Origin: a virus
Reading direction: 5' to 3' (one strand)
DNA length: 47,037 bases
Virus record (IMG/VR): IMGVR_UViG_3300044970_002708
Span: 1 to 47,037 of that record
Below the pieces are notes generated by a model. That model had not been told where the DNA came from and ran no database searches. It worked only from the letters and a program-made list of their open reading frames with translations. Positions 1 to 47,037 of the stretch are shown piece by piece. Both the position numbers and the translations under genes were made by a program. Position 1 is the first letter of the stretch, and the number at the start of each line of letters is the position of its first letter.

Positions 1-587
1 ACTCTATCAGTATTGTTCGCAATGATTATTACCGTGATCCGGACTACACGGTAACCACAGCAACTTCTGGCACTCCTATTTCGCTAACCAGCGGTCAGAT
101 TGTTTTTATCTCTCAGACTGGTGTTCTTGCCACTCCTGCGCAAAGCGGATATGGTTACTACACCTACACAGGTGCAACTACCCTGACGGGTATCAATACC
201 AGCTTGATTTATTCAGGTGGTATTGGAAGTGGTTTTAGTTACAACGGAATTCGGTACGGCTATCAACCCGAAGTAACTTTTGTTGTTTACCACACCCGTG
301 GTACAACTACACCCATCCCTGCATCTGGTGACTACAAGGTTGTATTTGCCAAGCGTGTGCCGGCAGATACACAAGAAGTTGATTGTTCTGACGTAATGCC
401 TCAGTTGGCGGTACCGTCTGTTTCCGCTGGCAATACAAACGGACTTGGTCAGACTTCTCCTTTGCGCAACAAAGGCATCTACCTGGAGCGGGGCGACCGC
501 CTTTACGTTGGTGTGTTTCCTGACGGCCCCAACAGTTCCGGGTACATCCCTGGCGCATACGTTTACGCACAAGGCGGATTCTTCTAA
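1..587 (+). CDS. virion-type protein, 5' end cut off by the window edge
   Basis: The reading frame is open from base 3 to the TAA at 585-587, so this is the C-terminal part (about 194 residues) of a longer protein whose start lies outside the window. The sequence is rich in Gly, Thr, Ser, Tyr and Val with short beta-prone stretches, and ends in an aromatic Gly-Gly-Phe-Phe tail, which is typical of phage structural proteins. I do not recognise a family. It is three bases upstream of the next plus-strand gene and almost certainly in the same late transcript. A virion role is inferred from composition and from the neighbouring fibre and structural genes. An internal TTG at 204 is not needed as a start because the frame runs through it. 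Confidence 0.75.
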   Translation, partial: SISIVRNDYYRDPDYTVTTATSGTPISLTSGQIVFISQTGVLATPAQSGYGYYTYTGATTLTGINTSLIYSGGIGSGFSYNGIRYGYQPEVTFVVYHTRGTTTPIPASGDYKVVFAKRVPADTQEVDCSDVMPQLAVPSVSAGNTNGLGQTSPLRNKGIYLERGDRLYVGVFPDGPNSSGYIPGAYVYAQGGFF

Positions 588-590
588 GAC

Positions 591-2051
591 ATGTCGCCCA
601 AACAGGGTGATCTTTTTGGCAACTTCAGCCAAAGGATTGAGTTTAAACCTGCGGCAATTAAACCAATAACCACAGAGTTTTCTAGTGGTGCAGTGCCTAA
701 CTCCATTGTTGCAATGGATAGGGAATCTGCATGGACAAGGTGGCGTCGTGGATATGAGCTTGCTGTAACAGTAGGCATCCAACGAGGACTAACGTTTCCT
801 TTCCGTTACACAATGCCAACACCTCCAGGGACGATAGTGCCCCCTGGCAATCAACCTTTAATTGTTGGTGTTGTACAAGGGTTTCCAACAGCGAACCGCG
901 AATTTGGAATTCACTGGACAGGTTGTCGTGTTGGTGCGCTACTGCGCTTTGACAACGTCTTTGATTCCACTGGCACCAGAGCAAGTGTTGCCTCTGTCAC
1001 AGAAGACGCAGATAACTGGTACGTACAGCTGGCAGGAACCTGGAGCACAAGTAACCCACTCCCAGCGCCGCTCTACGTGCCTCCTGTCGGCAGTAACGCA
1101 GCACTTAAACCACTAAACGGCGAGATCATCGAGGACCGCCTCCTGGAGCCTGGAGGCACGCCTCTGACAAGTGATACGTTAAATCCGTCTACGAATAAAA
1201 GATACGGTTACGTCCAGGCATTGTTACTAGACGTAGACGGCGCTACTGGAATTCTTACATTAAAAAAAGCAGGATCCTTTGAGTCAACACCTGATGGTGT
1301 GTTTGTTACGCCAGCCAGCCGACCTCCTGCAATCAACAGATTCTTGACGCTTGGCACAAGGTATGCATGTACTTGCCAGGACTTTAGTCGTCGCAGTTAC
1401 GCATATTTCCGTGACATGCAGGGCAGTGAGTCAAAGAGATTTCCTTATACAAAGCCGTCTTCGTTGAAGTATGGACGCCATGAGCTAATAACAGATGCAA
1501 CTGGAAACATAAACAACAATGCAGACACGGATATAAACGTTAACAGGCGCCTGGAGCTTACATTTGAATCAATAGACAATCCTGGACTGTTTAGAGATTT
1601 TGGTGGAAGGTATCTACGTAATGTCCCAAGTGCAGGTGCAGCGGAAGGCCCCGGCACATTTGTTGACTACAAAGCTATAGACAACCAGATTGTCAGTTTT
1701 GATGACTACTGGACTCCGTTGTTAGATGAGATGCGATACTGCAAACACATTTATGCACTTCGGTTTCAAGAAGGAATTATCTTACCTGAACCCTCTGATG
1801 TGCCCATCGACATGGATGAAGGCATGGTCAGGTGGGAACAAAAGCTTGTCAACGAATCAAGCGTTATGAAGAAACATGCTGAGTACGTGGATTCTATTAA
1901 TGGACTTAAGTATATGGACTTGCCGCCAAGTAACTTCCAATCTCCACAGTTACTGCCAATGATGCAAAAGCTTTTGAACGTGCCGACCAGTTTTATTAAA
2001 CGTGCTAACTTTGAGATACAGCGTAAAGACGGAGCATTCACAAGTGGCTGA
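591..2051 (+). CDS. hypothetical structural protein, 486 aa
   Basis: This is a 486-residue protein starting at ATG 591, three bases after the previous stop, and ending at TGA 2049-2051. It is mixed alpha/beta with many Pro, Asn, Gly and aromatic residues, no signal peptide and no long hydrophobic segment. The central part (about residues 255-330) holds a Cys-x-Cys pair in 'YACTCQDF'. I cannot assign a family. Position in a run of late plus-strand genes suggests a virion or neck/tail component. The stop overlaps the GTG start of the next small gene (GTGGCTGA), which points to translational coupling. Confidence 0.8.
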   Translation: MSPKQGDLFGNFSQRIEFKPAAIKPITTEFSSGAVPNSIVAMDRESAWTRWRRGYELAVTVGIQRGLTFPFRYTMPTPPGTIVPPGNQPLIVGVVQGFPTANREFGIHWTGCRVGALLRFDNVFDSTGTRASVASVTEDADNWYVQLAGTWSTSNPLPAPLYVPPVGSNAALKPLNGEIIEDRLLEPGGTPLTSDTLNPSTNKRYGYVQALLLDVDGATGILTLKKAGSFESTPDGVFVTPASRPPAINRFLTLGTRYACTCQDFSRRSYAYFRDMQGSESKRFPYTKPSSLKYGRHELITDATGNINNNADTDINVNRRLELTFESIDNPGLFRDFGGRYLRNVPSAGAAEGPGTFVDYKAIDNQIVSFDDYWTPLLDEMRYCKHIYALRFQEGIILPEPSDVPIDMDEGMVRWEQKLVNESSVMKKHAEYVDSINGLKYMDLPPSNFQSPQLLPMMQKLLNVPTSFIKRANFEIQRKDGAFTSG

Positions 2052-2265
2052 ATTTGGAGAAGTAATTGAAACTAAGTACGTGTTGTCAACTGATCAGCTA
2101 AATGCCAGTGCCTTTGGTAACAGCCCTGTTTATTACAGCGGCAGTCCTATTGTTTATTCCCCTGGTGATGTGATAAATCTTCCTTACACCAGTGGGGAGT
2201 TATCGACGATGGAAGCAGTGGGTCTGGCCTGGGCAGCTTACGCAAGTGGAATTGAACCCACATAA
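2044..2265 (+). CDS. small hypothetical protein, translationally coupled
   Basis: This is a 73-residue protein. I place the start at GTG 2044, which overlaps the TGA of the preceding gene; an upstream start at 2002 would lie wholly inside that gene. The product is acidic, begins VAEFGEVIETKYVL and ends with an Ala-rich segment (GLAWAAYASG). It has no recognisable domain. The gene closes the first plus-strand block and is followed at once by a hairpin. It is probably a minor virion or assembly protein, but nothing beyond context supports that. Confidence 0.7.
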   Translation: MAEFGEVIETKYVLSTDQLNASAFGNSPVYYSGSPIVYSPGDVINLPYTSGELSTMEAVGLAWAAYASGIEPT

Positions 2266-2297
2266 AAAAACAGCCCCGGATCACCGGAGCTGCTGTT
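2264..2297 (-). terminator. rho-independent terminator between convergent genes
   Basis: The bases AACAGCCCCGG / CCGGAGCTGCTGTT form a GC-rich hairpin with a four-base loop (ATCA). Read on the minus strand the stem is followed by a run of Ts (GTTTTTTATG), the classic intrinsic terminator layout, so it should end the transcript of the HTH gene at 2316-2549. It may also slow plus-strand transcription, although that side lacks a T run. Confidence 0.75.
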
Positions 2298-2315
2298 CTC
2301 CACCCTTGTCACCAC

Positions 2316-2549
2316 TCACAACATAGCGGCAAGCTTCTCCTGCTTGTCCAGGTGCTTACGTACTGCAGCTACGTTCCACAGGTAGCTATCCCTAGAACGC
2401 GTACAGTCAAAAGCTGCGAAGTGCGGGCCAAGCTTTAGGGTACCGTCATCGCGGTACTTGAAGAGTGTCTTGCGGTCAATGCCGAGGATTTCTCCTGCTT
2501 GCTGGGCAGAGACCCAACCTGGATACTTAGCCATGGAGGCGGCAGTCAT
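2316..2549 (-). CDS. small HTH DNA-binding protein (excisionase/MerR-like)
   Basis: This is a 77-residue protein with a winged-helix type helix-turn-helix near the N-terminus: 'VSAQQAGEILGIDRKTLFKY' (about residues 13-32) followed by a basic wing and a C-terminal Lys-rich helix. Such stand-alone domains act as phage transcription regulators or excisionase-like factors. The start at 2549 follows an AAGGTACGTAGGT leader; an internal ATG at 2534 is possible. It is the only minus-strand gene within the first 6.9 kb, has its own terminator, and has TTGACA repeats upstream, so it may be an independently controlled regulator of the flanking late genes. DNA-binding is well supported; the target is unknown. 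Confidence 0.75.
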   Translation of the reverse strand: MTAASMAKYPGWVSAQQAGEILGIDRKTLFKYRDDGTLKLGPHFAAFDCTRSRDSYLWNVAAVRKHLDKQEKLAAML

Positions 2550-2558
2550 TACCTACGT

Positions 2559-2586
2559 ACCTTACAGGGTGTCAATGACCTGTCAA
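2559..2586 (-). promoter_or_regulatory. possible promoter/operator with paired TTGACA boxes
   Basis: Upstream of the HTH gene the minus strand carries two TTGACA hexamers (2586-2581 and 2575-2570), 11 bases apart, about one helical turn. The outer one is a perfect sigma-70 type -35 box with a weak TAAGGT sequence 16 bases further on. The pair could be a promoter or an operator for autoregulation. It is weak because the -10 is poor. Confidence 0.35.
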
Positions 2587-2670
2587 CTGCCTTAAGCAAG
2601 TTTTTATCTTTATTCTGTTAAAAGAAACATGCATAGGGAAATTAGAATCAATTAACGGCAATTGAAGAGC

Positions 2671-3027
2671 ATGTTTTGCAGCCAGCACGAGCCCCTTGCC
2701 TTGCTAGTTGAATTAAGACCAAAACTTGCCAAGAAACGATTCAGAGAAAGTATATATCAAGCCTGGAACCATGAATGTGCTTATTGCGAAGAACAAGCCA
2801 CAAGCTTAGATCACATTGTCCCACGTTTTAAATCTGGGTGCTCCAATAGAAACAACCTGGTTCCAGCATGCAAGAAATGTAACGCAAACAAAGCATCTTC
2901 TGAAATGGAGACCTGGTACCGCCAGCAGTCTTTTTTTACGGAAGAAAAACTAAGTAGAATAAAAGCTTGGATGGAACCAGACGGTTTCAATCTAATTGAT
3001 TTACAGCTACGCAAAGAAGCGTCATGA
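2671..3027 (+). CDS. HNH endonuclease
   Basis: This is a 118-residue HNH nuclease of the small stand-alone type. It has the zinc-binding CxxC of 'CAYCEEQ', the HNH core 'LDHIVPRFKSG', the Asn in 'NRNNLVPAC' and a second CxxC in 'CKKCNANK'. The fold cuts double-stranded DNA with a His-metal active site. ATG 2671 is preferred over TTG 2662. The stop overlaps the ATG of the next structural gene (ATGA at 3024-3027), so it rides in the late operon between two virion genes, as free-standing homing endonucleases do. The preceding AT-rich gap (2587-2670) has no other gene. Confidence 0.9.
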   Translation: MFCSQHEPLALLVELRPKLAKKRFRESIYQAWNHECAYCEEQATSLDHIVPRFKSGCSNRNNLVPACKKCNANKASSEMETWYRQQSFFTEEKLSRIKAWMEPDGFNLIDLQLRKEAS

Positions 3028-5234
3028 TTCGTTTCACTACTGTTAACGGCTTACTGAAACCTGTTCTTCCTAAGGATGCAACAAGTGATGAAGTCACAGT
3101 GGCAGATACGATTGCACAACGCCTGAACGGAATTCAAGGTCCGGAAAACTACAAGATGTTAATGGAGTCTCTCGATCAGACTCTTCAAAAAAACAATAGT
3201 AACGCTCAAGATTATATTGACGACGAGACCATTGAATCGGTTGAGAATTTTTATCAGAAAGCAACAGGGGCGCAGGTTTGGGATTCTTCCAAGCAAGGTG
3301 TCCCGCTTGATAAGTTTGATGCAAAATTTTACTCCAAGCAAGTTCCAGAGGAAGTCAAAGCCTGGAACAGTGCTTCTTCCGCAGTTTCATTTGGCGGCAG
3401 GAAAATTGCCGATATCGACATCACGAAAAAATACGCAGATCTAGATTCTTTTCTGCATGCAAACTATACGTTTGTTGGCGCACCAAGTGGTCGGTTAGGT
3501 AAGCCACGCCCCCTGGAAACCTACAAAGAAACTTTAAGGGCACCTACCGACAGAGAACGTCAGATTTTGCGTCAAACAATAATAGGGAAATCAACCGACA
3601 AACCTGAATCTCTTGCTGAATTAGCAACTCAAGATTACATTGACAAACAAAGCGAGCAAGTTTTTGGCGCTCTGTCTGCTGATGTCATGAAGCAGACATT
3701 AGGCGAATATTCGAAAGCGCTTAAGAAACAAGGAATGTCGGACATGCTTCAGGGCATGGGCATGCCCAGTGTCAACAGCTTCAAGCAAGACATTAAAAAC
3801 TCAATCTTGGGTGACAGCAGCGCTGGTGGGTACATGGGTTTTGGGGGCGATTCCAAGCTTGGCAAAAGTCTATCCGAAAGCTTAGATCGTAGCCTAGGCA
3901 TAGGTTCATCCGTTCAATACAATTGGCAGCAATGGTTTGACGAAACACTTGCCAAGCGATATCAAGAGATGTCGCAAGTTACAAGCCCAGAGGATGCCGC
4001 TAAAACCTATCAAGTTGAAAAGCAATTTGCCAATTCTTTTGTTCAAGATTACTTGAAGCCTCGCTTTGACACTTCAAAGTCAATTGCTGAATTTATTAGT
4101 TACATGGACGTTAAAGAAGATGAGCAAAACGTTCTGCAGACTCAGCTTGCTTCAAGTGCTTTAAAAGACTTTGCCAACAAACAAGCGCAGACTTTTATTA
4201 ATGAACTTGGAGCAAAAACAACACAAAAAGAATTCGACCCCAACTTTTACTGGAACCCTGAATTACTTTCTGGTACCGATGTACAAACTAAAAAAGATCT
4301 ATATGAACAACAGAAGCAAGGCGTGCAGAGTTCCTGGGACGCACGCAATAGTGATCAGGCTGTAAAAGATGGTAAAACCTGGAGTCAACTTGCTTATGAA
4401 TATGGTATTGATTTAGAAAATAAGAATGATTTTGCGCGTTTACATTACGCTGTAATCGGTAAAGATAAAAATTACGACCCCGTTGCAGATACCTATTCAA
4501 GGAATGACCTAGCTTCTTTTATCCAAGGTCCCTTGGCGGATGCGTTACAAAACCAAAAAACTTCTTTTGGTAATCCGGTTTTCCTTAGTTTTGTTTCAGC
4601 CGAACAAAAAGCCAAAGAGTTTGTTGATAAATTAGACGTTGCAAATTTACCAAGTGATCTCCAAGAGAAGTTAAAAGGTCTTGGTTACAATACAAGCACG
4701 GATCCGGCTGAAGAAATTAAAGGTGCATTGATGAGCATCTTAAGTACCGACCCAGCAATTGACATACGTGAACGCATTAAACAGTTAAACGAACAAAAGA
4801 TTAAACCAACGCAAGAACAGTTGGGATTTGGTTATATCCAAAGAGACACAGACGAGAAAGTTGAAGCGCCTGCTGGTGGCAGCGCACTGTTTAATATTTT
4901 TCAGAAGGCAGGTTATGGCGGAAGTGAGTCAGAGTTTTATACTGAGTTTTTTCCTGATGCCACCAAAGAAGACAAAAACTTAATGCCTTCAGATGTGGGC
5001 AAGGCTAGTTCAGTAAAAGGATTGCAAGGACTGATGGGATTCAGTTTGCCTGATCTTTCTGATCCTTTTGCTGCAATGGGATCAATTGATAAAATGCTTT
5101 CTGATGATACTATAAAAAAGAAAGAAACATATAAACCAACTCGCTCAAGTTATTTTGATTATTTTTCAGACGAAGAAGATGAAGGCGCTCCTTCCCTCTT
5201 CGGCAGCAGCGGACTTGGTTCACTATTTGGTTAA
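3024..5234 (+). CDS. large hypothetical virion protein, 736 aa
   Basis: This 736-residue protein is strongly helical, rich in Lys, Gln, Asp and Ser and largely hydrophilic. A short Gly-rich stretch lies at about residues 265-280 (SSAGGYMGFGGDS) and the C-terminus ends in an acidic 'DEEDEG' run followed by Gly/Ser/Leu/Phe repeats. No catalytic motif is visible. Length, helix content and place among late genes suit an internal virion or ejection protein, but it lacks the long hydrophobic segments of a tape-measure protein. The ATG overlaps the stop of the HNH gene, so translation is coupled. Function is inferred only. Confidence 0.75.
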   Translation: MIRFTTVNGLLKPVLPKDATSDEVTVADTIAQRLNGIQGPENYKMLMESLDQTLQKNNSNAQDYIDDETIESVENFYQKATGAQVWDSSKQGVPLDKFDAKFYSKQVPEEVKAWNSASSAVSFGGRKIADIDITKKYADLDSFLHANYTFVGAPSGRLGKPRPLETYKETLRAPTDRERQILRQTIIGKSTDKPESLAELATQDYIDKQSEQVFGALSADVMKQTLGEYSKALKKQGMSDMLQGMGMPSVNSFKQDIKNSILGDSSAGGYMGFGGDSKLGKSLSESLDRSLGIGSSVQYNWQQWFDETLAKRYQEMSQVTSPEDAAKTYQVEKQFANSFVQDYLKPRFDTSKSIAEFISYMDVKEDEQNVLQTQLASSALKDFANKQAQTFINELGAKTTQKEFDPNFYWNPELLSGTDVQTKKDLYEQQKQGVQSSWDARNSDQAVKDGKTWSQLAYEYGIDLENKNDFARLHYAVIGKDKNYDPVADTYSRNDLASFIQGPLADALQNQKTSFGNPVFLSFVSAEQKAKEFVDKLDVANLPSDLQEKLKGLGYNTSTDPAEEIKGALMSILSTDPAIDIRERIKQLNEQKIKPTQEQLGFGYIQRDTDEKVEAPAGGSALFNIFQKAGYGGSESEFYTEFFPDATKEDKNLMPSDVGKASSVKGLQGLMGFSLPDLSDPFAAMGSIDKMLSDDTIKKKETYKPTRSSYFDYFSDEEDEGAPSLFGSSGLGSLFG

Positions 5235-5239
5235 TACTC

Positions 5240-5539
5240 ATGTCAGATAAATCACGTAAAGCGGCTAGCGCTGCCAAGCTTCATAAAGATTCTATGGAGT
5301 GCAACAAACCACGGAAGACTCCTGGGCACCCCACCAAGAGTCACGTGGTCAAAGCATGCAAAGGCGGTGAAGAGAAGATCGTGCGTTTTGGTCAACAAGG
5401 TGTAGAAGGCGCTGGCAAGAACCCAACAACAGCTAAGGATAAAGCAAGGAAGAAGTCATATTACGCAAGACATAATGCCCAGGATTCTAACCCAGACATC
5501 ATGTCTGCACGATACTGGTCCCATAAGGTGAAATGGTAA
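5240..5539 (+). CDS. conserved phage basic protein, 99 aa (DUF5754-like)
   Basis: This small basic protein has a block 'KACKGGEEKIVRFGQQG' (about residues 40-56), Lys/Arg-rich linkers and a C-terminal 'MSARYWSHKVKW'. From memory this pattern (a 'IRFG' strand, basic middle, 'ARH', 'W..K' end) recurs in cyanophages and in some giant DNA viruses as a family of unknown function, close to DUF5754; I hold that label with moderate confidence. Its charge suggests nucleic-acid binding or head packaging. It starts five bases after the large virion gene, and its stop overlaps the next start (TAATG). Confidence 0.75.
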   Translation: MSDKSRKAASAAKLHKDSMECNKPRKTPGHPTKSHVVKACKGGEEKIVRFGQQGVEGAGKNPTTAKDKARKKSYYARHNAQDSNPDIMSARYWSHKVKW

Positions 5540-5742
5540 TGAAATTAGCAGGAAAGTACACAGATTTAAAAGCCTGGTCTGAAACACCTGAAGCAACTGG
5601 TGGGCAGTACCCTACTTTGCAGCAAGAGTTAAATCGTCAATTAAGCATCATTTCGAAGGCTCAGCCTGGTTCTGAGGAGGCTGTGCAAGCAATGATTGCA
5701 GTTAGTGAACTTCAAAATATTATCAAGTCAATTCCGCGTTAA
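5539..5742 (+). CDS. small hypothetical protein, 67 aa
   Basis: This is a 67-residue protein with predicted helices and an amphipathic C-terminus. I choose ATG 5539, which overlaps the previous stop as TAATG and lies about eight bases after an AAGGTG ribosome-binding site; ATG 5533 in the same frame is only two bases from that site. It has no recognised domain. It belongs to the same late operon as the flanking genes. Confidence 0.7.
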   Translation: MKLAGKYTDLKAWSETPEATGGQYPTLQQELNRQLSIISKAQPGSEEAVQAMIAVSELQNIIKSIPR

Positions 5743-5767
5743 GCTGTACAAGTCAATCCACTTAACC

Positions 5768-5893
5768 ATGGCAAAACCCAAATCAAGTGCAACTGTAAAA
5801 ATTGAGTCTCGCCCGAAAAAAACGAGACAAGGTCAGGGTCAACATTCATTGCCTAGCCATGGCCGTAAAAAGATGCGCGGCCAAGGTAAGTAA
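5768..5893 (+). CDS. 41-aa basic peptide
   Basis: ATG 5768 opens a 41-residue, very basic peptide (KPKSSATVKIESRPKKTRQG, then GRKKMRGQGK at the end). A peptide of this shape, with an 'E.RPKKTRQG' core and a 'RGQGK' tail, recurs in cyanophage genomes as far as I recall. It could coat or condense DNA or RNA. A larger frame starting at 5696 would overlap the preceding gene and is less likely. The function is unknown. Confidence 0.7.
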   Translation: MAKPKSSATVKIESRPKKTRQGQGQHSLPSHGRKKMRGQGK

Positions 5894-5907
5894 AAATTAT
5901 GTATATT

Positions 5908-5929
5908 AGGGGTAATAATTGTTACCCCT
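5908..5929 (+). promoter_or_regulatory. 22-base inverted repeat abutting the lysozyme start
   Basis: AGGGGTAA-TAATTG-TTACCCCT is a perfect 8-bp inverted repeat with a six-base loop that ends one base before the lysozyme ATG. The left arm holds the only Shine-Dalgarno-like AGGGG, which would be paired in the hairpin. A -10-like TATATT lies just upstream (5902-5907). It could be an operator or a translational control hairpin. Confidence 0.6.
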
Positions 5930-6589
5930 ATGTCGGATCTTTCGCGTGCCGTTAACCTAATTCGCAAATACGAAGGGTTTAACGAGAAAGCATACCCAGG
6001 TCCGTGCACTGGTGCAGAACCGTATACCATTGGGTTTGGGACTCAGTTCTATCCCGATGGTTCTCCCGTCAAACGTGGCCAGTGTTGCAGTCAAGAAAAA
6101 GCACTGGAGTATCTCTTCCACGAGCTATCCGTTATTGACACGCAACTTACAAAGTTAAATCTTGGACTTGATGACAGCATGCGCCAGGCGTTGCTTTCAT
6201 TTATTCATTCCATTGGCTGGGAATCTTTTCTGTACGGTCGAGTAATTGATTGTATTGAACACGAAGATTTTGCCGCTGCCACAGAAGAAATGAGCCGTTG
6301 GGTCTTTGGTGAAGACCATCAAGTAATTGGTGGCTTGCTCCACAGGCGTCGTGAGGAGATTCGGCTTTTCCTTCATGAAGTCGACGCAAATCCTTGGTCC
6401 TCTACAGATGTATTACTTGCAGCGTTCAGGAATTACACGGCGGCTCCGCACCAAGTAAAGGCCATCCGGTCCCTGGAACAGAACCTCAGTCCGTACGTAA
6501 TTGCCCAGTTTGCTAACGAATTTCAAATTGATGACGATCCCTGGGACGATTACACCAATGATGGCGTCCCTTTAGAATTTAGTAGCTAG
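5930..6589 (+). CDS. endolysin, T4-type lysozyme (GH24) with C-terminal extension
   Basis: This is a muramidase that would cleave the MurNAc-GlcNAc bond of the host wall at lysis. The catalytic region lies at about residues 8-150: Glu15 in 'KYEGF' and Thr33 in 'YTIGFGT' match the T4 lysozyme Glu/Thr positions, and 'GWESFLYGRVID' and 'HRRREEIRLF' match later GH24 helices. The position usually held by the catalytic Asp (in 'AYPD') is Gly here (AYPGPC), which is unusual. Residues about 150-219 form an extra acidic C-terminal region of unknown role. The gene follows an inverted repeat and sits next to the NblA-like gene. Confidence 0.88.
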   Translation: MSDLSRAVNLIRKYEGFNEKAYPGPCTGAEPYTIGFGTQFYPDGSPVKRGQCCSQEKALEYLFHELSVIDTQLTKLNLGLDDSMRQALLSFIHSIGWESFLYGRVIDCIEHEDFAAATEEMSRWVFGEDHQVIGGLLHRRREEIRLFLHEVDANPWSSTDVLLAAFRNYTAAPHQVKAIRSLEQNLSPYVIAQFANEFQIDDDPWDDYTNDGVPLEFSS

Positions 6590-6613
6590 GTTTAGAATAC
6601 TTGCAGTAAAGAA

Positions 6614-6919
6614 ATGCAAAGCGGAATGGAGCGGTCAGTTGAGCCCAGAGAGTTTGAACTTCCCCTAGAACTCCAATTTGCAATGCGCAAGGCTGAGCTT
6701 CAGGCCCAAGAGATGACTTGGGACGAGCTTCATGCTGCTTTGCTGAACCTTTATCATCAACGCTTGATGGAGTGGTACGCCATCCGAGACATCATGGCGT
6801 CTGAAAACATTGAGATTGACTGGGATCACCCAACCGATATTGAATTAGCAGAACTCGCCGCCGCATGTATTTACAGCGACGACGAGGAAGAAGATGAAGA
6901 CGGTTTTCAGCCGTTTTGA
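6614..6919 (+). CDS. nblA: NblA-like phycobilisome degradation protein
   Basis: Residues 14-61 align without gaps to the NblA helix-turn-helix pattern: 'FELPLELQFAMRKAELQ', 'MTWDEL' and 'LLNLYHQRLM' match the family's EL.LE.QF..R....Q, MS.(D/E) and L..LY.Q. NblA is a small adaptor that binds phycobilisomes and delivers them to Clp proteolysis. A cyanophage copy would free amino acids and cut light absorption during infection. The protein is longer than host NblA (about 60 aa) because of an acidic C-terminal tail ending DDEEEDEDGF. ATG 6614 is used; ATG 6626 is possible. The 3' end overlaps the convergent DUF3310 gene by 13 bases. Confidence 0.75.
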   Translation: MQSGMERSVEPREFELPLELQFAMRKAELQAQEMTWDELHAALLNLYHQRLMEWYAIRDIMASENIEIDWDHPTDIELAELAAACIYSDDEEEDEDGFQPF

Positions 6920-7257
6920 GTTTCGTTAACAGTAATCAGGCGGTCCAAGTACCATTCAGTTTTCTTCAGGTCTTGTAGGCCGCCTTTATTGCGCCAACGC
7001 CACAAGTACTTAACACAATTACCACGCAGATAGCCCTGGAATTCTTCTGCGGTTAATTGTGCTTCAATTGCGTCAATGCACTCAATACTTGAATCCGCAT
7101 AGTGAGATGGATGATTCACCAGATCTTCCTGGATTACAGGAGGCACCTCTTTAGTGGCCCAGGGCACTGGGCAAACTCCTCCTGGGCAGTCACTAGTCTG
7201 ATCCAAGGGAGCAAACCATTCGTTTCTGCTTGTAGTACCTCGTGATTCCGTCGCCAT
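6907..7257 (-). CDS. DUF3310 phage protein
   Basis: This 116-residue protein has the DUF3310 signature in its C-terminal half: 'VNHPSHYADSSIECIDAIEA', then 'GYLRGNCVKYLWRWRNKGG' and 'DLKKTEWYLDRLI'. The family is widespread in phages, is often called a nucleotide-kinase-like protein, and has no firmly proven role. The N-terminal 50 residues are low-complexity and Pro-rich with a 'CPGGVCPVP' pair. The start at 7257 abuts the opposite-strand region upstream of the HNH gene. Confidence 0.88.
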   Translation of the reverse strand: MATESRGTTSRNEWFAPLDQTSDCPGGVCPVPWATKEVPPVIQEDLVNHPSHYADSSIECIDAIEAQLTAEEFQGYLRGNCVKYLWRWRNKGGLQDLKKTEWYLDRLITVNETQNG

Positions 7258-7330
7258 GTCTAAAGTTTGTTACAATTTAAGGGTAGCAGAGTTGGCGCTC
7301 TCTACCCACGGTAACCACTCTACTGGTCAC

Positions 7331-7909
7331 ATGAACATTTTAGACGGTTTTAAAACTTGCCGCAAAGGCTTGCATCGTTATCCAAAAGAAAAAACCCGCT
7401 GCCCGGAATGCCACAAAATAGCAAACCAAAAGTGGGCTAAAACAAACAAAATAAAACGACGCGGCCATCAAGAAAAATATCGAAAAGCGTATCCAGAACG
7501 TATACGCAAATCTAGAGAAAAGTACAAAGAAAATCACCCAAACGGTTTCAAAAAAGCAAGAAAACGTTGGTCAGAAAAAAATCAACTCAAAGAAAAAGCA
7601 TGCCAAAAACAATGGAGACAACTGAACAGAGGATTGATAAATGGTTGGCTAGCAAAGAGAAGGGCAGTTAAAAAACAAGCAATGCCTGCATGGGCTAATA
7701 AAATTAACATTGAAAAAATATATAAAAAAGCACATGAATTAACCGAAAGAACAGGTGTCCCACATGAAGTGGATCATATATATCCTTTACAAAGCAAATA
7801 CATGTGTGGACTTCATGTGGAGACAAATTTACAAATTTTAACCAAAAAAGAGAATAGAGTGAAAGGCAACCGTACTTGGCCTGGCCAGCTTGACTGCCAA
7901 AAAGATTAA
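7331..7909 (+). CDS. HNH homing-type endonuclease with N-terminal zinc finger
   Basis: This is a 192-residue nuclease. The N-terminus has a Cys-based finger ('TCRKGLHRYPKEKTRCPECH'), followed by a very basic linker (about residues 40-120) and a C-terminal HNH core with 'VPHEVDHIYPLQS', Asn in 'HVETNLQIL' and a Lys-rich end. I prefer ATG 7331 because the frame upstream to 7256 overlaps the start of the divergent gene. Low GC and heavy Lys/Asn use differ from its neighbours and suggest acquisition. It ends four bases inside the convergent gene at 7906. Confidence 0.88.
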   Translation: MNILDGFKTCRKGLHRYPKEKTRCPECHKIANQKWAKTNKIKRRGHQEKYRKAYPERIRKSREKYKENHPNGFKKARKRWSEKNQLKEKACQKQWRQLNRGLINGWLAKRRAVKKQAMPAWANKINIEKIYKKAHELTERTGVPHEVDHIYPLQSKYMCGLHVETNLQILTKKENRVKGNRTWPGQLDCQKD

Positions 7910-8256
7910 CGCATCATGCCGCGACGTTTTGCGGACAACACCAGCTCTTTTTCATCTGGTTTGCCAAGATTCAAAATCAAAGCTTTAGGTCTTGGGCTTG
8001 CACCCATTCCTAAGCCTTCTTCAGCACTTGGGATGTAACCGGTAAGGCCAGGGCGTTTTTCGCCACCTTCCAGGGCCAGGTTGGTGCGTTCAAAACCTTG
8101 CTCGCCTAGTACCAAGCCTCGGTTGTACTGGTCGTACAGCGGAACGTCGTTGGTTTCGTTGGAAAGAGGTGCGCCAAAATCTTCTTCAGTAAGACAACGA
8201 CAATCCAGTTCATCTTGAACAAAACTGTCCAGGAATCCTGCGGCGGAATGCATCAC
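7906..8256 (-). CDS. hypothetical protein, 116 aa
   Basis: This is a 116-residue protein of no recognised family, with a Cys pair in 'DELDCRCLTEEDFG', a Pro/Gly-rich centre and a basic C-terminus (KRRGMMR). Two ATGs at the 5' end (8256, 8253) are both possible starts. It is divergent from the 8293 gene with a 36-base gap, so the two share a small promoter region. Codon use and absence of a better frame support it as real. Confidence 0.65.
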   Translation of the reverse strand: MMHSAAGFLDSFVQDELDCRCLTEEDFGAPLSNETNDVPLYDQYNRGLVLGEQGFERTNLALEGGEKRPGLTGYIPSAEEGLGMGASPRPKALILNLGKPDEKELVLSAKRRGMMR

Positions 8257-8292
8257 GGTGTGTAAGCGATTTACGTCTCTTACAATGATAAG

Positions 8293-8619
8293 ATGGCAAA
8301 CACTTACAGGCCCACATACGACCCGCGTAACAACTCTGGCACCTCAGGAGCCGAAGTATCGGACCTAAGGCCAGAGCAGGCGTATGACACAGACATGCGA
8401 CGCATTGAATCAACGGAACGTCGATCTGCTGATTCTGTAAATGACAAACAAAATAACGTAGCAAAGTTTATGCGTGCAGCAAGGTCTGCCGGCGCATATC
8501 AACAAAGATCTCAAATTACTGAGCCCACCGTTTTCAATGAGGACGGTGACGCTTATGGGACTGTAGGTAGTACGGCATATTCCCGTAAGCCACAGTCCCA
8601 ATTTGGCAAAGGGTTTTAA
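8293..8619 (+). CDS. hypothetical protein, 108 aa
   Basis: This is a 108-residue, polar, probably disordered protein rich in Arg, Ser, Asn and Tyr. It begins MANTYRPTYDPRNN and ends QSQFGKGF. No domain is recognised. The 3' end overlaps the convergent dCTP deaminase stop by four bases. The leader (8257-8292) holds TACAAT very close to the start, too close to be an ordinary -10. It may be a small virion or assembly protein. Confidence 0.65.
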   Translation: MANTYRPTYDPRNNSGTSGAEVSDLRPEQAYDTDMRRIESTERRSADSVNDKQNNVAKFMRAARSAGAYQQRSQITEPTVFNEDGDAYGTVGSTAYSRKPQSQFGKGF

Positions 8620-9203
8620 ACCTGAGAGAACACTACGTTACTTGGCTGGTCTTGATACTTGCCCTTTCGGTCCTGGTAACTAACCTCACAAGGGTTGCCA
8701 CGATAGAAGAGCAATTGGGTGATCCCTTCGTTTGCATAAATGCGATTGAAGAGTCCCGTGCAGTTGCTGATTTCTAGCGTCAGGTAACCTTCCCAGCCAC
8801 TTTCAGCAGGCGTGATGTTGACAAGGATGCCTGAGCGAGCATAAGTCGATTTGCCCACGGCGACGACAGTGACATCACGTGGCAGCTGCAAACGTTCTTG
8901 TGCAACGCCCAAGCAATAGCCGTACGGAGGAAGCAAGAAGTACTGACCACGTTCATCTTCCAGCAGGTCGGCAGGCTTGAGGATCGCAGGATCAAAGTTC
9001 TTTGGATCGCAGTCCCCAGCCTGGACCTTACCAAAAATTAAGCACTGCCCAGGGGAAAGCCTGATGTCATAGCCGTATGAACTAAGTCCATAGCTAAGAA
9101 GCTTGCGTCCGTTCTCTTTGTTAACTAGGTGATCAACAAAGGGTTCAATCATACCCTTTTCTACAGCAAGCTGTTTGATCTCCCAGTCGGCGAGGACGCT
9201 CAT
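8616..9203 (-). CDS. dcd: dCTP deaminase
   Basis: This 195-residue trimeric deaminase converts dCTP to dUTP, feeding dTTP synthesis for phage DNA. The Dcd signature is clear: 'GLSSYGYDIRLS' near the N-terminus, the catalytic region 'VGKSTYARSGILVNITPAES' with Ser and Arg, then 'GWEGYLTLEISN' carrying the catalytic Glu, and 'GITQLLFY'. Length matches bacterial Dcd. A TATACT box lies 21 bases upstream of the ATG and an AAGGA ribosome-binding site precedes it. It is transcribed away from the Dam-like operon end. Confidence 0.95.
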   Translation of the reverse strand: MSVLADWEIKQLAVEKGMIEPFVDHLVNKENGRKLLSYGLSSYGYDIRLSPGQCLIFGKVQAGDCDPKNFDPAILKPADLLEDERGQYFLLPPYGYCLGVAQERLQLPRDVTVVAVGKSTYARSGILVNITPAESGWEGYLTLEISNCTGLFNRIYANEGITQLLFYRGNPCEVSYQDRKGKYQDQPSNVVFSQV

Positions 9204-9224
9204 AGTTCCTTGTAATCGTCTTTT

Positions 9225-9230
9225 AGTATA
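9225..9230 (-). promoter_or_regulatory. -10-like TATACT upstream of dcd
   Basis: The minus strand reads GGTATACTAAAAG, with TATACT ending 21 bases before the dcd ATG. There is no convincing -35. The same hexamer at the same distance precedes several other genes in this window (16494, 29423, 30849). Confidence 0.5.
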
Positions 9231-9236
9231 CCCGGT

Positions 9237-9830
9237 TCACGAAAGGATATGTCCGCGTTCCGAGTAAATGTCAATAAATCGTTCGGTGGCTTCAGTTGCC
9301 GAATCCATGGGAGGCAAATACACAAGGAAAGAAGTGCACGTGGTTGCAGTCTCCACCTTGCCCTGGCGATGACGATTCAATTTTGGTATGGTTTTTAAGA
9401 TGCACATCGGAAACTTAAAGATCTTAGGCTCGTAACGAATCATGTCAGGGCAGTTGCTAAAGTAAAGACCCTGCTTCACTTCACCTGACAGCCATTCGTG
9501 GTACAAACGCCGAAACCATACGGCATGGGAAGATGTCAAGGACAATGCAGAAGCACGTGTCATCTTCCACCTTTCGTTCTTTTTGTCCCAGAAATAAGCA
9601 CCGGAGGGCGGAAATAAATATACGTTTCCATACCAGAGTTGCGAATTCAACGCATCGTCTGACGGTGTGTAAAACTGTTTAGCCTGCACGTACTCGTTAG
9701 CAAGCTTGGAACTGGCCACATCCAAGTCAATGCCACCCATCAGCTCATTAGCTGCACATACAAGGTCAGAGCTGGTGATCCACTCAATTTCTTCAGACTT
9801 TGATTTAACCTTGCGAACACCATCGGTCAT
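9237..9830 (-). CDS. Dam-like adenine methyltransferase, catalytic motif degenerate
   Basis: This 197-residue protein resembles phage DNA N6-adenine methyltransferases (PF05869 type). 'EIEWITSSDLVCAANELMG', 'IDLDVASSKLANEYVQAKQF' and 'YTPSDDALNSQLWYGNVYL' follow the family order. The family then expects (D/N)PP(Y/F/W); here it is 'FPPSG', lacking both the acidic/amide residue and the aromatic that hold the target adenine. The protein may therefore bind DNA or SAM without methylating, or use another chemistry. It is the last gene of a four-gene operon whose members overlap (ATGA at 9827-9830). Family is fairly sure; activity is doubtful. Confidence 0.8.
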   Translation of the reverse strand: MTDGVRKVKSKSEEIEWITSSDLVCAANELMGGIDLDVASSKLANEYVQAKQFYTPSDDALNSQLWYGNVYLFPPSGAYFWDKKNERWKMTRASALSLTSSHAVWFRRLYHEWLSGEVKQGLYFSNCPDMIRYEPKIFKFPMCILKTIPKLNRHRQGKVETATTCTSFLVYLPPMDSATEATERFIDIYSERGHILS

Positions 9831-10219
9831 TTCTTTTCATCCACCTTGTTGTAGTCAATTTCTAGGTAACGCATGCCTGCATGATCATTAATGAGGTAAC
9901 CAGCTTTTTCCAGGGGATCAATCTTTTGTGCTGCCCCAAGAACGCGTCTGAATGTTTCGGCCAGATCGCCGTTATTCTCCCGTTCACACTCCTCTTGAGC
10001 TGAGTGCAGCTCTTTGAGTGTCATGAAAAACATAGAACGTTCCTCATTTTGCGGCTGAAAGACCATAACTCCCGGCCCTTCAAGTTCCCACATCTTGCAG
10101 TAATGTTGGCCCATGTCACCAAGGATCAGCTTCAATGTACCTTCAAGGACCTTGGCCTTAGTCTCGTCCATCTCTGAGCCGATGACAGAAGCAATCAGCT
10201 TTTCGCGTCGGTTTGACAT
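9827..10219 (-). CDS. hypothetical protein, 130 aa
   Basis: This is a 130-residue helical, charged protein with no recognised domain. It starts MSNRREKLIAS and ends VDEKK. Its start lies inside the end of the upstream gene (25-base overlap) and its stop overlaps the Dam-like start as ATGA, so it is translated as part of the HTH/160-aa/130-aa/Dam-like operon. A role next to DNA modification or regulation is inference from context. Confidence 0.75.
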   Translation of the reverse strand: MSNRREKLIASVIGSEMDETKAKVLEGTLKLILGDMGQHYCKMWELEGPGVMVFQPQNEERSMFFMTLKELHSAQEECERENNGDLAETFRRVLGAAQKIDPLEKAGYLINDHAGMRYLEIDYNKVDEKK

Positions 10220-10677
10220 TTTTCTATAAGTCCTTGGCGTTGTAGCGATTCTAAAAGCTTTTCGGTCGGTTGGTAAAGCACAACCAGTTTGCCTAGGATG
10301 CCACGTTTTTTAACCAGTTTACCGGCGCTGTCTCGCACTTTATTGAATTCACCAGAGCGAATTAGGTACTCAGCAACGCAACGAAGCCTTCTCTTCAATG
10401 GCAGTTCTGCTTGTGGAAACTTACCACAGATCGTATCAGGCTGCAGATCTTGGAACACAAGACGCAATCTATTCGCCAACGTCATGCCTGAGTTAGCGTC
10501 TTCTTCTTCGTATTTTTTTAAGTTTTCAAGGTAACGACGTAGGCATCCGTCATCAAATGAGCCACTGGGTGGCAGGAACATTTCCACTTGGTTTGCCAAG
10601 GACTCAGGTAAAGTTTCCTGATAATTATCGATGGTGACCTCATCGATATCTACAATTTGAAATCGATGTGCCATCAT
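10195..10677 (-). CDS. hypothetical protein, 160 aa
   Basis: This 160-residue protein has no recognised family. The C-terminal half is basic (AELPLKRRLRCVAEYLIRSGE) with a possible winged-helix pattern, compatible with DNA binding. The start overlaps the stop of the upstream HTH gene (ATGA, 10674-10677), a sign of coupled translation. It may act with the HTH protein. Confidence 0.75.
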   Translation of the reverse strand: MMAHRFQIVDIDEVTIDNYQETLPESLANQVEMFLPPSGSFDDGCLRRYLENLKKYEEEDANSGMTLANRLRLVFQDLQPDTICGKFPQAELPLKRRLRCVAEYLIRSGEFNKVRDSAGKLVKKRGILGKLVVLYQPTEKLLESLQRQGLIEKCQTDAKS

Positions 10678-11084
10678 TCAAGAAAGTCATTAGTCGACTT
10701 ATACATTCTGGGTCCACCTCTCAGATCACTTGCCGTAAGGTCACGGTTTTTGGCAAAGGATTGAACCAGTTGGTTCCAGGGGATTCGCATCACTGCTTTA
10801 CGGTTGGCCCCAGGGGAAATGTTGACGTAATGGATGCCTTCTACCCAGCCTTTTGCAGGTTCTTTTCGTCCGATTGCAATCCAGTTTCTCACTGTCTGGT
10901 CGGATACCCCAAGACGCCGGCCACATTCTTCAGTCGAAATATATTCATCAGCATAAGCATCGGGACACAAGGCGTCAGTTTCTCCGTTTGAATATCGGCT
11001 ATGCCACATGGAACCAAGGATATTCCTGATTCCTTTCAGTTCCTGTGCAATGTCTTCTAGTCCTTTTCTGATTCCGTAACTCAT
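10674..11084 (-). CDS. HTH DNA-binding protein, 136 aa
   Basis: Residues about 45-105 form a MerR/excisionase-like helix-turn-helix: 'YISTEECGRRLGVSDQTVRN' is the recognition unit, followed by the wing 'GWVEGIHYVNISPG' and 'AVMRIPWNQLVQ'. The N-terminal 40 residues are helical and may mediate dimerisation. It heads a four-gene minus-strand operon that ends with the Dam-like protein, so a regulatory or DNA-targeting role is plausible. It diverges from the 11138 gene across a 53-base AT-rich gap likely to hold both promoters. Confidence 0.8.
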   Translation of the reverse strand: MSYGIRKGLEDIAQELKGIRNILGSMWHSRYSNGETDALCPDAYADEYISTEECGRRLGVSDQTVRNWIAIGRKEPAKGWVEGIHYVNISPGANRKAVMRIPWNQLVQSFAKNRDLTASDLRGGPRMYKSTNDFLE

Positions 11085-11137
11085 AACTGCAAGCGTTCTG
11101 TTTATATGTTAGTCTGTCAACAAAACCATTTGTGACA

Positions 11138-11434
11138 ATGGAAGAACAGGTTTCTCCTAGCCAAGTACCAGCGCAACCTCCTCTGGAGCCACAGATCACG
11201 CCTGAACAACTGGCTGAGATGAAGGCGATTGCTCGAGAGCGTGCCATCCAGCAGACCATTGCTCAACGCGCTTTTGCTCCACAGCAACCACAAGTGATTT
11301 ATGTGCGTCGCAATTTTACAGTTGCAGAATTACTGCTTGTGATCTTGTTGTCTTGTGGGATTGTAACAGGAATTCAAGTGTCGTGGAACTTTGTTTCAAG
11401 CATGTTGCCGCGTATTGAGGTTAAAGTGCGCTAA
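11138..11434 (+). CDS. single-pass membrane protein, 98 aa
   Basis: A Pro/Gln-rich, probably disordered N-terminus (about residues 1-50) is followed by a basic 'YVRRNF' and one transmembrane segment (about residues 62-82, 'LLLVILLSCGIVTGIQV'). The positive-inside rule puts the N-terminus in the cytoplasm. ATG 11138 is used; GTG 11132 in the same frame is less likely. It lies upstream of the tail fibre genes. A holin, spanin-like or virion role is possible but not shown. Confidence 0.75.
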   Translation: MEEQVSPSQVPAQPPLEPQITPEQLAEMKAIARERAIQQTIAQRAFAPQQPQVIYVRRNFTVAELLLVILLSCGIVTGIQVSWNFVSSMLPRIEVKVR

Positions 11435-11441
11435 GTAAAAA

Positions 11442-11457
11442 GCTTTATAATTAAAGC
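11442..11457 (+). promoter_or_regulatory. TATAAT within a small palindrome before the tail fibre gene
   Basis: GCTTTA-TAAT-TAAAGC is a 6-bp inverted repeat that contains a perfect TATAAT (11446-11451), 30 bases before the GTG start of the fibre gene. It may be a promoter for the late fibre operon, with the palindrome as a regulator site. Confidence 0.5.
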
Positions 11458-11481
11458 ATAGGTATTCTGTACGAATAGCAG

Positions 11482-13101
11482 GTGGCAAATAGAAGGATTT
11501 CCGAATTTCCGGCAATTAATGGCGCTGCTATTGATGAGCAGGACTTGCTGACGCTTGTCCACGTTTTTGAGGTAGACCCTACACTACGTAACAAGAAGAT
11601 TACTTTTACGCAGTTTAAAGAATACCTAGATATTTACTACGCTCCGGCCAGCGGTGCTACCTTCAGCGGTAACGTCACTATTGCCGGAAATCTTACCGTA
11701 ACGGGTACAAGTACTTTCGCTGCAATCAATAGCTCCAGTCTTGGAACCTTCAGCGGTATTCTTGTACAAAACAATGTAACTGTAAGCGGAACTGTAAGCG
11801 GCCTGACAATTACTGGTACCAATGTCCAAGGCACTAATGTCAATGGTGTTACGGTAACAACTACAACCGCAACAGGAACCACTGCTAACTTTACGAGTGG
11901 TCAATTTCAATCGTTGTCAGGCGCGGCAATAACAGGTGACCAGGTCACGGCTACTTCTGGCACTTATACAACGTTAAGCGGGACGACGTTTACAGGTACA
12001 ACCATTGCCGCAACCACTGGCACATTCCAAACCCTTTCTACTCCAGTTCTTAACGTTAGCGGCAACCTATCCGTCGCAAGTGGATTGACCGTAACCGGGC
12101 TTGCGCAATTTGCAAACGGTGTACAAGCTACTGGCACTTTATCAGGAACAACAGTTACTGGTACAACGGCAAACTTTACTGCCGTAAATGGTGTATCGGG
12201 TGTTTTTACTACACAACTTTCTGGTGCAACCATTACCGGAAACACGGTACTTGCATCTAATGTCACTGGAGTATCCGGGACATTTACGGCAAGGGTCTCA
12301 GGCGCAACCGTCACTGGTAATACGGGTGCTTTTGGAAATGTAAGTGGTATTTCTGGTGTCTTTACCCAGTTCTTATCTGGGGCCATGATTACTGGAGATG
12401 CCGGTCGTTTTGCTGTAATCACTGGTGTTTCAGGTGTCTACACAAACCTATCTGGCTCCACAGTTACTGGAAACACTATTTTAACAACAAATATCACAGG
12501 TGTTTCTGGTACATTTACTAGCCGTGTTTCAGGCACAACCATTACTGGTACCACAGCTGCATTTACAAATATCACCGGTATTTCCGGTGTCTTTACGTCA
12601 CAAGTTTCTGGCGCAACCATAACAGGTACTAGTGGTCAATTTACAAATGTCACGGCAGGCACTGGGGTATTTGTACTTGCTTCCGGCACTACCGTCACAG
12701 GAAACACCGGCGCCTTCACTAACCTCACTGGCGTTGCTGGCGTTTTTACTACCAGTGTTTCGGGTGCAGTTGTAATCGGTACAACGGTCACTGGTGCAAC
12801 TGGCGTCTTTACTTACGTGACTGGTACCACGATCACCGGCGTAAACGTAAATGCCGCCACTGGTGTATTTAATACTCTTCAAGCAACCAACCTTAGTTTT
12901 ACTAACACCACAGTTTCTGGCAACTTAAACGTTGTAGGATCTGGTTTTTTTGGTTCTGGCGTTTCCATTACAGGTGCTGTTACTGGTGTAAGTGGCGTAT
13001 TTACCGCTCCCTCTGGAGCTACGCCCACTTTAATTTCTTCCGGTGTAATTTCAGGGGATGCAGGTTTGATTATTCGCGGCACTATCACGGTTCTTCCGTA
13101 G
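11482..13101 (+). CDS. repeat-rich tail fibre protein, 539 aa
   Basis: The start is GTG 11482. Residues 1-50 ('RRISEFPAINGAAIDEQDLL' then a Lys/Phe-rich 'KKITFTQFKEYLD') match the adapter end of cyanophage fibres that attaches to the virion. From residue about 55 to 520 the protein is made of roughly ten imperfect repeats of 22-25 residues (pattern VSGATITGNTGAFTNVTGVSGVFT), rich in Thr, Gly, Val and Ser, expected to form a trimeric beta-helix or beta-prism shaft. No catalytic site is visible. Long open frames on the opposite strand in this region are by-products of the repeats. The next gene is a second fibre starting 45 bases later. Confidence 0.88.
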   Translation: MANRRISEFPAINGAAIDEQDLLTLVHVFEVDPTLRNKKITFTQFKEYLDIYYAPASGATFSGNVTIAGNLTVTGTSTFAAINSSSLGTFSGILVQNNVTVSGTVSGLTITGTNVQGTNVNGVTVTTTTATGTTANFTSGQFQSLSGAAITGDQVTATSGTYTTLSGTTFTGTTIAATTGTFQTLSTPVLNVSGNLSVASGLTVTGLAQFANGVQATGTLSGTTVTGTTANFTAVNGVSGVFTTQLSGATITGNTVLASNVTGVSGTFTARVSGATVTGNTGAFGNVSGISGVFTQFLSGAMITGDAGRFAVITGVSGVYTNLSGSTVTGNTILTTNITGVSGTFTSRVSGTTITGTTAAFTNITGISGVFTSQVSGATITGTSGQFTNVTAGTGVFVLASGTTVTGNTGAFTNLTGVAGVFTTSVSGAVVIGTTVTGATGVFTYVTGTTITGVNVNAATGVFNTLQATNLSFTNTTVSGNLNVVGSGFFGSGVSITGAVTGVSGVFTAPSGATPTLISSGVISGDAGLIIRGTITVLP

Positions 13102-13122
13102 ACTTATCTATTTATTTGTACA

Positions 13123-13137
13123 GTAAAATAAAGAAAA
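13123..13137 (+). promoter_or_regulatory. shared upstream element GTAAAATAAAGAAAA, copy 1
   Basis: These 15 bases occur upstream of the 13147 fibre gene and recur upstream of the 16138 gene (16113-16127). The TAAAAT core is 17-18 bases before each ATG. It could be a late-promoter -10 with downstream A-rich region. Confidence 0.45.
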
Positions 13138-13146
13138 AAGGTTATC

Positions 13147-15996
13147 ATGCCATACGGTCTTATTAAGGTAGATAATATCACTTTCACCAATGCTGGAAGT
13201 GATCAGACTATTTCGGTTTCTGGTTTACTTGCCTCTACTTCTGGGAACTTAACAGTCACTGGAACTGTATCTGGTAATACAATTAAAGGCCAAACAATCT
13301 CAGGTGTCACAGTCACTGGCACGACTGCGAACTTTACTAGCGGTAACTTCACTAGTATCAGTGGCGGCACTTATACAATTACTTCGGGTGTATTTGCTCC
13401 AGGGAGTGCGGCCAATCCTTCAATTAGTTTTACGTCATATCCAAACACAGGCTTTTACCGCCCAGGTGCAAATGAGATAGCCATCTCAACTAATGGCACG
13501 GGGCGGTTGTTTGTAGATGCGAGTGGGCAGGTGGGGGTTGGCGTAGCAGCCCCATCTTCGGTGCTTGAAGTATCACAGTCAGTCAACGGCAACGCCTTTG
13601 CGATTGTCGCAAATAGCAACCCTGGCACAGGGGCTATTGCGGCCTTGTCTGCAAGCAATGGGACAAGCAACGCCGTTTTTGGAATTGGCGGCACTGGTTA
13701 CGCGCAATACGGTCAAATTCGACCCGGTGGTGCTGCTATCTATACATCGTCGGCGGCAGGCATTGGTTTAAGTGCTGATAACGCAAGCGGCTACATATCT
13801 TTTGGCACTGGTAGTGGCGCTAGTGAGCGCATGCGCCTGGACTCCAGTGGCCGCTTAGGTCTGGGGACTAGTGCGCCACCAGCACTATTCTCAGCGCACT
13901 CAACCGATACAAGCGCTGACTTCTTTATTGGCGAGTTTCAGTCCACAGCAAACCCAACTGGTCTGTCCAATACTTACGTCAAGTTTGAAAAGGGCGATGG
14001 TTATGGTGGTGCAGTAGGAGGTTTTGTTGAGCAGGGGGTTGGCTCAGGTTTGAAGCTTGCAGCATTGAATACCGGGACGCTTACTGACGTAGTAACGATC
14101 AGGCACACAGGCCTCGTAGGGATTGGCACTACGAGTCCTGGCACAGCTCTTGATGTTGTAGGTGTTATTCGCTCAAAGGCTGCCGGTGGAGAAGGAGGTC
14201 AAATTACATTAACAGATGTAAGCAATACAGAGGTATTTAATGTTGATGTCGACAATGCTGGAATAATTCGACTCTTTAGTACCGTTAGCAACAAAGATAT
14301 TCAGTTTGGACAACTTGTTGGCACTGGTTGTAATATTAACTTTTATACTGGCCAGCTAGAACGCGCCCGCATCGACAGCTCCGGCAGGCTGTTGGTGGGG
14401 ACGAGTAGTATTACACTTGGGTCGCCTCAGGCTATTATTGAGAAATCTACTAGCGATCTTGATATACTTCGCGTTCAGTGCGGGGCATTAGAAACATCAA
14501 GCAACCTTGCTGGTATTGCATTTGGTCATGGGCCCAGCGGCTCTCGTCCCAAGGTGGCCATTGCATCAGTCGCTACCGGCAGCTTCGGGAGAGGAAGTCT
14601 TGCTTTCTTCATTGACCAGGTAGGAGACAACAATAGTGTTTCAAGTACCGATGAAGTAGCCCGCATCGACTCCAGTGGCCGAGTAGGGATTGGCACTACT
14701 AGCCCTGGAGCTGCTCTGCAAGTTGCTGGAAGCAGCACGGTTTCTTCTCAAGCTAATGTTGCCGCCAAGGTTGGTGCAGCAGTAACTTCAGACTTGCTGT
14801 TAGGTTCTCTTAATGGAAACTCACCTTTTGTGGCTTCCGAAGGTGCTTATCCTTTGCTGTTTATTACAAACGCAAATGAACGCGCCCGCATCGACAGCTC
14901 CGGCAGGCTCTTAGTTGGCACGTCTGCAAGCATTAGCACAGCAGCACTCGGCAACGCGCAAGTCCAAGTTGCAGGCAATAGCAATGAAACATCGCAACTA
15001 TCTATTTCAAGATTTTCGGCAAACAATGATCGCCCTCGCCTGCATTTCATAAAATCCAGGGGGGCGTTGGGCGTCAATACTATTGTGCAAGCGGACGATT
15101 CTTTAGGCCAAATTGCATTTGCAGGCGCTGATGGAACAAATTATCCAATCGGGGCAAATATTGGAGCAGAGGTAGACGGCACCCCCGGCGCTAACGACAT
15201 GCCGGGCAGACTAGTGTTCTCCACTACGGCTGACGGAGCGAGCAACGCGACGGAGCGCGTTCGCATCACGAGCGGGGGATATTTTAAGGCGAGTAATGAT
15301 GGAACTTATCTCTCTTCAACCAGCACTGAACATGAGTTTCGACAATCGACGGCAAGTAACTCGGACATTGTGGCACACGCCACAAATGCTTCGTTCGTAA
15401 GTAGTGTTTACTATGCACGAGCTACTCGTGCTGGAAATAGCGCATACAACTTTTTTGTAGGAAATAGCGGAGACGGCACGGATAATGAATTTATTCTTCG
15501 CGGCGACGGCCAAGCCTATGCAGATGGTTCCTGGAATGGCGGGGGCGCTGACTACGCCGAATACTTCGAGTGGAGCGACGGCAACCCCGACGCGGACGAC
15601 CGCCGTGGTATTGCTGTTGTCCTTGATGGTGAGAAGATTCGCCCTGCTCTTGCTGGCGAAGACCCCATCGGTGTGATCTCCGGCAACCCCAGCGTGGTCG
15701 GCGACTCTGCCTGGAACAAGTGGAGCGGCAAGTACCTCCGCGATGACTACGGCACCTACATCCTTGAAGACTATGAAGTCACCGATGAGGAAGGTAGCAC
15801 CGTTGTCCAGCAGCGCCGCAAGCTCAATCCCGCCTACGACCCTGACGTGGAGTACACCTCCCGCGAAGAACGTCCTGAGTGGGATTGCGTTGGTCTGATG
15901 GGCAAGCTCCGCCTTCGCAAAGGTCAACCCACCGGCAGCCGTTGGATCAAGATGCGCGACATCAGCGACTCTGTTGAGGAATGGTTAGTTCGCTAG
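13147..15996 (+). CDS. tail fibre with C-terminal self-cleaving chaperone-like domain (peptidase G2)
   Basis: This is a 949-residue fibre. Residues 1-90 repeat the Thr/Gly beta pattern of the upstream fibre. Residues about 100-770 contain five variants of 'ERARIDSSGRLLVGTSS', a repeat common in phage fibres and endosialidases. From about residue 797 the sequence 'GGGADYAEYFEWSDGNPDA' leads into a domain that matches the peptidase G2 / intramolecular chaperone family (PF11962) found in phi29 neck appendages, which trimerises the fibre and then cuts itself off. The last 150 residues have higher GC and a different codon bias from the shaft, suggesting a transferred module. It probably binds host receptors. 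Confidence 0.88.
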   Translation: MPYGLIKVDNITFTNAGSDQTISVSGLLASTSGNLTVTGTVSGNTIKGQTISGVTVTGTTANFTSGNFTSISGGTYTITSGVFAPGSAANPSISFTSYPNTGFYRPGANEIAISTNGTGRLFVDASGQVGVGVAAPSSVLEVSQSVNGNAFAIVANSNPGTGAIAALSASNGTSNAVFGIGGTGYAQYGQIRPGGAAIYTSSAAGIGLSADNASGYISFGTGSGASERMRLDSSGRLGLGTSAPPALFSAHSTDTSADFFIGEFQSTANPTGLSNTYVKFEKGDGYGGAVGGFVEQGVGSGLKLAALNTGTLTDVVTIRHTGLVGIGTTSPGTALDVVGVIRSKAAGGEGGQITLTDVSNTEVFNVDVDNAGIIRLFSTVSNKDIQFGQLVGTGCNINFYTGQLERARIDSSGRLLVGTSSITLGSPQAIIEKSTSDLDILRVQCGALETSSNLAGIAFGHGPSGSRPKVAIASVATGSFGRGSLAFFIDQVGDNNSVSSTDEVARIDSSGRVGIGTTSPGAALQVAGSSTVSSQANVAAKVGAAVTSDLLLGSLNGNSPFVASEGAYPLLFITNANERARIDSSGRLLVGTSASISTAALGNAQVQVAGNSNETSQLSISRFSANNDRPRLHFIKSRGALGVNTIVQADDSLGQIAFAGADGTNYPIGANIGAEVDGTPGANDMPGRLVFSTTADGASNATERVRITSGGYFKASNDGTYLSSTSTEHEFRQSTASNSDIVAHATNASFVSSVYYARATRAGNSAYNFFVGNSGDGTDNEFILRGDGQAYADGSWNGGGADYAEYFEWSDGNPDADDRRGIAVVLDGEKIRPALAGEDPIGVISGNPSVVGDSAWNKWSGKYLRDDYGTYILEDYEVTDEEGSTVVQQRRKLNPAYDPDVEYTSREERPEWDCVGLMGKLRLRKGQPTGSRWIKMRDISDSVEEWLVR
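14359..14390 (+). repeat. 32-bp exact direct repeat inside fibre gene, copy 1
   Basis: The 32 bases encoding ERARIDSSGR are identical to 14878-14909, 519 bp away in the same frame. Identity extends over synonymous positions, so it points to recent duplication or recombination rather than protein selection alone. Confidence 0.8.
14878..14909 (+). repeat. 32-bp exact direct repeat inside fibre gene, copy 2
   Basis: This is the second copy of the fibre repeat described at 14359-14390. Recombination between the copies would delete or duplicate 173 codons in frame, changing shaft length. Confidence 0.8.
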
Positions 15997-16018
15997 AGCC
16001 AGTAACCCTACTCGCTAA

Positions 16019-16046
16019 ACCATTTTGGTGACATCAACAAAATGGT
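16019..16046. other. hairpin downstream of tail fibre
   Basis: ACCATTTTG-(10 bases)-CAAAATGGT is a perfect 9-bp inverted repeat 22 bases after the fibre stop. There is no T run on the plus strand, so it may be a 3' end stabiliser or a weak terminator. Confidence 0.5.
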
Positions 16047-16112
16047 CTAACCTTCTGGAGTCTCCGGATAGTCCGCCTAGCCCCGCAAGTCACCTTCACT
16101 AATTACCCCCTG

Positions 16113-16127
16113 GTAAAATAAAGAAAA
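16113..16127 (+). promoter_or_regulatory. shared upstream element GTAAAATAAAGAAAA, copy 2
   Basis: This is the second copy of the 15-base element at 13123-13137, here 10 bases before the ATG of the 16138 gene with TAAAAT at 16114-16119. Confidence 0.45.
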
Positions 16128-16137
16128 CTTTTTAATT

Positions 16138-16458
16138 ATGGCTGATACTTACACCTGGGGAATTGCAAATCTGGAGCGCCATCTTTCTGATGGGGTTGTT
16201 TATACCGCTCATTGGACTCTTGGCGCAGAGCGCGTCACTGGCGGCGAAGTATACACCACTAGCTCTTATGGTTCAGTTGGTTTTTCGGATCCTGATCCGG
16301 ACAACTTTACTCCGTATGATCAACTGACTGCATCTCAAGTGATTGGTTGGGTGCAAGATGCACTTGGCGAAGAAAAAGTTATTGAAATGGAAGATGCACT
16401 TAGTACTCAACTTGACGGTCAGGTAACCCCTACCGATGCATCTGGTATTCCTTGGTAA
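16138..16458 (+). CDS. conserved phage fibre-associated protein (DUF7936-like)
   Basis: This 106-residue protein has 'YTWGIANLERHLSDGVVYTA', 'HWTLGAERV', 'YGSVGFSDPDP' and a C-terminal 'GIPW'. The pattern (an N-terminal beta sandwich with 'DGVVYTAHW', a 'GW.Q.ALG' helix and a terminal Pro-Trp) is one I know from many phages next to tail fibre genes and is close to DUF7936. The function is unknown; it is probably a virion or fibre assembly protein. Confidence 0.75.
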   Translation: MADTYTWGIANLERHLSDGVVYTAHWTLGAERVTGGEVYTTSSYGSVGFSDPDPDNFTPYDQLTASQVIGWVQDALGEEKVIEMEDALSTQLDGQVTPTDASGIPW

Positions 16459-16466
16459 TTAGTTGC

Positions 16467-16472
16467 TATACT
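16467..16472 (+). promoter_or_regulatory. -10-like TATACT
   Basis: TTGCTATACTTTTT lies in the gap after the 16138 gene; the hexamer ends 21 bases before ATG 16494. No -35 is seen at the expected place. Confidence 0.5.
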
Positions 16473-16493
16473 TTTTGAAGTCACTTGTTTAAC

Positions 16494-16670
16494 ATGGCTT
16501 GTAAGAAAGCTGATCTTGTTTCGGCAATTAACTCTTTTGGTTCTGCTCGTGCTACCGGCGATGGTAATCTCATTGCTTTTGCCGGTAACTTGATTGGCCA
16601 ACTCTTGGATACCCTTGAGTTTGAACCTGAGGCACCGGAAGAAACTACTGAAACCGAAGTCGTAGAGTGA
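16494..16670 (+). CDS. small protein, 58 aa
   Basis: ATG 16494 starts a 58-residue protein with one helix pair ('VSAINSFGSARATGDGNLIA', then 'AGNLIGQLLDTLEF') and a Glu/Thr-rich acidic tail. The frame can be read three codons further upstream from 16485, but the ATG and the TATACT spacing favour 16494. No family is recognised. The gene is followed by the lysin gene. Confidence 0.65.
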   Translation: MACKKADLVSAINSFGSARATGDGNLIAFAGNLIGQLLDTLEFEPEAPEETTETEVVE

Positions 16671-16712
16671 TTTGGTACACCTGATTTAGAGTTAATAAAA
16701 AGCTCTAGGTCG

Positions 16713-17825
16713 ATGTCCATAAAACTTGTTGAAGCGGCTCGTTACTTCAAAGAAGAACCCCATCAAATTGATGCGTGGAATTGGCTCCAGGCTCAGATTC
16801 CTTCTGAGATCCTGGAGTCTTTTGCTGTCAAGTACCGCACAGCGCCAACACCTGTTGAAACCTACCCCAATACTTGGGATGGTGTGATGAAAGCAGGTAA
16901 AGATGCTGGTGCAAAATACCCGGAATGCGTTGCAGCTCAGTGGGCACTTGAATCAAATTGGGGGAAAGATACCTCAGGTACACATAACTACTATGGCCTG
17001 AAAGGATCTGGCACTACGGTTAATACACAGGAATTTATCAACGGTCAGTGGGTAACAATTAAGGCTGGTTTTATTGATTTCCCGGATCTTTATACCTGTA
17101 CTTGTTACCTCGTTGACCGCTGGTACAAAGACTACGGTACATACAAAGGCGTAAACCGAGCAACAAGTAGAAACAACTGTGCAGAATTATTAGTAGTTGA
17201 AGGATACGCAACTGATCCTGGTTATAGCGCCAAGTTAATCCAGATCATGGACAAACAACTTGGTACACCAGGGGGCAATGCAACAGATGCAACGACATCC
17301 AAGATTCTGTCTGTACCTTATTTTTATCAACTTGATAACGTCTCTGGAACAGGCTATCGCGAATGTTTTTCGTCGAGCTGTGCCATGATTGCTGCTTATT
17401 ACGGCAAGGTTAAAACTGACGATGAATACAACAAGATCCGTGCTAAGTACGGAGACACTACCAATAAAGATGCTCAGCTTGCTGCTCTGCGATCCTTGGG
17501 ACTTAAGGCAAATTTTATTACCAATGGCAATTCCCTCTTGCTAGAAAATGAGATTCGCAATGGTAGGCCAGTAGCTGTCGGTTGGTTACATCAAGGCAGT
17601 GTAAATTATCCAACAGGTGGTGGGCATTGGACCTGCTGTGTTGGATTTACGCCAGATGCATTTGTCCACATGGACCCAAACGGAGAAGCAGATATGGTAA
17701 ACGGAGGGTACGTCAGTAATTCTGCTGCGCGTGGCAAGGGAGTTAAATACAGCAAAAAAAATTGGCTACGTCGCTGGGAGTGTGACGGCAAAAATACAGG
17801 CTGGGCAATTCTTGTATCAAAGTGA
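16713..17825 (+). CDS. bifunctional lysin: glucosaminidase plus C39-like peptidase
   Basis: Residues about 50-185 form a GH73-type endo-beta-N-acetylglucosaminidase with catalytic Glu80 in 'AQWALESNWGKD' and the 'HNYYGLKG' motif. Residues about 195-370 form a papain-like C39 family peptidase: Cys in 'YRECFSSSCAMIAAYYG', His in 'GGGHWTCCVGF' and Asp/Asn in 'HMDPNGEAD'. One enzyme would cut glycan strands and peptide cross-links. With the T4-type lysozyme at 5930 the phage has two wall-degrading proteins, so this one may be virion-bound for entry. The stop overlaps the GTG of the next gene. Confidence 0.88.
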   Translation: MSIKLVEAARYFKEEPHQIDAWNWLQAQIPSEILESFAVKYRTAPTPVETYPNTWDGVMKAGKDAGAKYPECVAAQWALESNWGKDTSGTHNYYGLKGSGTTVNTQEFINGQWVTIKAGFIDFPDLYTCTCYLVDRWYKDYGTYKGVNRATSRNNCAELLVVEGYATDPGYSAKLIQIMDKQLGTPGGNATDATTSKILSVPYFYQLDNVSGTGYRECFSSSCAMIAAYYGKVKTDDEYNKIRAKYGDTTNKDAQLAALRSLGLKANFITNGNSLLLENEIRNGRPVAVGWLHQGSVNYPTGGGHWTCCVGFTPDAFVHMDPNGEADMVNGGYVSNSAARGKGVKYSKKNWLRRWECDGKNTGWAILVSK

Positions 17826-17983
17826 AACGTAATAAAGATTTAAAAATTCGCGTCAACATTTGCTATGAAGTTGGCGACGAAAAAAAGTGCGTAACCCTCA
17901 GTAAAGAAGAGGCTTACGCAACAAGGAAATGGGTTGAAGAAAGTGGTGGCGTTGTTTTTTGGACCCAGGTGCTCTCTGATTAA
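17822..17983 (+). CDS. small protein, 53 aa, coupled to the lysin gene
   Basis: GTG 17822 overlaps the lysin stop (GTGA) and opens a 53-residue frame: a basic start (KRNKDLKIRV), a 'YEVGDEKKCVTLSKEEA' strand-helix and 'WVEESGGVVFWTQV'. No family is recognised. The overlap and clean codon use make it likely real. It could modulate the lysin. Confidence 0.6.
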   Translation: MKRNKDLKIRVNICYEVGDEKKCVTLSKEEAYATRKWVEESGGVVFWTQVLSD

Positions 17984-18148
17984 TCAGCGTTGTTTGGCAC
18001 GGCCAACCACCAAGCCACCAATTTCAATCAACCGATAAATCTTGCGAACAATCTGATCGTCTTTAGGCGTCGGAGTCAGTGCGCAAATTGCAGAACATGC
18101 TGCGTGAATGGCCAGCGCTACTTCAAGATACTTATTAAGATGTGCCAT
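17984..18148 (-). CDS. small hydrophobic protein, 54 aa, possible holin
   Basis: This minus-strand frame encodes MAHLNKYLEVALAIHAACSA, continuing 'ICALTPTPKDDQIVRKIYRL', a hydrophobic helix followed by a second 'IEIGGLVVGRAKQR' segment. Similar short proteins with 'AIHA...ALTPTPKDD' occur in cyanophages as I recall. Two short hydrophobic helices beside a lysin gene are compatible with a holin, but this is only a suggestion. It is convergent with the 53-aa gene, with no gap. Confidence 0.65.
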   Translation of the reverse strand: MAHLNKYLEVALAIHAACSAICALTPTPKDDQIVRKIYRLIEIGGLVVGRAKQR

Positions 18149-18177
18149 GGGTTTAAGAGATTTCTTTTATTTTAAAC

Positions 18178-18312
18178 TCAGCATTCATAAATGCGACATT
18201 CAAGTGCTTCTGGGTTTTCTTCACAGTACTGCTTCCAGGCCAGTGTGGGAGAATGTTTTATCTTTTTAGGCCGTTTAAACCTTTGTAATAATTTAACAAG
18301 TTGTTTAATCAT
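18178..18312 (-). CDS. small basic protein, 44 aa
   Basis: ATG 18312 overlaps the stop of the upstream 305-aa gene (ATGA) and encodes a basic N-terminus (MIKQLVKLLQRFKRPKKIKH) and 'SPTLAWKQYCEENPEALECR' with two Cys. The compact C-terminal part resembles short cyanophage peptides I have seen in this position; the function is unknown. Confidence 0.65.
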   Translation of the reverse strand: MIKQLVKLLQRFKRPKKIKHSPTLAWKQYCEENPEALECRIYEC

Positions 18313-19226
18313 GGCCTGTTGGTTAAAGGAACAAAAAGTTCGGGGAAGCGATCAGTGTCTTGATGCTCATTCTGCCATGCAATTTTCCATTCGGATAGTG
18401 AGTGGTCATGCACGGTGTTGAAATACGCATCATCACCAACTTCTACAGTAAAACCAAATTGAGAATACATAGAAGATGAGATAATACCACCTACGTCCAT
18501 AATAGACGTGGCAGAAATCTCAACACTACCAGTATTTTGAATAACAAAAGGTGTCTCTGTAACAACGTACAGATCAGGCGGAACAACAACTGCCGTTAAA
18601 ACAGGGCTCACAACTGCTTGAGATTCTTGAGCAACCTCTTGAAGGAAAATGCTTCCATCTGAATCCTCTAGTTCAAACAGGGCCTCTGTCTCTGGAAACT
18701 CAATAACGACTCCCAGCTCATACGCAAGAGGTTCGTTGCGAGTTGTAGAGACACAGATTAAATAACTTCCTGTTTCCAGGGGATAATACCTTTCATCTCC
18801 ACGATCAAGACGCAAGCGATCAAAGGTGTTGTACAAGTCAGACTGTACACTCATCACCGTATCTAAATACGGGACGTACAGTTGACCATCGGCGTAAGTA
18901 GTAATAGAATCCCCACCAAAAATCTCTTGACCTTGAATTGGATTCTTGGTTAAGTCATAGGTTGATATCTGGATGTAATTAGGACGCGGCGGTCCCTTGG
19001 TGAGAATTAACCACGCAGGAGACGCGATATTGACCTGGAACCAATGATTGTAAGCGCCACCACCAAAACCACCGTTTGAATTTTGGTTTGTATCCGCTCG
19101 CCCAACAACTTTATTTTGTGGTCCCAGGGTTCCTTTGAGGTACCGAAGCGATGTGGAACTAAACGTACCAAGCACCAAGGGATTGTTGATACTTCTTTGC
19201 GCTTGAGTAGTTGTATTACGAGACAT
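18309..19226 (-). CDS. hypothetical virion-type protein, 305 aa
   Basis: This 305-residue beta-rich protein has an N-terminal Gly/Asn-rich part ('NSNGGFGGGAYNHWFQV'), a central 'LDRGDERYYPLETGSYLICV' strand set that resembles a carbohydrate-binding or pre-peptidase beta sandwich, and a C-terminal 'FGFTVEVGDDAYFNTV'. No family is named with confidence. It lies on the minus strand among plus-strand late genes and is coupled to the 44-aa gene. It could be an appendage protein. Confidence 0.7.
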   Translation of the reverse strand: MSRNTTTQAQRSINNPLVLGTFSSTSLRYLKGTLGPQNKVVGRADTNQNSNGGFGGGAYNHWFQVNIASPAWLILTKGPPRPNYIQISTYDLTKNPIQGQEIFGGDSITTYADGQLYVPYLDTVMSVQSDLYNTFDRLRLDRGDERYYPLETGSYLICVSTTRNEPLAYELGVVIEFPETEALFELEDSDGSIFLQEVAQESQAVVSPVLTAVVVPPDLYVVTETPFVIQNTGSVEISATSIMDVGGIISSSMYSQFGFTVEVGDDAYFNTVHDHSLSEWKIAWQNEHQDTDRFPELFVPLTNRP

Positions 19227-19250
19227 TATTTAATTAATATTGACCCTGTT

Positions 19251-19928
19251 TTAATCATAATCGGGGGTATTTATGTGTACCAAGGGATGTTGAATAGTTT
19301 GTTTGTACTGTCGCTCTGTCAGTACTGCTGACACGCCACGACGACATGCTTCGCTATAGAGCATTAATTTTTCGTACTCAAACTCAGGGGAAAATGGATG
19401 GATGCTGCCAGGGGGAAACACTCGATTCCAACTTGTGATCAAATGGAGAGGATTGAGACAATCTTTGTTACTACATGTGCGCGTTACACGCATTGATCCA
19501 ACATCACCCCATGCGCACTGGTAGATCAGCTTGTGAGCTGTTTGGTTGTTATTCGTTTTACTGGTTTCCAGATTCCTATAGGAAGGTAACCCATAACGAG
19601 CACGAGCAACCTTTGGCGCCTCCCAGCAATCTTCCACGTGACTTACGGGGATTTGTTTCCAGATCCTGGCGTATTGGTGTTTACAGTCACTACTTAAGTA
19701 GTTGACATCAAAACCACAGATATTACTGCGGATTTTTTGTGCGCAGTGATAACACCAATGCTTGGTTTTTTCTCGTATTGAATGGTTATGGAGACACGGA
19801 TAACCCCTGTAGTAACCGTGGAATTCAAGTTCTTCTTTTGACATCTTGTCGATGCCAGGTATTGGAGGGTAGTCCGATGGTGCCAAAACTGCTTGACGAA
19901 TGGGACGATTGTCCAAAGTATTTGCCAT
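19251..19928 (-). CDS. HNH-like endonuclease with Cys finger
   Basis: This 225-residue protein has a Cys/His finger near residues 44-65 ('CLHNHSIREKTKHWCYHCAQ') and a C-terminal core 'RVTRTCSNKDCLNPLHLI', which matches the 'C.N..HL' form of phage HNH nucleases. A basic, aromatic middle resembles DNA-binding linkers of homing enzymes. It starts three bases after the neighbouring HNH-like gene ends, so the two form an operon, possibly one mobile unit. Confidence 0.75.
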   Translation of the reverse strand: MANTLDNRPIRQAVLAPSDYPPIPGIDKMSKEELEFHGYYRGYPCLHNHSIREKTKHWCYHCAQKIRSNICGFDVNYLSSDCKHQYARIWKQIPVSHVEDCWEAPKVARARYGLPSYRNLETSKTNNNQTAHKLIYQCAWGDVGSMRVTRTCSNKDCLNPLHLITSWNRVFPPGSIHPFSPEFEYEKLMLYSEACRRGVSAVLTERQYKQTIQHPLVHINTPDYD

Positions 19929-19931
19929 GAC

Positions 19932-20339
19932 TCAAACCTCCAGTAGTTTTTCGTTCATTGCAATGACATCCGCATCGCTTAAGCCAAGCTTGACTGCGGT
20001 GCGGCAATACGAGCGTTTGACGGGATTGTGTGCTTTCCTCTGGCGCAAAACCAGCTCCTTTCTGTTGTCCTTCTCAGGGTTGTCTTCACCGTGAATTACG
20101 TCTGCTGCGCCAGGGTCTTCACCAGTGCGCAGGTAGTAGACGATCCTGTGAGCCACGTAGGGAGTGCCACAGAGCCACACCTTGTACACGCCATGCACGC
20201 GATCCAACCTGCCCGCCATATCCCCAGCTTTGTGACGCTGGAAAGACATGGTCCAGACCAGGGCACTGGGAAATTCGTCTGAAAGCGCCAGGCGTTCTTG
20301 GATGTACCAGAGGGGCATTTGGTCGGTGTAGGTGCGCAC
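19932..20339 (-). CDS. HNH endonuclease family protein, 135 aa
   Basis: Residues about 40-110 show the HNH_3-like order: 'GRLDRVHGVYKVWLCGTPYV', 'AHRIVYYLRTGEDPG', then 'VIHGEDNPEKDNRKELVL' where His and Asn form the metal site. The C-terminus (about residues 115-135) is a small helical HTH-like tail. The annotated start is GTG 20339 with no strong ribosome-binding site; ATG 20318 is possible. A TATACT (20369-20374 on the minus strand) lies upstream, inside the first iteron. Confidence 0.75.
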   Translation of the reverse strand: MRTYTDQMPLWYIQERLALSDEFPSALVWTMSFQRHKAGDMAGRLDRVHGVYKVWLCGTPYVAHRIVYYLRTGEDPGAADVIHGEDNPEKDNRKELVLRQRKAHNPVKRSYCRTAVKLGLSDADVIAMNEKLLEV

Positions 20340-20458
20340 TGAGGTGAGTTGGAGGAGTCAACCACCCAAGTATAGCGGTAAATAAGGACGAAAGTAAGGT
20401 ATAGCGGGTAAATTCTCGATTTTTTTCCCGCTATACGCTTAATTGAACTTATCTCTAA

Positions 20459-20489
20459 GAAAAACGAACTTATGGATAAGTTAGGTTTT
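20459..20489 (+). repeat. 31-bp inverted repeat, left arm
   Basis: This arm (GAAAAACGAACTTATGGATA and onward) is a perfect reverse complement of 20638-20668, 148 bp away. Each arm contains a smaller 7-bp dyad with a two-base centre (AACTTAT-GG-ATAAGTT, 20467-20482). Confidence 0.85.
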
Positions 20490-20637
20490 CTGGAAAAGTT
20501 GTGCATGTATAGCGGGTAATTTCCGTTTTTCACCTGTAGTACATTTGTATCCCCCGTACCCCCGGTGTTCTCGCCACAGTCTCATCTTAAGACTGATCCA
20601 CAAGAATTTTCCACCTATACATGACCAACCCGGCGAC

Positions 20638-20668
20638 AAAACCTAACTTATCCATAAGTTCGTTTTTC
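20638..20668 (-). repeat. 31-bp inverted repeat, right arm
   Basis: This is the reverse complement of 20459-20489 with no mismatch; the match resumes after one mismatch outside the arm. The arms could form a cruciform or bind a dimeric protein at two sites. Confidence 0.85.
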
Positions 20669-20743
20669 CTAAGAACTAGATGAATTAACTGTATAGCGGC
20701 AAAAATAAGGGGGTGTTTTCCAGCTATACACCACTTTTTGCCA

Positions 20744-20772
20744 CAAAAAAGCCCCCACCTGACGTGGAGGCC
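20744..20772 (-). terminator. rho-independent terminator of the glycosyltransferase gene
   Basis: On the minus strand a GC-rich stem (GCCTCCAC / GTGGGGGC, one mismatch, five-base loop) is followed by TTTTTT. It starts 21 bases after the glycosyltransferase stop (20794), as expected. Confidence 0.8.
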
Positions 20773-20793
20773 TTGGTACCAGTACCCTTGTAC

Positions 20794-22065
20794 TTACGTA
20801 GCGCTGCCCGCAAGCACACGTTTGCCTTGTTCCTTGCGTGACTTCTTAGGTTTTGGTGTCTCACTTGAGACTTCCCCCTCCCCTTGGCGCAGTACATCCT
20901 CAAAGATGCCGCCAAATTGAGACGCAACTGTCTCCCATGAGAATTGAGAATCCGTTACACGTTCGTAGCAGCGTTCTCCGATTTGCTTGCGGACATCAGG
21001 CAGTTCGTACAACTGCTCCAGGATTTCTGCCAGGTGATCCGAAGAAGGGCACGGCATCTCACGACCATAATTCGTGTCGCAGTCAATGTGGTCACAGCGA
21101 ATCAACGCACCATACCCATCAAAAATCTCTTTACAGGACGTATGGTCTGGCACTACCTGAGCCACCTTGCATGCAGCGTGTTCAAAGTTGACAAGGCCCC
21201 AGCCCTCACCCTTGCACGTATTGACGCCAACATCGACGGCGTTATAGATGGTGTTAAGCATGTCCACCTCAACGTTCGGAGGACCTTCCGTTTGCGTCGT
21301 CATGATGATGCGATTATTTGGGTCAAGTCCAACCCGTTGCATCTCACGTGCAAAGATCTGCATAATGTCCCAGCCCTGGTCCTTAAGGCCCATGTGCAGA
21401 TACAGTTTTGTATCAGGCCGACCTACGGCAAATTTGGCAAAACCTTGGATTGTGATGTCGATTCGTTTACGGAACTGATTCCTGTTTCCGTTGAACACAA
21501 TAAAATCATCCGGCAACAAACCAAGTGCTTTGCGACATTCAGTTTTGTCCTTGGGATAGAACTGCCCTGGTGTCACACCATGAGGAATTACCGCAATTGG
21601 TTTGGTAATACCACCTTTAATGAATTCGTACGCACCAAATTCTGTATACGAGATTACGGCATCCCATGCGTTAGCCGTATCTGACAAGCATCCGGTCCAC
21701 CCATACGAATCCATGGGAGCATAACCAACAAACTTAAAGTTCCCAGCCTGGTGAAAGTCTTTAATTTGTTCGTATTGGGTATTGATGATCCACATATCAT
21801 TGATTGTGAATACAATATCCGGTTGTTCCTTTTCAACAATTTCACGGATGCGTTGCTCACCAAATGGTGCAGTCTGAAATCTGTTTGACGAAGGGTACAT
21901 TTTGTACTCCTTCTGTTGTTCGCAGGGATCACCCCACCAGTTATGACCAAGCACTACGATTTCAAATTTATCTTTCAGATGCTTAAGGACATTTTCTGTT
22001 ACGCGGGCAAATCCAGTCATGGCAACAATGTCACCAGCCCACAAAAGTTTTGGCTTCTTTTTCAA
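20794..22065 (-). CDS. glycosyltransferase family 4 (GT-B fold)
   Basis: This 423-residue retaining glycosyltransferase has an N-terminal acceptor domain ('KKKPKLLWAGDIVAMTGFAR') and a C-terminal Rossmann domain binding a nucleotide-sugar. Key marks are 'VIPHGVTPGQFYPKDK', 'VFNGNRNQFRKRID' and the acidic motif 'GEGWGLVNFEHAACKVAQVV', matching GT4 E-x7-E enzymes. The last 30 residues are Lys/Glu-rich and probably disordered. It may modify the host surface, phage DNA or a virion protein; substrate cannot be told. It has its own terminator and diverges from the 22134 gene. Confidence 0.88.
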   Translation of the reverse strand: MKKKPKLLWAGDIVAMTGFARVTENVLKHLKDKFEIVVLGHNWWGDPCEQQKEYKMYPSSNRFQTAPFGEQRIREIVEKEQPDIVFTINDMWIINTQYEQIKDFHQAGNFKFVGYAPMDSYGWTGCLSDTANAWDAVISYTEFGAYEFIKGGITKPIAVIPHGVTPGQFYPKDKTECRKALGLLPDDFIVFNGNRNQFRKRIDITIQGFAKFAVGRPDTKLYLHMGLKDQGWDIMQIFAREMQRVGLDPNNRIIMTTQTEGPPNVEVDMLNTIYNAVDVGVNTCKGEGWGLVNFEHAACKVAQVVPDHTSCKEIFDGYGALIRCDHIDCDTNYGREMPCPSSDHLAEILEQLYELPDVRKQIGERCYERVTDSQFSWETVASQFGGIFEDVLRQGEGEVSSETPKPKKSRKEQGKRVLAGSAT

Positions 22066-22133
22066 GGTAGTAAATTACTCTTGATCTACTATACATAAAT
22101 TAAAGGAACGTAGACTAGAAAAAAAGATTTATT

Positions 22134-23027
22134 ATGAACGGGCAGGCGCTTGCTGGCAAGTTTATGCAGCTCCAGCAAAACGAGCTGTTCAATGAGTTTC
22201 AAGAAGGCCTTATGACAGGTGTTCCTGCAGGCCTAAGTTTACTTGGCACGGATACTTCTATACCTCAAGTTGCTCTTCAAACAATAGGAGCTGTTGCCGG
22301 TGGTTTTGGCATTGGGATGCTAGGCAAATCCATAGGAGCAGCAATTGGAAAACGACTTCATCCACAAGCTTTAAAAAATCAACAAGGACTTCCCGCAAGT
22401 TTTGGTAGGGTTGCCGGGCAAAAAACACTTGTTCAAGGTGGTGCAGAAACATTGAGTTTTGGCAAAGGCCAAATCAAGCAAGAGCTAAAACAACAAACTA
22501 CTTCGCAGCTTTTAAACGAGGCTTTACAAAGTCCACAAGCATTTGCAGCTAAGTATGGAGTTGACCCAGAGACATTTAAAAAATACCACACCGTTGTTGG
22601 TGCAACGGGCCAAGCACGTGCTGGCTTGGAAACCCTTGAAAACATGTCGCCTGAACAGCGCAAGCAAATGGGTGCTGCAGCACAAAAGTTAATGGATCAA
22701 GGCTTTAATCAAGTCGAGAATTTAATTAACGTACAAGCTGCTGCTTCCATGGACAATAACATTGCCAAAATGGCAATGCTTCAAAAAGGAACAGTAGTAC
22801 CGGGCACTGACTTAGATCTTGGCGAAGCATTTGAATCGTTACTTAAAGAACCCAAAGCCATTACTGGAGAGCACGTTGGCCGTGCAGTAGGCCGTTTTAT
22901 TGGCGACGAAGTTGGGGTGGTGACAGGTATTGGACTCACGGGCGCGTTAGCTGGAGCCCTTGGAATGAAGACAGAAAAAGACAAGAAAATTGAAGAGTTA
23001 GAGCGTCAGTTGGGTCGGGGTTACTGA
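22134..23027 (+). CDS. hypothetical membrane-active virion protein, 297 aa
   Basis: This 297-residue protein has two Gly/Ala-rich amphipathic segments ('GAVAGGFGIGMLGKSIGAAI' at residues about 51-70 and 'GVVTGIGLTGALAGALGM' at about 261-278) flanking a long helical, Gln/Lys-rich middle. Such layouts occur in ejected internal virion proteins that make pores. No family is recognised. The 3' end overlaps the convergent speD by 30 bases. An A-rich leader precedes the ATG, with no strong ribosome-binding site. Confidence 0.7.
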   Translation: MNGQALAGKFMQLQQNELFNEFQEGLMTGVPAGLSLLGTDTSIPQVALQTIGAVAGGFGIGMLGKSIGAAIGKRLHPQALKNQQGLPASFGRVAGQKTLVQGGAETLSFGKGQIKQELKQQTTSQLLNEALQSPQAFAAKYGVDPETFKKYHTVVGATGQARAGLETLENMSPEQRKQMGAAAQKLMDQGFNQVENLINVQAAASMDNNIAKMAMLQKGTVVPGTDLDLGEAFESLLKEPKAITGEHVGRAVGRFIGDEVGVVTGIGLTGALAGALGMKTEKDKKIEELERQLGRGY

Positions 23028-23360
23028 GCGTACCAACTCTTTTTCTTCTGATGTTTTGGCTTTGAGTTTTGTTTTTAAGAACTCAGCTGCACGATGTGTT
23101 TCAGTTGTGTCGCCACACGTGTAGAGGTCGATTGCAGCATACCCAATCTCAGGCCACGTATGGACAGATGCGTGTGATTCTGCCAGCAGTGCAAGCAGCG
23201 TTACACCTTGCGGTTCAAATTTCTCACCAATGATGCGTAAGATATTTGCCTTTGCCATGACAAGAGAAGCCTCAAGCAAACGCTGAAGCTCCTCATAGTC
23301 ATCCAAAATACCTGGATCACAGTCGTACAGATCCAGAATTAAGTGGCGTCCGTTGCTCAT
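22998..23360 (-). CDS. speD: S-adenosylmethionine decarboxylase proenzyme
   Basis: This 120-residue bacterial-type SpeD self-cleaves between Glu61 and Ser62 ('LLAESHASVHTWPE') to give the pyruvoyl group; His67 and Cys82 ('LYTCGDT') are the other catalytic residues. It makes decarboxylated SAM for spermidine synthesis. Viral speD is known from marine cyanophages. The start overlaps the primase stop (ATGA 23357-23360), so it is the last gene of the replication operon. The C-terminal tail overlaps the opposite gene. Confidence 0.95.
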   Translation of the reverse strand: MSNGRHLILDLYDCDPGILDDYEELQRLLEASLVMAKANILRIIGEKFEPQGVTLLALLAESHASVHTWPEIGYAAIDLYTCGDTTETHRAAEFLKTKLKAKTSEEKELVRSVTPTQLTL

Positions 23361-25996
23361 GTTTCGACAGGCATATCCTCTATCTTCGCATCAGCAGCCT
23401 TGATTTTGATAGCCCCATAAAAAGCCCTGTACTCATCCGGGTTTGCAGCCAACTCAACAATCGAAGGATAGTTGTTGTAATCTTCTTTGCTGTCCCTGAT
23501 TGCAACGTTATTAACGCGAAGACCTGCCGTATTCTTCATAGTGTACGTATAAAGCTTTAACTGATGCTGGAGGATGTCCATCAATAGAACTTCAAAACGA
23601 GCACGCGAAATAATACCGACGTTACAGCTACGACAGAATTCTGCATAGCTTGGATACAGCCACGTACCCCAATTCAAATAGACACCTGACCCACCACCAG
23701 TCGCAACCTTGCAGTATCCAACAGGAGTCGAAGCATTTGGTTCGAACACTACTTTGCTATCAAGCCAATCAAGCATTGGATTGGAACGTAAGGATTGGGC
23801 TTTCTCATACTTCTGGAAGAACGGCACGTGTTGGCTGGTTTCCATCAGTAGAGAACGCATTTCATCCTCATCCATGTCCAGGACCCAGTTAACGAGACCT
23901 GGAAGCAGCGGCGCAAATACACCCTGTGGATTGCCCTTGGCATCGAACTTAATCAGTTCCTTTTGTTCCGATTGTCCACCTTCAAATGGACGATCGAACG
24001 GAACAGTAAGACGCCGACGAGCAAGGCCAGAAGTGTAGTCAGTCGACTGAATAGCTTCATTGGCAGTAATAATGACAACACCGTGGTACTGGAATGGATC
24101 CATTGCGTCGCCTTGGTATTTACGCTCAGCACGAATCCAGTCACAACCTGTGATGGCCTTCAGTTTTGATACGGAGCCACCCCAACGGTCTGCATCCTGG
24201 AACAACAACAGCTTTTTATTGAAACAGTATGCGGCTTCAAATCGGTTTTTCTCCAGGTTCTCCATATCAGTGGAGTAGCAGTTTGCTTTACCAACCAATG
24301 CAACGGCAAGGTTTGCGTAGGTGGATTTACCTGATTTACCTGGGCCCACAATCTCAAGGAACTTCTGAGTTTCGTAGCGACCCAAAAGTGTTGCCCTTAG
24401 CCATGCACGCAATACTTGCGTACGTTTCCAACTGTCATGTTGGGTATGCTTCAGCCACTGGACAATGGGCTCACAGGTAGCAGACGGGTCATACTCATAG
24501 GGCATCTGTTGAGTCATGTACATGTTCCGATTAAACGGAAGAAGTTCACGCGTCTCAACATTCAAGATGCCATTCGTAAACAGTAAGTAGTCAGTGCCGT
24601 CATACCACTCACTAAATGCCAAAGCAGCCTGGAGCTGAATGAAGATATCATTCATCATGTTTGACGTAAAGCCTTTCTTAAGGAAATCGCCAAGCATTGT
24701 GAGATCGTGACGGATCTTACCCAGTGTTTCAATTTTTGTCAGAGGCGACCAGACATTACGGCGAGTGTCGTAAACAAAAAATTGGTTATGCGGCAAGCTG
24801 TACAAAACACCGCCTTTGTACTTACTGAGGAGTACGTCGACAATTTCAGAGGTAGACGGACCACGCTTGTTGCCCTCCGCAGTTTTAACGTCTTCGCCCA
24901 TGACAATTGCTTCCTCTAGCGAGCTAGCAATATGCCCAACACTGGACATCGAGCGTTCTTCTTTTTCTTTAGGGATTGTTACAGTCATTTGCTCCGCATC
25001 CTCCAGGGCCTTCAGTGCCGCAGCTGCAGCCTCAAGCGTCTCGTCATCCACGCTCTCTGCCCGGTAGTCCTGGGGCACTACAAAGCCATGCTCCTGGGCA
25101 ATTTGGATGAGCGTACCAATACCACGACCACCGCCTTTACTGAAGGAAAGCCACCGTTTGTGACATTCGCCTTCCCGATACTTATCCGATTGCTGCGACC
25201 AATTATCCCAGTCATCTAGCAGGGATTCGTCCAAGCTGTGAAGTGACTGACCGATCATGATCCAGATGTCATAATCGTCTGCAGCTTCCGGAGGCAAGGC
25301 CCACATTGCCTTGACGGCTAGCTTCATGTCACGGTCAACGGTGATCACACTGTGAACAACGCTACCCGGCATTACGACACGACTGATCTCAGTCGAGGGG
25401 ATTCCCTGCTTGACATTCTTGTTGATGATGGCATTCAAAAGCCATTCCGGAAGTTCAGGCAATTGCTGGGACCACTCAAAACCACAGTCTTCTCCCGTAA
25501 AGTAACCATCAGTTTCAGGGTGCAGACCCATTAATACGCCCTGGTGTTTCTTCCACAAGATCTCAAGTTTTTCTTTGTCTTCCTCTGCGTGCCACGTATA
25601 TTTATTACGCGCAAAATGCTTGTGTTTCTCTCGGTCTAGCCGGTATAGTTTCCGTTCACGTCCAATTTTGCCGCTAAAAATGGTCAGGGTTGGCGGCAGT
25701 GCGTCTTGTAGGGGTAATCCGGAGATGTCTTCGAGTAACTTGTAGACACTCGGGCCATCAACATCCACCCACACCAAACCATAAGGATGGTTGTAAACAG
25801 GCCCACCCAGTAGCCCGATGGCTTTGCAGTCTCCTGTGGTAAGTTCTTCTTCAATTTCTCGTACGCTAAAAGGTTTGTTTTGCCAGCCTGTGATATAAGG
25901 ATCTTTGTTGCCGCCTAATGGTGTTAAGGGCCAATCGATAGGGATGTAATCAAGACGAATTTCGCCGGGCTTGAGGAGTTGTTGGTTTGCGTTCAT
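23357..25996 (-). CDS. primase-polymerase / SF3 helicase fusion
   Basis: This is an 879-residue replication protein. Residues 1-190 form a bifunctional PrimPol domain with the catalytic pair Asp78/Asp80 in 'LVWVDVDG' and a likely His-containing 'ILWKKHQGVLMG'. Residues about 220-330 form a helical PriCT-like linker. Residues about 400-720 form a D5/SF3 helicase: Walker A 'GPGKSGKST' (from Gly551), Walker B 'KKLLLFQDADRW', sensor 'GVVIITANE' and the Arg finger 'GLARRRLTVPF'. The C-terminus (about 760-879) is a winged-helix-like domain. It would open the origin and prime DNA. Its start overlaps the upstream stop (ATGA). Confidence 0.92.
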   Translation of the reverse strand: MNANQQLLKPGEIRLDYIPIDWPLTPLGGNKDPYITGWQNKPFSVREIEEELTTGDCKAIGLLGGPVYNHPYGLVWVDVDGPSVYKLLEDISGLPLQDALPPTLTIFSGKIGRERKLYRLDREKHKHFARNKYTWHAEEDKEKLEILWKKHQGVLMGLHPETDGYFTGEDCGFEWSQQLPELPEWLLNAIINKNVKQGIPSTEISRVVMPGSVVHSVITVDRDMKLAVKAMWALPPEAADDYDIWIMIGQSLHSLDESLLDDWDNWSQQSDKYREGECHKRWLSFSKGGGRGIGTLIQIAQEHGFVVPQDYRAESVDDETLEAAAAALKALEDAEQMTVTIPKEKEERSMSSVGHIASSLEEAIVMGEDVKTAEGNKRGPSTSEIVDVLLSKYKGGVLYSLPHNQFFVYDTRRNVWSPLTKIETLGKIRHDLTMLGDFLKKGFTSNMMNDIFIQLQAALAFSEWYDGTDYLLFTNGILNVETRELLPFNRNMYMTQQMPYEYDPSATCEPIVQWLKHTQHDSWKRTQVLRAWLRATLLGRYETQKFLEIVGPGKSGKSTYANLAVALVGKANCYSTDMENLEKNRFEAAYCFNKKLLLFQDADRWGGSVSKLKAITGCDWIRAERKYQGDAMDPFQYHGVVIITANEAIQSTDYTSGLARRRLTVPFDRPFEGGQSEQKELIKFDAKGNPQGVFAPLLPGLVNWVLDMDEDEMRSLLMETSQHVPFFQKYEKAQSLRSNPMLDWLDSKVVFEPNASTPVGYCKVATGGGSGVYLNWGTWLYPSYAEFCRSCNVGIISRARFEVLLMDILQHQLKLYTYTMKNTAGLRVNNVAIRDSKEDYNNYPSIVELAANPDEYRAFYGAIKIKAADAKIEDMPVET

Positions 25997-26181
25997 TGGG
26001 CTTCCTTGGTGTTTTGTAGTTCTACTTTAAAGTCTCGCTCGGCGAACATCCCATCTTTGAGGATGGTAAATGCATGGAGATGCATGTATGTAGGCAAGAG
26101 AAAACAATCCCCGTCCATCGCATTCATCATGCGATTTTGGAGCGCATTCATCCACTCGCCCACGGAAACCGGGATTTCCAT
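25993..26181 (-). CDS. small conserved protein, 62 aa
   Basis: This 62-residue protein (MEIPVSVGEWMNALQNRMMN, then a Met/His-rich 'LPTYMHLHAF') has no recognised domain. Its stop overlaps the primase start as ATGA, so its translation is coupled, which suggests a role in replication. It lies 75 bases after the preceding small gene. Confidence 0.7.
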   Translation of the reverse strand: MEIPVSVGEWMNALQNRMMNAMDGDCFLLPTYMHLHAFTILKDGMFAERDFKVELQNTKEAQ

Positions 26182-26255
26182 AGGAGGCTTGACTTGTGTG
26201 TCTCTTTATCCTACGGCTGGCAATCCAGGAGCACCATCAAGATTTCACTAAATCA

Positions 26256-26435
26256 CTAAGTCTTATTGGACTCATCCAATATGGTATGTCCGTACTTATC
26301 AACGTCATCCCATTCGTCCATCAGCCTGTTGTAGACCTCTACAGGATCCTGCCTGGTCTCAATGCAAGACGAAGTTGCGACAGACCAGGCAATACGCTTG
26401 CGCCTTTCCATGGGGTCATCAGTATTCCAGGGCAT
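26256..26435 (-). CDS. small protein, 59 aa
   Basis: ATG 26435 opens a 59-residue acidic protein (MPWNTDDPMERRKRIAWSVA, then 'DPVEVYNRLMDEWDDVDKYG'), with a helix-turn-helix-like core but no named family. It starts only three bases after the exonuclease stop (26439), so it belongs to the same operon. It is shorter than the usual annotation cut-off, which explains how it could be missed. Confidence 0.65.
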   Translation of the reverse strand: MPWNTDDPMERRKRIAWSVATSSCIETRQDPVEVYNRLMDEWDDVDKYGHTILDESNKT

Positions 26436-26438
26436 GGC

Positions 26439-27293
26439 TCAAATCAAATCAGGGTCATAGACATTACAGCGCTCGATTTGGCTGTAGTACTCTTCTACAA
26501 CCGCCAGCCAATCTCCCCTCAAGGAATCTAAAAATTTCCTGGAGATTTTAAAAACTTGAGTGCGTACAGGCGTTGACACCAAGATTGCTGCTTGCTGGAC
26601 CCGCATCCCAAGAGTTTGCTCGATACCTAGGTCGTATGCTGCCAGTTGTTTACATGTTTTTTTGAACTTTAGGTGACCACCTAAGAGGTCTCGCCATTCT
26701 ATCGACCCCTTCTCCAGATCCTTGGGCCACTTACGGCTGTAGGGCTTGACACTGGTTTTTAGGTCGGCAAGAGTCAGTTTGTTCCCTACCACACCAATGA
26801 TGTCAGGTGAACCTACCCATGCCCTGCCTTCATCATCATGGGCCCACACCCTACCGATCCCATCGTCTGATAATGTAAACTGATGCTTGTCTAACAGGGG
26901 CGTTTCAGCCCACAGCACCTCGTCAAACTGATCGAGAATACCTGGCATACCCGACCAAAACTCCTGGTACTCCTCAGCAATTTCAGGGTTCTTATCCCCT
27001 TTCAGGTAACACTCCATGCCATAGTGGATAGCTGTGCCACGTTCGGCAGCAGCTTCTTTTACGCCTGGATTGTTCTTACTCCACATCTCCAGCTTCCGTT
27101 TGTTTGCCTCGGAAGCTGTCTCTGAGATTATTGTTGTGACCGATGGCGCCGGCCCTGTTACAAACGGTGTATGGTAATGTCGCTTTCCGTTAATTGTAAT
27201 ACGGGCGGGGCGGCTGTTTAGCTCCCGCATCAACTCTGGCTGCTCTTGATATTTCAGCGACCATGGATCGCTTGTTTCAATTCTAGCAACCAT
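26439..27293 (-). CDS. RecB/Cas4-like PD-(D/E)XK exonuclease
   Basis: This 284-residue nuclease has the family's N-terminal 'GTAIHYGMECYL' (about residue 86), the metal-binding Asp in 'GSPDIIGVV' (about 161), and 'LTLADLKTS' (about 170-178), which supplies the second acidic residue and the catalytic Lys. A Gln/Tyr helix ('CKQLAAYDLGI') follows. It should degrade or process DNA ends in replication or recombination. It is the first gene of the minus-strand replication operon and diverges from the hli operon. Confidence 0.88.
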   Translation of the reverse strand: MVARIETSDPWSLKYQEQPELMRELNSRPARITINGKRHYHTPFVTGPAPSVTTIISETASEANKRKLEMWSKNNPGVKEAAAERGTAIHYGMECYLKGDKNPEIAEEYQEFWSGMPGILDQFDEVLWAETPLLDKHQFTLSDDGIGRVWAHDDEGRAWVGSPDIIGVVGNKLTLADLKTSVKPYSRKWPKDLEKGSIEWRDLLGGHLKFKKTCKQLAAYDLGIEQTLGMRVQQAAILVSTPVRTQVFKISRKFLDSLRGDWLAVVEEYYSQIERCNVYDPDLI

Positions 27294-27301
27294 TGAAGGT
27301 T

Positions 27302-27331
27302 TTGTATATTGCTGCTATCCTAGCGTATATG
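27302..27331 (+). promoter_or_regulatory. sigma-70-like promoter for the hli operon
   Basis: TTGTAT (27302-27307) and TATATG (27326-27331) are spaced 18 bases apart, ending 35 bases before the micro-ORF. A host-type promoter would let hli be transcribed early. Confidence 0.5.
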
Positions 27332-27366
27332 CTTAGTGATTGATGGAAAACCAAAGGCGGACAATT

Positions 27367-27447
27367 ATGTGGTTGCTTACCGCTATTGTTCTTGTAGCAG
27401 GTCTTGACGCCTACCTGTTTGCCACCGAAGTTTTCAGGAACCAATGA
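27367..27447 (+). CDS. 26-aa membrane micropeptide upstream of hli
   Basis: ATG 27367 is preceded by an AAGGCGG ribosome-binding site. It encodes MWLLTAIVLVAGLDAYLFAT, then 'EVFRNQ', a single hydrophobic helix with a short polar tail. Its TGA overlaps the hli ATG (ATGA 27444-27447). ATG 27343 in the same frame would add eight polar residues but has no good ribosome-binding site. Position and size recall small photosystem or thylakoid subunits, but no family is recognised. The coupling suggests it works with Hli in the membrane. Confidence 0.65.
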   Translation: MWLLTAIVLVAGLDAYLFATEVFRNQ

Positions 27448-27683
27448 ACAAAGCAGTACTCTGGATCAAGGGTTGGTACAACTGCCTCTCCTGGATTGTC
27501 CAAGAAATTATCAACAATTACTGCCCCGATCTCAACCTGGCCACCATACCAACTCACCCCGAGGATTACCTCTGGTACGCCGAGCGTGTTAATGGCAGAG
27601 CTGCTATGCTTGCTGTGATTTTTATCCTGCAATGGGAGCTTGTGACTCACAAATCCATTTGGGAGTTCATAGGTGTCTATTAA
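27444..27683 (+). CDS. hli: high-light-inducible protein
   Basis: This 79-residue one-helix chlorophyll-binding protein is related to light-harvesting antenna. The C-terminal segment has the Hli signature 'AERVNGRAAM' (residues 46-55) followed by the membrane helix 'LAVIFILQWEL', which includes the conserved Glu. It binds chlorophyll and carotenoid and protects photosystem II in excess light; cyanophage hli genes are well known. The N-terminal 40 residues are longer than in the minimal form. The start overlaps the stop of the micropeptide, and a GTG-started gene overlaps its 3' end. Confidence 0.93.
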   Translation: MNKAVLWIKGWYNCLSWIVQEIINNYCPDLNLATIPTHPEDYLWYAERVNGRAAMLAVIFILQWELVTHKSIWEFIGVY

Positions 27684-27834
27684 TCTAACCCGATTTTATT
27701 ACGACATTGATGACGAAGAACGCACCGGCCTTTTGAATCAACGTATATTTGATGACGTTGAAACGATTGAAGCCGATGCGTTTGAATTGGGGTTACAATC
27801 CAAGGATATTGAATACATCCGAGTCGACCTGTGA
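27673..27834 (+). CDS. small acidic protein, 53 aa, coupled to hli
   Basis: GTG 27673 lies inside the end of hli. The frame encodes 'FYYDIDDEERTGLLNQRIF' and 'DDVETIEADAFELGLQ' and ends before GTGA. The acidic, helical product has no recognised family. Its stop overlaps the methyltransferase start (GTGA 27831-27834), so four genes are chained by overlapping start and stop codons. Confidence 0.7.
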   Translation: MSINLTRFYYDIDDEERTGLLNQRIFDDVETIEADAFELGLQSKDIEYIRVDL

Positions 27835-28427
27835 CCCAAACAACGGACTGGACTACGTATTTTTCTGAAATCAAACCCAAGCTTGGCGCTCGGGCTGACG
27901 GCTTCCAAAAAATTTTTGATCACCTAAATGGTGTCCAAAACCCCATCATTATTGAAACAGGTACCTACCGAGAGGAAAACAACTACACAGGCGATGGTTG
28001 CTCCACTCTTCTCTTTGATACCTACGTAAGCTGCCATGGCGGCCAACTGATTTCTGTTGACATTGATCCAGACGCTTGTAAGTTGGCCACTGCAAGCACT
28101 AGCAATAACACTGAGGTTATCGAGTCTGATTCGGTTGAGTTCCTTGGTACCCTGGAGGGACGCTGTGATCTGTTGTACTTAGATTCGTACAACATCACCG
28201 ACTGGAACAATGATTGGGCAGCGTGTGCTCACCACCTCAAAGAGTTGTTTGCTGCCAAAAACATCATCAACCCTGGCACTTTAATCATTGTTGATGACAA
28301 CATCATGTCTACACAAGGCACACGTTTAGGCAAGGGCCGTTTGATTTATGAGTTGATGGAATCCCTTGGCATTTCTTGTTTCATTGACGGGTACCAAGTT
28401 GGCTGGATCTGGGAAGAATTACAGTAA
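27831..28427 (+). CDS. class I SAM-dependent methyltransferase
   Basis: This 198-residue methyltransferase has a Rossmann core: motif I 'IIIETGTYREEN' (about residues 38-50), an acidic loop with 'QLISVDIDPDACKLA' (about 71-85) binding the adenosine ribose, and 'CDLLYLDSYN' (about 111-120). The order matches the Methyltransf_24 type. Substrate is unknown. It ends the coupled micropeptide/hli/53-aa operon, so a link to photosynthesis or membrane stress is possible. Confidence 0.85.
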   Translation: MTQTTDWTTYFSEIKPKLGARADGFQKIFDHLNGVQNPIIIETGTYREENNYTGDGCSTLLFDTYVSCHGGQLISVDIDPDACKLATASTSNNTEVIESDSVEFLGTLEGRCDLLYLDSYNITDWNNDWAACAHHLKELFAAKNIINPGTLIIVDDNIMSTQGTRLGKGRLIYELMESLGISCFIDGYQVGWIWEELQ

Positions 28428-28436
28428 TCCCTACCA

Positions 28437-28471
28437 TTTTTTTAACATATCCAGTGGATAAGTTAAAAAAA
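28437..28471. other. long imperfect dyad after the hli operon
   Basis: TTTTTTTAAC-A-TATCC-AGT-GGATA-A-GTTAAAAAAA forms a 15-bp dyad with one mismatch, centred near 28454. It could be a bidirectional terminator or a protein-binding site; the plus-strand 3' side is A-rich rather than T-rich, so simple termination is uncertain. Confidence 0.5.
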
Positions 28472-28552
28472 ATGTGACATACTTAACATATTAGTTATGT
28501 GGATAGAATGCCACAAATAATCCTGTTACCCAGGCATCCCAAAGGTTCTGAA

Positions 28553-28759
28553 ATGACTCTTTCTAATCAAGTTAAGCAAGCTGTTGAAGAAGCCACTGTT
28601 AATTTACGCGAGGCTCTTGCATTTGCTGCACGTACTGAGCATCCTGTAACTATCAATGCATTGACCGATATCTTGATGCACCTGGAAGCTCTTGAAACAA
28701 TTGAAGAATTGATGGATAAATTTGGTAAACAACATAACATTCCCACCAGTCTTGGCTAA
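28553..28759 (+). CDS. small helical protein, 68 aa
   Basis: ATG 28553 is chosen for an AAAGG ribosome-binding site eight bases upstream; upstream ATG 28508 and GTG 28499 in the same frame lack one. The protein is helical and acidic (MTLSNQVKQAVEEATVNLRE) with no named domain. Its end overlaps the TTG start of the next gene. It starts a run of small genes reaching to 29593. Confidence 0.7.
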   Translation: MTLSNQVKQAVEEATVNLREALAFAARTEHPVTINALTDILMHLEALETIEELMDKFGKQHNIPTSLG

Positions 28760-28922
28760 GTATTTTCTCCCAACAGAGGCTGAACGCCTCCAGAAATATT
28801 TTTGGGAACTTGAATCCAAGATTCCCAATCCTCCCAAAGGCTGGGCACGGTCTGCCAAGGAATGTAAGTGGCTTAAAATATTAAGAGAAAGAGAATCCAA
28901 ATTGAGTGGCACAAGACAATAG
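28752..28922 (+). CDS. small protein, 56 aa
   Basis: I place the start at TTG 28752, overlapping the stop of the previous gene (TTGGCTAA); earlier starts in the frame lie inside that gene. The protein (AKYFLPTEAERLQKYFWELE, then 'NPPKGWARSAKECKWLKIL') is basic and aromatic; no family is known. Its stop lies inside the next gene's 5' end. Confidence 0.6.
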   Translation: MAKYFLPTEAERLQKYFWELESKIPNPPKGWARSAKECKWLKILRERESKLSGTRQ

Positions 28923-29190
28923 CAAATATTCCAAACCGGAATTACGCGAGCGCATCAAAGATCGTGTGATGGCTGGCTCTAAAGGTGGCAAGCCAGGTCA
29001 ATGGTCAGCACGTAAAGCTCAACTTGTAGCACAAGAGTATAAAGCAGAGGGTGGCGGATATAAAGGCGGTAAAGGTGAGAAGCAAAAGTCCTTAGAGAAG
29101 TGGGGCAAAGAGAAGTGGCAAACCAAAGACGAGTACGAGAAACGGTCTAAGGCTAAAGCTGCGGCCAAGAGGTATAAAGATGGTGAGTGA
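28906..29190 (+). CDS. basic conserved protein, 94 aa (DUF5872-like)
   Basis: This 94-residue protein is rich in Lys, Gly and Ala: 'YSKPELRERIKDRVMAGSKG', 'KPGQWSARKAQLVAQEYKAE' and 'GGYKGGKGEKQKSLEKW'. This pattern (helix with 'P.LRE.IK', 'GQWSARKAQLV', 'KSL.KW') occurs in cyanophages and in some giant viruses and matches DUF5872 as I recall. Start is GTG 28906 inside the preceding gene. A DNA- or RNA-binding role is likely from charge, but unproved. Confidence 0.75.
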   Translation: MAQDNSKYSKPELRERIKDRVMAGSKGGKPGQWSARKAQLVAQEYKAEGGGYKGGKGEKQKSLEKWGKEKWQTKDEYEKRSKAKAAAKRYKDGE

Positions 29191-29389
29191 TAAAGCAATT
29201 CAACCTGGATACACCAAGCGTTACTTACCAGAAAAAGCATGGGCTTCTTTATCTAAAGAGGAAAGAGAAGAGACCGACCGCAAGAAACGCGCTGGCAGTA
29301 GAGAAGGAAAACAGTTTGTACCCAATACAGAGACAGCAAAGAAAGCTGGTAAAGCAGCCCGCGCATCCAAGCGTTACAAAAATAAATAA
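29180..29389 (+). CDS. basic conserved protein, 69 aa
   Basis: ATG 29180 overlaps the end of the preceding gene. The product has 'TKRYLPEKAWASLSKEEREE', a Lys/Arg-rich centre and 'FVPNTETAKKAGKAARASKR'. A pattern of this kind is conserved with the preceding protein in viruses I know of. It may bind nucleic acid. It is the third member of a cluster of four small, increasingly basic genes. Confidence 0.7.
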   Translation: MVSDKAIQPGYTKRYLPEKAWASLSKEEREETDRKKRAGSREGKQFVPNTETAKKAGKAARASKRYKNK

Positions 29390-29395
29390 CCCACG

Positions 29396-29401
29396 TATAC
29401 T
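29396..29401 (+). promoter_or_regulatory. -10-like TATACT
   Basis: CACGTATACTTAATAAAG lies between two small genes, 21 bases before ATG 29423, the same spacing as for other TATACT boxes here. Confidence 0.45.
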
Positions 29402-29422
29402 TAATAAAGATTCCTGATTACC

Positions 29423-29593
29423 ATGGAAAAGAAAAAAGCTACTCCTCCCAAGAAAGCTGTACCTCCTGCCAAGGGTAAAGCTGCTCCACCTGTTAAGGGC
29501 AAAGGTGGTGCATCTGCTAAGCAGACTGAAGCCCGTGACAAGTTCAAAGAAATGATTGCCAAAAAGAAAGAGGCTGCTGCCAAAAAGAAATAA
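29423..29593 (+). CDS. Lys/Ala/Pro-rich histone-H1-like peptide, 56 aa
   Basis: This 56-residue peptide (MEKKKATPPKKAVPPAKGKA, ending 'MIAKKKEAAAKKK') has almost no hydrophobic core and about 40 percent Lys, like the tails of histone H1 or small nucleoid proteins. It should bind DNA or RNA non-specifically. It has its own TATACT box and is the last gene before the non-coding region. Confidence 0.75.
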   Translation: MEKKKATPPKKAVPPAKGKAAPPVKGKGGASAKQTEARDKFKEMIAKKKEAAAKKK

Positions 29594-29603
29594 GGTATTG
29601 CGC

Positions 29604-29609
29604 TATACT
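29604..29609 (+). promoter_or_regulatory. -10-like TATACT after the H1-like gene
   Basis: GCGCTATACTTTCAG lies 11 bases after the H1-like stop. No gene starts nearby, so it would transcribe the non-coding region, at least as far as the terminator at 29670. Confidence 0.35.
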
Positions 29610-29669
29610 TTCAGTGCTCAATACACACGCCTCGTCCCGTAGGTATTGGCGGTAAGTAATTAGTCCTAG

Positions 29670-29696
29670 TCCTGGCCTGAGCAACCAGGATTTTTT
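29670..29696 (+). terminator. rho-independent terminator
   Basis: TCCTGG-(9 bases)-CCAGGA is followed at once by TTTTTT on the plus strand. It should end transcripts from the small basic gene cluster and insulate the RNA region that follows. Confidence 0.85.
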
Positions 29697-29699
29697 GTG

Positions 29700-29705
29700 T
29701 ATAAT
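29700..29705 (+). promoter_or_regulatory. TATAAT promoter element of the non-coding RNA region
   Basis: A perfect TATAAT follows the terminator and precedes a long structured sequence. No clear -35 is seen at 17 bases upstream. Transcription would start near 29712. Confidence 0.5.
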
Positions 29706-29711
29706 AAAATC

Positions 29712-30009
29712 GATAGAGGTCAGGTCCCTGCTTGCACACTTGACCCATCTATCTTGCGGTAACCTTGCCGTCCCGCGTTCTTTGATCGCCCCAGGGAGAA
29801 GTAGGATCTAAGTCCTGGGTTTCCAGGCCGGAGGTTTGATCACCTTTGCCAGATTGATTCCCTGGTGCGCCCTCGACCCATTTGGCAAGCGCGACGAATC
29901 AGTAACACCCCTCATGCCTAGCTTGATAACGAGGACGGCTTTACACCGGGCGCACGGGCTTGCAGGCATCCTCACTTAGTTATCAATGATGCACAAACAG
30001 AGGGGTCAC
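29712..30009 (+). ncRNA. candidate large structured RNA, about 300 nt
   Basis: No convincing ORF covers 29594-30188. Between a terminator/promoter and two tRNA-like elements, the plus strand can form several nested helices: GATAGA+GGTCA (29712-29722) with TGACC+TCTATC (29741-29753), CCCAGG (29790-29795) with CCTGGG (29814-29819), and an outer ACCCCTC (29907-29913) with GAGGGGT (30000-30006) enclosing TGATAAC+GAGGA (29924-29935) with TCCTC+GTTATCA (29969-29985). TTGCCA (29846) pairs with TGGCAA (29883) while TGATTC (29855) pairs with GAATCA (29896), in an order that makes a pseudoknot. Large ornate phage RNAs such as GOLLD sit next to tRNAs, but I cannot match this one to a known consensus. 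Confidence 0.5.
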
Positions 30010-30081
30010 TCAACCGGTAGTCCAGTGGCAGGACACCCCGACAAGGGAGTCAGATAGCTGGTTCGATTCCAGCACGGTTGA
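30010..30081 (+). tRNA. tRNA-like element 1, Val(GAC)-like, anticodon arm contracted
   Basis: The ends pair as CAACCG / CGGTTG; the D-arm is GTCC-AGTGGCA-GGAC (30020-30034) and the T-arm is GCTGG-TTCGATT-CCAGC (30057-30073), all canonical. The anticodon region is not: at best a 3-bp stem CCC/GGG encloses six bases, CGACAA (30039-30044). It contains GAC (Val) but lacks U33 and the 7-base loop. No encoded CCA is present. It may be a degenerate tRNA or a tRNA mimic. Confidence 0.45.
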
Positions 30082-30083
30082 TT

Positions 30084-30159
30084 CATCTGGTCCGAGACAA
30101 TTGGATAGTACGGCTACTGCCGCTGCAGGGCGATGTAGGTTCGAATCCTACCCAGGTGC
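30084..30159 (+). tRNA. tRNA-like element 2, non-canonical centre
   Basis: Acceptor halves CATCTGG / CCAGGTG (one G-T pair) and the T-arm GTAGG-TTCGAAT-CCTAC are canonical, and a D-loop-like 'AATTGGATA' is visible. The centre (30106-30132) folds only into short alternative hairpins such as CGG-CTACTG-CCG, so no anticodon can be named. It starts two bases after element 1. A degenerate, unusual or mimic tRNA is possible. Confidence 0.4.
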
Positions 30160-30188
30160 TTTAGAGTGAGCAGACTCAAGAAAGTTAA

Positions 30189-30818
30189 ATGAGTTACCTC
30201 AATCACAACCTGCCTACGTTCACGTGCTACATTCGGAACGAATTCTTATACAACCACAAGCAAGGCCATGGTGATGTGACGTTGTGCGATGTACACTCAG
30301 TCGCTTCCCTGGAGAAGCACGTCCCTTTATTTGAAGTCTTCCTGGAGAACGGCGTCAACTGGACAAGGCGTCCCATACATGCTCTCTGCTGGAAGCCAGA
30401 TGCCCCTAAGCCTGAGTTGAATGAATGCATGTGGTGGGATTGTTTCTCTCCGTATATCGATGTGCAGGTTAGGTCACGCCTTTCAAACTTACGTGCACAG
30501 TTAATTAATTTTAAAGGAGAGAAGAAGGGAGGCATTTATATGTTTACTCTTGACTGGTCTTGGGAATCTAAATCAACTCTTAATACAAACTTCAGTGAAA
30601 CACCTGAGCATAAGTGTGCACACTTTTTCCGAATGGATGACGGTAATTTTTATGCGTATCCCAATAACCGAATTATTTGGTATGACGATGCGTGGCTCAA
30701 GAACCGCATCGAAAAGAATCCTGGGTACGAGATTGACTTGACTGAGTACAGCGTAGAGAACTCACGGATGATAGAAACGTCTGATCATTTTATATACGAA
30801 ACAACGTCTGCAGAATAG
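30189..30818 (+). CDS. conserved cyanophage hypothetical protein, 209 aa
   Basis: This 209-residue protein is rich in Trp, His, Cys and aromatic residues: 'YLNHNLPTFTCYIRNEFLYN', 'VHSVASLEKHVPLFEVFLEN', 'RPIHALCWKPDAP', 'MWWDCFSPYIDVQV' and 'YMFTLDWSWESKS'. I recall homologues in several cyanophages and marine phages, without a proven function. The His/Cys/Trp spread suggests a metal-binding or enzyme fold. It begins 29 bases after tRNA-like element 2. Confidence 0.75.
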   Translation: MSYLNHNLPTFTCYIRNEFLYNHKQGHGDVTLCDVHSVASLEKHVPLFEVFLENGVNWTRRPIHALCWKPDAPKPELNECMWWDCFSPYIDVQVRSRLSNLRAQLINFKGEKKGGIYMFTLDWSWESKSTLNTNFSETPEHKCAHFFRMDDGNFYAYPNNRIIWYDDAWLKNRIEKNPGYEIDLTEYSVENSRMIETSDHFIYETTSAE

Positions 30819-30819
30819 C

Positions 30820-30825
30820 TATACT
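30820..30825 (+). promoter_or_regulatory. -10-like TATACT
   Basis: TAGCTATACTACATT follows the stop of the preceding gene and ends 23 bases before ATG 30849. Confidence 0.45.
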
Positions 30826-30848
30826 ACATTAACTGACTAGCTGCATGA

Positions 30849-31334
30849 ATGGAATTGCGCAGGTGCTCTTCTTGTGGTTTTGAAAAACAACTAGAAAAAC
30901 ATTTTTACAAACAAGCAGAATCTAGAGCGCATAGATCAGGTGGTTACCTAAATCAGTGCAAATTTTGTGTATTAGAAAAAAATCGCATAACTCAAGCCAA
31001 GCCCAAAAGAAAAGAAAAAGTATGGGAAAATAAATTGCAATATCGTTATGGCATAACCAGGCAAGACTATGAGTCTTTACTGACAAAACAAAAAAATTGT
31101 TGTGCTATTTGCGGAACAACAAACCCTTCATCTAAAAGTAAAAAACATAAATATTTTTCGGTAGATCATTGCCATCAAACAGGAAAAGTAAGAGGTCTTT
31201 TATGCGCAACTTGTAATAGCGCTATAGGCCTCTTAGGTGATTGTCCAGAAACTATTTTAAAAGCTTCTGTTTATTTAAGTGGATCTCAAAGTGCTTTTAA
31301 CAAACCAAGCAGCTTTAAACGCTTGACCGACTAA
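30849..31334 (+). CDS. endonuclease VII-like HNH nuclease
   Basis: This 161-residue protein has an N-terminal CxxC pair ('CSSCGFEKQLEKHFYK' and 'CKFCVLEKN') followed by the T4 endonuclease VII (gp49) type core: 'YGITRQDYESLLTKQKNCCA', 'CGTTNP', 'FSVDHCHQTGKVRGLLCATC' and 'NSAIGLLGD'. Family enzymes cut branched DNA, but stand-alone copies also behave as homing endonucleases. AT-rich and Lys-rich composition differs from its neighbours. Its 3' end overlaps the convergent Dps-like gene by 60 bases. A TATACT box precedes it. Confidence 0.9.
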   Translation: MELRRCSSCGFEKQLEKHFYKQAESRAHRSGGYLNQCKFCVLEKNRITQAKPKRKEKVWENKLQYRYGITRQDYESLLTKQKNCCAICGTTNPSSKSKKHKYFSVDHCHQTGKVRGLLCATCNSAIGLLGDCPETILKASVYLSGSQSAFNKPSSFKRLTD

Positions 31335-31829
31335 ATCCGCCATATAGTTAGCAATGTCAATAGCGCCTATTTTTTGTGCAATAGATTCAAGTTTTTTGGC
31401 TTTCATTCCAAGCTCTTCAAGATTTTTATAATAAACACCAAGCATGTCAACTCCTTTATAGGAAGTTACAACTTGCATTTGGGGGGCCGCATCTTTCAAT
31501 TCACAACCACACTTTGGAAGATAAAAATCCATGCTGCGAATAAACTCAGCAAGGGTATCAAACTGTTCAAGGTGCGTTTCATATTGATCTTTCAGGAATG
31601 CGTGGACCCCAAGGAAGTTACTACCCTCAAAATTTAAATGGATTAAGTGACTTTGTGTCTCCAGCTCTTTGAGGTAGGCACACAGAGAGATGCATTGCTG
31701 GATGAATGCACCTACATCACCACCAGCCTTGGACTTGGCAGGAGCTTTGGGTTTGTCCTGGGGCTGAGGAACGGGTTGAACCTGAGGGGTTTCAGCAGGC
31801 TGGTACTGTTGAGGGGCAGGGGTATACAT
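31275..31829 (-). CDS. Dps-like ferritin family protein
   Basis: This 184-residue protein has a Pro/Gln-rich N-terminal 40 residues, unlike typical Dps, and then a ferritin-like four-helix bundle. The ferroxidase residues of Dps are all present: His64 and His76 in 'HLNFEGSNFLGVH', Asp91 and Glu95 in 'EQFDTLAEF'. It should form a dodecamer that oxidises and stores iron with peroxide, sparing DNA. The basic Pro-rich tail might bind DNA. It is a rare gene in phages. It lies just upstream (in its own direction) of the opposite-strand endonuclease VII, with a 60-base 3' overlap. Confidence 0.82.
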   Translation of the reverse strand: MYTPAPQQYQPAETPQVQPVPQPQDKPKAPAKSKAGGDVGAFIQQCISLCAYLKELETQSHLIHLNFEGSNFLGVHAFLKDQYETHLEQFDTLAEFIRSMDFYLPKCGCELKDAAPQMQVVTSYKGVDMLGVYYKNLEELGMKAKKLESIAQKIGAIDIANYMADLVGQAFKAAWFVKSTLRST

Positions 31830-31862
31830 AAGTTTTGATCAATAGTTCTAGTTTATCAACAA

Positions 31863-33161
31863 TTAACGTTGTTCAATCCAAGTCATTGCAACAACTGCTG
31901 ATTTATTTGCACCGGTAGCTGCAACAGCTAACGTAAAGACATCACTGACAGTACCAAGGCTTGAGCGCCCTAGTTGATAGACAGTACCTTTATCTAGTTC
32001 AATTTTGTCTCCAGTACCACCAATTACCATACCCGCATCCACTAAGGAGCCATCTGTTAAAGCAGTGGTGCCTGTAGCAGGTGACTCTAAATACTGAACA
32101 AAAGAATTAGCACTGGGCATATCCGTCCACGTCCCCTGGGTAACAGTAGCATTCTTTACAATTTTATAAAAAATATTTGTGTTATCTATTGTAGACGCTT
32201 GAATAAAAGAAGGTAATACAATGCCTTGTAAAGCAGTTGATTTTAGGCGAATACTTAAGATTGGATAAAATGTATTTGCGGAAGCCATTGTAATTCCCGT
32301 AACTGCTGTTAAATGGCTTTGCCCAACACCTAAATAGTTTGTGCTGCCTTCATTAGTCAATGTGTTTGAACCTTGATAAAGGTGATGCGTACCTGATGCA
32401 CCAGTAACGTTTGTTAGTTCTAAACGAATTGGAAGAAAAGGTGTTTTACACCAAGGAGTTTGTAAAACATTCCCGGTATTAAACGTATGAATTGTTATTG
32501 CTTGACCGTCAATAATGTATTGGAAAACAATTTGGCCAGCGCCATACCATTCATATTTCATGTTGATCAACTGCTGCGCAGTTGGATCAGCTGTAATACC
32601 ACTAGGTCCAGTGCCATCTAATTTATCACCATTCCAAGCAGCACGAGCAATACGCGTGGTTACTGTTGAACCGCTAGTGCTACTAACAATTGCACAAGCA
32701 TAGTCACCACCATTATCTTCAAAATAAAAACCATCTGTTCCATTAAACAAGCCTACGCGACGCCGAATTCCAACAACAGGAGTTTCATAGCGCACGGCAA
32801 AAGCAACGCTTGCTGCTCTCCCTGGGATGTACCGCATGGTATTAAGTGTTTGCCTAATAACTTGCGAACCAGCCGTCGAAGTAACAGCCATATCAACTGC
32901 GCTGAATGCTGTACTATGTGTAGCAGTACCCCCACTTGTGGTAGAACTTTCCCATACATCTGTTTCTACACCGTATTGAAACGTATTAAAAAAAATTGTT
33001 TCAGGGTTGGTAACTGATAAACGGTTTCGACTAGTTGTTTCTACGTTATCTAGTTCTACAGCTAACGGTTGACCACTAGCCGTGGCGACAACAATCCCAT
33101 CTCCAGAATCAATAAAGCCAGAATGGCCGTTACCCAAATCATTGATATAACGAATTTTCAC
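31863..33161 (-). CDS. beta-rich virion/fibre protein, about 432 aa
   Basis: The likely start is GTG 33161, giving '(M)KIRYINDLGNGHSGFIDSG' as the N-terminus; the frame is open further upstream but would overlap the divergent gene at 33238. The protein is a Thr/Ser/Gly-rich beta structure with segments 'VVATASGQPLAVELDN', 'TMRYIPGRAASVAFAVRYET', 'VGLFNGTDGFYFEDNGGDYA' and a C-terminal 'TGANKSAVVAMTWIEQR'. It resembles cyanophage structural proteins that carry a lectin- or fibre-like core, but no named family is certain. It is divergent from the 33238 gene. Confidence 0.75.
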   Translation of the reverse strand: MKIRYINDLGNGHSGFIDSGDGIVVATASGQPLAVELDNVETTSRNRLSVTNPETIFFNTFQYGVETDVWESSTTSGGTATHSTAFSAVDMAVTSTAGSQVIRQTLNTMRYIPGRAASVAFAVRYETPVVGIRRRVGLFNGTDGFYFEDNGGDYACAIVSSTSGSTVTTRIARAAWNGDKLDGTGPSGITADPTAQQLINMKYEWYGAGQIVFQYIIDGQAITIHTFNTGNVLQTPWCKTPFLPIRLELTNVTGASGTHHLYQGSNTLTNEGSTNYLGVGQSHLTAVTGITMASANTFYPILSIRLKSTALQGIVLPSFIQASTIDNTNIFYKIVKNATVTQGTWTDMPSANSFVQYLESPATGTTALTDGSLVDAGMVIGGTGDKIELDKGTVYQLGRSSLGTVSDVFTLAVAATGANKSAVVAMTWIEQR

Positions 33162-33237
33162 TTTGCCAACACAAATACTTTCTATTAGTTTAGTTGAGAC
33201 AACCTTTGTTAGACTTGTAAAAAATAAGTTATAGAAG

Positions 33238-33870
33238 ATGCCTTTAGTACGTGAAAACTCACAGCTGTATGAAGTCATTAAAGTCGGCACAGTTTTTGGC
33301 CAACCTTTAAGTGCTTCAATTTCAGGCGTAACTATTTCAGGTGGCGCTGTTCCCGTAACTGACAACAACAGTAGTTTTACAGTTGATGGTAAGGCTTATC
33401 GTGCAGCCGTAACTATTACTCGTCCTAGCAATACCACTGCATATACCGCTGGCGATGTTATTGGAGATACTGGTGGCAGTGCAATTATCACATTGCCCAG
33501 CATTGGCCCTAGCGGCGGGTATGTGTTGTTCCAATCGGTGCGTCTTCTGATTGGTAGCACTAGTGTTCCCAGTGGCATGGGTGCATTTCGTCTCCATTTA
33601 TATACCGCAACTCCCACTGCTATTGCAGACAATTCTCCTTTTGACTTGGTAAGTGGTGAGGTAGCCAACTACGCTGGATATATTGATTTACCCGCGCCAC
33701 AAGACTTTGGCAGCACATTATTTACACAAGCTGATTACTGTGGCACAGAAGTTAAACTAGCCAGCGCAAGTACTAGTTTGTATGCTGAGTTAGAAACTCG
33801 TGGCGCTTTTACTCCCGCAAGTGGCACTTTACTTGATCTTCGTGTGATGACGTTGGAGGCAGGACTCTAA
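33238..33870 (+). CDS. conserved virion-associated protein, 210 aa
   Basis: This is a 210-residue beta-sandwich-like protein with 'FTVDGKAYRAAVTITRPSNT', 'TAYTAGDVIGD', 'VLFQSVRLLIGSTSVPSGMG' and 'AFRLHLYTATPTAI'. This pattern is widespread in phages and prophages next to tail fibres, with unknown role. The stop is the TAATG overlap of the next, receptor-binding gene, so the two are one late unit. Confidence 0.78.
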   Translation: MPLVRENSQLYEVIKVGTVFGQPLSASISGVTISGGAVPVTDNNSSFTVDGKAYRAAVTITRPSNTTAYTAGDVIGDTGGSAIITLPSIGPSGGYVLFQSVRLLIGSTSVPSGMGAFRLHLYTATPTAIADNSPFDLVSGEVANYAGYIDLPAPQDFGSTLFTQADYCGTEVKLASASTSLYAELETRGAFTPASGTLLDLRVMTLEAGL

Positions 33871-35702
33871 TGCGTGGGTCGGCAGCATTTCGTACAGCAA
33901 TTGCACCTGGTGGCGTACTAGCTGGGCCATGGGTAAAAAATGAATTGTGGCGCCGTGCCAAGGCAGTGCCTAGCCTTGACCTGCGCTTTGCCGAAAACAA
34001 GAGTCTCGTTGACGCCACCACCGGGCAAAACCTCATCACCTTTACCCGCGCCAGCAGCGGCACGTTCGTGGGCAGCGACGGGCTGATCAAGTCGGCGGTG
34101 ACGAACCTGCTGCTGAGGAGTGAGGAGTTTGATAATGCGAGTTGGAGTAAAACCACTGCAACTGTTACCGCAAACGCAGCTATCGCGCCGAATGGTACGT
34201 TGACAGCCGACAAGCTAATCACAGATAGCGGAGCTAGTGGCGGCAGGGTAAGTGTTTCGATTAGCCTTGTTATTGGCTCTGCTACAACATTATCTTGTTT
34301 TGCAAAACAGGGTGAAACAAGTTTATTCGGCCTTTTTGTTTCTGATGGCGTTACAGGGAGGGCTGTAGATTTTGACTTGGCCACCGGAACTATTTCAGGA
34401 GCAGTAAGTGCTGGGCTAGTTGCCAGTATTCAACCGGCAGGCGATGGTTGGTATAGATGCGTAGCCACGGTAACCTCTCCAGCAGGCGCTTCGGGTAGTA
34501 TTCGCATTCGGCAGGCTGTCACACTGAACGACGGCACCTCTGGTCTCTTTATCTGGGGAGCCCAAGTAGAGCAGTCGTCTACTGTGGGTGAATACATCCC
34601 CACGACCAGCACGATCAACAGCGCCCCCCGCTTCGACCACAACCCCACGACCGGCGAAAGCCTGGGGCTGTTGGTGGAGGAGCAGAGGACGAATTTGCTG
34701 CTGCAGAGCAATCAGTTTGACACGACGTGGACAAACAGCAACAGTAGTGAAACGGCGTCTGCGGGCACTGCTCCTGACGGCACAAATACAGCTTGGGAGC
34801 TGAAAGATACTAGCGATGTTTCTGCTCAGTCGCACAGTATTATCCAATCCGTGTCGTTTACTTCGGGAACGACTTATACGTTTACTGTATGGATGAAAGC
34901 TGGCACCTTGACAGAAGGAGGCATTGCTGTTCCAAGCGCCGCATTTGGGGCGATCCTTATTAACCGAGTCAACTTATCTACTGGAGCAGTCATTAGCACT
35001 TCGGTAAACTCAACCACCGTTGTCACACCATTTGCAAATGGTTGGTATCGAATCGCGTTGACTGCAACTGCAACTGCCACGGCTAGTGGCAATGTTCAGA
35101 TTCGGCCCATGAATGGTGGAACAACTTACATTGGCGCTGGCACCGGCACCGTTCTGATCTGGGGCGCCCAACTAGAAGCCGCCGCCTTCCCCACCAGCTA
35201 CATCCCCACCACCACTGCCACGGTCACCCGCAGTGCTGACGTGGCCAGCATTAGTGGTAGCAACTTCTCAAGCTGGTATCGGCAGGATGAGGGGACGGTG
35301 TTTGCGGACTATGGCGTTGGTGGGGGCACGCAAAATAGGTATCCGTTTACTATTTCTGACAACACCACAAACAACCGTATCGCACTGTTTAATAGTAGTT
35401 CTACAGTGCTTAACGCTAGAGTTACAGTGGCAAATGTTGCAACGAACCCAGGAAATTTAAGCGTTTTTGCTACAGGTGCTAGCAAGGTTGCCATTGCTGT
35501 TGCCGCTGCAAATAATGGCGCAATAGCTGCAAGCAATGGTGGGCTATCAACTGCGGCGTCACCGGCAGCCATGCCTGTAGTAGACAGAGCATACATCGGC
35601 CTTTCGCATAATGGAGCTGAGCCGCTTAACGGATCGGTTAAACGCCTCACCTACTGGCCCACCCGCCTTAGTAACTCTACTTTGCAAAGCATAACCCTCT
35701 AG
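33870..35702 (+). CDS. receptor-binding spike with two carbohydrate-binding-type repeats
   Basis: This 610-residue protein overlaps the previous stop (TAATG). After an N-terminal 'PSLDLRFAENKSLVDATTGQ' (a phage spike/LamG-like entry) come two homologous modules of about 155 residues: residues about 78-234 and 273-436, each starting 'TNLLL.S..FD' and ending 'IWGAQ.E' then 'YIPTT'. Each looks like a beta-jelly-roll sugar-binding domain. The rest (to 610) is another beta domain with 'GTVFADYGVGGGTQNRYP' and Ala-rich strands. It probably recognises a host surface glycan. Confidence 0.8.
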   Translation: MRGSAAFRTAIAPGGVLAGPWVKNELWRRAKAVPSLDLRFAENKSLVDATTGQNLITFTRASSGTFVGSDGLIKSAVTNLLLRSEEFDNASWSKTTATVTANAAIAPNGTLTADKLITDSGASGGRVSVSISLVIGSATTLSCFAKQGETSLFGLFVSDGVTGRAVDFDLATGTISGAVSAGLVASIQPAGDGWYRCVATVTSPAGASGSIRIRQAVTLNDGTSGLFIWGAQVEQSSTVGEYIPTTSTINSAPRFDHNPTTGESLGLLVEEQRTNLLLQSNQFDTTWTNSNSSETASAGTAPDGTNTAWELKDTSDVSAQSHSIIQSVSFTSGTTYTFTVWMKAGTLTEGGIAVPSAAFGAILINRVNLSTGAVISTSVNSTTVVTPFANGWYRIALTATATATASGNVQIRPMNGGTTYIGAGTGTVLIWGAQLEAAAFPTSYIPTTTATVTRSADVASISGSNFSSWYRQDEGTVFADYGVGGGTQNRYPFTISDNTTNNRIALFNSSSTVLNARVTVANVATNPGNLSVFATGASKVAIAVAAANNGAIAASNGGLSTAASPAAMPVVDRAYIGLSHNGAEPLNGSVKRLTYWPTRLSNSTLQSITL

Positions 35703-35727
35703 AATAATGGAAGCAATGCTTTACGTA

Positions 35728-36390
35728 ATGAACCAGCTTCCGCCAAAGGTGCGAAACCTCAAGGGGCAACAGTTTGGCCGCCTTACGGCGCGGAAATTTA
35801 TTGAGTTAAAGCGCGACGGAGCCGTCTGGGAATGTGAATGCAGTTGTGGCAGTATCACGACTGTGCGAGCGGGTGATCTTAAAAGTGGAAACACAAAGTC
35901 TTGCGGATGCCAGCGTAGCGAAGTGGCCAGAAAGCTAAATACCAAGCATGGAGTCACCAGCAACCTCAGCCACGATCAATATCCCAAAACGTACAAGATA
36001 TGGCGGGGAATTGTTAACAGATGCTGCACCCCAAGCTGCAGCTCATTTCATAACTATGGTGGCAGAGGAATACTAGTATGCGAAGCTTGGCGTAATTCCT
36101 ACCAGGTATTTTTGGACGACATGGGCGAGTGCCCGCCTGGTTTCTCTATTGAAAGAATTGATGTTGATGGTCATTACGAACCCGGCAACTGCAAATGGAT
36201 AGAACTGGTAGAGCAAGGAAAGAATCGTCGCAATACCGTATGGGTTGAGCTTAATGGAGAAAAAATGATTCAAGCAGATGCAGCTAAACGCTTAGGTCTT
36301 CACCCAGCAACTCTCTGCGATTGGCACAGAGGTCGCTGTCCCAAGCCTTCCCACGTGGACCTTGTATTCCTCCAGGCGGTGACGCAATGA
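35728..36390 (+). CDS. HNH-type homing endonuclease, 220 aa
   Basis: The N-terminal zinc-ribbon-like part has 'GQQFGRLTARKF', 'WECECSCGSITTVRAGDL' and 'KSGNTKSCGC'. The catalytic part has 'IWRGIVNRCC', 'NYGGRGILVCEAW', 'FSIERIDVDGHYEPGNCKWI', a pattern of phage HNH/AP2-like nucleases. The C-terminus is a basic HTH-like DNA-binding tail ('DAAKRLGLHPATLCDWHRGR'). I prefer ATG 35728 over ATG 35707. The stop overlaps the start of the next gene (ATGA), so it has inserted between a receptor-binding gene and its partner. Confidence 0.85.
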   Translation: MNQLPPKVRNLKGQQFGRLTARKFIELKRDGAVWECECSCGSITTVRAGDLKSGNTKSCGCQRSEVARKLNTKHGVTSNLSHDQYPKTYKIWRGIVNRCCTPSCSSFHNYGGRGILVCEAWRNSYQVFLDDMGECPPGFSIERIDVDGHYEPGNCKWIELVEQGKNRRNTVWVELNGEKMIQADAAKRLGLHPATLCDWHRGRCPKPSHVDLVFLQAVTQ

Positions 36391-36623
36391 CCCATTACCT
36401 TCGCTTCCCCGACGCCGTAGCTGGCATGACTGCCTTGGACGATGCAGGGTTGCTGGATGGCGATCTGAACCCAATTACTGCTAGCCATACTCACGCATTA
36501 GATTTAATTGGAGCAATTGACGGTTATTCTGGATGGCATGTTAACTACCTAGGTGAGTTACCAAACAACTGGATGGGTTACTTGGTAACTCCTGCAGAAC
36601 CAATCAGAGTTTTTGCGACTTAG
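36387..36623 (+). CDS. tail-associated small protein, 78 aa
   Basis: ATG 36387 overlaps the HNH stop (ATGA). The product 'MTHYLRFPDAVAGMTALDDA', with 'ITASHTHALDLIGAID', 'GWHVNYLGELPNNW' and 'YLVTPAEPIRVFA', follows a pattern common in phage tail-fibre neighbourhoods. It was probably once directly downstream of the spike gene. The function is unknown. The 3' end overlaps a convergent gene by 20 bases. Confidence 0.78.
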   Translation: MTHYLRFPDAVAGMTALDDAGLLDGDLNPITASHTHALDLIGAIDGYSGWHVNYLGELPNNWMGYLVTPAEPIRVFAT

Positions 36624-36843
36624 GTTTTAACGCAGCATTCCACCCAGAACGTAGATGACCATAGTCCCTTGGCTCAGTTACAGGGACATTAGTTACGCCA
36701 CATACACCGCATGTTCCCATGTGATGCGTAGCGCAGTGATGAGGCGGCCCAATGTACGTACCTCGCTTGTACCATAGACCATGGGTTTCACCGCAGTCAC
36801 GGCAGATCCAAGTGGGGTATTCAGGATTGTTTGTCCTAGACAT
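36604..36843 (-). CDS. zinc-ribbon protein, 79 aa
   Basis: ATG 36843 follows a strong ribosome-binding site (GGAGGT) and encodes a Cys/His-rich protein: 'PTWICRDCGETHGLWYKRGT', 'HHCATHHMGTCGVCGVT'. Two CxxC knuckles and several His suggest one or two zinc sites. The C-terminus is basic. Its start lies eight bases inside the end of the upstream gene. It may bind nucleic acid; no family is named. Confidence 0.78.
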   Translation of the reverse strand: MSRTNNPEYPTWICRDCGETHGLWYKRGTYIGPPHHCATHHMGTCGVCGVTNVPVTEPRDYGHLRSGWNAALKPKSQKL

Positions 36844-37258
36844 TAGTACCTCCAGGTTTGGTGTTGTAGTTTTTACAACGAAGAAGATCAACTAGAGTTT
36901 GAGCTTGATTATATTCTTTTTTAATGTGTTGCAAATTGTTTGCGGCTGCAGTTAAAAAGCATTCAAATAATTCTTCCCCGGTTAGCTCATTAAAGAACTC
37001 TGCAATAGTATCTGCAAACCACTCGGTTGCTTTTTCTTTTACCGTAGTAACTGCCTTTTGCTTAGGTTCATCTTCAATAAGCTCTGCATAGAAAGAACGC
37101 CAATCAGGCATTTTATCTACGGCATTGCTTGAGTCATGAAGATTCTCACGTGAGTCTTTTGAGACTAGTGGTTCATCCATTTGTGCAATCACTCGATTTT
37201 TCTTGTACCATTCTTGCCAATTTTGGATGACATCAATGGGTTCGTGAGGGTGTTCCAT
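36836..37258 (-). CDS. hypothetical protein, 140 aa
   Basis: ATG 37258 is chosen over 37303 because the longer form would cross a hairpin. The protein is helical and acidic ('EPIDVIQNWQEWYKKNRVIA', then 'FADTIAEFFNELTGEELFEC'), with a Lys-rich C-terminal tail. No family is recognised. It is the first gene of an operon with the zinc-ribbon protein. Confidence 0.7.
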   Translation of the reverse strand: MEHPHEPIDVIQNWQEWYKKNRVIAQMDEPLVSKDSRENLHDSSNAVDKMPDWRSFYAELIEDEPKQKAVTTVKEKATEWFADTIAEFFNELTGEELFECFLTAAANNLQHIKKEYNQAQTLVDLLRCKNYNTKPGGTNV

Positions 37259-37260
37259 AA

Positions 37261-37292
37261 TTAAAAGGACGCTCCACCATTGTGGACCGTCC
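37261..37292 (-). terminator. hairpin with T run between early genes
   Basis: On the minus strand GGACGGTCCA-CAATGG-TGGAGCGTCC (9 of 10 pairs) is followed by TTTTAA. It lies between the 37321 and 36836 genes and could end or attenuate transcription. Confidence 0.65.
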
Positions 37293-37320
37293 AAACAAAA
37301 CAATATGTTTATTGTAAACC

Positions 37321-37623
37321 TTAAGAAACAACTGCGGCTTGTGCAGCCTGCAATGTTTCGTATTCTTCAATTGCTTTAAGCACTTCAAAGTACCTTTCGC
37401 GCATGATAGGACCTGCTTCTGTCACGCAGAATTTTTCCCATAGACCCGTATAGGTATGACCAAAGGGTTTATAGACCTGGTAGAGATGCTCCATAAAGTC
37501 AGCTTTCTCTTGCTCCAGAGATACGTTCCAAGTCTCAAGTTGATTCTTGAGCCATGGCGTATCAAACGCACCCGACGTATTGAGTTTTTTAAGCAATTCT
37601 TTAGATGCAGATGCTTTAGTCAT
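37321..37623 (-). CDS. hypothetical protein, 100 aa
   Basis: The start at ATG 37623 overlaps the stop of the upstream 65-aa gene; longer forms from 37743 would lie inside that gene. The product (MTKASASKELLKKLNTSGAF, 'LKNQLETWNVSLEQEKADFM', 'EHLYQVYKPFGHTYTGLWEK') is helical with aromatic residues. No family is recognised. It is an early-type small protein. Confidence 0.7.
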   Translation of the reverse strand: MTKASASKELLKKLNTSGAFDTPWLKNQLETWNVSLEQEKADFMEHLYQVYKPFGHTYTGLWEKFCVTEAGPIMRERYFEVLKAIEEYETLQAAQAAVVS

Positions 37624-37813
37624 TGGAGTCAATTGCAGTGATAGAAGTGAAAACGCCCTTGATAGAAGAGCTTGCCTCAAAAAGTAACACGTCCAGTTCA
37701 TCCTGGAGTGCAATTGCAACATCCTGTGGCGTGCGTCCGCCAAAAGAGTCGTACTCTACTTCGAGGTCAACCGCAAACGATACGGTCAGTTTAGGCACAG
37801 TAATTGGATCCAT
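37616..37813 (-). CDS. small acidic protein, 65 aa
   Basis: This 65-residue protein, with 'LTVSFAVDLEVEYDSFGGRT' and 'DVAIALQDELDVLLFEA', resembles an alpha/beta early protein. Its end overlaps the 37321 gene start by eight bases. No family is recognised. It is part of the minus-strand early operon. Confidence 0.68.
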   Translation of the reverse strand: MDPITVPKLTVSFAVDLEVEYDSFGGRTPQDVAIALQDELDVLLFEASSSIKGVFTSITAIDSND

Positions 37814-37848
37814 CTCTGGATGTAGTGGCCCAGTTACTTTAGCAGGCT

Positions 37849-38112
37849 TTAGTTGTTAAGCAGCCTTTCTAAAGAATGTGTTTGGTGTTGCTGGTAGTAA
37901 CCAAGACGTTCTTGGATGACATTGTAATAATTGATGGCGCCATCAACCATTTCTTCTGCCGTCATTTGACCAGCAAGGTTTTCATTTGCAAGCATGGCAG
38001 CAGTCAAGATGACCACACCATGTTCCATCTTGGAACCAATAGTTGCGGAAAGAGGAGTCCCATCATTGGTAAATCCAGCAATCAACTTATTTAAAACTGA
38101 ATCACCGCCCAT
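37849..38112 (-). CDS. small protein, 87 aa
   Basis: This 87-residue protein has 'GSKMEHGVVILTAAMLANEN' and 'GQMTAEEMVDGAINYYNVIQ', helical, with a polar C-terminus. No family is recognised. It is placed in the early operon 36 bases upstream of the 65-aa gene. Confidence 0.7.
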   Translation of the reverse strand: MGGDSVLNKLIAGFTNDGTPLSATIGSKMEHGVVILTAAMLANENLAGQMTAEEMVDGAINYYNVIQERLGYYQQHQTHSLERLLNN

Positions 38113-38146
38113 GGAACTCCTACTGCTTTAACTATTGTATTGCAGT

Positions 38147-38464
38147 TTATTTACCGCATTTGGCCAGGTAAAACCAGTAAGCATTTGCTGCATTCTGATG
38201 GAACCGTTTGCCGACAAGCAACTTGAGTTTTTTTTGTTCAAGCTCCTCAAACTTGCTGAGGTTATAAGGAAGCACTTCGTCACCATCTTTGATCATGTCC
38301 AGTTCTAGATTATTCATCTCCAGCTGGAGATCAAAATCTTTTACTGCATGCTGGTGACAATTCATCTTGATGCGCGCATCATCCGCATCAGTAGGTGCAT
38401 CAATCTTCAGGTAGAAGGTGTCCTGGATACTCGGATGCTTCCAAGTCCACTCGAGGTTCACCAT
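38147..38464 (-). CDS. hypothetical protein, 105 aa
   Basis: ATG 38464, with AGGCGG just upstream, gives a 105-residue protein (MVNLEWTWKHPSIQDTFYLK, 'DARIKMNCHQHAVKDFDLQL', 'FEELEQKKLKLLVGKRFHQN'), overlapping the end of the Gp157-like gene by 65 bases. The longer frame to 38722 would be wholly antisense-free but lies inside the other gene, so I reject it. The protein may act with Gp157-like protein. Confidence 0.65.
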   Translation of the reverse strand: MVNLEWTWKHPSIQDTFYLKIDAPTDADDARIKMNCHQHAVKDFDLQLEMNNLELDMIKDGDEVLPYNLSKFEELEQKKLKLLVGKRFHQNAANAYWFYLAKCGK

Positions 38465-39101
38465 AGATCCGCCTGGAACGGACACCATATTCTTGGACGA
38501 CTTTGACTCCACTTGGGAGTTGTCGACCCGTTTGATAGGCGGAGCGTATCGCATCGAGATTAGGGACGATTTTAGTTGTGGTTTTAGGTTCTGTCCTTTC
38601 ATCAAGGACCTCTCCTGACATTGAACGTAGCACAACTCGTTTGGTTGTGGTGATTTCTTCTTCAATGCAATAAGTTGCTTGCTCTTCAGAGTGCCAAAAC
38701 TCTGGGTCCGAAGTGATTTCAACAGTTAAATCCTTTTTACGTGTAAGCGTAAATTGATAATTGCGTCCAGTAATTTTGTTAGTATCAAGAGGGAGTGAAC
38801 GCCGCAACCAACCTAGCAAGTTTTTGAGGGACCGCAGTTGGGACTCATGGTAACGTTTGGCTTGCGTAATGAGATCCCCTTCTTTCTTGATGCGCTCAAG
38901 AGCATCCTCATGGGCCGCCATAGCGTAATAGATACGGTCGACCTTTTCTGAACGGAGAGAGGCACAGGCCTCCAGCTCAGCTTGCGCCAGTTCCTGGGAC
39001 TCAGGAGTGAGGAGAGGAAGACTGCGTTCCAGGGCACCATAGTGCTCGTAGAGTTTGAGGATGTTTAGGTCCTTGAGTTTAACCTGGGTGATTTGAGACA
39101 T
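38400..39101 (-). CDS. siphovirus Gp157-like protein
   Basis: This 233-residue protein has the Gp157 family order: a coiled-coil/helical N-terminus ('LASLRSEKVDRI...'-type helices, with 'ERIKKEGDLITQAKRYHESQ' and 'LRSLKNLLGWLRRSLPL'), then a beta region 'QFTLTRKKDLTVEI' and 'DPEFWHSEEQATYCIEEEIT'. Gp157 proteins are early phage proteins with a link to resistance against virus infection in some reports, and no proven activity. A C-terminal extension (residues about 160-233) is basic and rich in Arg/Tyr. It is the second gene after promoter motif copy C. Confidence 0.8.
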   Translation of the reverse strand: MSQITQVKLKDLNILKLYEHYGALERSLPLLTPESQELAQAELEACASLRSEKVDRIYYAMAAHEDALERIKKEGDLITQAKRYHESQLRSLKNLLGWLRRSLPLDTNKITGRNYQFTLTRKKDLTVEITSDPEFWHSEEQATYCIEEEITTTKRVVLRSMSGEVLDERTEPKTTTKIVPNLDAIRSAYQTGRQLPSGVKVVQEYGVRSRRIYGEPRVDLEASEYPGHLLPED

Positions 39102-39104
39102 GGC

Positions 39105-39224
39105 TCAGATGTTTTGCAGTTTGGATTGAAGTTTGTTGAGTGCATAAGCCAGCAACGCTGCGGCTGCTGTCCAAAGAATATCTTTAAGAACAGGAAGAAC
39201 AGCGGATGCAAAAGCTTCAAACAT
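39105..39224 (-). CDS. 39-aa membrane peptide
   Basis: ATG 39224 encodes 'MFEAFASAVLPVLKDILWTA' and 'AAALLAYALNKLQSKLQNI', one hydrophobic helix with a polar C-terminal tail. It lies directly after promoter motif copy C (25 bases) and three bases upstream of the Gp157-like gene. Small TM peptides like this can be holin-like or host-membrane modulators. No family is recognised. Confidence 0.65.
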   Translation of the reverse strand: MFEAFASAVLPVLKDILWTAAAALLAYALNKLQSKLQNI

Positions 39225-39248
39225 GAGTTGAGTAGTTAGGTGGTGGTC

Positions 39249-39271
39249 AGTTTTACGTCATGACCAGGACG
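39249..39271 (-). promoter_or_regulatory. promoter motif copy C
   Basis: On the minus strand CGTCCTGGTCATGACGTAAAAC then T, 24 bases before ATG 39224. It matches copies at 43608-43630 and 46704-46726 at 18 or more of 22 positions. No bacterial -35/-10 pair is seen in it. Confidence 0.7.
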
Positions 39272-39276
39272 CTTAA

Positions 39277-39603
39277 TCACTCTGGTTTTACCAAAAGTTC
39301 TTTAATGGACTTGATTTCATCCATTAGATCTTGACGGGTAAAGACTGTGATACCGTCGTAAGAACGTTCTGCAATTTTTTCAGGGTCTTTGGTTTTTTGG
39401 ATTACACGAGCCTCATCGTTTGCATCATATGTAACAGATTCATAAATCCTCCAGATCACATTATGAGGCCACCAATCAAGATCTACATTCTGTTCTACAG
39501 ATACTTTGATGAGAGAACGCATTGTTTTGAAAAGAAACCTGGCCTTGTCTTCAAAGATCTCAAGGTAACGATCTTCATCAAGGCCGTAAGTGTCAATCGA
39601 CAT
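39277..39603 (-). CDS. small protein, 108 aa
   Basis: The start at ATG 39603 overlaps the stop of the upstream gene (ATGTCGATTGA); ATG 39618 is also possible. The product ('EIFEDKARFLFKTMRSLIKV', 'DWWPHNVIWRIYESVTYDAN') is helical and acidic, with no recognised family. It ends just before promoter motif C. Confidence 0.7.
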   Translation of the reverse strand: MSIDTYGLDEDRYLEIFEDKARFLFKTMRSLIKVSVEQNVDLDWWPHNVIWRIYESVTYDANDEARVIQKTKDPEKIAERSYDGITVFTRQDLMDEIKSIKELLVKPE

Positions 39604-39784
39604 AGCAATTAATTGCATTGGTTAATGCCTCAATGATAAAGGATTTTTGTCCTTCTTCGCCAAGGCTTGTCCAGTATTCAAGCTCTGGATCTTCATCGTC
39701 CCAATGAATGCGGATAGTGCAACCACCATCCTCTTCATCAATGACTTCTACTTCAAGCTTTTCAACCCAACTAAGTAATGTCAT
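39593..39784 (-). CDS. small acidic protein, 63 aa
   Basis: ATG 39784 overlaps the stop of the SWIM gene (ATGA). The product 'MTLLSWVEKLEVEVIDEEDG', 'CTIRIHWDDEDPELEYWTSL', is acidic and matches a pattern I recall from cyanophages ('WDEEDPEL..W'). An upstream start at 39919 would lie inside the SWIM gene. The function is unknown. Confidence 0.72.
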   Translation of the reverse strand: MTLLSWVEKLEVEVIDEEDGGCTIRIHWDDEDPELEYWTSLGEEGQKSFIIEALTNAINCYVD

Positions 39785-40722
39785 TTCTTTTTGATTGCAG
39801 ATTGAAGTTGTGGTAGTGCAGTACCAGGAAAGGGTACGTAGCCAGCCTCCATCATATTGAAAAACAAATCCCAAGCATGGCCCTGGTTGAACACTTCCTT
39901 TGGCTTGTAAGTACGCCAATGAGTTAGTGGAGCCTGAGCACCAGACTTGGTATGTAGTAGTACAAACTTACCGTCACTGACATGGTCCTGGGGTGGCGCA
40001 TACCACCAGGCCACACACTTATCAGGCGTGCCACTGGGCAAAGCATTCCGTACTTCTGTACGCTTGCATAGTAGCTCACGGTATTTGTGAAACCAAGTCA
40101 GGTGGATGCACCAGGGCTTGAAGTTTTCAATCTCCTGTTGGAATAACGAAACATTAAGAAGCTGACGCTGAAAGGACCCACATGAGCAGTAAGGTTCAAC
40201 AGTGCTGGCCTGAACACCTGAGGGGTTTTCCTCCAGGTCAGACTCCATGTCAATTGGCCGAGCCGCGCTCCGAAGCCCATCCGGCGCCACCAGATGTCCC
40301 AAGTCCGTTTGGTCATTTTGGAGGAGAGCAACGACTTTACTTGGGTCTGACAGATGGATGAACTTGTCTGCCCAGTGCTGTTGGAGCTTGGCATTGGAAG
40401 TCAGGTGTCCGAGTGCGTGTGAGTAGTTCCAGCCCTTAAACATAACGTAAGCATTGTTATGCCATACGCTAGGGCCACGATAATTAGGGCCAAGGTAAGA
40501 AAAGAAGTCCTTGAGGCGATGCGTGTACTGCTGAAACGCAGCTTTAATTAACGTCCGTTCGTAAGCCTGCTCATCACCATCACGACGCACCACAATACAA
40601 TTGTCGCCTCGCAGATGAATGCCAGCAATTTCGGTGTCATCAAAACCTGCATACGCACGACCAATATTAGACCGGGAGTAGATGAGGGCTTGAGCTGAGT
40701 TGAGTTCGGTTTGGAGTTGCAT
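39781..40722 (-). CDS. SWIM zinc-finger protein, 313 aa
   Basis: This 313-residue protein has a SWIM motif (CxC-xn-CxH): 'YCSCGSFQRQLLNVSLFQQE' followed by 'WCIHLTWFHK', centred near residue 195. SWIM domains bind DNA or proteins. The N-terminal half contains 'IHLRGDNCIVVRRDGDE' and 'AYVMFKGWNYSHALGHLTSN', the C-terminal half aromatic. I recognise no other domain. It may be a recombination or replication factor given the early operon it sits in. Confidence 0.7.
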   Translation of the reverse strand: MQLQTELNSAQALIYSRSNIGRAYAGFDDTEIAGIHLRGDNCIVVRRDGDEQAYERTLIKAAFQQYTHRLKDFFSYLGPNYRGPSVWHNNAYVMFKGWNYSHALGHLTSNAKLQQHWADKFIHLSDPSKVVALLQNDQTDLGHLVAPDGLRSAARPIDMESDLEENPSGVQASTVEPYCSCGSFQRQLLNVSLFQQEIENFKPWCIHLTWFHKYRELLCKRTEVRNALPSGTPDKCVAWWYAPPQDHVSDGKFVLLHTKSGAQAPLTHWRTYKPKEVFNQGHAWDLFFNMMEAGYVPFPGTALPQLQSAIKKK

Positions 40723-40736
40723 GAGTCTGAGTTGAG

Positions 40737-40928
40737 TTAGATGAAGAGATCCTGGTCGGTCTCCTGGCGCTGTTCCTTGGTGTGCTTGCGTGCCAACCTG
40801 CCCATCCTATACGAGCCAAGGGCAGCAGCACCCCAAGCTACAGGATTCGCAATGAGTGCAGCGGCAGCTCCTGCTACAAGAAACGTAATACCCGCAGCCT
40901 TAAGCGCTGCTTTATCTTCAGGTTTCAT
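40737..40928 (-). CDS. small membrane protein, 63 aa
   Basis: This 63-residue protein has a hydrophobic Ala-rich segment ('AGITFLVAGAAAALIANPVA') that spans residues about 12-35 and a basic C-terminal tail ('YRMGRLARKHTKEQRQE'). The layout fits one or two membrane helices with the C-terminus inside. No family is recognised. It diverges from the 41009 gene. Confidence 0.75.
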   Translation of the reverse strand: MKPEDKAALKAAGITFLVAGAAAALIANPVAWGAAALGSYRMGRLARKHTKEQRQETDQDLFI

Positions 40929-41008
40929 CTGGTAATCCTTAATACAATCAATTGGTTTGGGATCAGCTTAAATGCAACAGGTACAATGTACTTAGGCACA
41001 TTAGTCTC

Positions 41009-41257
41009 ATGTTGAAATTCGAATCATCTGCAGAGGATTTGTTTTGGCAAGAGAAAATGTTTCGAACAATAAATGAATGCACCTCTCTCAGTGAGTTAAA
41101 AGAAATTGCCGTGTTGCTTACAAAAATTGCAACAACACGGCAAATAGCTATCAAGGGATTGGTTAATGATGCCCTTGACTTAATGCAAGAGAATTACTCA
41201 AACAAAGTCAAGGACACCACTGACTCCATCACTTCAGATCAAAATCCTCACCTGTGA
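41009..41257 (+). CDS. helical small protein, 82 aa
   Basis: ATG 41009 ('MLKFESSAEDLFWQEKMFRT', 'ELKEIAVLLTKIATTRQIAI') starts an 82-residue helical protein that I associate with cyanophage genes of unknown function. It is the only plus-strand gene within 36.7-47 kb. Its 3' end overlaps the convergent 41229 gene by 29 bases. TACAAT with palindromic GTAC-AAT-GTAC lies upstream (about 40981-40992). Confidence 0.7.
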   Translation: MLKFESSAEDLFWQEKMFRTINECTSLSELKEIAVLLTKIATTRQIAIKGLVNDALDLMQENYSNKVKDTTDSITSDQNPHL

Positions 41258-42248
41258 GTTCATCACGGCCAGGCAGTGCCTTCACATCAACTGCATCCGT
41301 GGTGCGAGACACAGGAAGGATCTCGACACCTTCTTTGATGCCATAGGCACCACCAAGCTTTTGTGCATCCTGCTTGGCATGCATGTTGATGTAATCATTG
41401 AACAGTTCCTGGAATTTCCAAGTAGATTCGCGATCTTCATCAGGAATCGACATGCGACTCAGTGATTCGATTGCTTCTTCTTGGGTGCTGTAACCAGGAA
41501 TGTCAAAAGATTCAATTGCACAGATCTCAACGTTGTTGGCTCCGCGCATCTCATTGGCAAGTACTGGAGCAAATACGGTAGTTGCATAGAACTTTTCATT
41601 AAAGCTCAGGGGTACTTCAGCATCCAGTGCTTTGCTCAAACACTTGGACATTTCCTTTTCATACATCTTGACTTTGTCGGAAACATCAGTGCCATTCAAT
41701 CCCTTCAGGGTAAGAACCATGGGGATCTTATGAGCACGCTTGTTGTCCTGAGTCAGGATGTACACCAGGTATTTGGTGCGCACACTGTACTTGCGCTTGT
41801 AGAGATTACCTTTGCTGCTTTCTAAGTCAGCCGCAATCTTGTCAGCTTCCCACAGCTGCTTAACTTCAGGGTCATCAAATGTACCAATCGTTTGCCTCAT
41901 CCCCGTTGCTTCCTCAACCATGAGGGGAGAACGTAAAAGGATTTGAAGACGAGGCTCAACAAAATTGAGTCCTTCTTCAATTGAAGTGTTGGGAGCCATA
42001 CCAAAAGTTTGCTTGTAGTTCCAGATAACTGAACCTTTAGCAAACTGATCTTCAGTGGCACTCCATCCGCAAGTGTCCAGGTCTGAGTTCCGCACGAACC
42101 AACCTCGTGTCTTGGATTTGTTGAGGGGCTGAATCGTAACGAGGTTTTGGTAACCGGAGACAAATTCTTTCGACTGAAAAAGTTTAAAGGATTCCAGGCC
42201 ACGAGGTGCAAGTGCAGAAGTTTTCTTAGTAGTCATCGAAGCAGTCAT
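41229..42248 (-). CDS. hypothetical protein, 339 aa, replication region
   Basis: This 339-residue protein is mixed alpha/beta with 'GYQNLVTIQPLNKSKTRGWF', 'GMAPNTSIEEGLNFVEPRLQ', 'RKYSVRTKYLVYILTQDNKR' and an acidic C-terminus ('DELTGEDFDLK'). It may be DUF5895-like, a family I associate with cyanobacteria and cyanophages, but I am not certain. Its position between SSB-type and early genes suggests a replication or ssDNA role. ATG 42248 is used; ATG 42236 is possible. Confidence 0.7.
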   Translation of the reverse strand: MTASMTTKKTSALAPRGLESFKLFQSKEFVSGYQNLVTIQPLNKSKTRGWFVRNSDLDTCGWSATEDQFAKGSVIWNYKQTFGMAPNTSIEEGLNFVEPRLQILLRSPLMVEEATGMRQTIGTFDDPEVKQLWEADKIAADLESSKGNLYKRKYSVRTKYLVYILTQDNKRAHKIPMVLTLKGLNGTDVSDKVKMYEKEMSKCLSKALDAEVPLSFNEKFYATTVFAPVLANEMRGANNVEICAIESFDIPGYSTQEEAIESLSRMSIPDEDRESTWKFQELFNDYINMHAKQDAQKLGGAYGIKEGVEILPVSRTTDAVDVKALPGRDELTGEDFDLK

Positions 42249-42274
42249 GGTTTGTTCAGGGTTTGGACATCGAT

Positions 42275-42296
42275 GCTTTTAATGCCATCCGAAGGC
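42275..42296 (-). promoter_or_regulatory. weak promoter motif copy (E)
   Basis: The minus strand GCCTTCGGATGGCATTAAAAGC resembles the other copies with one gap, 27 bases before ATG 42248. It is the least similar copy and may be chance. Confidence 0.3.
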
Positions 42297-42301
42297 AGGC
42301 C

Positions 42302-42541
42302 TCATACTAGATCCTTGTTGGCTTCTGCGTCATAGAGAGCGCGTGCCTTTGACAAACCTTCACGCTCATCAATAGTTTCTTGAAGCGAAGAATAAATACT
42401 GTCTTCGTCATACCCACAGCCCTTCATAAACATAATGAAGTGCTCAAGGATTTCATCAGTAGTAACACCATCGCTTTGGAATACGACTGTGTACTCTTCT
42501 TCCTCAAGTGTGAACTTCATGCGTTGATCAGCCTTGGTCAT
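42302..42541 (-). CDS. small acidic protein, 79 aa
   Basis: The start at ATG 42541 lies within the end of the upstream gene; the longer frame from 42601 is less likely. The product (MTKADQRMKFTLEEEEYTVV, 'DEILEHFIMFMKGCGYDEDS') is acidic with a possible alpha/beta fold. No family is recognised. It forms an operon with the 78-aa and SSB genes. Confidence 0.7.
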   Translation of the reverse strand: MTKADQRMKFTLEEEEYTVVFQSDGVTTDEILEHFIMFMKGCGYDEDSIYSSLQETIDEREGLSKARALYDAEANKDLV

Positions 42542-42764
42542 TGGTGTCCTCAATGTGACGAGCTTTGTGTGCTTCGCGAGCAGAAGAAAAAATTTCAGCA
42601 ATCAAGTAAGAAGCCTTTGCCATTGCAACAATTGCTTCAGCTGCTTCCTCTCCTTTTTGTTCTTCGTTTTCTAAACAAGAATTTATATTGTCCATAAAAA
42701 ACTCATAAGCAATTGCATCTTCTAAAGAGAAGTCATCGTCAATACCAGTAATTTGGATTGGCAT
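42528..42764 (-). CDS. small acidic protein, 78 aa
   Basis: This 78-residue protein ('MPIQITGIDDDFSLEDAIAY', 'NSCLENEEQKGEEAAEAIVA', 'KASYLIAEIFSSAREAHKAR') is helical and acidic. Its end overlaps the next start by 14 bases and its start is five bases after the SSB stop, so it is in the SSB operon. The function is unknown; a regulator of SSB or replication is possible. Confidence 0.7.
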   Translation of the reverse strand: MPIQITGIDDDFSLEDAIAYEFFMDNINSCLENEEQKGEEAAEAIVAMAKASYLIAEIFSSAREAHKARHIEDTNDQG

Positions 42765-42769
42765 GGTAA

Positions 42770-43582
42770 TCAGAAGGGTTCATCGCTGAGTTCAGGTGCA
42801 TTGCCGTACTGACCAGGGAGATCAGGCAAGCCGCCACCAGACGTACGTGTCCAAGGATCAGAGTCCTCTTCTGCGCTGCGTCCGCCCCAGAGGCTAGCAA
42901 CATTCGTGGATTCTGCCACGGTTGTCTGGGGTGTCACTTGTTTTGCCTGAGACTCAGCCTGCTTGGGTGCCAAGGTCATGGACACCAGTTGAATCTTGGT
43001 AAGGCTACGACGTTCCTTTGTTTCTTTATCAGTCCATACATCCGTTGCCAGACGACCACGAATAGTAAGGCCTGTTCCTTTCTTGGTAAAGTTAACCAAA
43101 AGTTCAGCTTGATTTAACTTATCTTGCGCACTATTAATTGCGTAGAAGTTAAACAGATCAGCCTGGTTGCGACCAGTATTAACTGACAAGCTTTGGCTAC
43201 AGATCATCAAGCCATCTGCAGTTGTCTTAAAAGCACGTGCATCATTCTGATCAATGTCTTTAACGCATCGACCAGTCAAGATAACGTCGTTGAAGAGAGG
43301 GAATGCTTCAGTAATTTGAGCAACAACTCCTCCATGGAGTGAGTGCGCTTTGGACTCAAGATCATACCGTAGCTTGGCGCCGTGAATGTATACACGTTGC
43401 CCCTTTTTGAGTTGCTTGAACTTGTCGCAGGACTTTCCATATACATTGAAGATGAGATGAGTTGGAGCTTTGTTCCCTACTGGCGGAAGCGTTACTTCTG
43501 CACAGTAGTTAGAGGAGGTTGCACTGGTGTATACCTCACGAGGGTCCTCGCAAAGAATGGCGCAAACATCAACGTAATTCAT
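42770..43582 (-). CDS. ssb: single-stranded DNA-binding protein with two OB-like folds
   Basis: This 270-residue protein has two beta-barrel-like halves: residues 1-105 ('AEVTLPPVGNKAPTHLIFNV', 'YGKSCDKFKQLKKGQRVYIH' and 'GAKLRY') and 105-200 ('DVILTGRCVKD', 'INSAQDKLNQAELLVNFTKK', 'GRLATDVWTDKETKERRSLT'), then a disordered tail with the acidic SSB tip 'LPDLPGQYGNAPELSDEPF'. It would coat ssDNA at replication. It starts 26 bases after promoter motif copy B. It is adjacent to the polymerase block. Confidence 0.85.
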   Translation of the reverse strand: MNYVDVCAILCEDPREVYTSATSSNYCAEVTLPPVGNKAPTHLIFNVYGKSCDKFKQLKKGQRVYIHGAKLRYDLESKAHSLHGGVVAQITEAFPLFNDVILTGRCVKDIDQNDARAFKTTADGLMICSQSLSVNTGRNQADLFNFYAINSAQDKLNQAELLVNFTKKGTGLTIRGRLATDVWTDKETKERRSLTKIQLVSMTLAPKQAESQAKQVTPQTTVAESTNVASLWGGRSAEEDSDPWTRTSGGGLPDLPGQYGNAPELSDEPF

Positions 43583-43607
43583 TAGATCCGATGTGAAGTG
43601 TTAAGGC

Positions 43608-43630
43608 AGTTTAACGTCATACCTAGGACG
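43608..43630 (-). promoter_or_regulatory. promoter motif copy B
   Basis: Minus strand CGTCCTAGGTATGACGTTAA then ACT lies 25 bases before the SSB ATG. It matches copy A (46704-46726) at nearly all positions. Confidence 0.75.
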
Positions 43631-43636
43631 ATTCAA

Positions 43637-43810
43637 TCAATCGTTTGAAGTAGGTAAAGGTTCGCCTAGGCTTTCAAGCCAACAAAGCATACACCAGTGG
43701 CCTTCATGTCCCTTGACATTGCTTTCTATGTACTGCTTGTGCGTTCCATGCTTAGGGCAAATTACTTTTAACTCTGCTGTTTTGCCAGTAAAGAATTCAG
43801 TGGAGTTCAT
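43637..43810 (-). CDS. small Cys-His zinc-binding protein, 57 aa
   Basis: ATG 43810 encodes 'MNSTEFFTGKTAELKVICPK' and 'HGTHKQYIESNVKGHEGHWC', then 'MLCWLESLGEPLP'. CPKHG, HEGHWC and MLC give a plausible zinc site. It resembles a short early cyanophage protein. It lies three bases after the polymerase stop, so it is co-transcribed with it. It was too short for a routine ORF cut-off. Confidence 0.7.
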   Translation of the reverse strand: MNSTEFFTGKTAELKVICPKHGTHKQYIESNVKGHEGHWCMLCWLESLGEPLPTSND

Positions 43811-43813
43811 GAG

Positions 43814-45679
43814 TTAGTGCGTCTCCGCCCAAGTGTACCCAACCCTGGAGTCCCCTTCAATCTTGCATTGAAAATTAAAGAAATCACCAGCTGCTGGGAA
43901 AGCAAGCATAGCCTGCTCACGGATTGATTCAGTGTACGTGGGGTTACAAGTGGTTTGAATTTCATCATGGATCATGAGTGCTTGCTCCCAATCCTTGCCG
44001 TGTACCAAGCCAAGGTTCTGTTCAATGTTGTTGTGTAGCGTGACAACAACTTGTTTCATAATGATTGCACCTGCTGATTGCAGTAAGACATTCAATCCTT
44101 TAAATGCTGAGCGACAGTACAACATCCGACGATCAAGACCAATTAGGTAACTTCGAAACGCAATGTTGGATTCAATTTTTTCTTTCAATTGCTTCAGTGC
44201 TGGTACACCATGCATGAATGAATCGATTGCATTTTTTCCTAGTTTGCGCAGAACTAATTCATCTTTTTCATTCGGGTCAATGATTGTGCCCGCTTTCACA
44301 GCGCCACAACCATACAACATTCCATACAACAAACGCTTACTGATGTCACGTGTTTCAACATTAAATTTTTCTTGGTTATATACATGAATATCAATCTCAG
44401 GGTTGGTGACAATTGATGCATATTCGCCGTCATCCCACAGGGCTAAATACCCGGCAAGACACCTAAGCTCCAAAGCTTTAGCATCAATCCCAATAAGATC
44501 CCAACCATCAGGAGCATGAAATAACGAACGACATTCTTTTCCATAAGGTGAATAACCAGCGGGCACTTGACCCATATTTGGATAACGATGCGAGCAACGC
44601 CCCGTAATACATCCATTGGTAATGACATCACCATGCATGCGGCCAGTGTCATTGTTTACCAACTTGAGCCAAGCATTGTTGCCATCCTTAATCTGACCAA
44701 GGCGTTTGGAAACAAGCATGTATTCAGCCAGGGCTTGTGCCTCAGGGTAAGGCAACTTCTCTAGCACTTCATCATCAAGGATTGGATTTCCTTTTTCAGT
44801 TGTCTTCTCTGGTTCCCATCCGTACTTGTTTTTAAGTCGATCAACAATCTGCTGACGAGATCCAGGATTGAACTCTTCAGTTCTTGTTTTTTCAAATGGC
44901 ACTCCTTTAACATAGCCACGAGTTTTGTTGTTAACCTTAGGAGTAAACCAACTTTTGTGTACGATGGGCGGAAAGATTTCTTTTAGCTTTCCAGTAAGTT
45001 CCTCTTTCTTTGCTCGTAAATCATCCACGAGATCAAGAGCTGCATCAACATCAAAAGAAATACCTGATCTAATTTGTTTGTTAATTGCGAGGGCAAAAGA
45101 ATGCTCAAGCAATAACGCAGGCTCTGGATACTTTTCTTTAACGATGTGCTCCCATAATTTTTTAGTGACATTGACATCCTGGATGCAATACTCAAGCATC
45201 TCCTGAGAGTATGCACTGAAGTCTTTGAAGTCGATCTTATGATCGGCCAACCGCCATCCCCAAGCCTTAAGGGATGCTGACCCCCTGAGGCCCTTTGGAA
45301 CCTGCGGATATTGTTCTTCGTCAAGGCCGTAGAGAATTTCCTTGGGCCAGATGAGCCTGGTGCAGATAAGTGTGTCAATGATTCGTCCGTTGAGTTGAAC
45401 TGATGGAAATAATTTATTTAAGACAGGAATGTCATAAAACAAAATGTTATGGCCGATTAAAACATCAGCGGTTGCCAGATGAGCAAGAGCATCAGCAATG
45501 CGATCAGGCCCATAACTAAAAGTTTGTTGGAGTCCAATGTCATGTATGACAATGCAATGGATGACCGTCACATTATCGTACAGTCCATCGGACTCCAAAT
45601 CCATAATTAACCAACGTTCATCGTTGGAACCTGGCAACATCTTGAATTGAGAGTTCTTCACCGTTGATGCTGTCGTCAT
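43814..45679 (-). CDS. family A DNA polymerase (T7-like) with 3'-5' exonuclease
   Basis: This 621-residue replicative polymerase has the exonuclease at residues 1-200, with 'LIMDLESDG' (Asp27/Glu29), 'GHNILFYDIPVL' and 'EYCIQDVNVTKKLW'. The polymerase has motif A 'LIGIDAKALELRCLAGYLA' (about 394), motif B 'SKRLLYGMLYGCGAVKAG' (about 445) and motif C 'ALMIHDEIQTTC' (about 565). Length and order are like T7 gp5. The residue matching E. coli Pol I Phe762 is Tyr, as in T7. The start overlaps the end of the upstream 77-aa gene by 62 bases; ATG 45640 is a possible shorter start. Confidence 0.95.
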   Translation of the reverse strand: MTTASTVKNSQFKMLPGSNDERWLIMDLESDGLYDNVTVIHCIVIHDIGLQQTFSYGPDRIADALAHLATADVLIGHNILFYDIPVLNKLFPSVQLNGRIIDTLICTRLIWPKEILYGLDEEQYPQVPKGLRGSASLKAWGWRLADHKIDFKDFSAYSQEMLEYCIQDVNVTKKLWEHIVKEKYPEPALLLEHSFALAINKQIRSGISFDVDAALDLVDDLRAKKEELTGKLKEIFPPIVHKSWFTPKVNNKTRGYVKGVPFEKTRTEEFNPGSRQQIVDRLKNKYGWEPEKTTEKGNPILDDEVLEKLPYPEAQALAEYMLVSKRLGQIKDGNNAWLKLVNNDTGRMHGDVITNGCITGRCSHRYPNMGQVPAGYSPYGKECRSLFHAPDGWDLIGIDAKALELRCLAGYLALWDDGEYASIVTNPEIDIHVYNQEKFNVETRDISKRLLYGMLYGCGAVKAGTIIDPNEKDELVLRKLGKNAIDSFMHGVPALKQLKEKIESNIAFRSYLIGLDRRMLYCRSAFKGLNVLLQSAGAIIMKQVVVTLHNNIEQNLGLVHGKDWEQALMIHDEIQTTCNPTYTESIREQAMLAFPAAGDFFNFQCKIEGDSRVGYTWAETH

Positions 45680-45851
45680 TCTCTTTGATCCAGCTCAAGA
45701 TTTTCTGTGCACCCGAACGGTACGGATGACTGAAGACCTTGGATAATGCAGAGTCTGAGTCTAGCGGAATCAACTCAAATTTATTAGAAGAACTGGAGGC
45801 AGTAACCCCGTAAGGTTCGCTCCACCTCCAGCAGGCCAGCATGTAAGACAT
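45618..45851 (-). CDS. small protein, 77 aa
   Basis: This 77-residue protein (MSYMLACWRWSEPYGVTASS, 'SALSKVFSHPYRSGAQKILS', 'NGEELSIQDVARFQR') has no named domain. It overlaps the polymerase 5' end by 62 bases and follows the GP88-like gene by 35 bases, so it lies in the same operon. The function is unknown. Confidence 0.7.
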   Translation of the reverse strand: MSYMLACWRWSEPYGVTASSSSNKFELIPLDSDSALSKVFSHPYRSGAQKILSWIKENDDSINGEELSIQDVARFQR

Positions 45852-45886
45852 CGATCAATCAAGAAGACTGATAGATGTTACCTCAT

Positions 45887-46675
45887 TTATTTAGCAACGC
45901 AAGGTTCTACAGATTCTTTTTGGAATGTCTTGCCATACCCAACGAATCCACCATTCTTCTTGCGTTGTGTGACAGCTTGCATGGCTTCAGATCCAGCACG
46001 CTGGCTCCCATGCACTAGTAGTGCAAACGATTTGTCACCTAAGCAGTGGCTGTCGTCATGATCCACAGCAAGTCCGCGTGCAACCGCTTCTTCTTCTGTG
46101 TACACAACGTAGGCCACCCGCTGGAACACATCGGGATACTTGGGAATCAAGTAATCGAGTGTCCCACCGCAAGATGCGGTGAGATAAAAGTTGGACGGGA
46201 TTTGATCACGCAAGTTATACCACATGCCAAGGGACTTGGTGTATGCATAGAACTTTTGCTTGGGTCGCTGGGCAGCAACCATCAGCCAAGCACGCATGTA
46301 GTTCTCAGTCCAAAAGTCACCAGACTCATGGACACGCACCAGTTCCTTGGGAGGCTGCATGGTGAGGGATAGATCGATCAAATCACGCAACAAAACAGCC
46401 TGGTTCCCATTGGAGTGGATGGTCTCACGAATAAGATCCCAGTTGTGCCAGCGTGCTTGACGTACGTTAGGCCGTACCTCTGCCATGGCAGCAAAGCAAC
46501 GGAACTCATCTGCTTCTGTGCCCGTGTACTGGGGCAGATCAGTGATAAGTCCGGTGACACGGTCAGCAAATGTCTTGCAGACACCAGCGTGCGGACACGA
46601 GTGACCCGCTGGAAGCGAGAAGATCAGACGATTCTTAAGCTTGCCGTTGCCGGTGGAGAATTTGAGGAGTTGCAT
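45887..46675 (-). CDS. GP88-like protein (PF17338)
   Basis: This 262-residue protein starts at ATG 46675; the longer frame to 46729 would run into the promoter motif. 'SLPAGHSCPHAGVCKTFADR', then 'VRVHESGDFWTENYMRAWLM' and 'KFYAYTKSLGMWYN' are the family's conserved blocks (LP.G..CP.A..C and the H.SGDF / fY.YTK pattern). GP88 proteins occur in phages and cyanobacteria, with an unknown role; Cys and His suggest metal binding. Copy A of the promoter motif lies 29 bases upstream. Confidence 0.82.
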   Translation of the reverse strand: MQLLKFSTGNGKLKNRLIFSLPAGHSCPHAGVCKTFADRVTGLITDLPQYTGTEADEFRCFAAMAEVRPNVRQARWHNWDLIRETIHSNGNQAVLLRDLIDLSLTMQPPKELVRVHESGDFWTENYMRAWLMVAAQRPKQKFYAYTKSLGMWYNLRDQIPSNFYLTASCGGTLDYLIPKYPDVFQRVAYVVYTEEEAVARGLAVDHDDSHCLGDKSFALLVHGSQRAGSEAMQAVTQRKKNGGFVGYGKTFQKESVEPCVAK

Positions 46676-46703
46676 TGGAGTTGAATGTGATTGATGAATG
46701 GGT

Positions 46704-46726
46704 AGTTTAATGTCATACCCAGGACA
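46704..46726 (-). promoter_or_regulatory. promoter motif copy A
   Basis: The minus strand TGTCCTGGGTATGACATTAA then ACT, 28 bases before ATG 46675, is one of three close copies of the minus-strand motif. Positions of the copies relative to their genes (24-28 bases) are conserved. Confidence 0.75.
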
Positions 46727-46732
46727 CATCCG

Positions 46733-46912
46733 TTAACAAAGATGAGCTTCTAATTCTCGGATGATTGCAAGTACGTGAGGCGGAACATTGTCACCTTTTA
46801 GTAAGACTTCTTTTAATGCTTGAATGTGAACATGGTCAGGAATTTGCTCTTCAGCATAGATGTCTCTTATTTCATCAATAAAGAACTGAGCAAAAGGCGA
46901 AAGCTGTGACAT
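46733..46912 (-). CDS. small helical protein, 59 aa
   Basis: ATG 46912 opens 'MSQLSPFAQFFIDEIRDIYA' and 'EEQIPDHVHIQALKEVLLKG', a helical protein with an 'NVPPHVLAIIRELEAHLC' end. No family is known. It lies at the window's right end and is preceded by the degenerate copy D of the promoter motif. It is in the range of small early genes. Confidence 0.65.
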   Translation of the reverse strand: MSQLSPFAQFFIDEIRDIYAEEQIPDHVHIQALKEVLLKGDNVPPHVLAIIRELEAHLC

Positions 46913-46942
46913 GAGCTGAATGATTAGTTTTTTTAATGAATG

Positions 46943-46964
46943 AGTTTAGGGACATCTCAGGTCC
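46943..46964 (-). promoter_or_regulatory. degenerate promoter motif copy D
   Basis: The minus strand GGACCTGAGATGTCCCTAAA then CT is similar to copies A-C with one base missing, 30 bases before ATG 46912. A 14-bp palindrome lies directly upstream (46968-46981). Confidence 0.5.
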
Positions 46965-46967
46965 ATA

Positions 46968-46981
46968 TTCCCGTACGGGAA
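46968..46981. other. perfect 14-bp palindrome
   Basis: TTCCCGTACGGGAA is its own reverse complement, in the AT-rich gap upstream of the 46912 gene. It could be an operator or part of a hairpin; a second ATCCC/GGGAT inverted repeat lies at 46991-47011. Confidence 0.55.
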
Positions 46982-47037
46982 ATTTATCAGATCCCCTGCG
47001 GCACAAGGGATTTGGTGCTACGATTCGTTCGTAGTTT

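Follow-up and report, generated by a model that had tools for sequence, protein, structure and literature searches.

An abiF-type RNA without its toxin gene in a gene-free island of a virus related to cyanophage S-EIV1

What is encoded by a gene-free stretch of a viral genome that adjoins two tRNA-like elements? The question is raised by positions 29594-30188 (595 bases) of the window analyzed here, which is the whole 47,037-nucleotide record IMGVR_UViG_3300044970_002708 and is related to cyanophage S-EIV1. An earlier note proposed that this island may specify a large structured phage RNA resembling GOLLD. The answer reached below involves AbiF, a HEPN ribonuclease toxin regarded as an ancestor of Cas13, and abiF RNA, its RNA antitoxin in bacteria. 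The abiF RNA of C. difficile binds the AbiF toxin directly and neutralizes it both in cis and in trans (PMC12373285). According to a review that covers the PbAbiF complex (8VZ6), the RNase is inhibited by nucleotides located in a single-stranded bulge of its RNA (PMC12737573).

Results and Discussion

Borders and predicted transcription of the island

The island contains no open reading frame of at least 60 amino acids, in line with the gene-free stretch of the earlier note. Its 5' part contains the following elements.

29671..29696, + strand: terminator-like hairpin of the upstream genes, read from the sequence (5-bp stem, 9-nt loop, T6)
29700..29705, + strand: probable -10 element TATAAT (-10-like sequence with similar spacing in homologous loci)
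29712..29753, + strand: 5' hairpin F (covarying stem, 12 loci)

The hairpin just 5' of TATAAT had been called a strong terminator, which overstates a weak structure: its arms, CCTGG (29671-29675) and CCAGG (29685-29689), are followed by six T residues, and it was not listed by a strict terminator scan because its loop exceeds 8 nt. The TATAAT noted as a border was recovered at 29700-29705. In four homologous loci (L013, L018, L209, and L270), a -10-like sequence is present at a comparable distance 5' of GATAGAG, and a sequence similar to accaggattttttgtg precedes the same RNA. A search for a -35 element returned no sigma-70 match for this TATAAT. The RNA would start at about position 29711, just past TATAAT. 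Shortly 3' of the island, positions 30849-31334 (+ strand) encode a recombination endonuclease VII-type nuclease (PF02945).

The folding energy of the island did not differ significantly from background (z = -1.33); the case for an RNA rests on homologues. Eight viral contigs were retrieved with a 20-base word taken from the island, and degenerate words for three conserved blocks retrieved tens to more than 100. Their alignments split into modules that recur singly or in combination. The stem of hairpin F, present in the earlier note as a helix, is conserved and covaries (GGTCAGG/CTTGACC, GATTAGG/CCTAATC, GGCCAGG/CCTGGTC), and its apical part is swapped among homologues. A hairpin, GCGCGTTAGGCANATAGCCTAGAAGGCG, is inserted into it in L005, L166, L209, and L270; similar hairpins form the anticodon arms of elements located 3' of some abiF RNAs.

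Rfam searches of the island matched no family at gathering thresholds and tRNA alone in a lax search up to an E value of 10. GOLLD, HEARO, and the other families were thus not matched, and the RNA is about 300 to 450 nt long, so that the GOLLD-like assignment was abandoned. Examined for a tmRNA model match or a tag reading frame, the island gave just an aberrant tRNA in ARAGORN. The broader proposal, that a phage RNA of conserved structure adjoins the tRNA-like elements, was borne out by covariation in homologues. As judged from these alignments, the island is a predicted modular non-coding RNA composed of a chain of conserved structures, which would be transcribed as a single molecule from about 29711 to past 30160.

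Positions 29904 to 30010 correspond to an abiF-type RNA

The helix previously reported at 29907-30006 closes an abiF RNA as its outer stem. The layout of this RNA is as follows.

29904..30010, + strand: abiF-type antitoxin RNA (model R3, host/phage alignment, pair counts)
29908-29913 with 30000-30005, + strand: outer stem (CCCCTC with GAGGGG)
29915-29917 with 29991-29993, + strand: inner stem (TGC with GCA)
about 29918-29990, + strand: extended apical hairpin
29994-29999, + strand: bulge CAAACA
at the ends, + strand: flanks AACA and TCACT

All nine abiF consensus pairs form in the window, and the same pairs covary in relatives. Model R3, trained on five host and ten phage sequences with the exclusion of the window, S-EIV1, and other long forms, scored the window at 50.7 bits (E = 2.4e-12) and S-EIV1 at 47.1 bits. 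With filters off, R3 aligned the window partially (14.6 bits); the assignment is based on the default alignment, which agrees with the manual one. The equivalent block of relatives (block B) is named abiF RNA (RF03085) by Rfam, and its short-loop forms pass the threshold. The window copy scores below the RF03085 gathering score of 37, without an abiF match up to an E value of 10, probably because its apical hairpin is 62 nt longer; it is therefore a variant of RF03085 rather than a strict Rfam member. Seven host copies located beside AbiF genes likewise score below 37 (29 to 34 bits). The ends do not vary among 91 distinct phage copies, and the apical part ranges from a 44-nt form to the form of about 106 to 107 nt present in the window. 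Together, these results make the assignment of 29904-30010 to the abiF type almost certain.

The toxin is absent from the phages and present in hosts

The Abi_2 profile (PF07751) had no match in the window, nor in any of 30 phage records carrying at least one of the modules (27 plus three more). Complete isolates with an abiF RNA and without Abi_2 include S-EIV1, S-SZBM1, S-CREM1, S-SRM01, and mycobacteriophage Redno2. The authors describing S-CREM1 recorded an abiF sRNA without assigning a specific function to it (PMC9964418). In Redno2 (L362, 1501-1537), the solitary abiF RNA (Rfam, 47.5 bits) lies upstream of a tRNA-Gly, and similar stretches are present in 33 mycobacteriophage records. Mimicry may thus extend beyond cyanophages.

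Among 291 cyanobacteria, Abi_2 exceeded the cut-off in 15 and abiF RNA exceeded the threshold in three, in each case directly upstream of Abi_2. A second sample comprised 300 genomes of one small-genome cyanobacterial family (presumed from their genome size to be picocyanobacteria), of which 13 encode Abi_2; the system is thus rare there. Strong R3 matches (at least 68 bits) occurred at eight places in seven genomes of this family, and seven of the eight are located about 115 nt upstream of an Abi_2 match on the same strand. The host AbiF finds a match in the solved structure 8vz6 and retains a HEPN-type RNxxxH motif. The flanks AACA and TCACT of the phage RNAs recur in five of the seven inspected host RNAs, and in four of those five the bulge is CAAACA, as in the window; the 3' flank differs in other cyanobacterial copies. 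Flank counts in the pattern-scanned phage set are biased, because the scan required GGGGTCRCT; the phage copies found by Rfam are fewer than those found by the pattern. Two host abiF RNAs, L358 1905-1957 (70.9 bits) and L359 1840-1883 (47 bits), have no detected Abi_2 match beside them; AbiF loci that decayed or RNAs that were captured are possible origins.

A tRNA-like element with an exchanged anticodon arm

Both tRNA-like elements indicated by the earlier note were recovered.

30011..30081, + strand: tRNA-like element 1 (84.5 bits against a dedicated model and 34.8 bits against tRNA)
30084..30159, + strand: tRNA-like element 2 (17.2 bits with RF00005, 18.7 bits with model R1; fold)

Element 1 has ordinary acceptor, D, and T arms (98 to 99% of cells paired), and its anticodon arm is replaced by a 4- to 5-bp hairpin with a GACAA loop (30040-30044) and a bulged A (30048). 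The 5-bp stem with a 7-nt anticodon loop, as expected of a tRNA, is lacking in element 1. RNAfold predicted the same structure as described here. In 25 diverse copies, 96.8% of cells are paired and covariation is 0.702 versus 0.202 for the comparison value; covariation is seen at four of the five pairs of the replacement arm, and its bulged A hardly varies. The loop is constant in this set because the search pattern demanded GACAA. A GNRA-like fold is suggested by the loop variants GCAA (L207), GCGAAA (L197), and AACAA (L018), which were obtained by other routes. Elements with an "NGATA" loop 3' of some abiF RNAs were considered as a second pentaloop class and dropped, being readable as short tRNA-Ile/Met.

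The GACAA element is present, unannotated, in six cyanophage isolates. Phage copies score 49 to 95 bits; among 291 cyanobacterial genomes the best score was 42.5 bits, with ordinary tRNAs as the top matches that were examined. The element is absent from the host AbiF loci and matched no Rfam family besides tRNA; it appears to be previously undescribed. In element 2, the D and anticodon arms are non-standard and a UCCGA-GACAA-UUGGA hairpin is present. A type related to it, with a D-arm region CGANNYAANNGGATAG...CGGC, recurs 3' of element 1 in several phages.

In about 76 of 101 phage copies, a tRNA or tRNA-like element starts within a few bases of the abiF end, with a spacing that is mostly at most 1 nt from the end of TCACT; in the window, element 1 starts at the base right after TCACT. 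The downstream elements vary (tRNA-Gly, -Leu, -Ala, or -Pro, a tRNA-like element, or none). RNase P cuts precursors at the 5' end of tRNAs, and the junction fits such a cut.

Domain A, a second conserved element

A further conserved structure precedes the abiF RNA.

29808..29900, + strand: RNA domain A, 93 nt (19-sequence covariation; model R2)
29814-29827, 29829-29848, 29849-29865, and 29866-29893, + strand: hairpins H1, H2, H3, and H4 of domain A
29856-29860 with 29896-29900, + strand: pseudoknot of domain A

Domain A consists of two hairpins and a pseudoknotted hairpin pair. In an alignment of 19 sequences, chosen for a similarity below about 95%, its 27 pairs in six helices are formed in 94.3% of cells versus 85.3% after shuffling. 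Sixty cells are double-changed versus 25 expected, and covariation is 0.356 versus 0.191 for shuffled alignments, the signal being lost when partners were slid. The TGATTC/GAATCA pseudoknot of the earlier note found support, with 96.8% of cells paired and both sides altered in three pairs; in-register variants of GATTC:GAATC include GGTCC:GGACC, GATCC:GGATC, AGTCC:GGACT, and AATCC:GGATT. Two other proposals did not: the TTGCCA/TGGCAA pairing is conserved in close relatives alone, and, in place of the helix at 29790-29819, homologues form hairpin H1. Model R2 scored the window, which is one of its training sequences, at 105.7 bits. A weak R2 match at 5892-5979 on the + strand (19.4 bits, E = 0.027) overlaps the start of the open reading frame 5930-6589 and is probably due to chance. 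H1 and H2 also occur without the rest of domain A, for example in S-PM2 (20.6 bits).

In linked loci, domain A stands 5' of the abiF RNA. The abiF 3' motif was found within 260 bases of domain A at 24 of 30 loci (about 0.03 expected by chance, as estimated from motif length), a fraction somewhat inflated because, although most loci came from words inside domain A, some came from the abiF and tRNA-like scans. A few loci end in a terminator-like sequence instead of abiF. A conserved block, GGGTGCAACAAGGAACGTTGCATTAAACGAAGGATCCCCTCRGCCRCATCGTAGA, for which no Rfam name was seen, recurs 3' of H1 and H2 of domain A or 3' of abiF RNA (L006, about 2976-3040; L004; L196; L182; L236; L052, 997-1053). 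Another block, GTTCACTACCAGAGTTTGCCGGTGTGCAGGTAGTG, recurs 3' of domain A (L002, L008, L026, and L040), sometimes between domain A and abiF.

Bacterial genome contigs gave apparent chance matches to domain A except for one contig (L318) in an actinobacterial MAG, which is probably of phage origin. R2 found no copy in the 300 host-family genomes, in a scan run without a positive control; the L005 copy had no match in a phage isolate collection, and domain A matched no Rfam family. Domain A thus appears previously undescribed. The notion of a new phage RNA therefore appears to apply to domain A and the GACAA element and falls for 29904-30010, a variant of a known RNA.

Proposed function and alternative explanations

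The comparison establishes the structures, the homology to abiF, the missing Abi_2, the existence of host AbiF genes with a similar RNA, and the tRNA junction. We consider it probable, from sequence comparison, that the island RNA acts as a solitary phage antitoxin that neutralizes host AbiF, since the phages possess the antitoxin RNA and no AbiF gene. The phage abiF RNA would bind the host ribonuclease as the host antitoxin does, and AbiF-mediated growth arrest would be averted once synthesis of the host antitoxin fails; RNA mimicry of an antitoxin would thus serve as counter-defense. Element 1 may be cut by RNase P and thereby define the 3' end of the RNA, a role in maturation that we slightly favor, and may perhaps also be a decoy for RNases attacking tRNA anticodon loops. 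Domain A would accompany phage abiF RNAs specifically on their 5' side, perhaps contributing stability or a second protein contact. Several observations weigh against AbiF neutralization: the window form, of about 107 nt, has a large apical extension, it escapes detection by Rfam and aligns partially in the unfiltered R3 search, and AbiF is present in only 13 of the 300 sampled hosts.

The phage might instead have formerly possessed an AbiF toxin-antitoxin module, of which the RNA would be a functionless leftover or hitchhiker. AbiF systems are indeed known from prophages (PMC12373285), and two host abiF RNAs (G354 contig 64 and G471) have no Abi_2 match beside them, but covariation in many phages, the preserved bulge and flanks, and the wide spread without the toxin indicate that selection appears to maintain the RNA and not the toxin, which makes this origin quite unlikely as a full account. 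Cis regulation, in which the RNA would govern readthrough into the tRNA-like elements and the open reading frame 30189-30818, is suggested by its location 5' of tRNAs and a gene and by precedent: a cis-regulatory role was proposed for the manA or wcaG RNAs of cyanophages, other RNAs of cyanophage tRNA clusters are annotated in this manner (PMC2864571; S-CREM1), and the C. difficile abiF RNA region also works via premature termination. However, the downstream elements vary between loci, and no terminator-like site was found between the RNA and the tRNA; we regard a leader function as unlikely. The near-constant tRNA junction and the tRNA-like element devoid of an anticodon loop could also reflect an RNA devoted to processing or stability of the phage tRNA cluster, made of spacers and RNase barriers, with a captured stable hairpin accounting for the likeness to abiF. 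Such a role leaves the identity of the bulge and flanks with the host antitoxin unexplained and is very unlikely.

If neutralization of AbiF by the phage RNA is correct, phages counter the AbiF family by standing, widespread mimicry of an antitoxin RNA, and part of the non-coding sequence of phage tRNA arrays gains a use. Known cases of RNA-based anti-defense are the Racrs and the rare escape mutants of phiTE. A more doubtful extension is that tRNA arrays form a shuffling cassette in which abiF mimics, domain A, and GACAA elements would each neutralize or decoy a separate RNase toxin of the host; domain A and the tRNA-like element would then resemble antitoxins whose toxins are yet to be found. 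Two conserved RNA elements are added in any case: domain A and a tRNA-like RNA with an exchanged anticodon arm, the latter not seen among 291 cyanobacterial genomes.

Comparison with known systems

Like GOLLD and ROOL, the window RNA is a structured phage RNA adjoining tRNAs, but it is smaller, differs in architecture, and does not match their Rfam models. Element 1 shares the acceptor, D, and T arms of tRNA (RF00005) and departs from it by its anticodon arm, where a hairpin of 4 to 5 bp bears the GACAA loop and the bulged A. The abiF RNA (RF03085, AbiFr, RCd22) and the window copy have in common a 6-bp outer stem, a 3-bp inner stem, a 3' single-stranded bulge, and GCC..GC.CAAA; the phage RNA differs by its longer apical hairpin (62 nt) and by the lack of an adjacent toxin gene, with domain A on its 5' side and a tRNA-like element on its 3' side in place of the AbiF gene. 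Racr RNA anti-CRISPRs are likewise solitary copies of a host defense RNA carried by phages (PMC10651486), whereas the window RNA would mimic a toxin-antitoxin RNA rather than a CRISPR repeat. In phiTE, a phage RNA also imitates an antitoxin, in that case ToxI of a type III system (PMC3475682); mimicry there is confined to rare mutants that escape ToxIN, whereas the type present in the window is standing and widespread and is proposed to act against AbiF.
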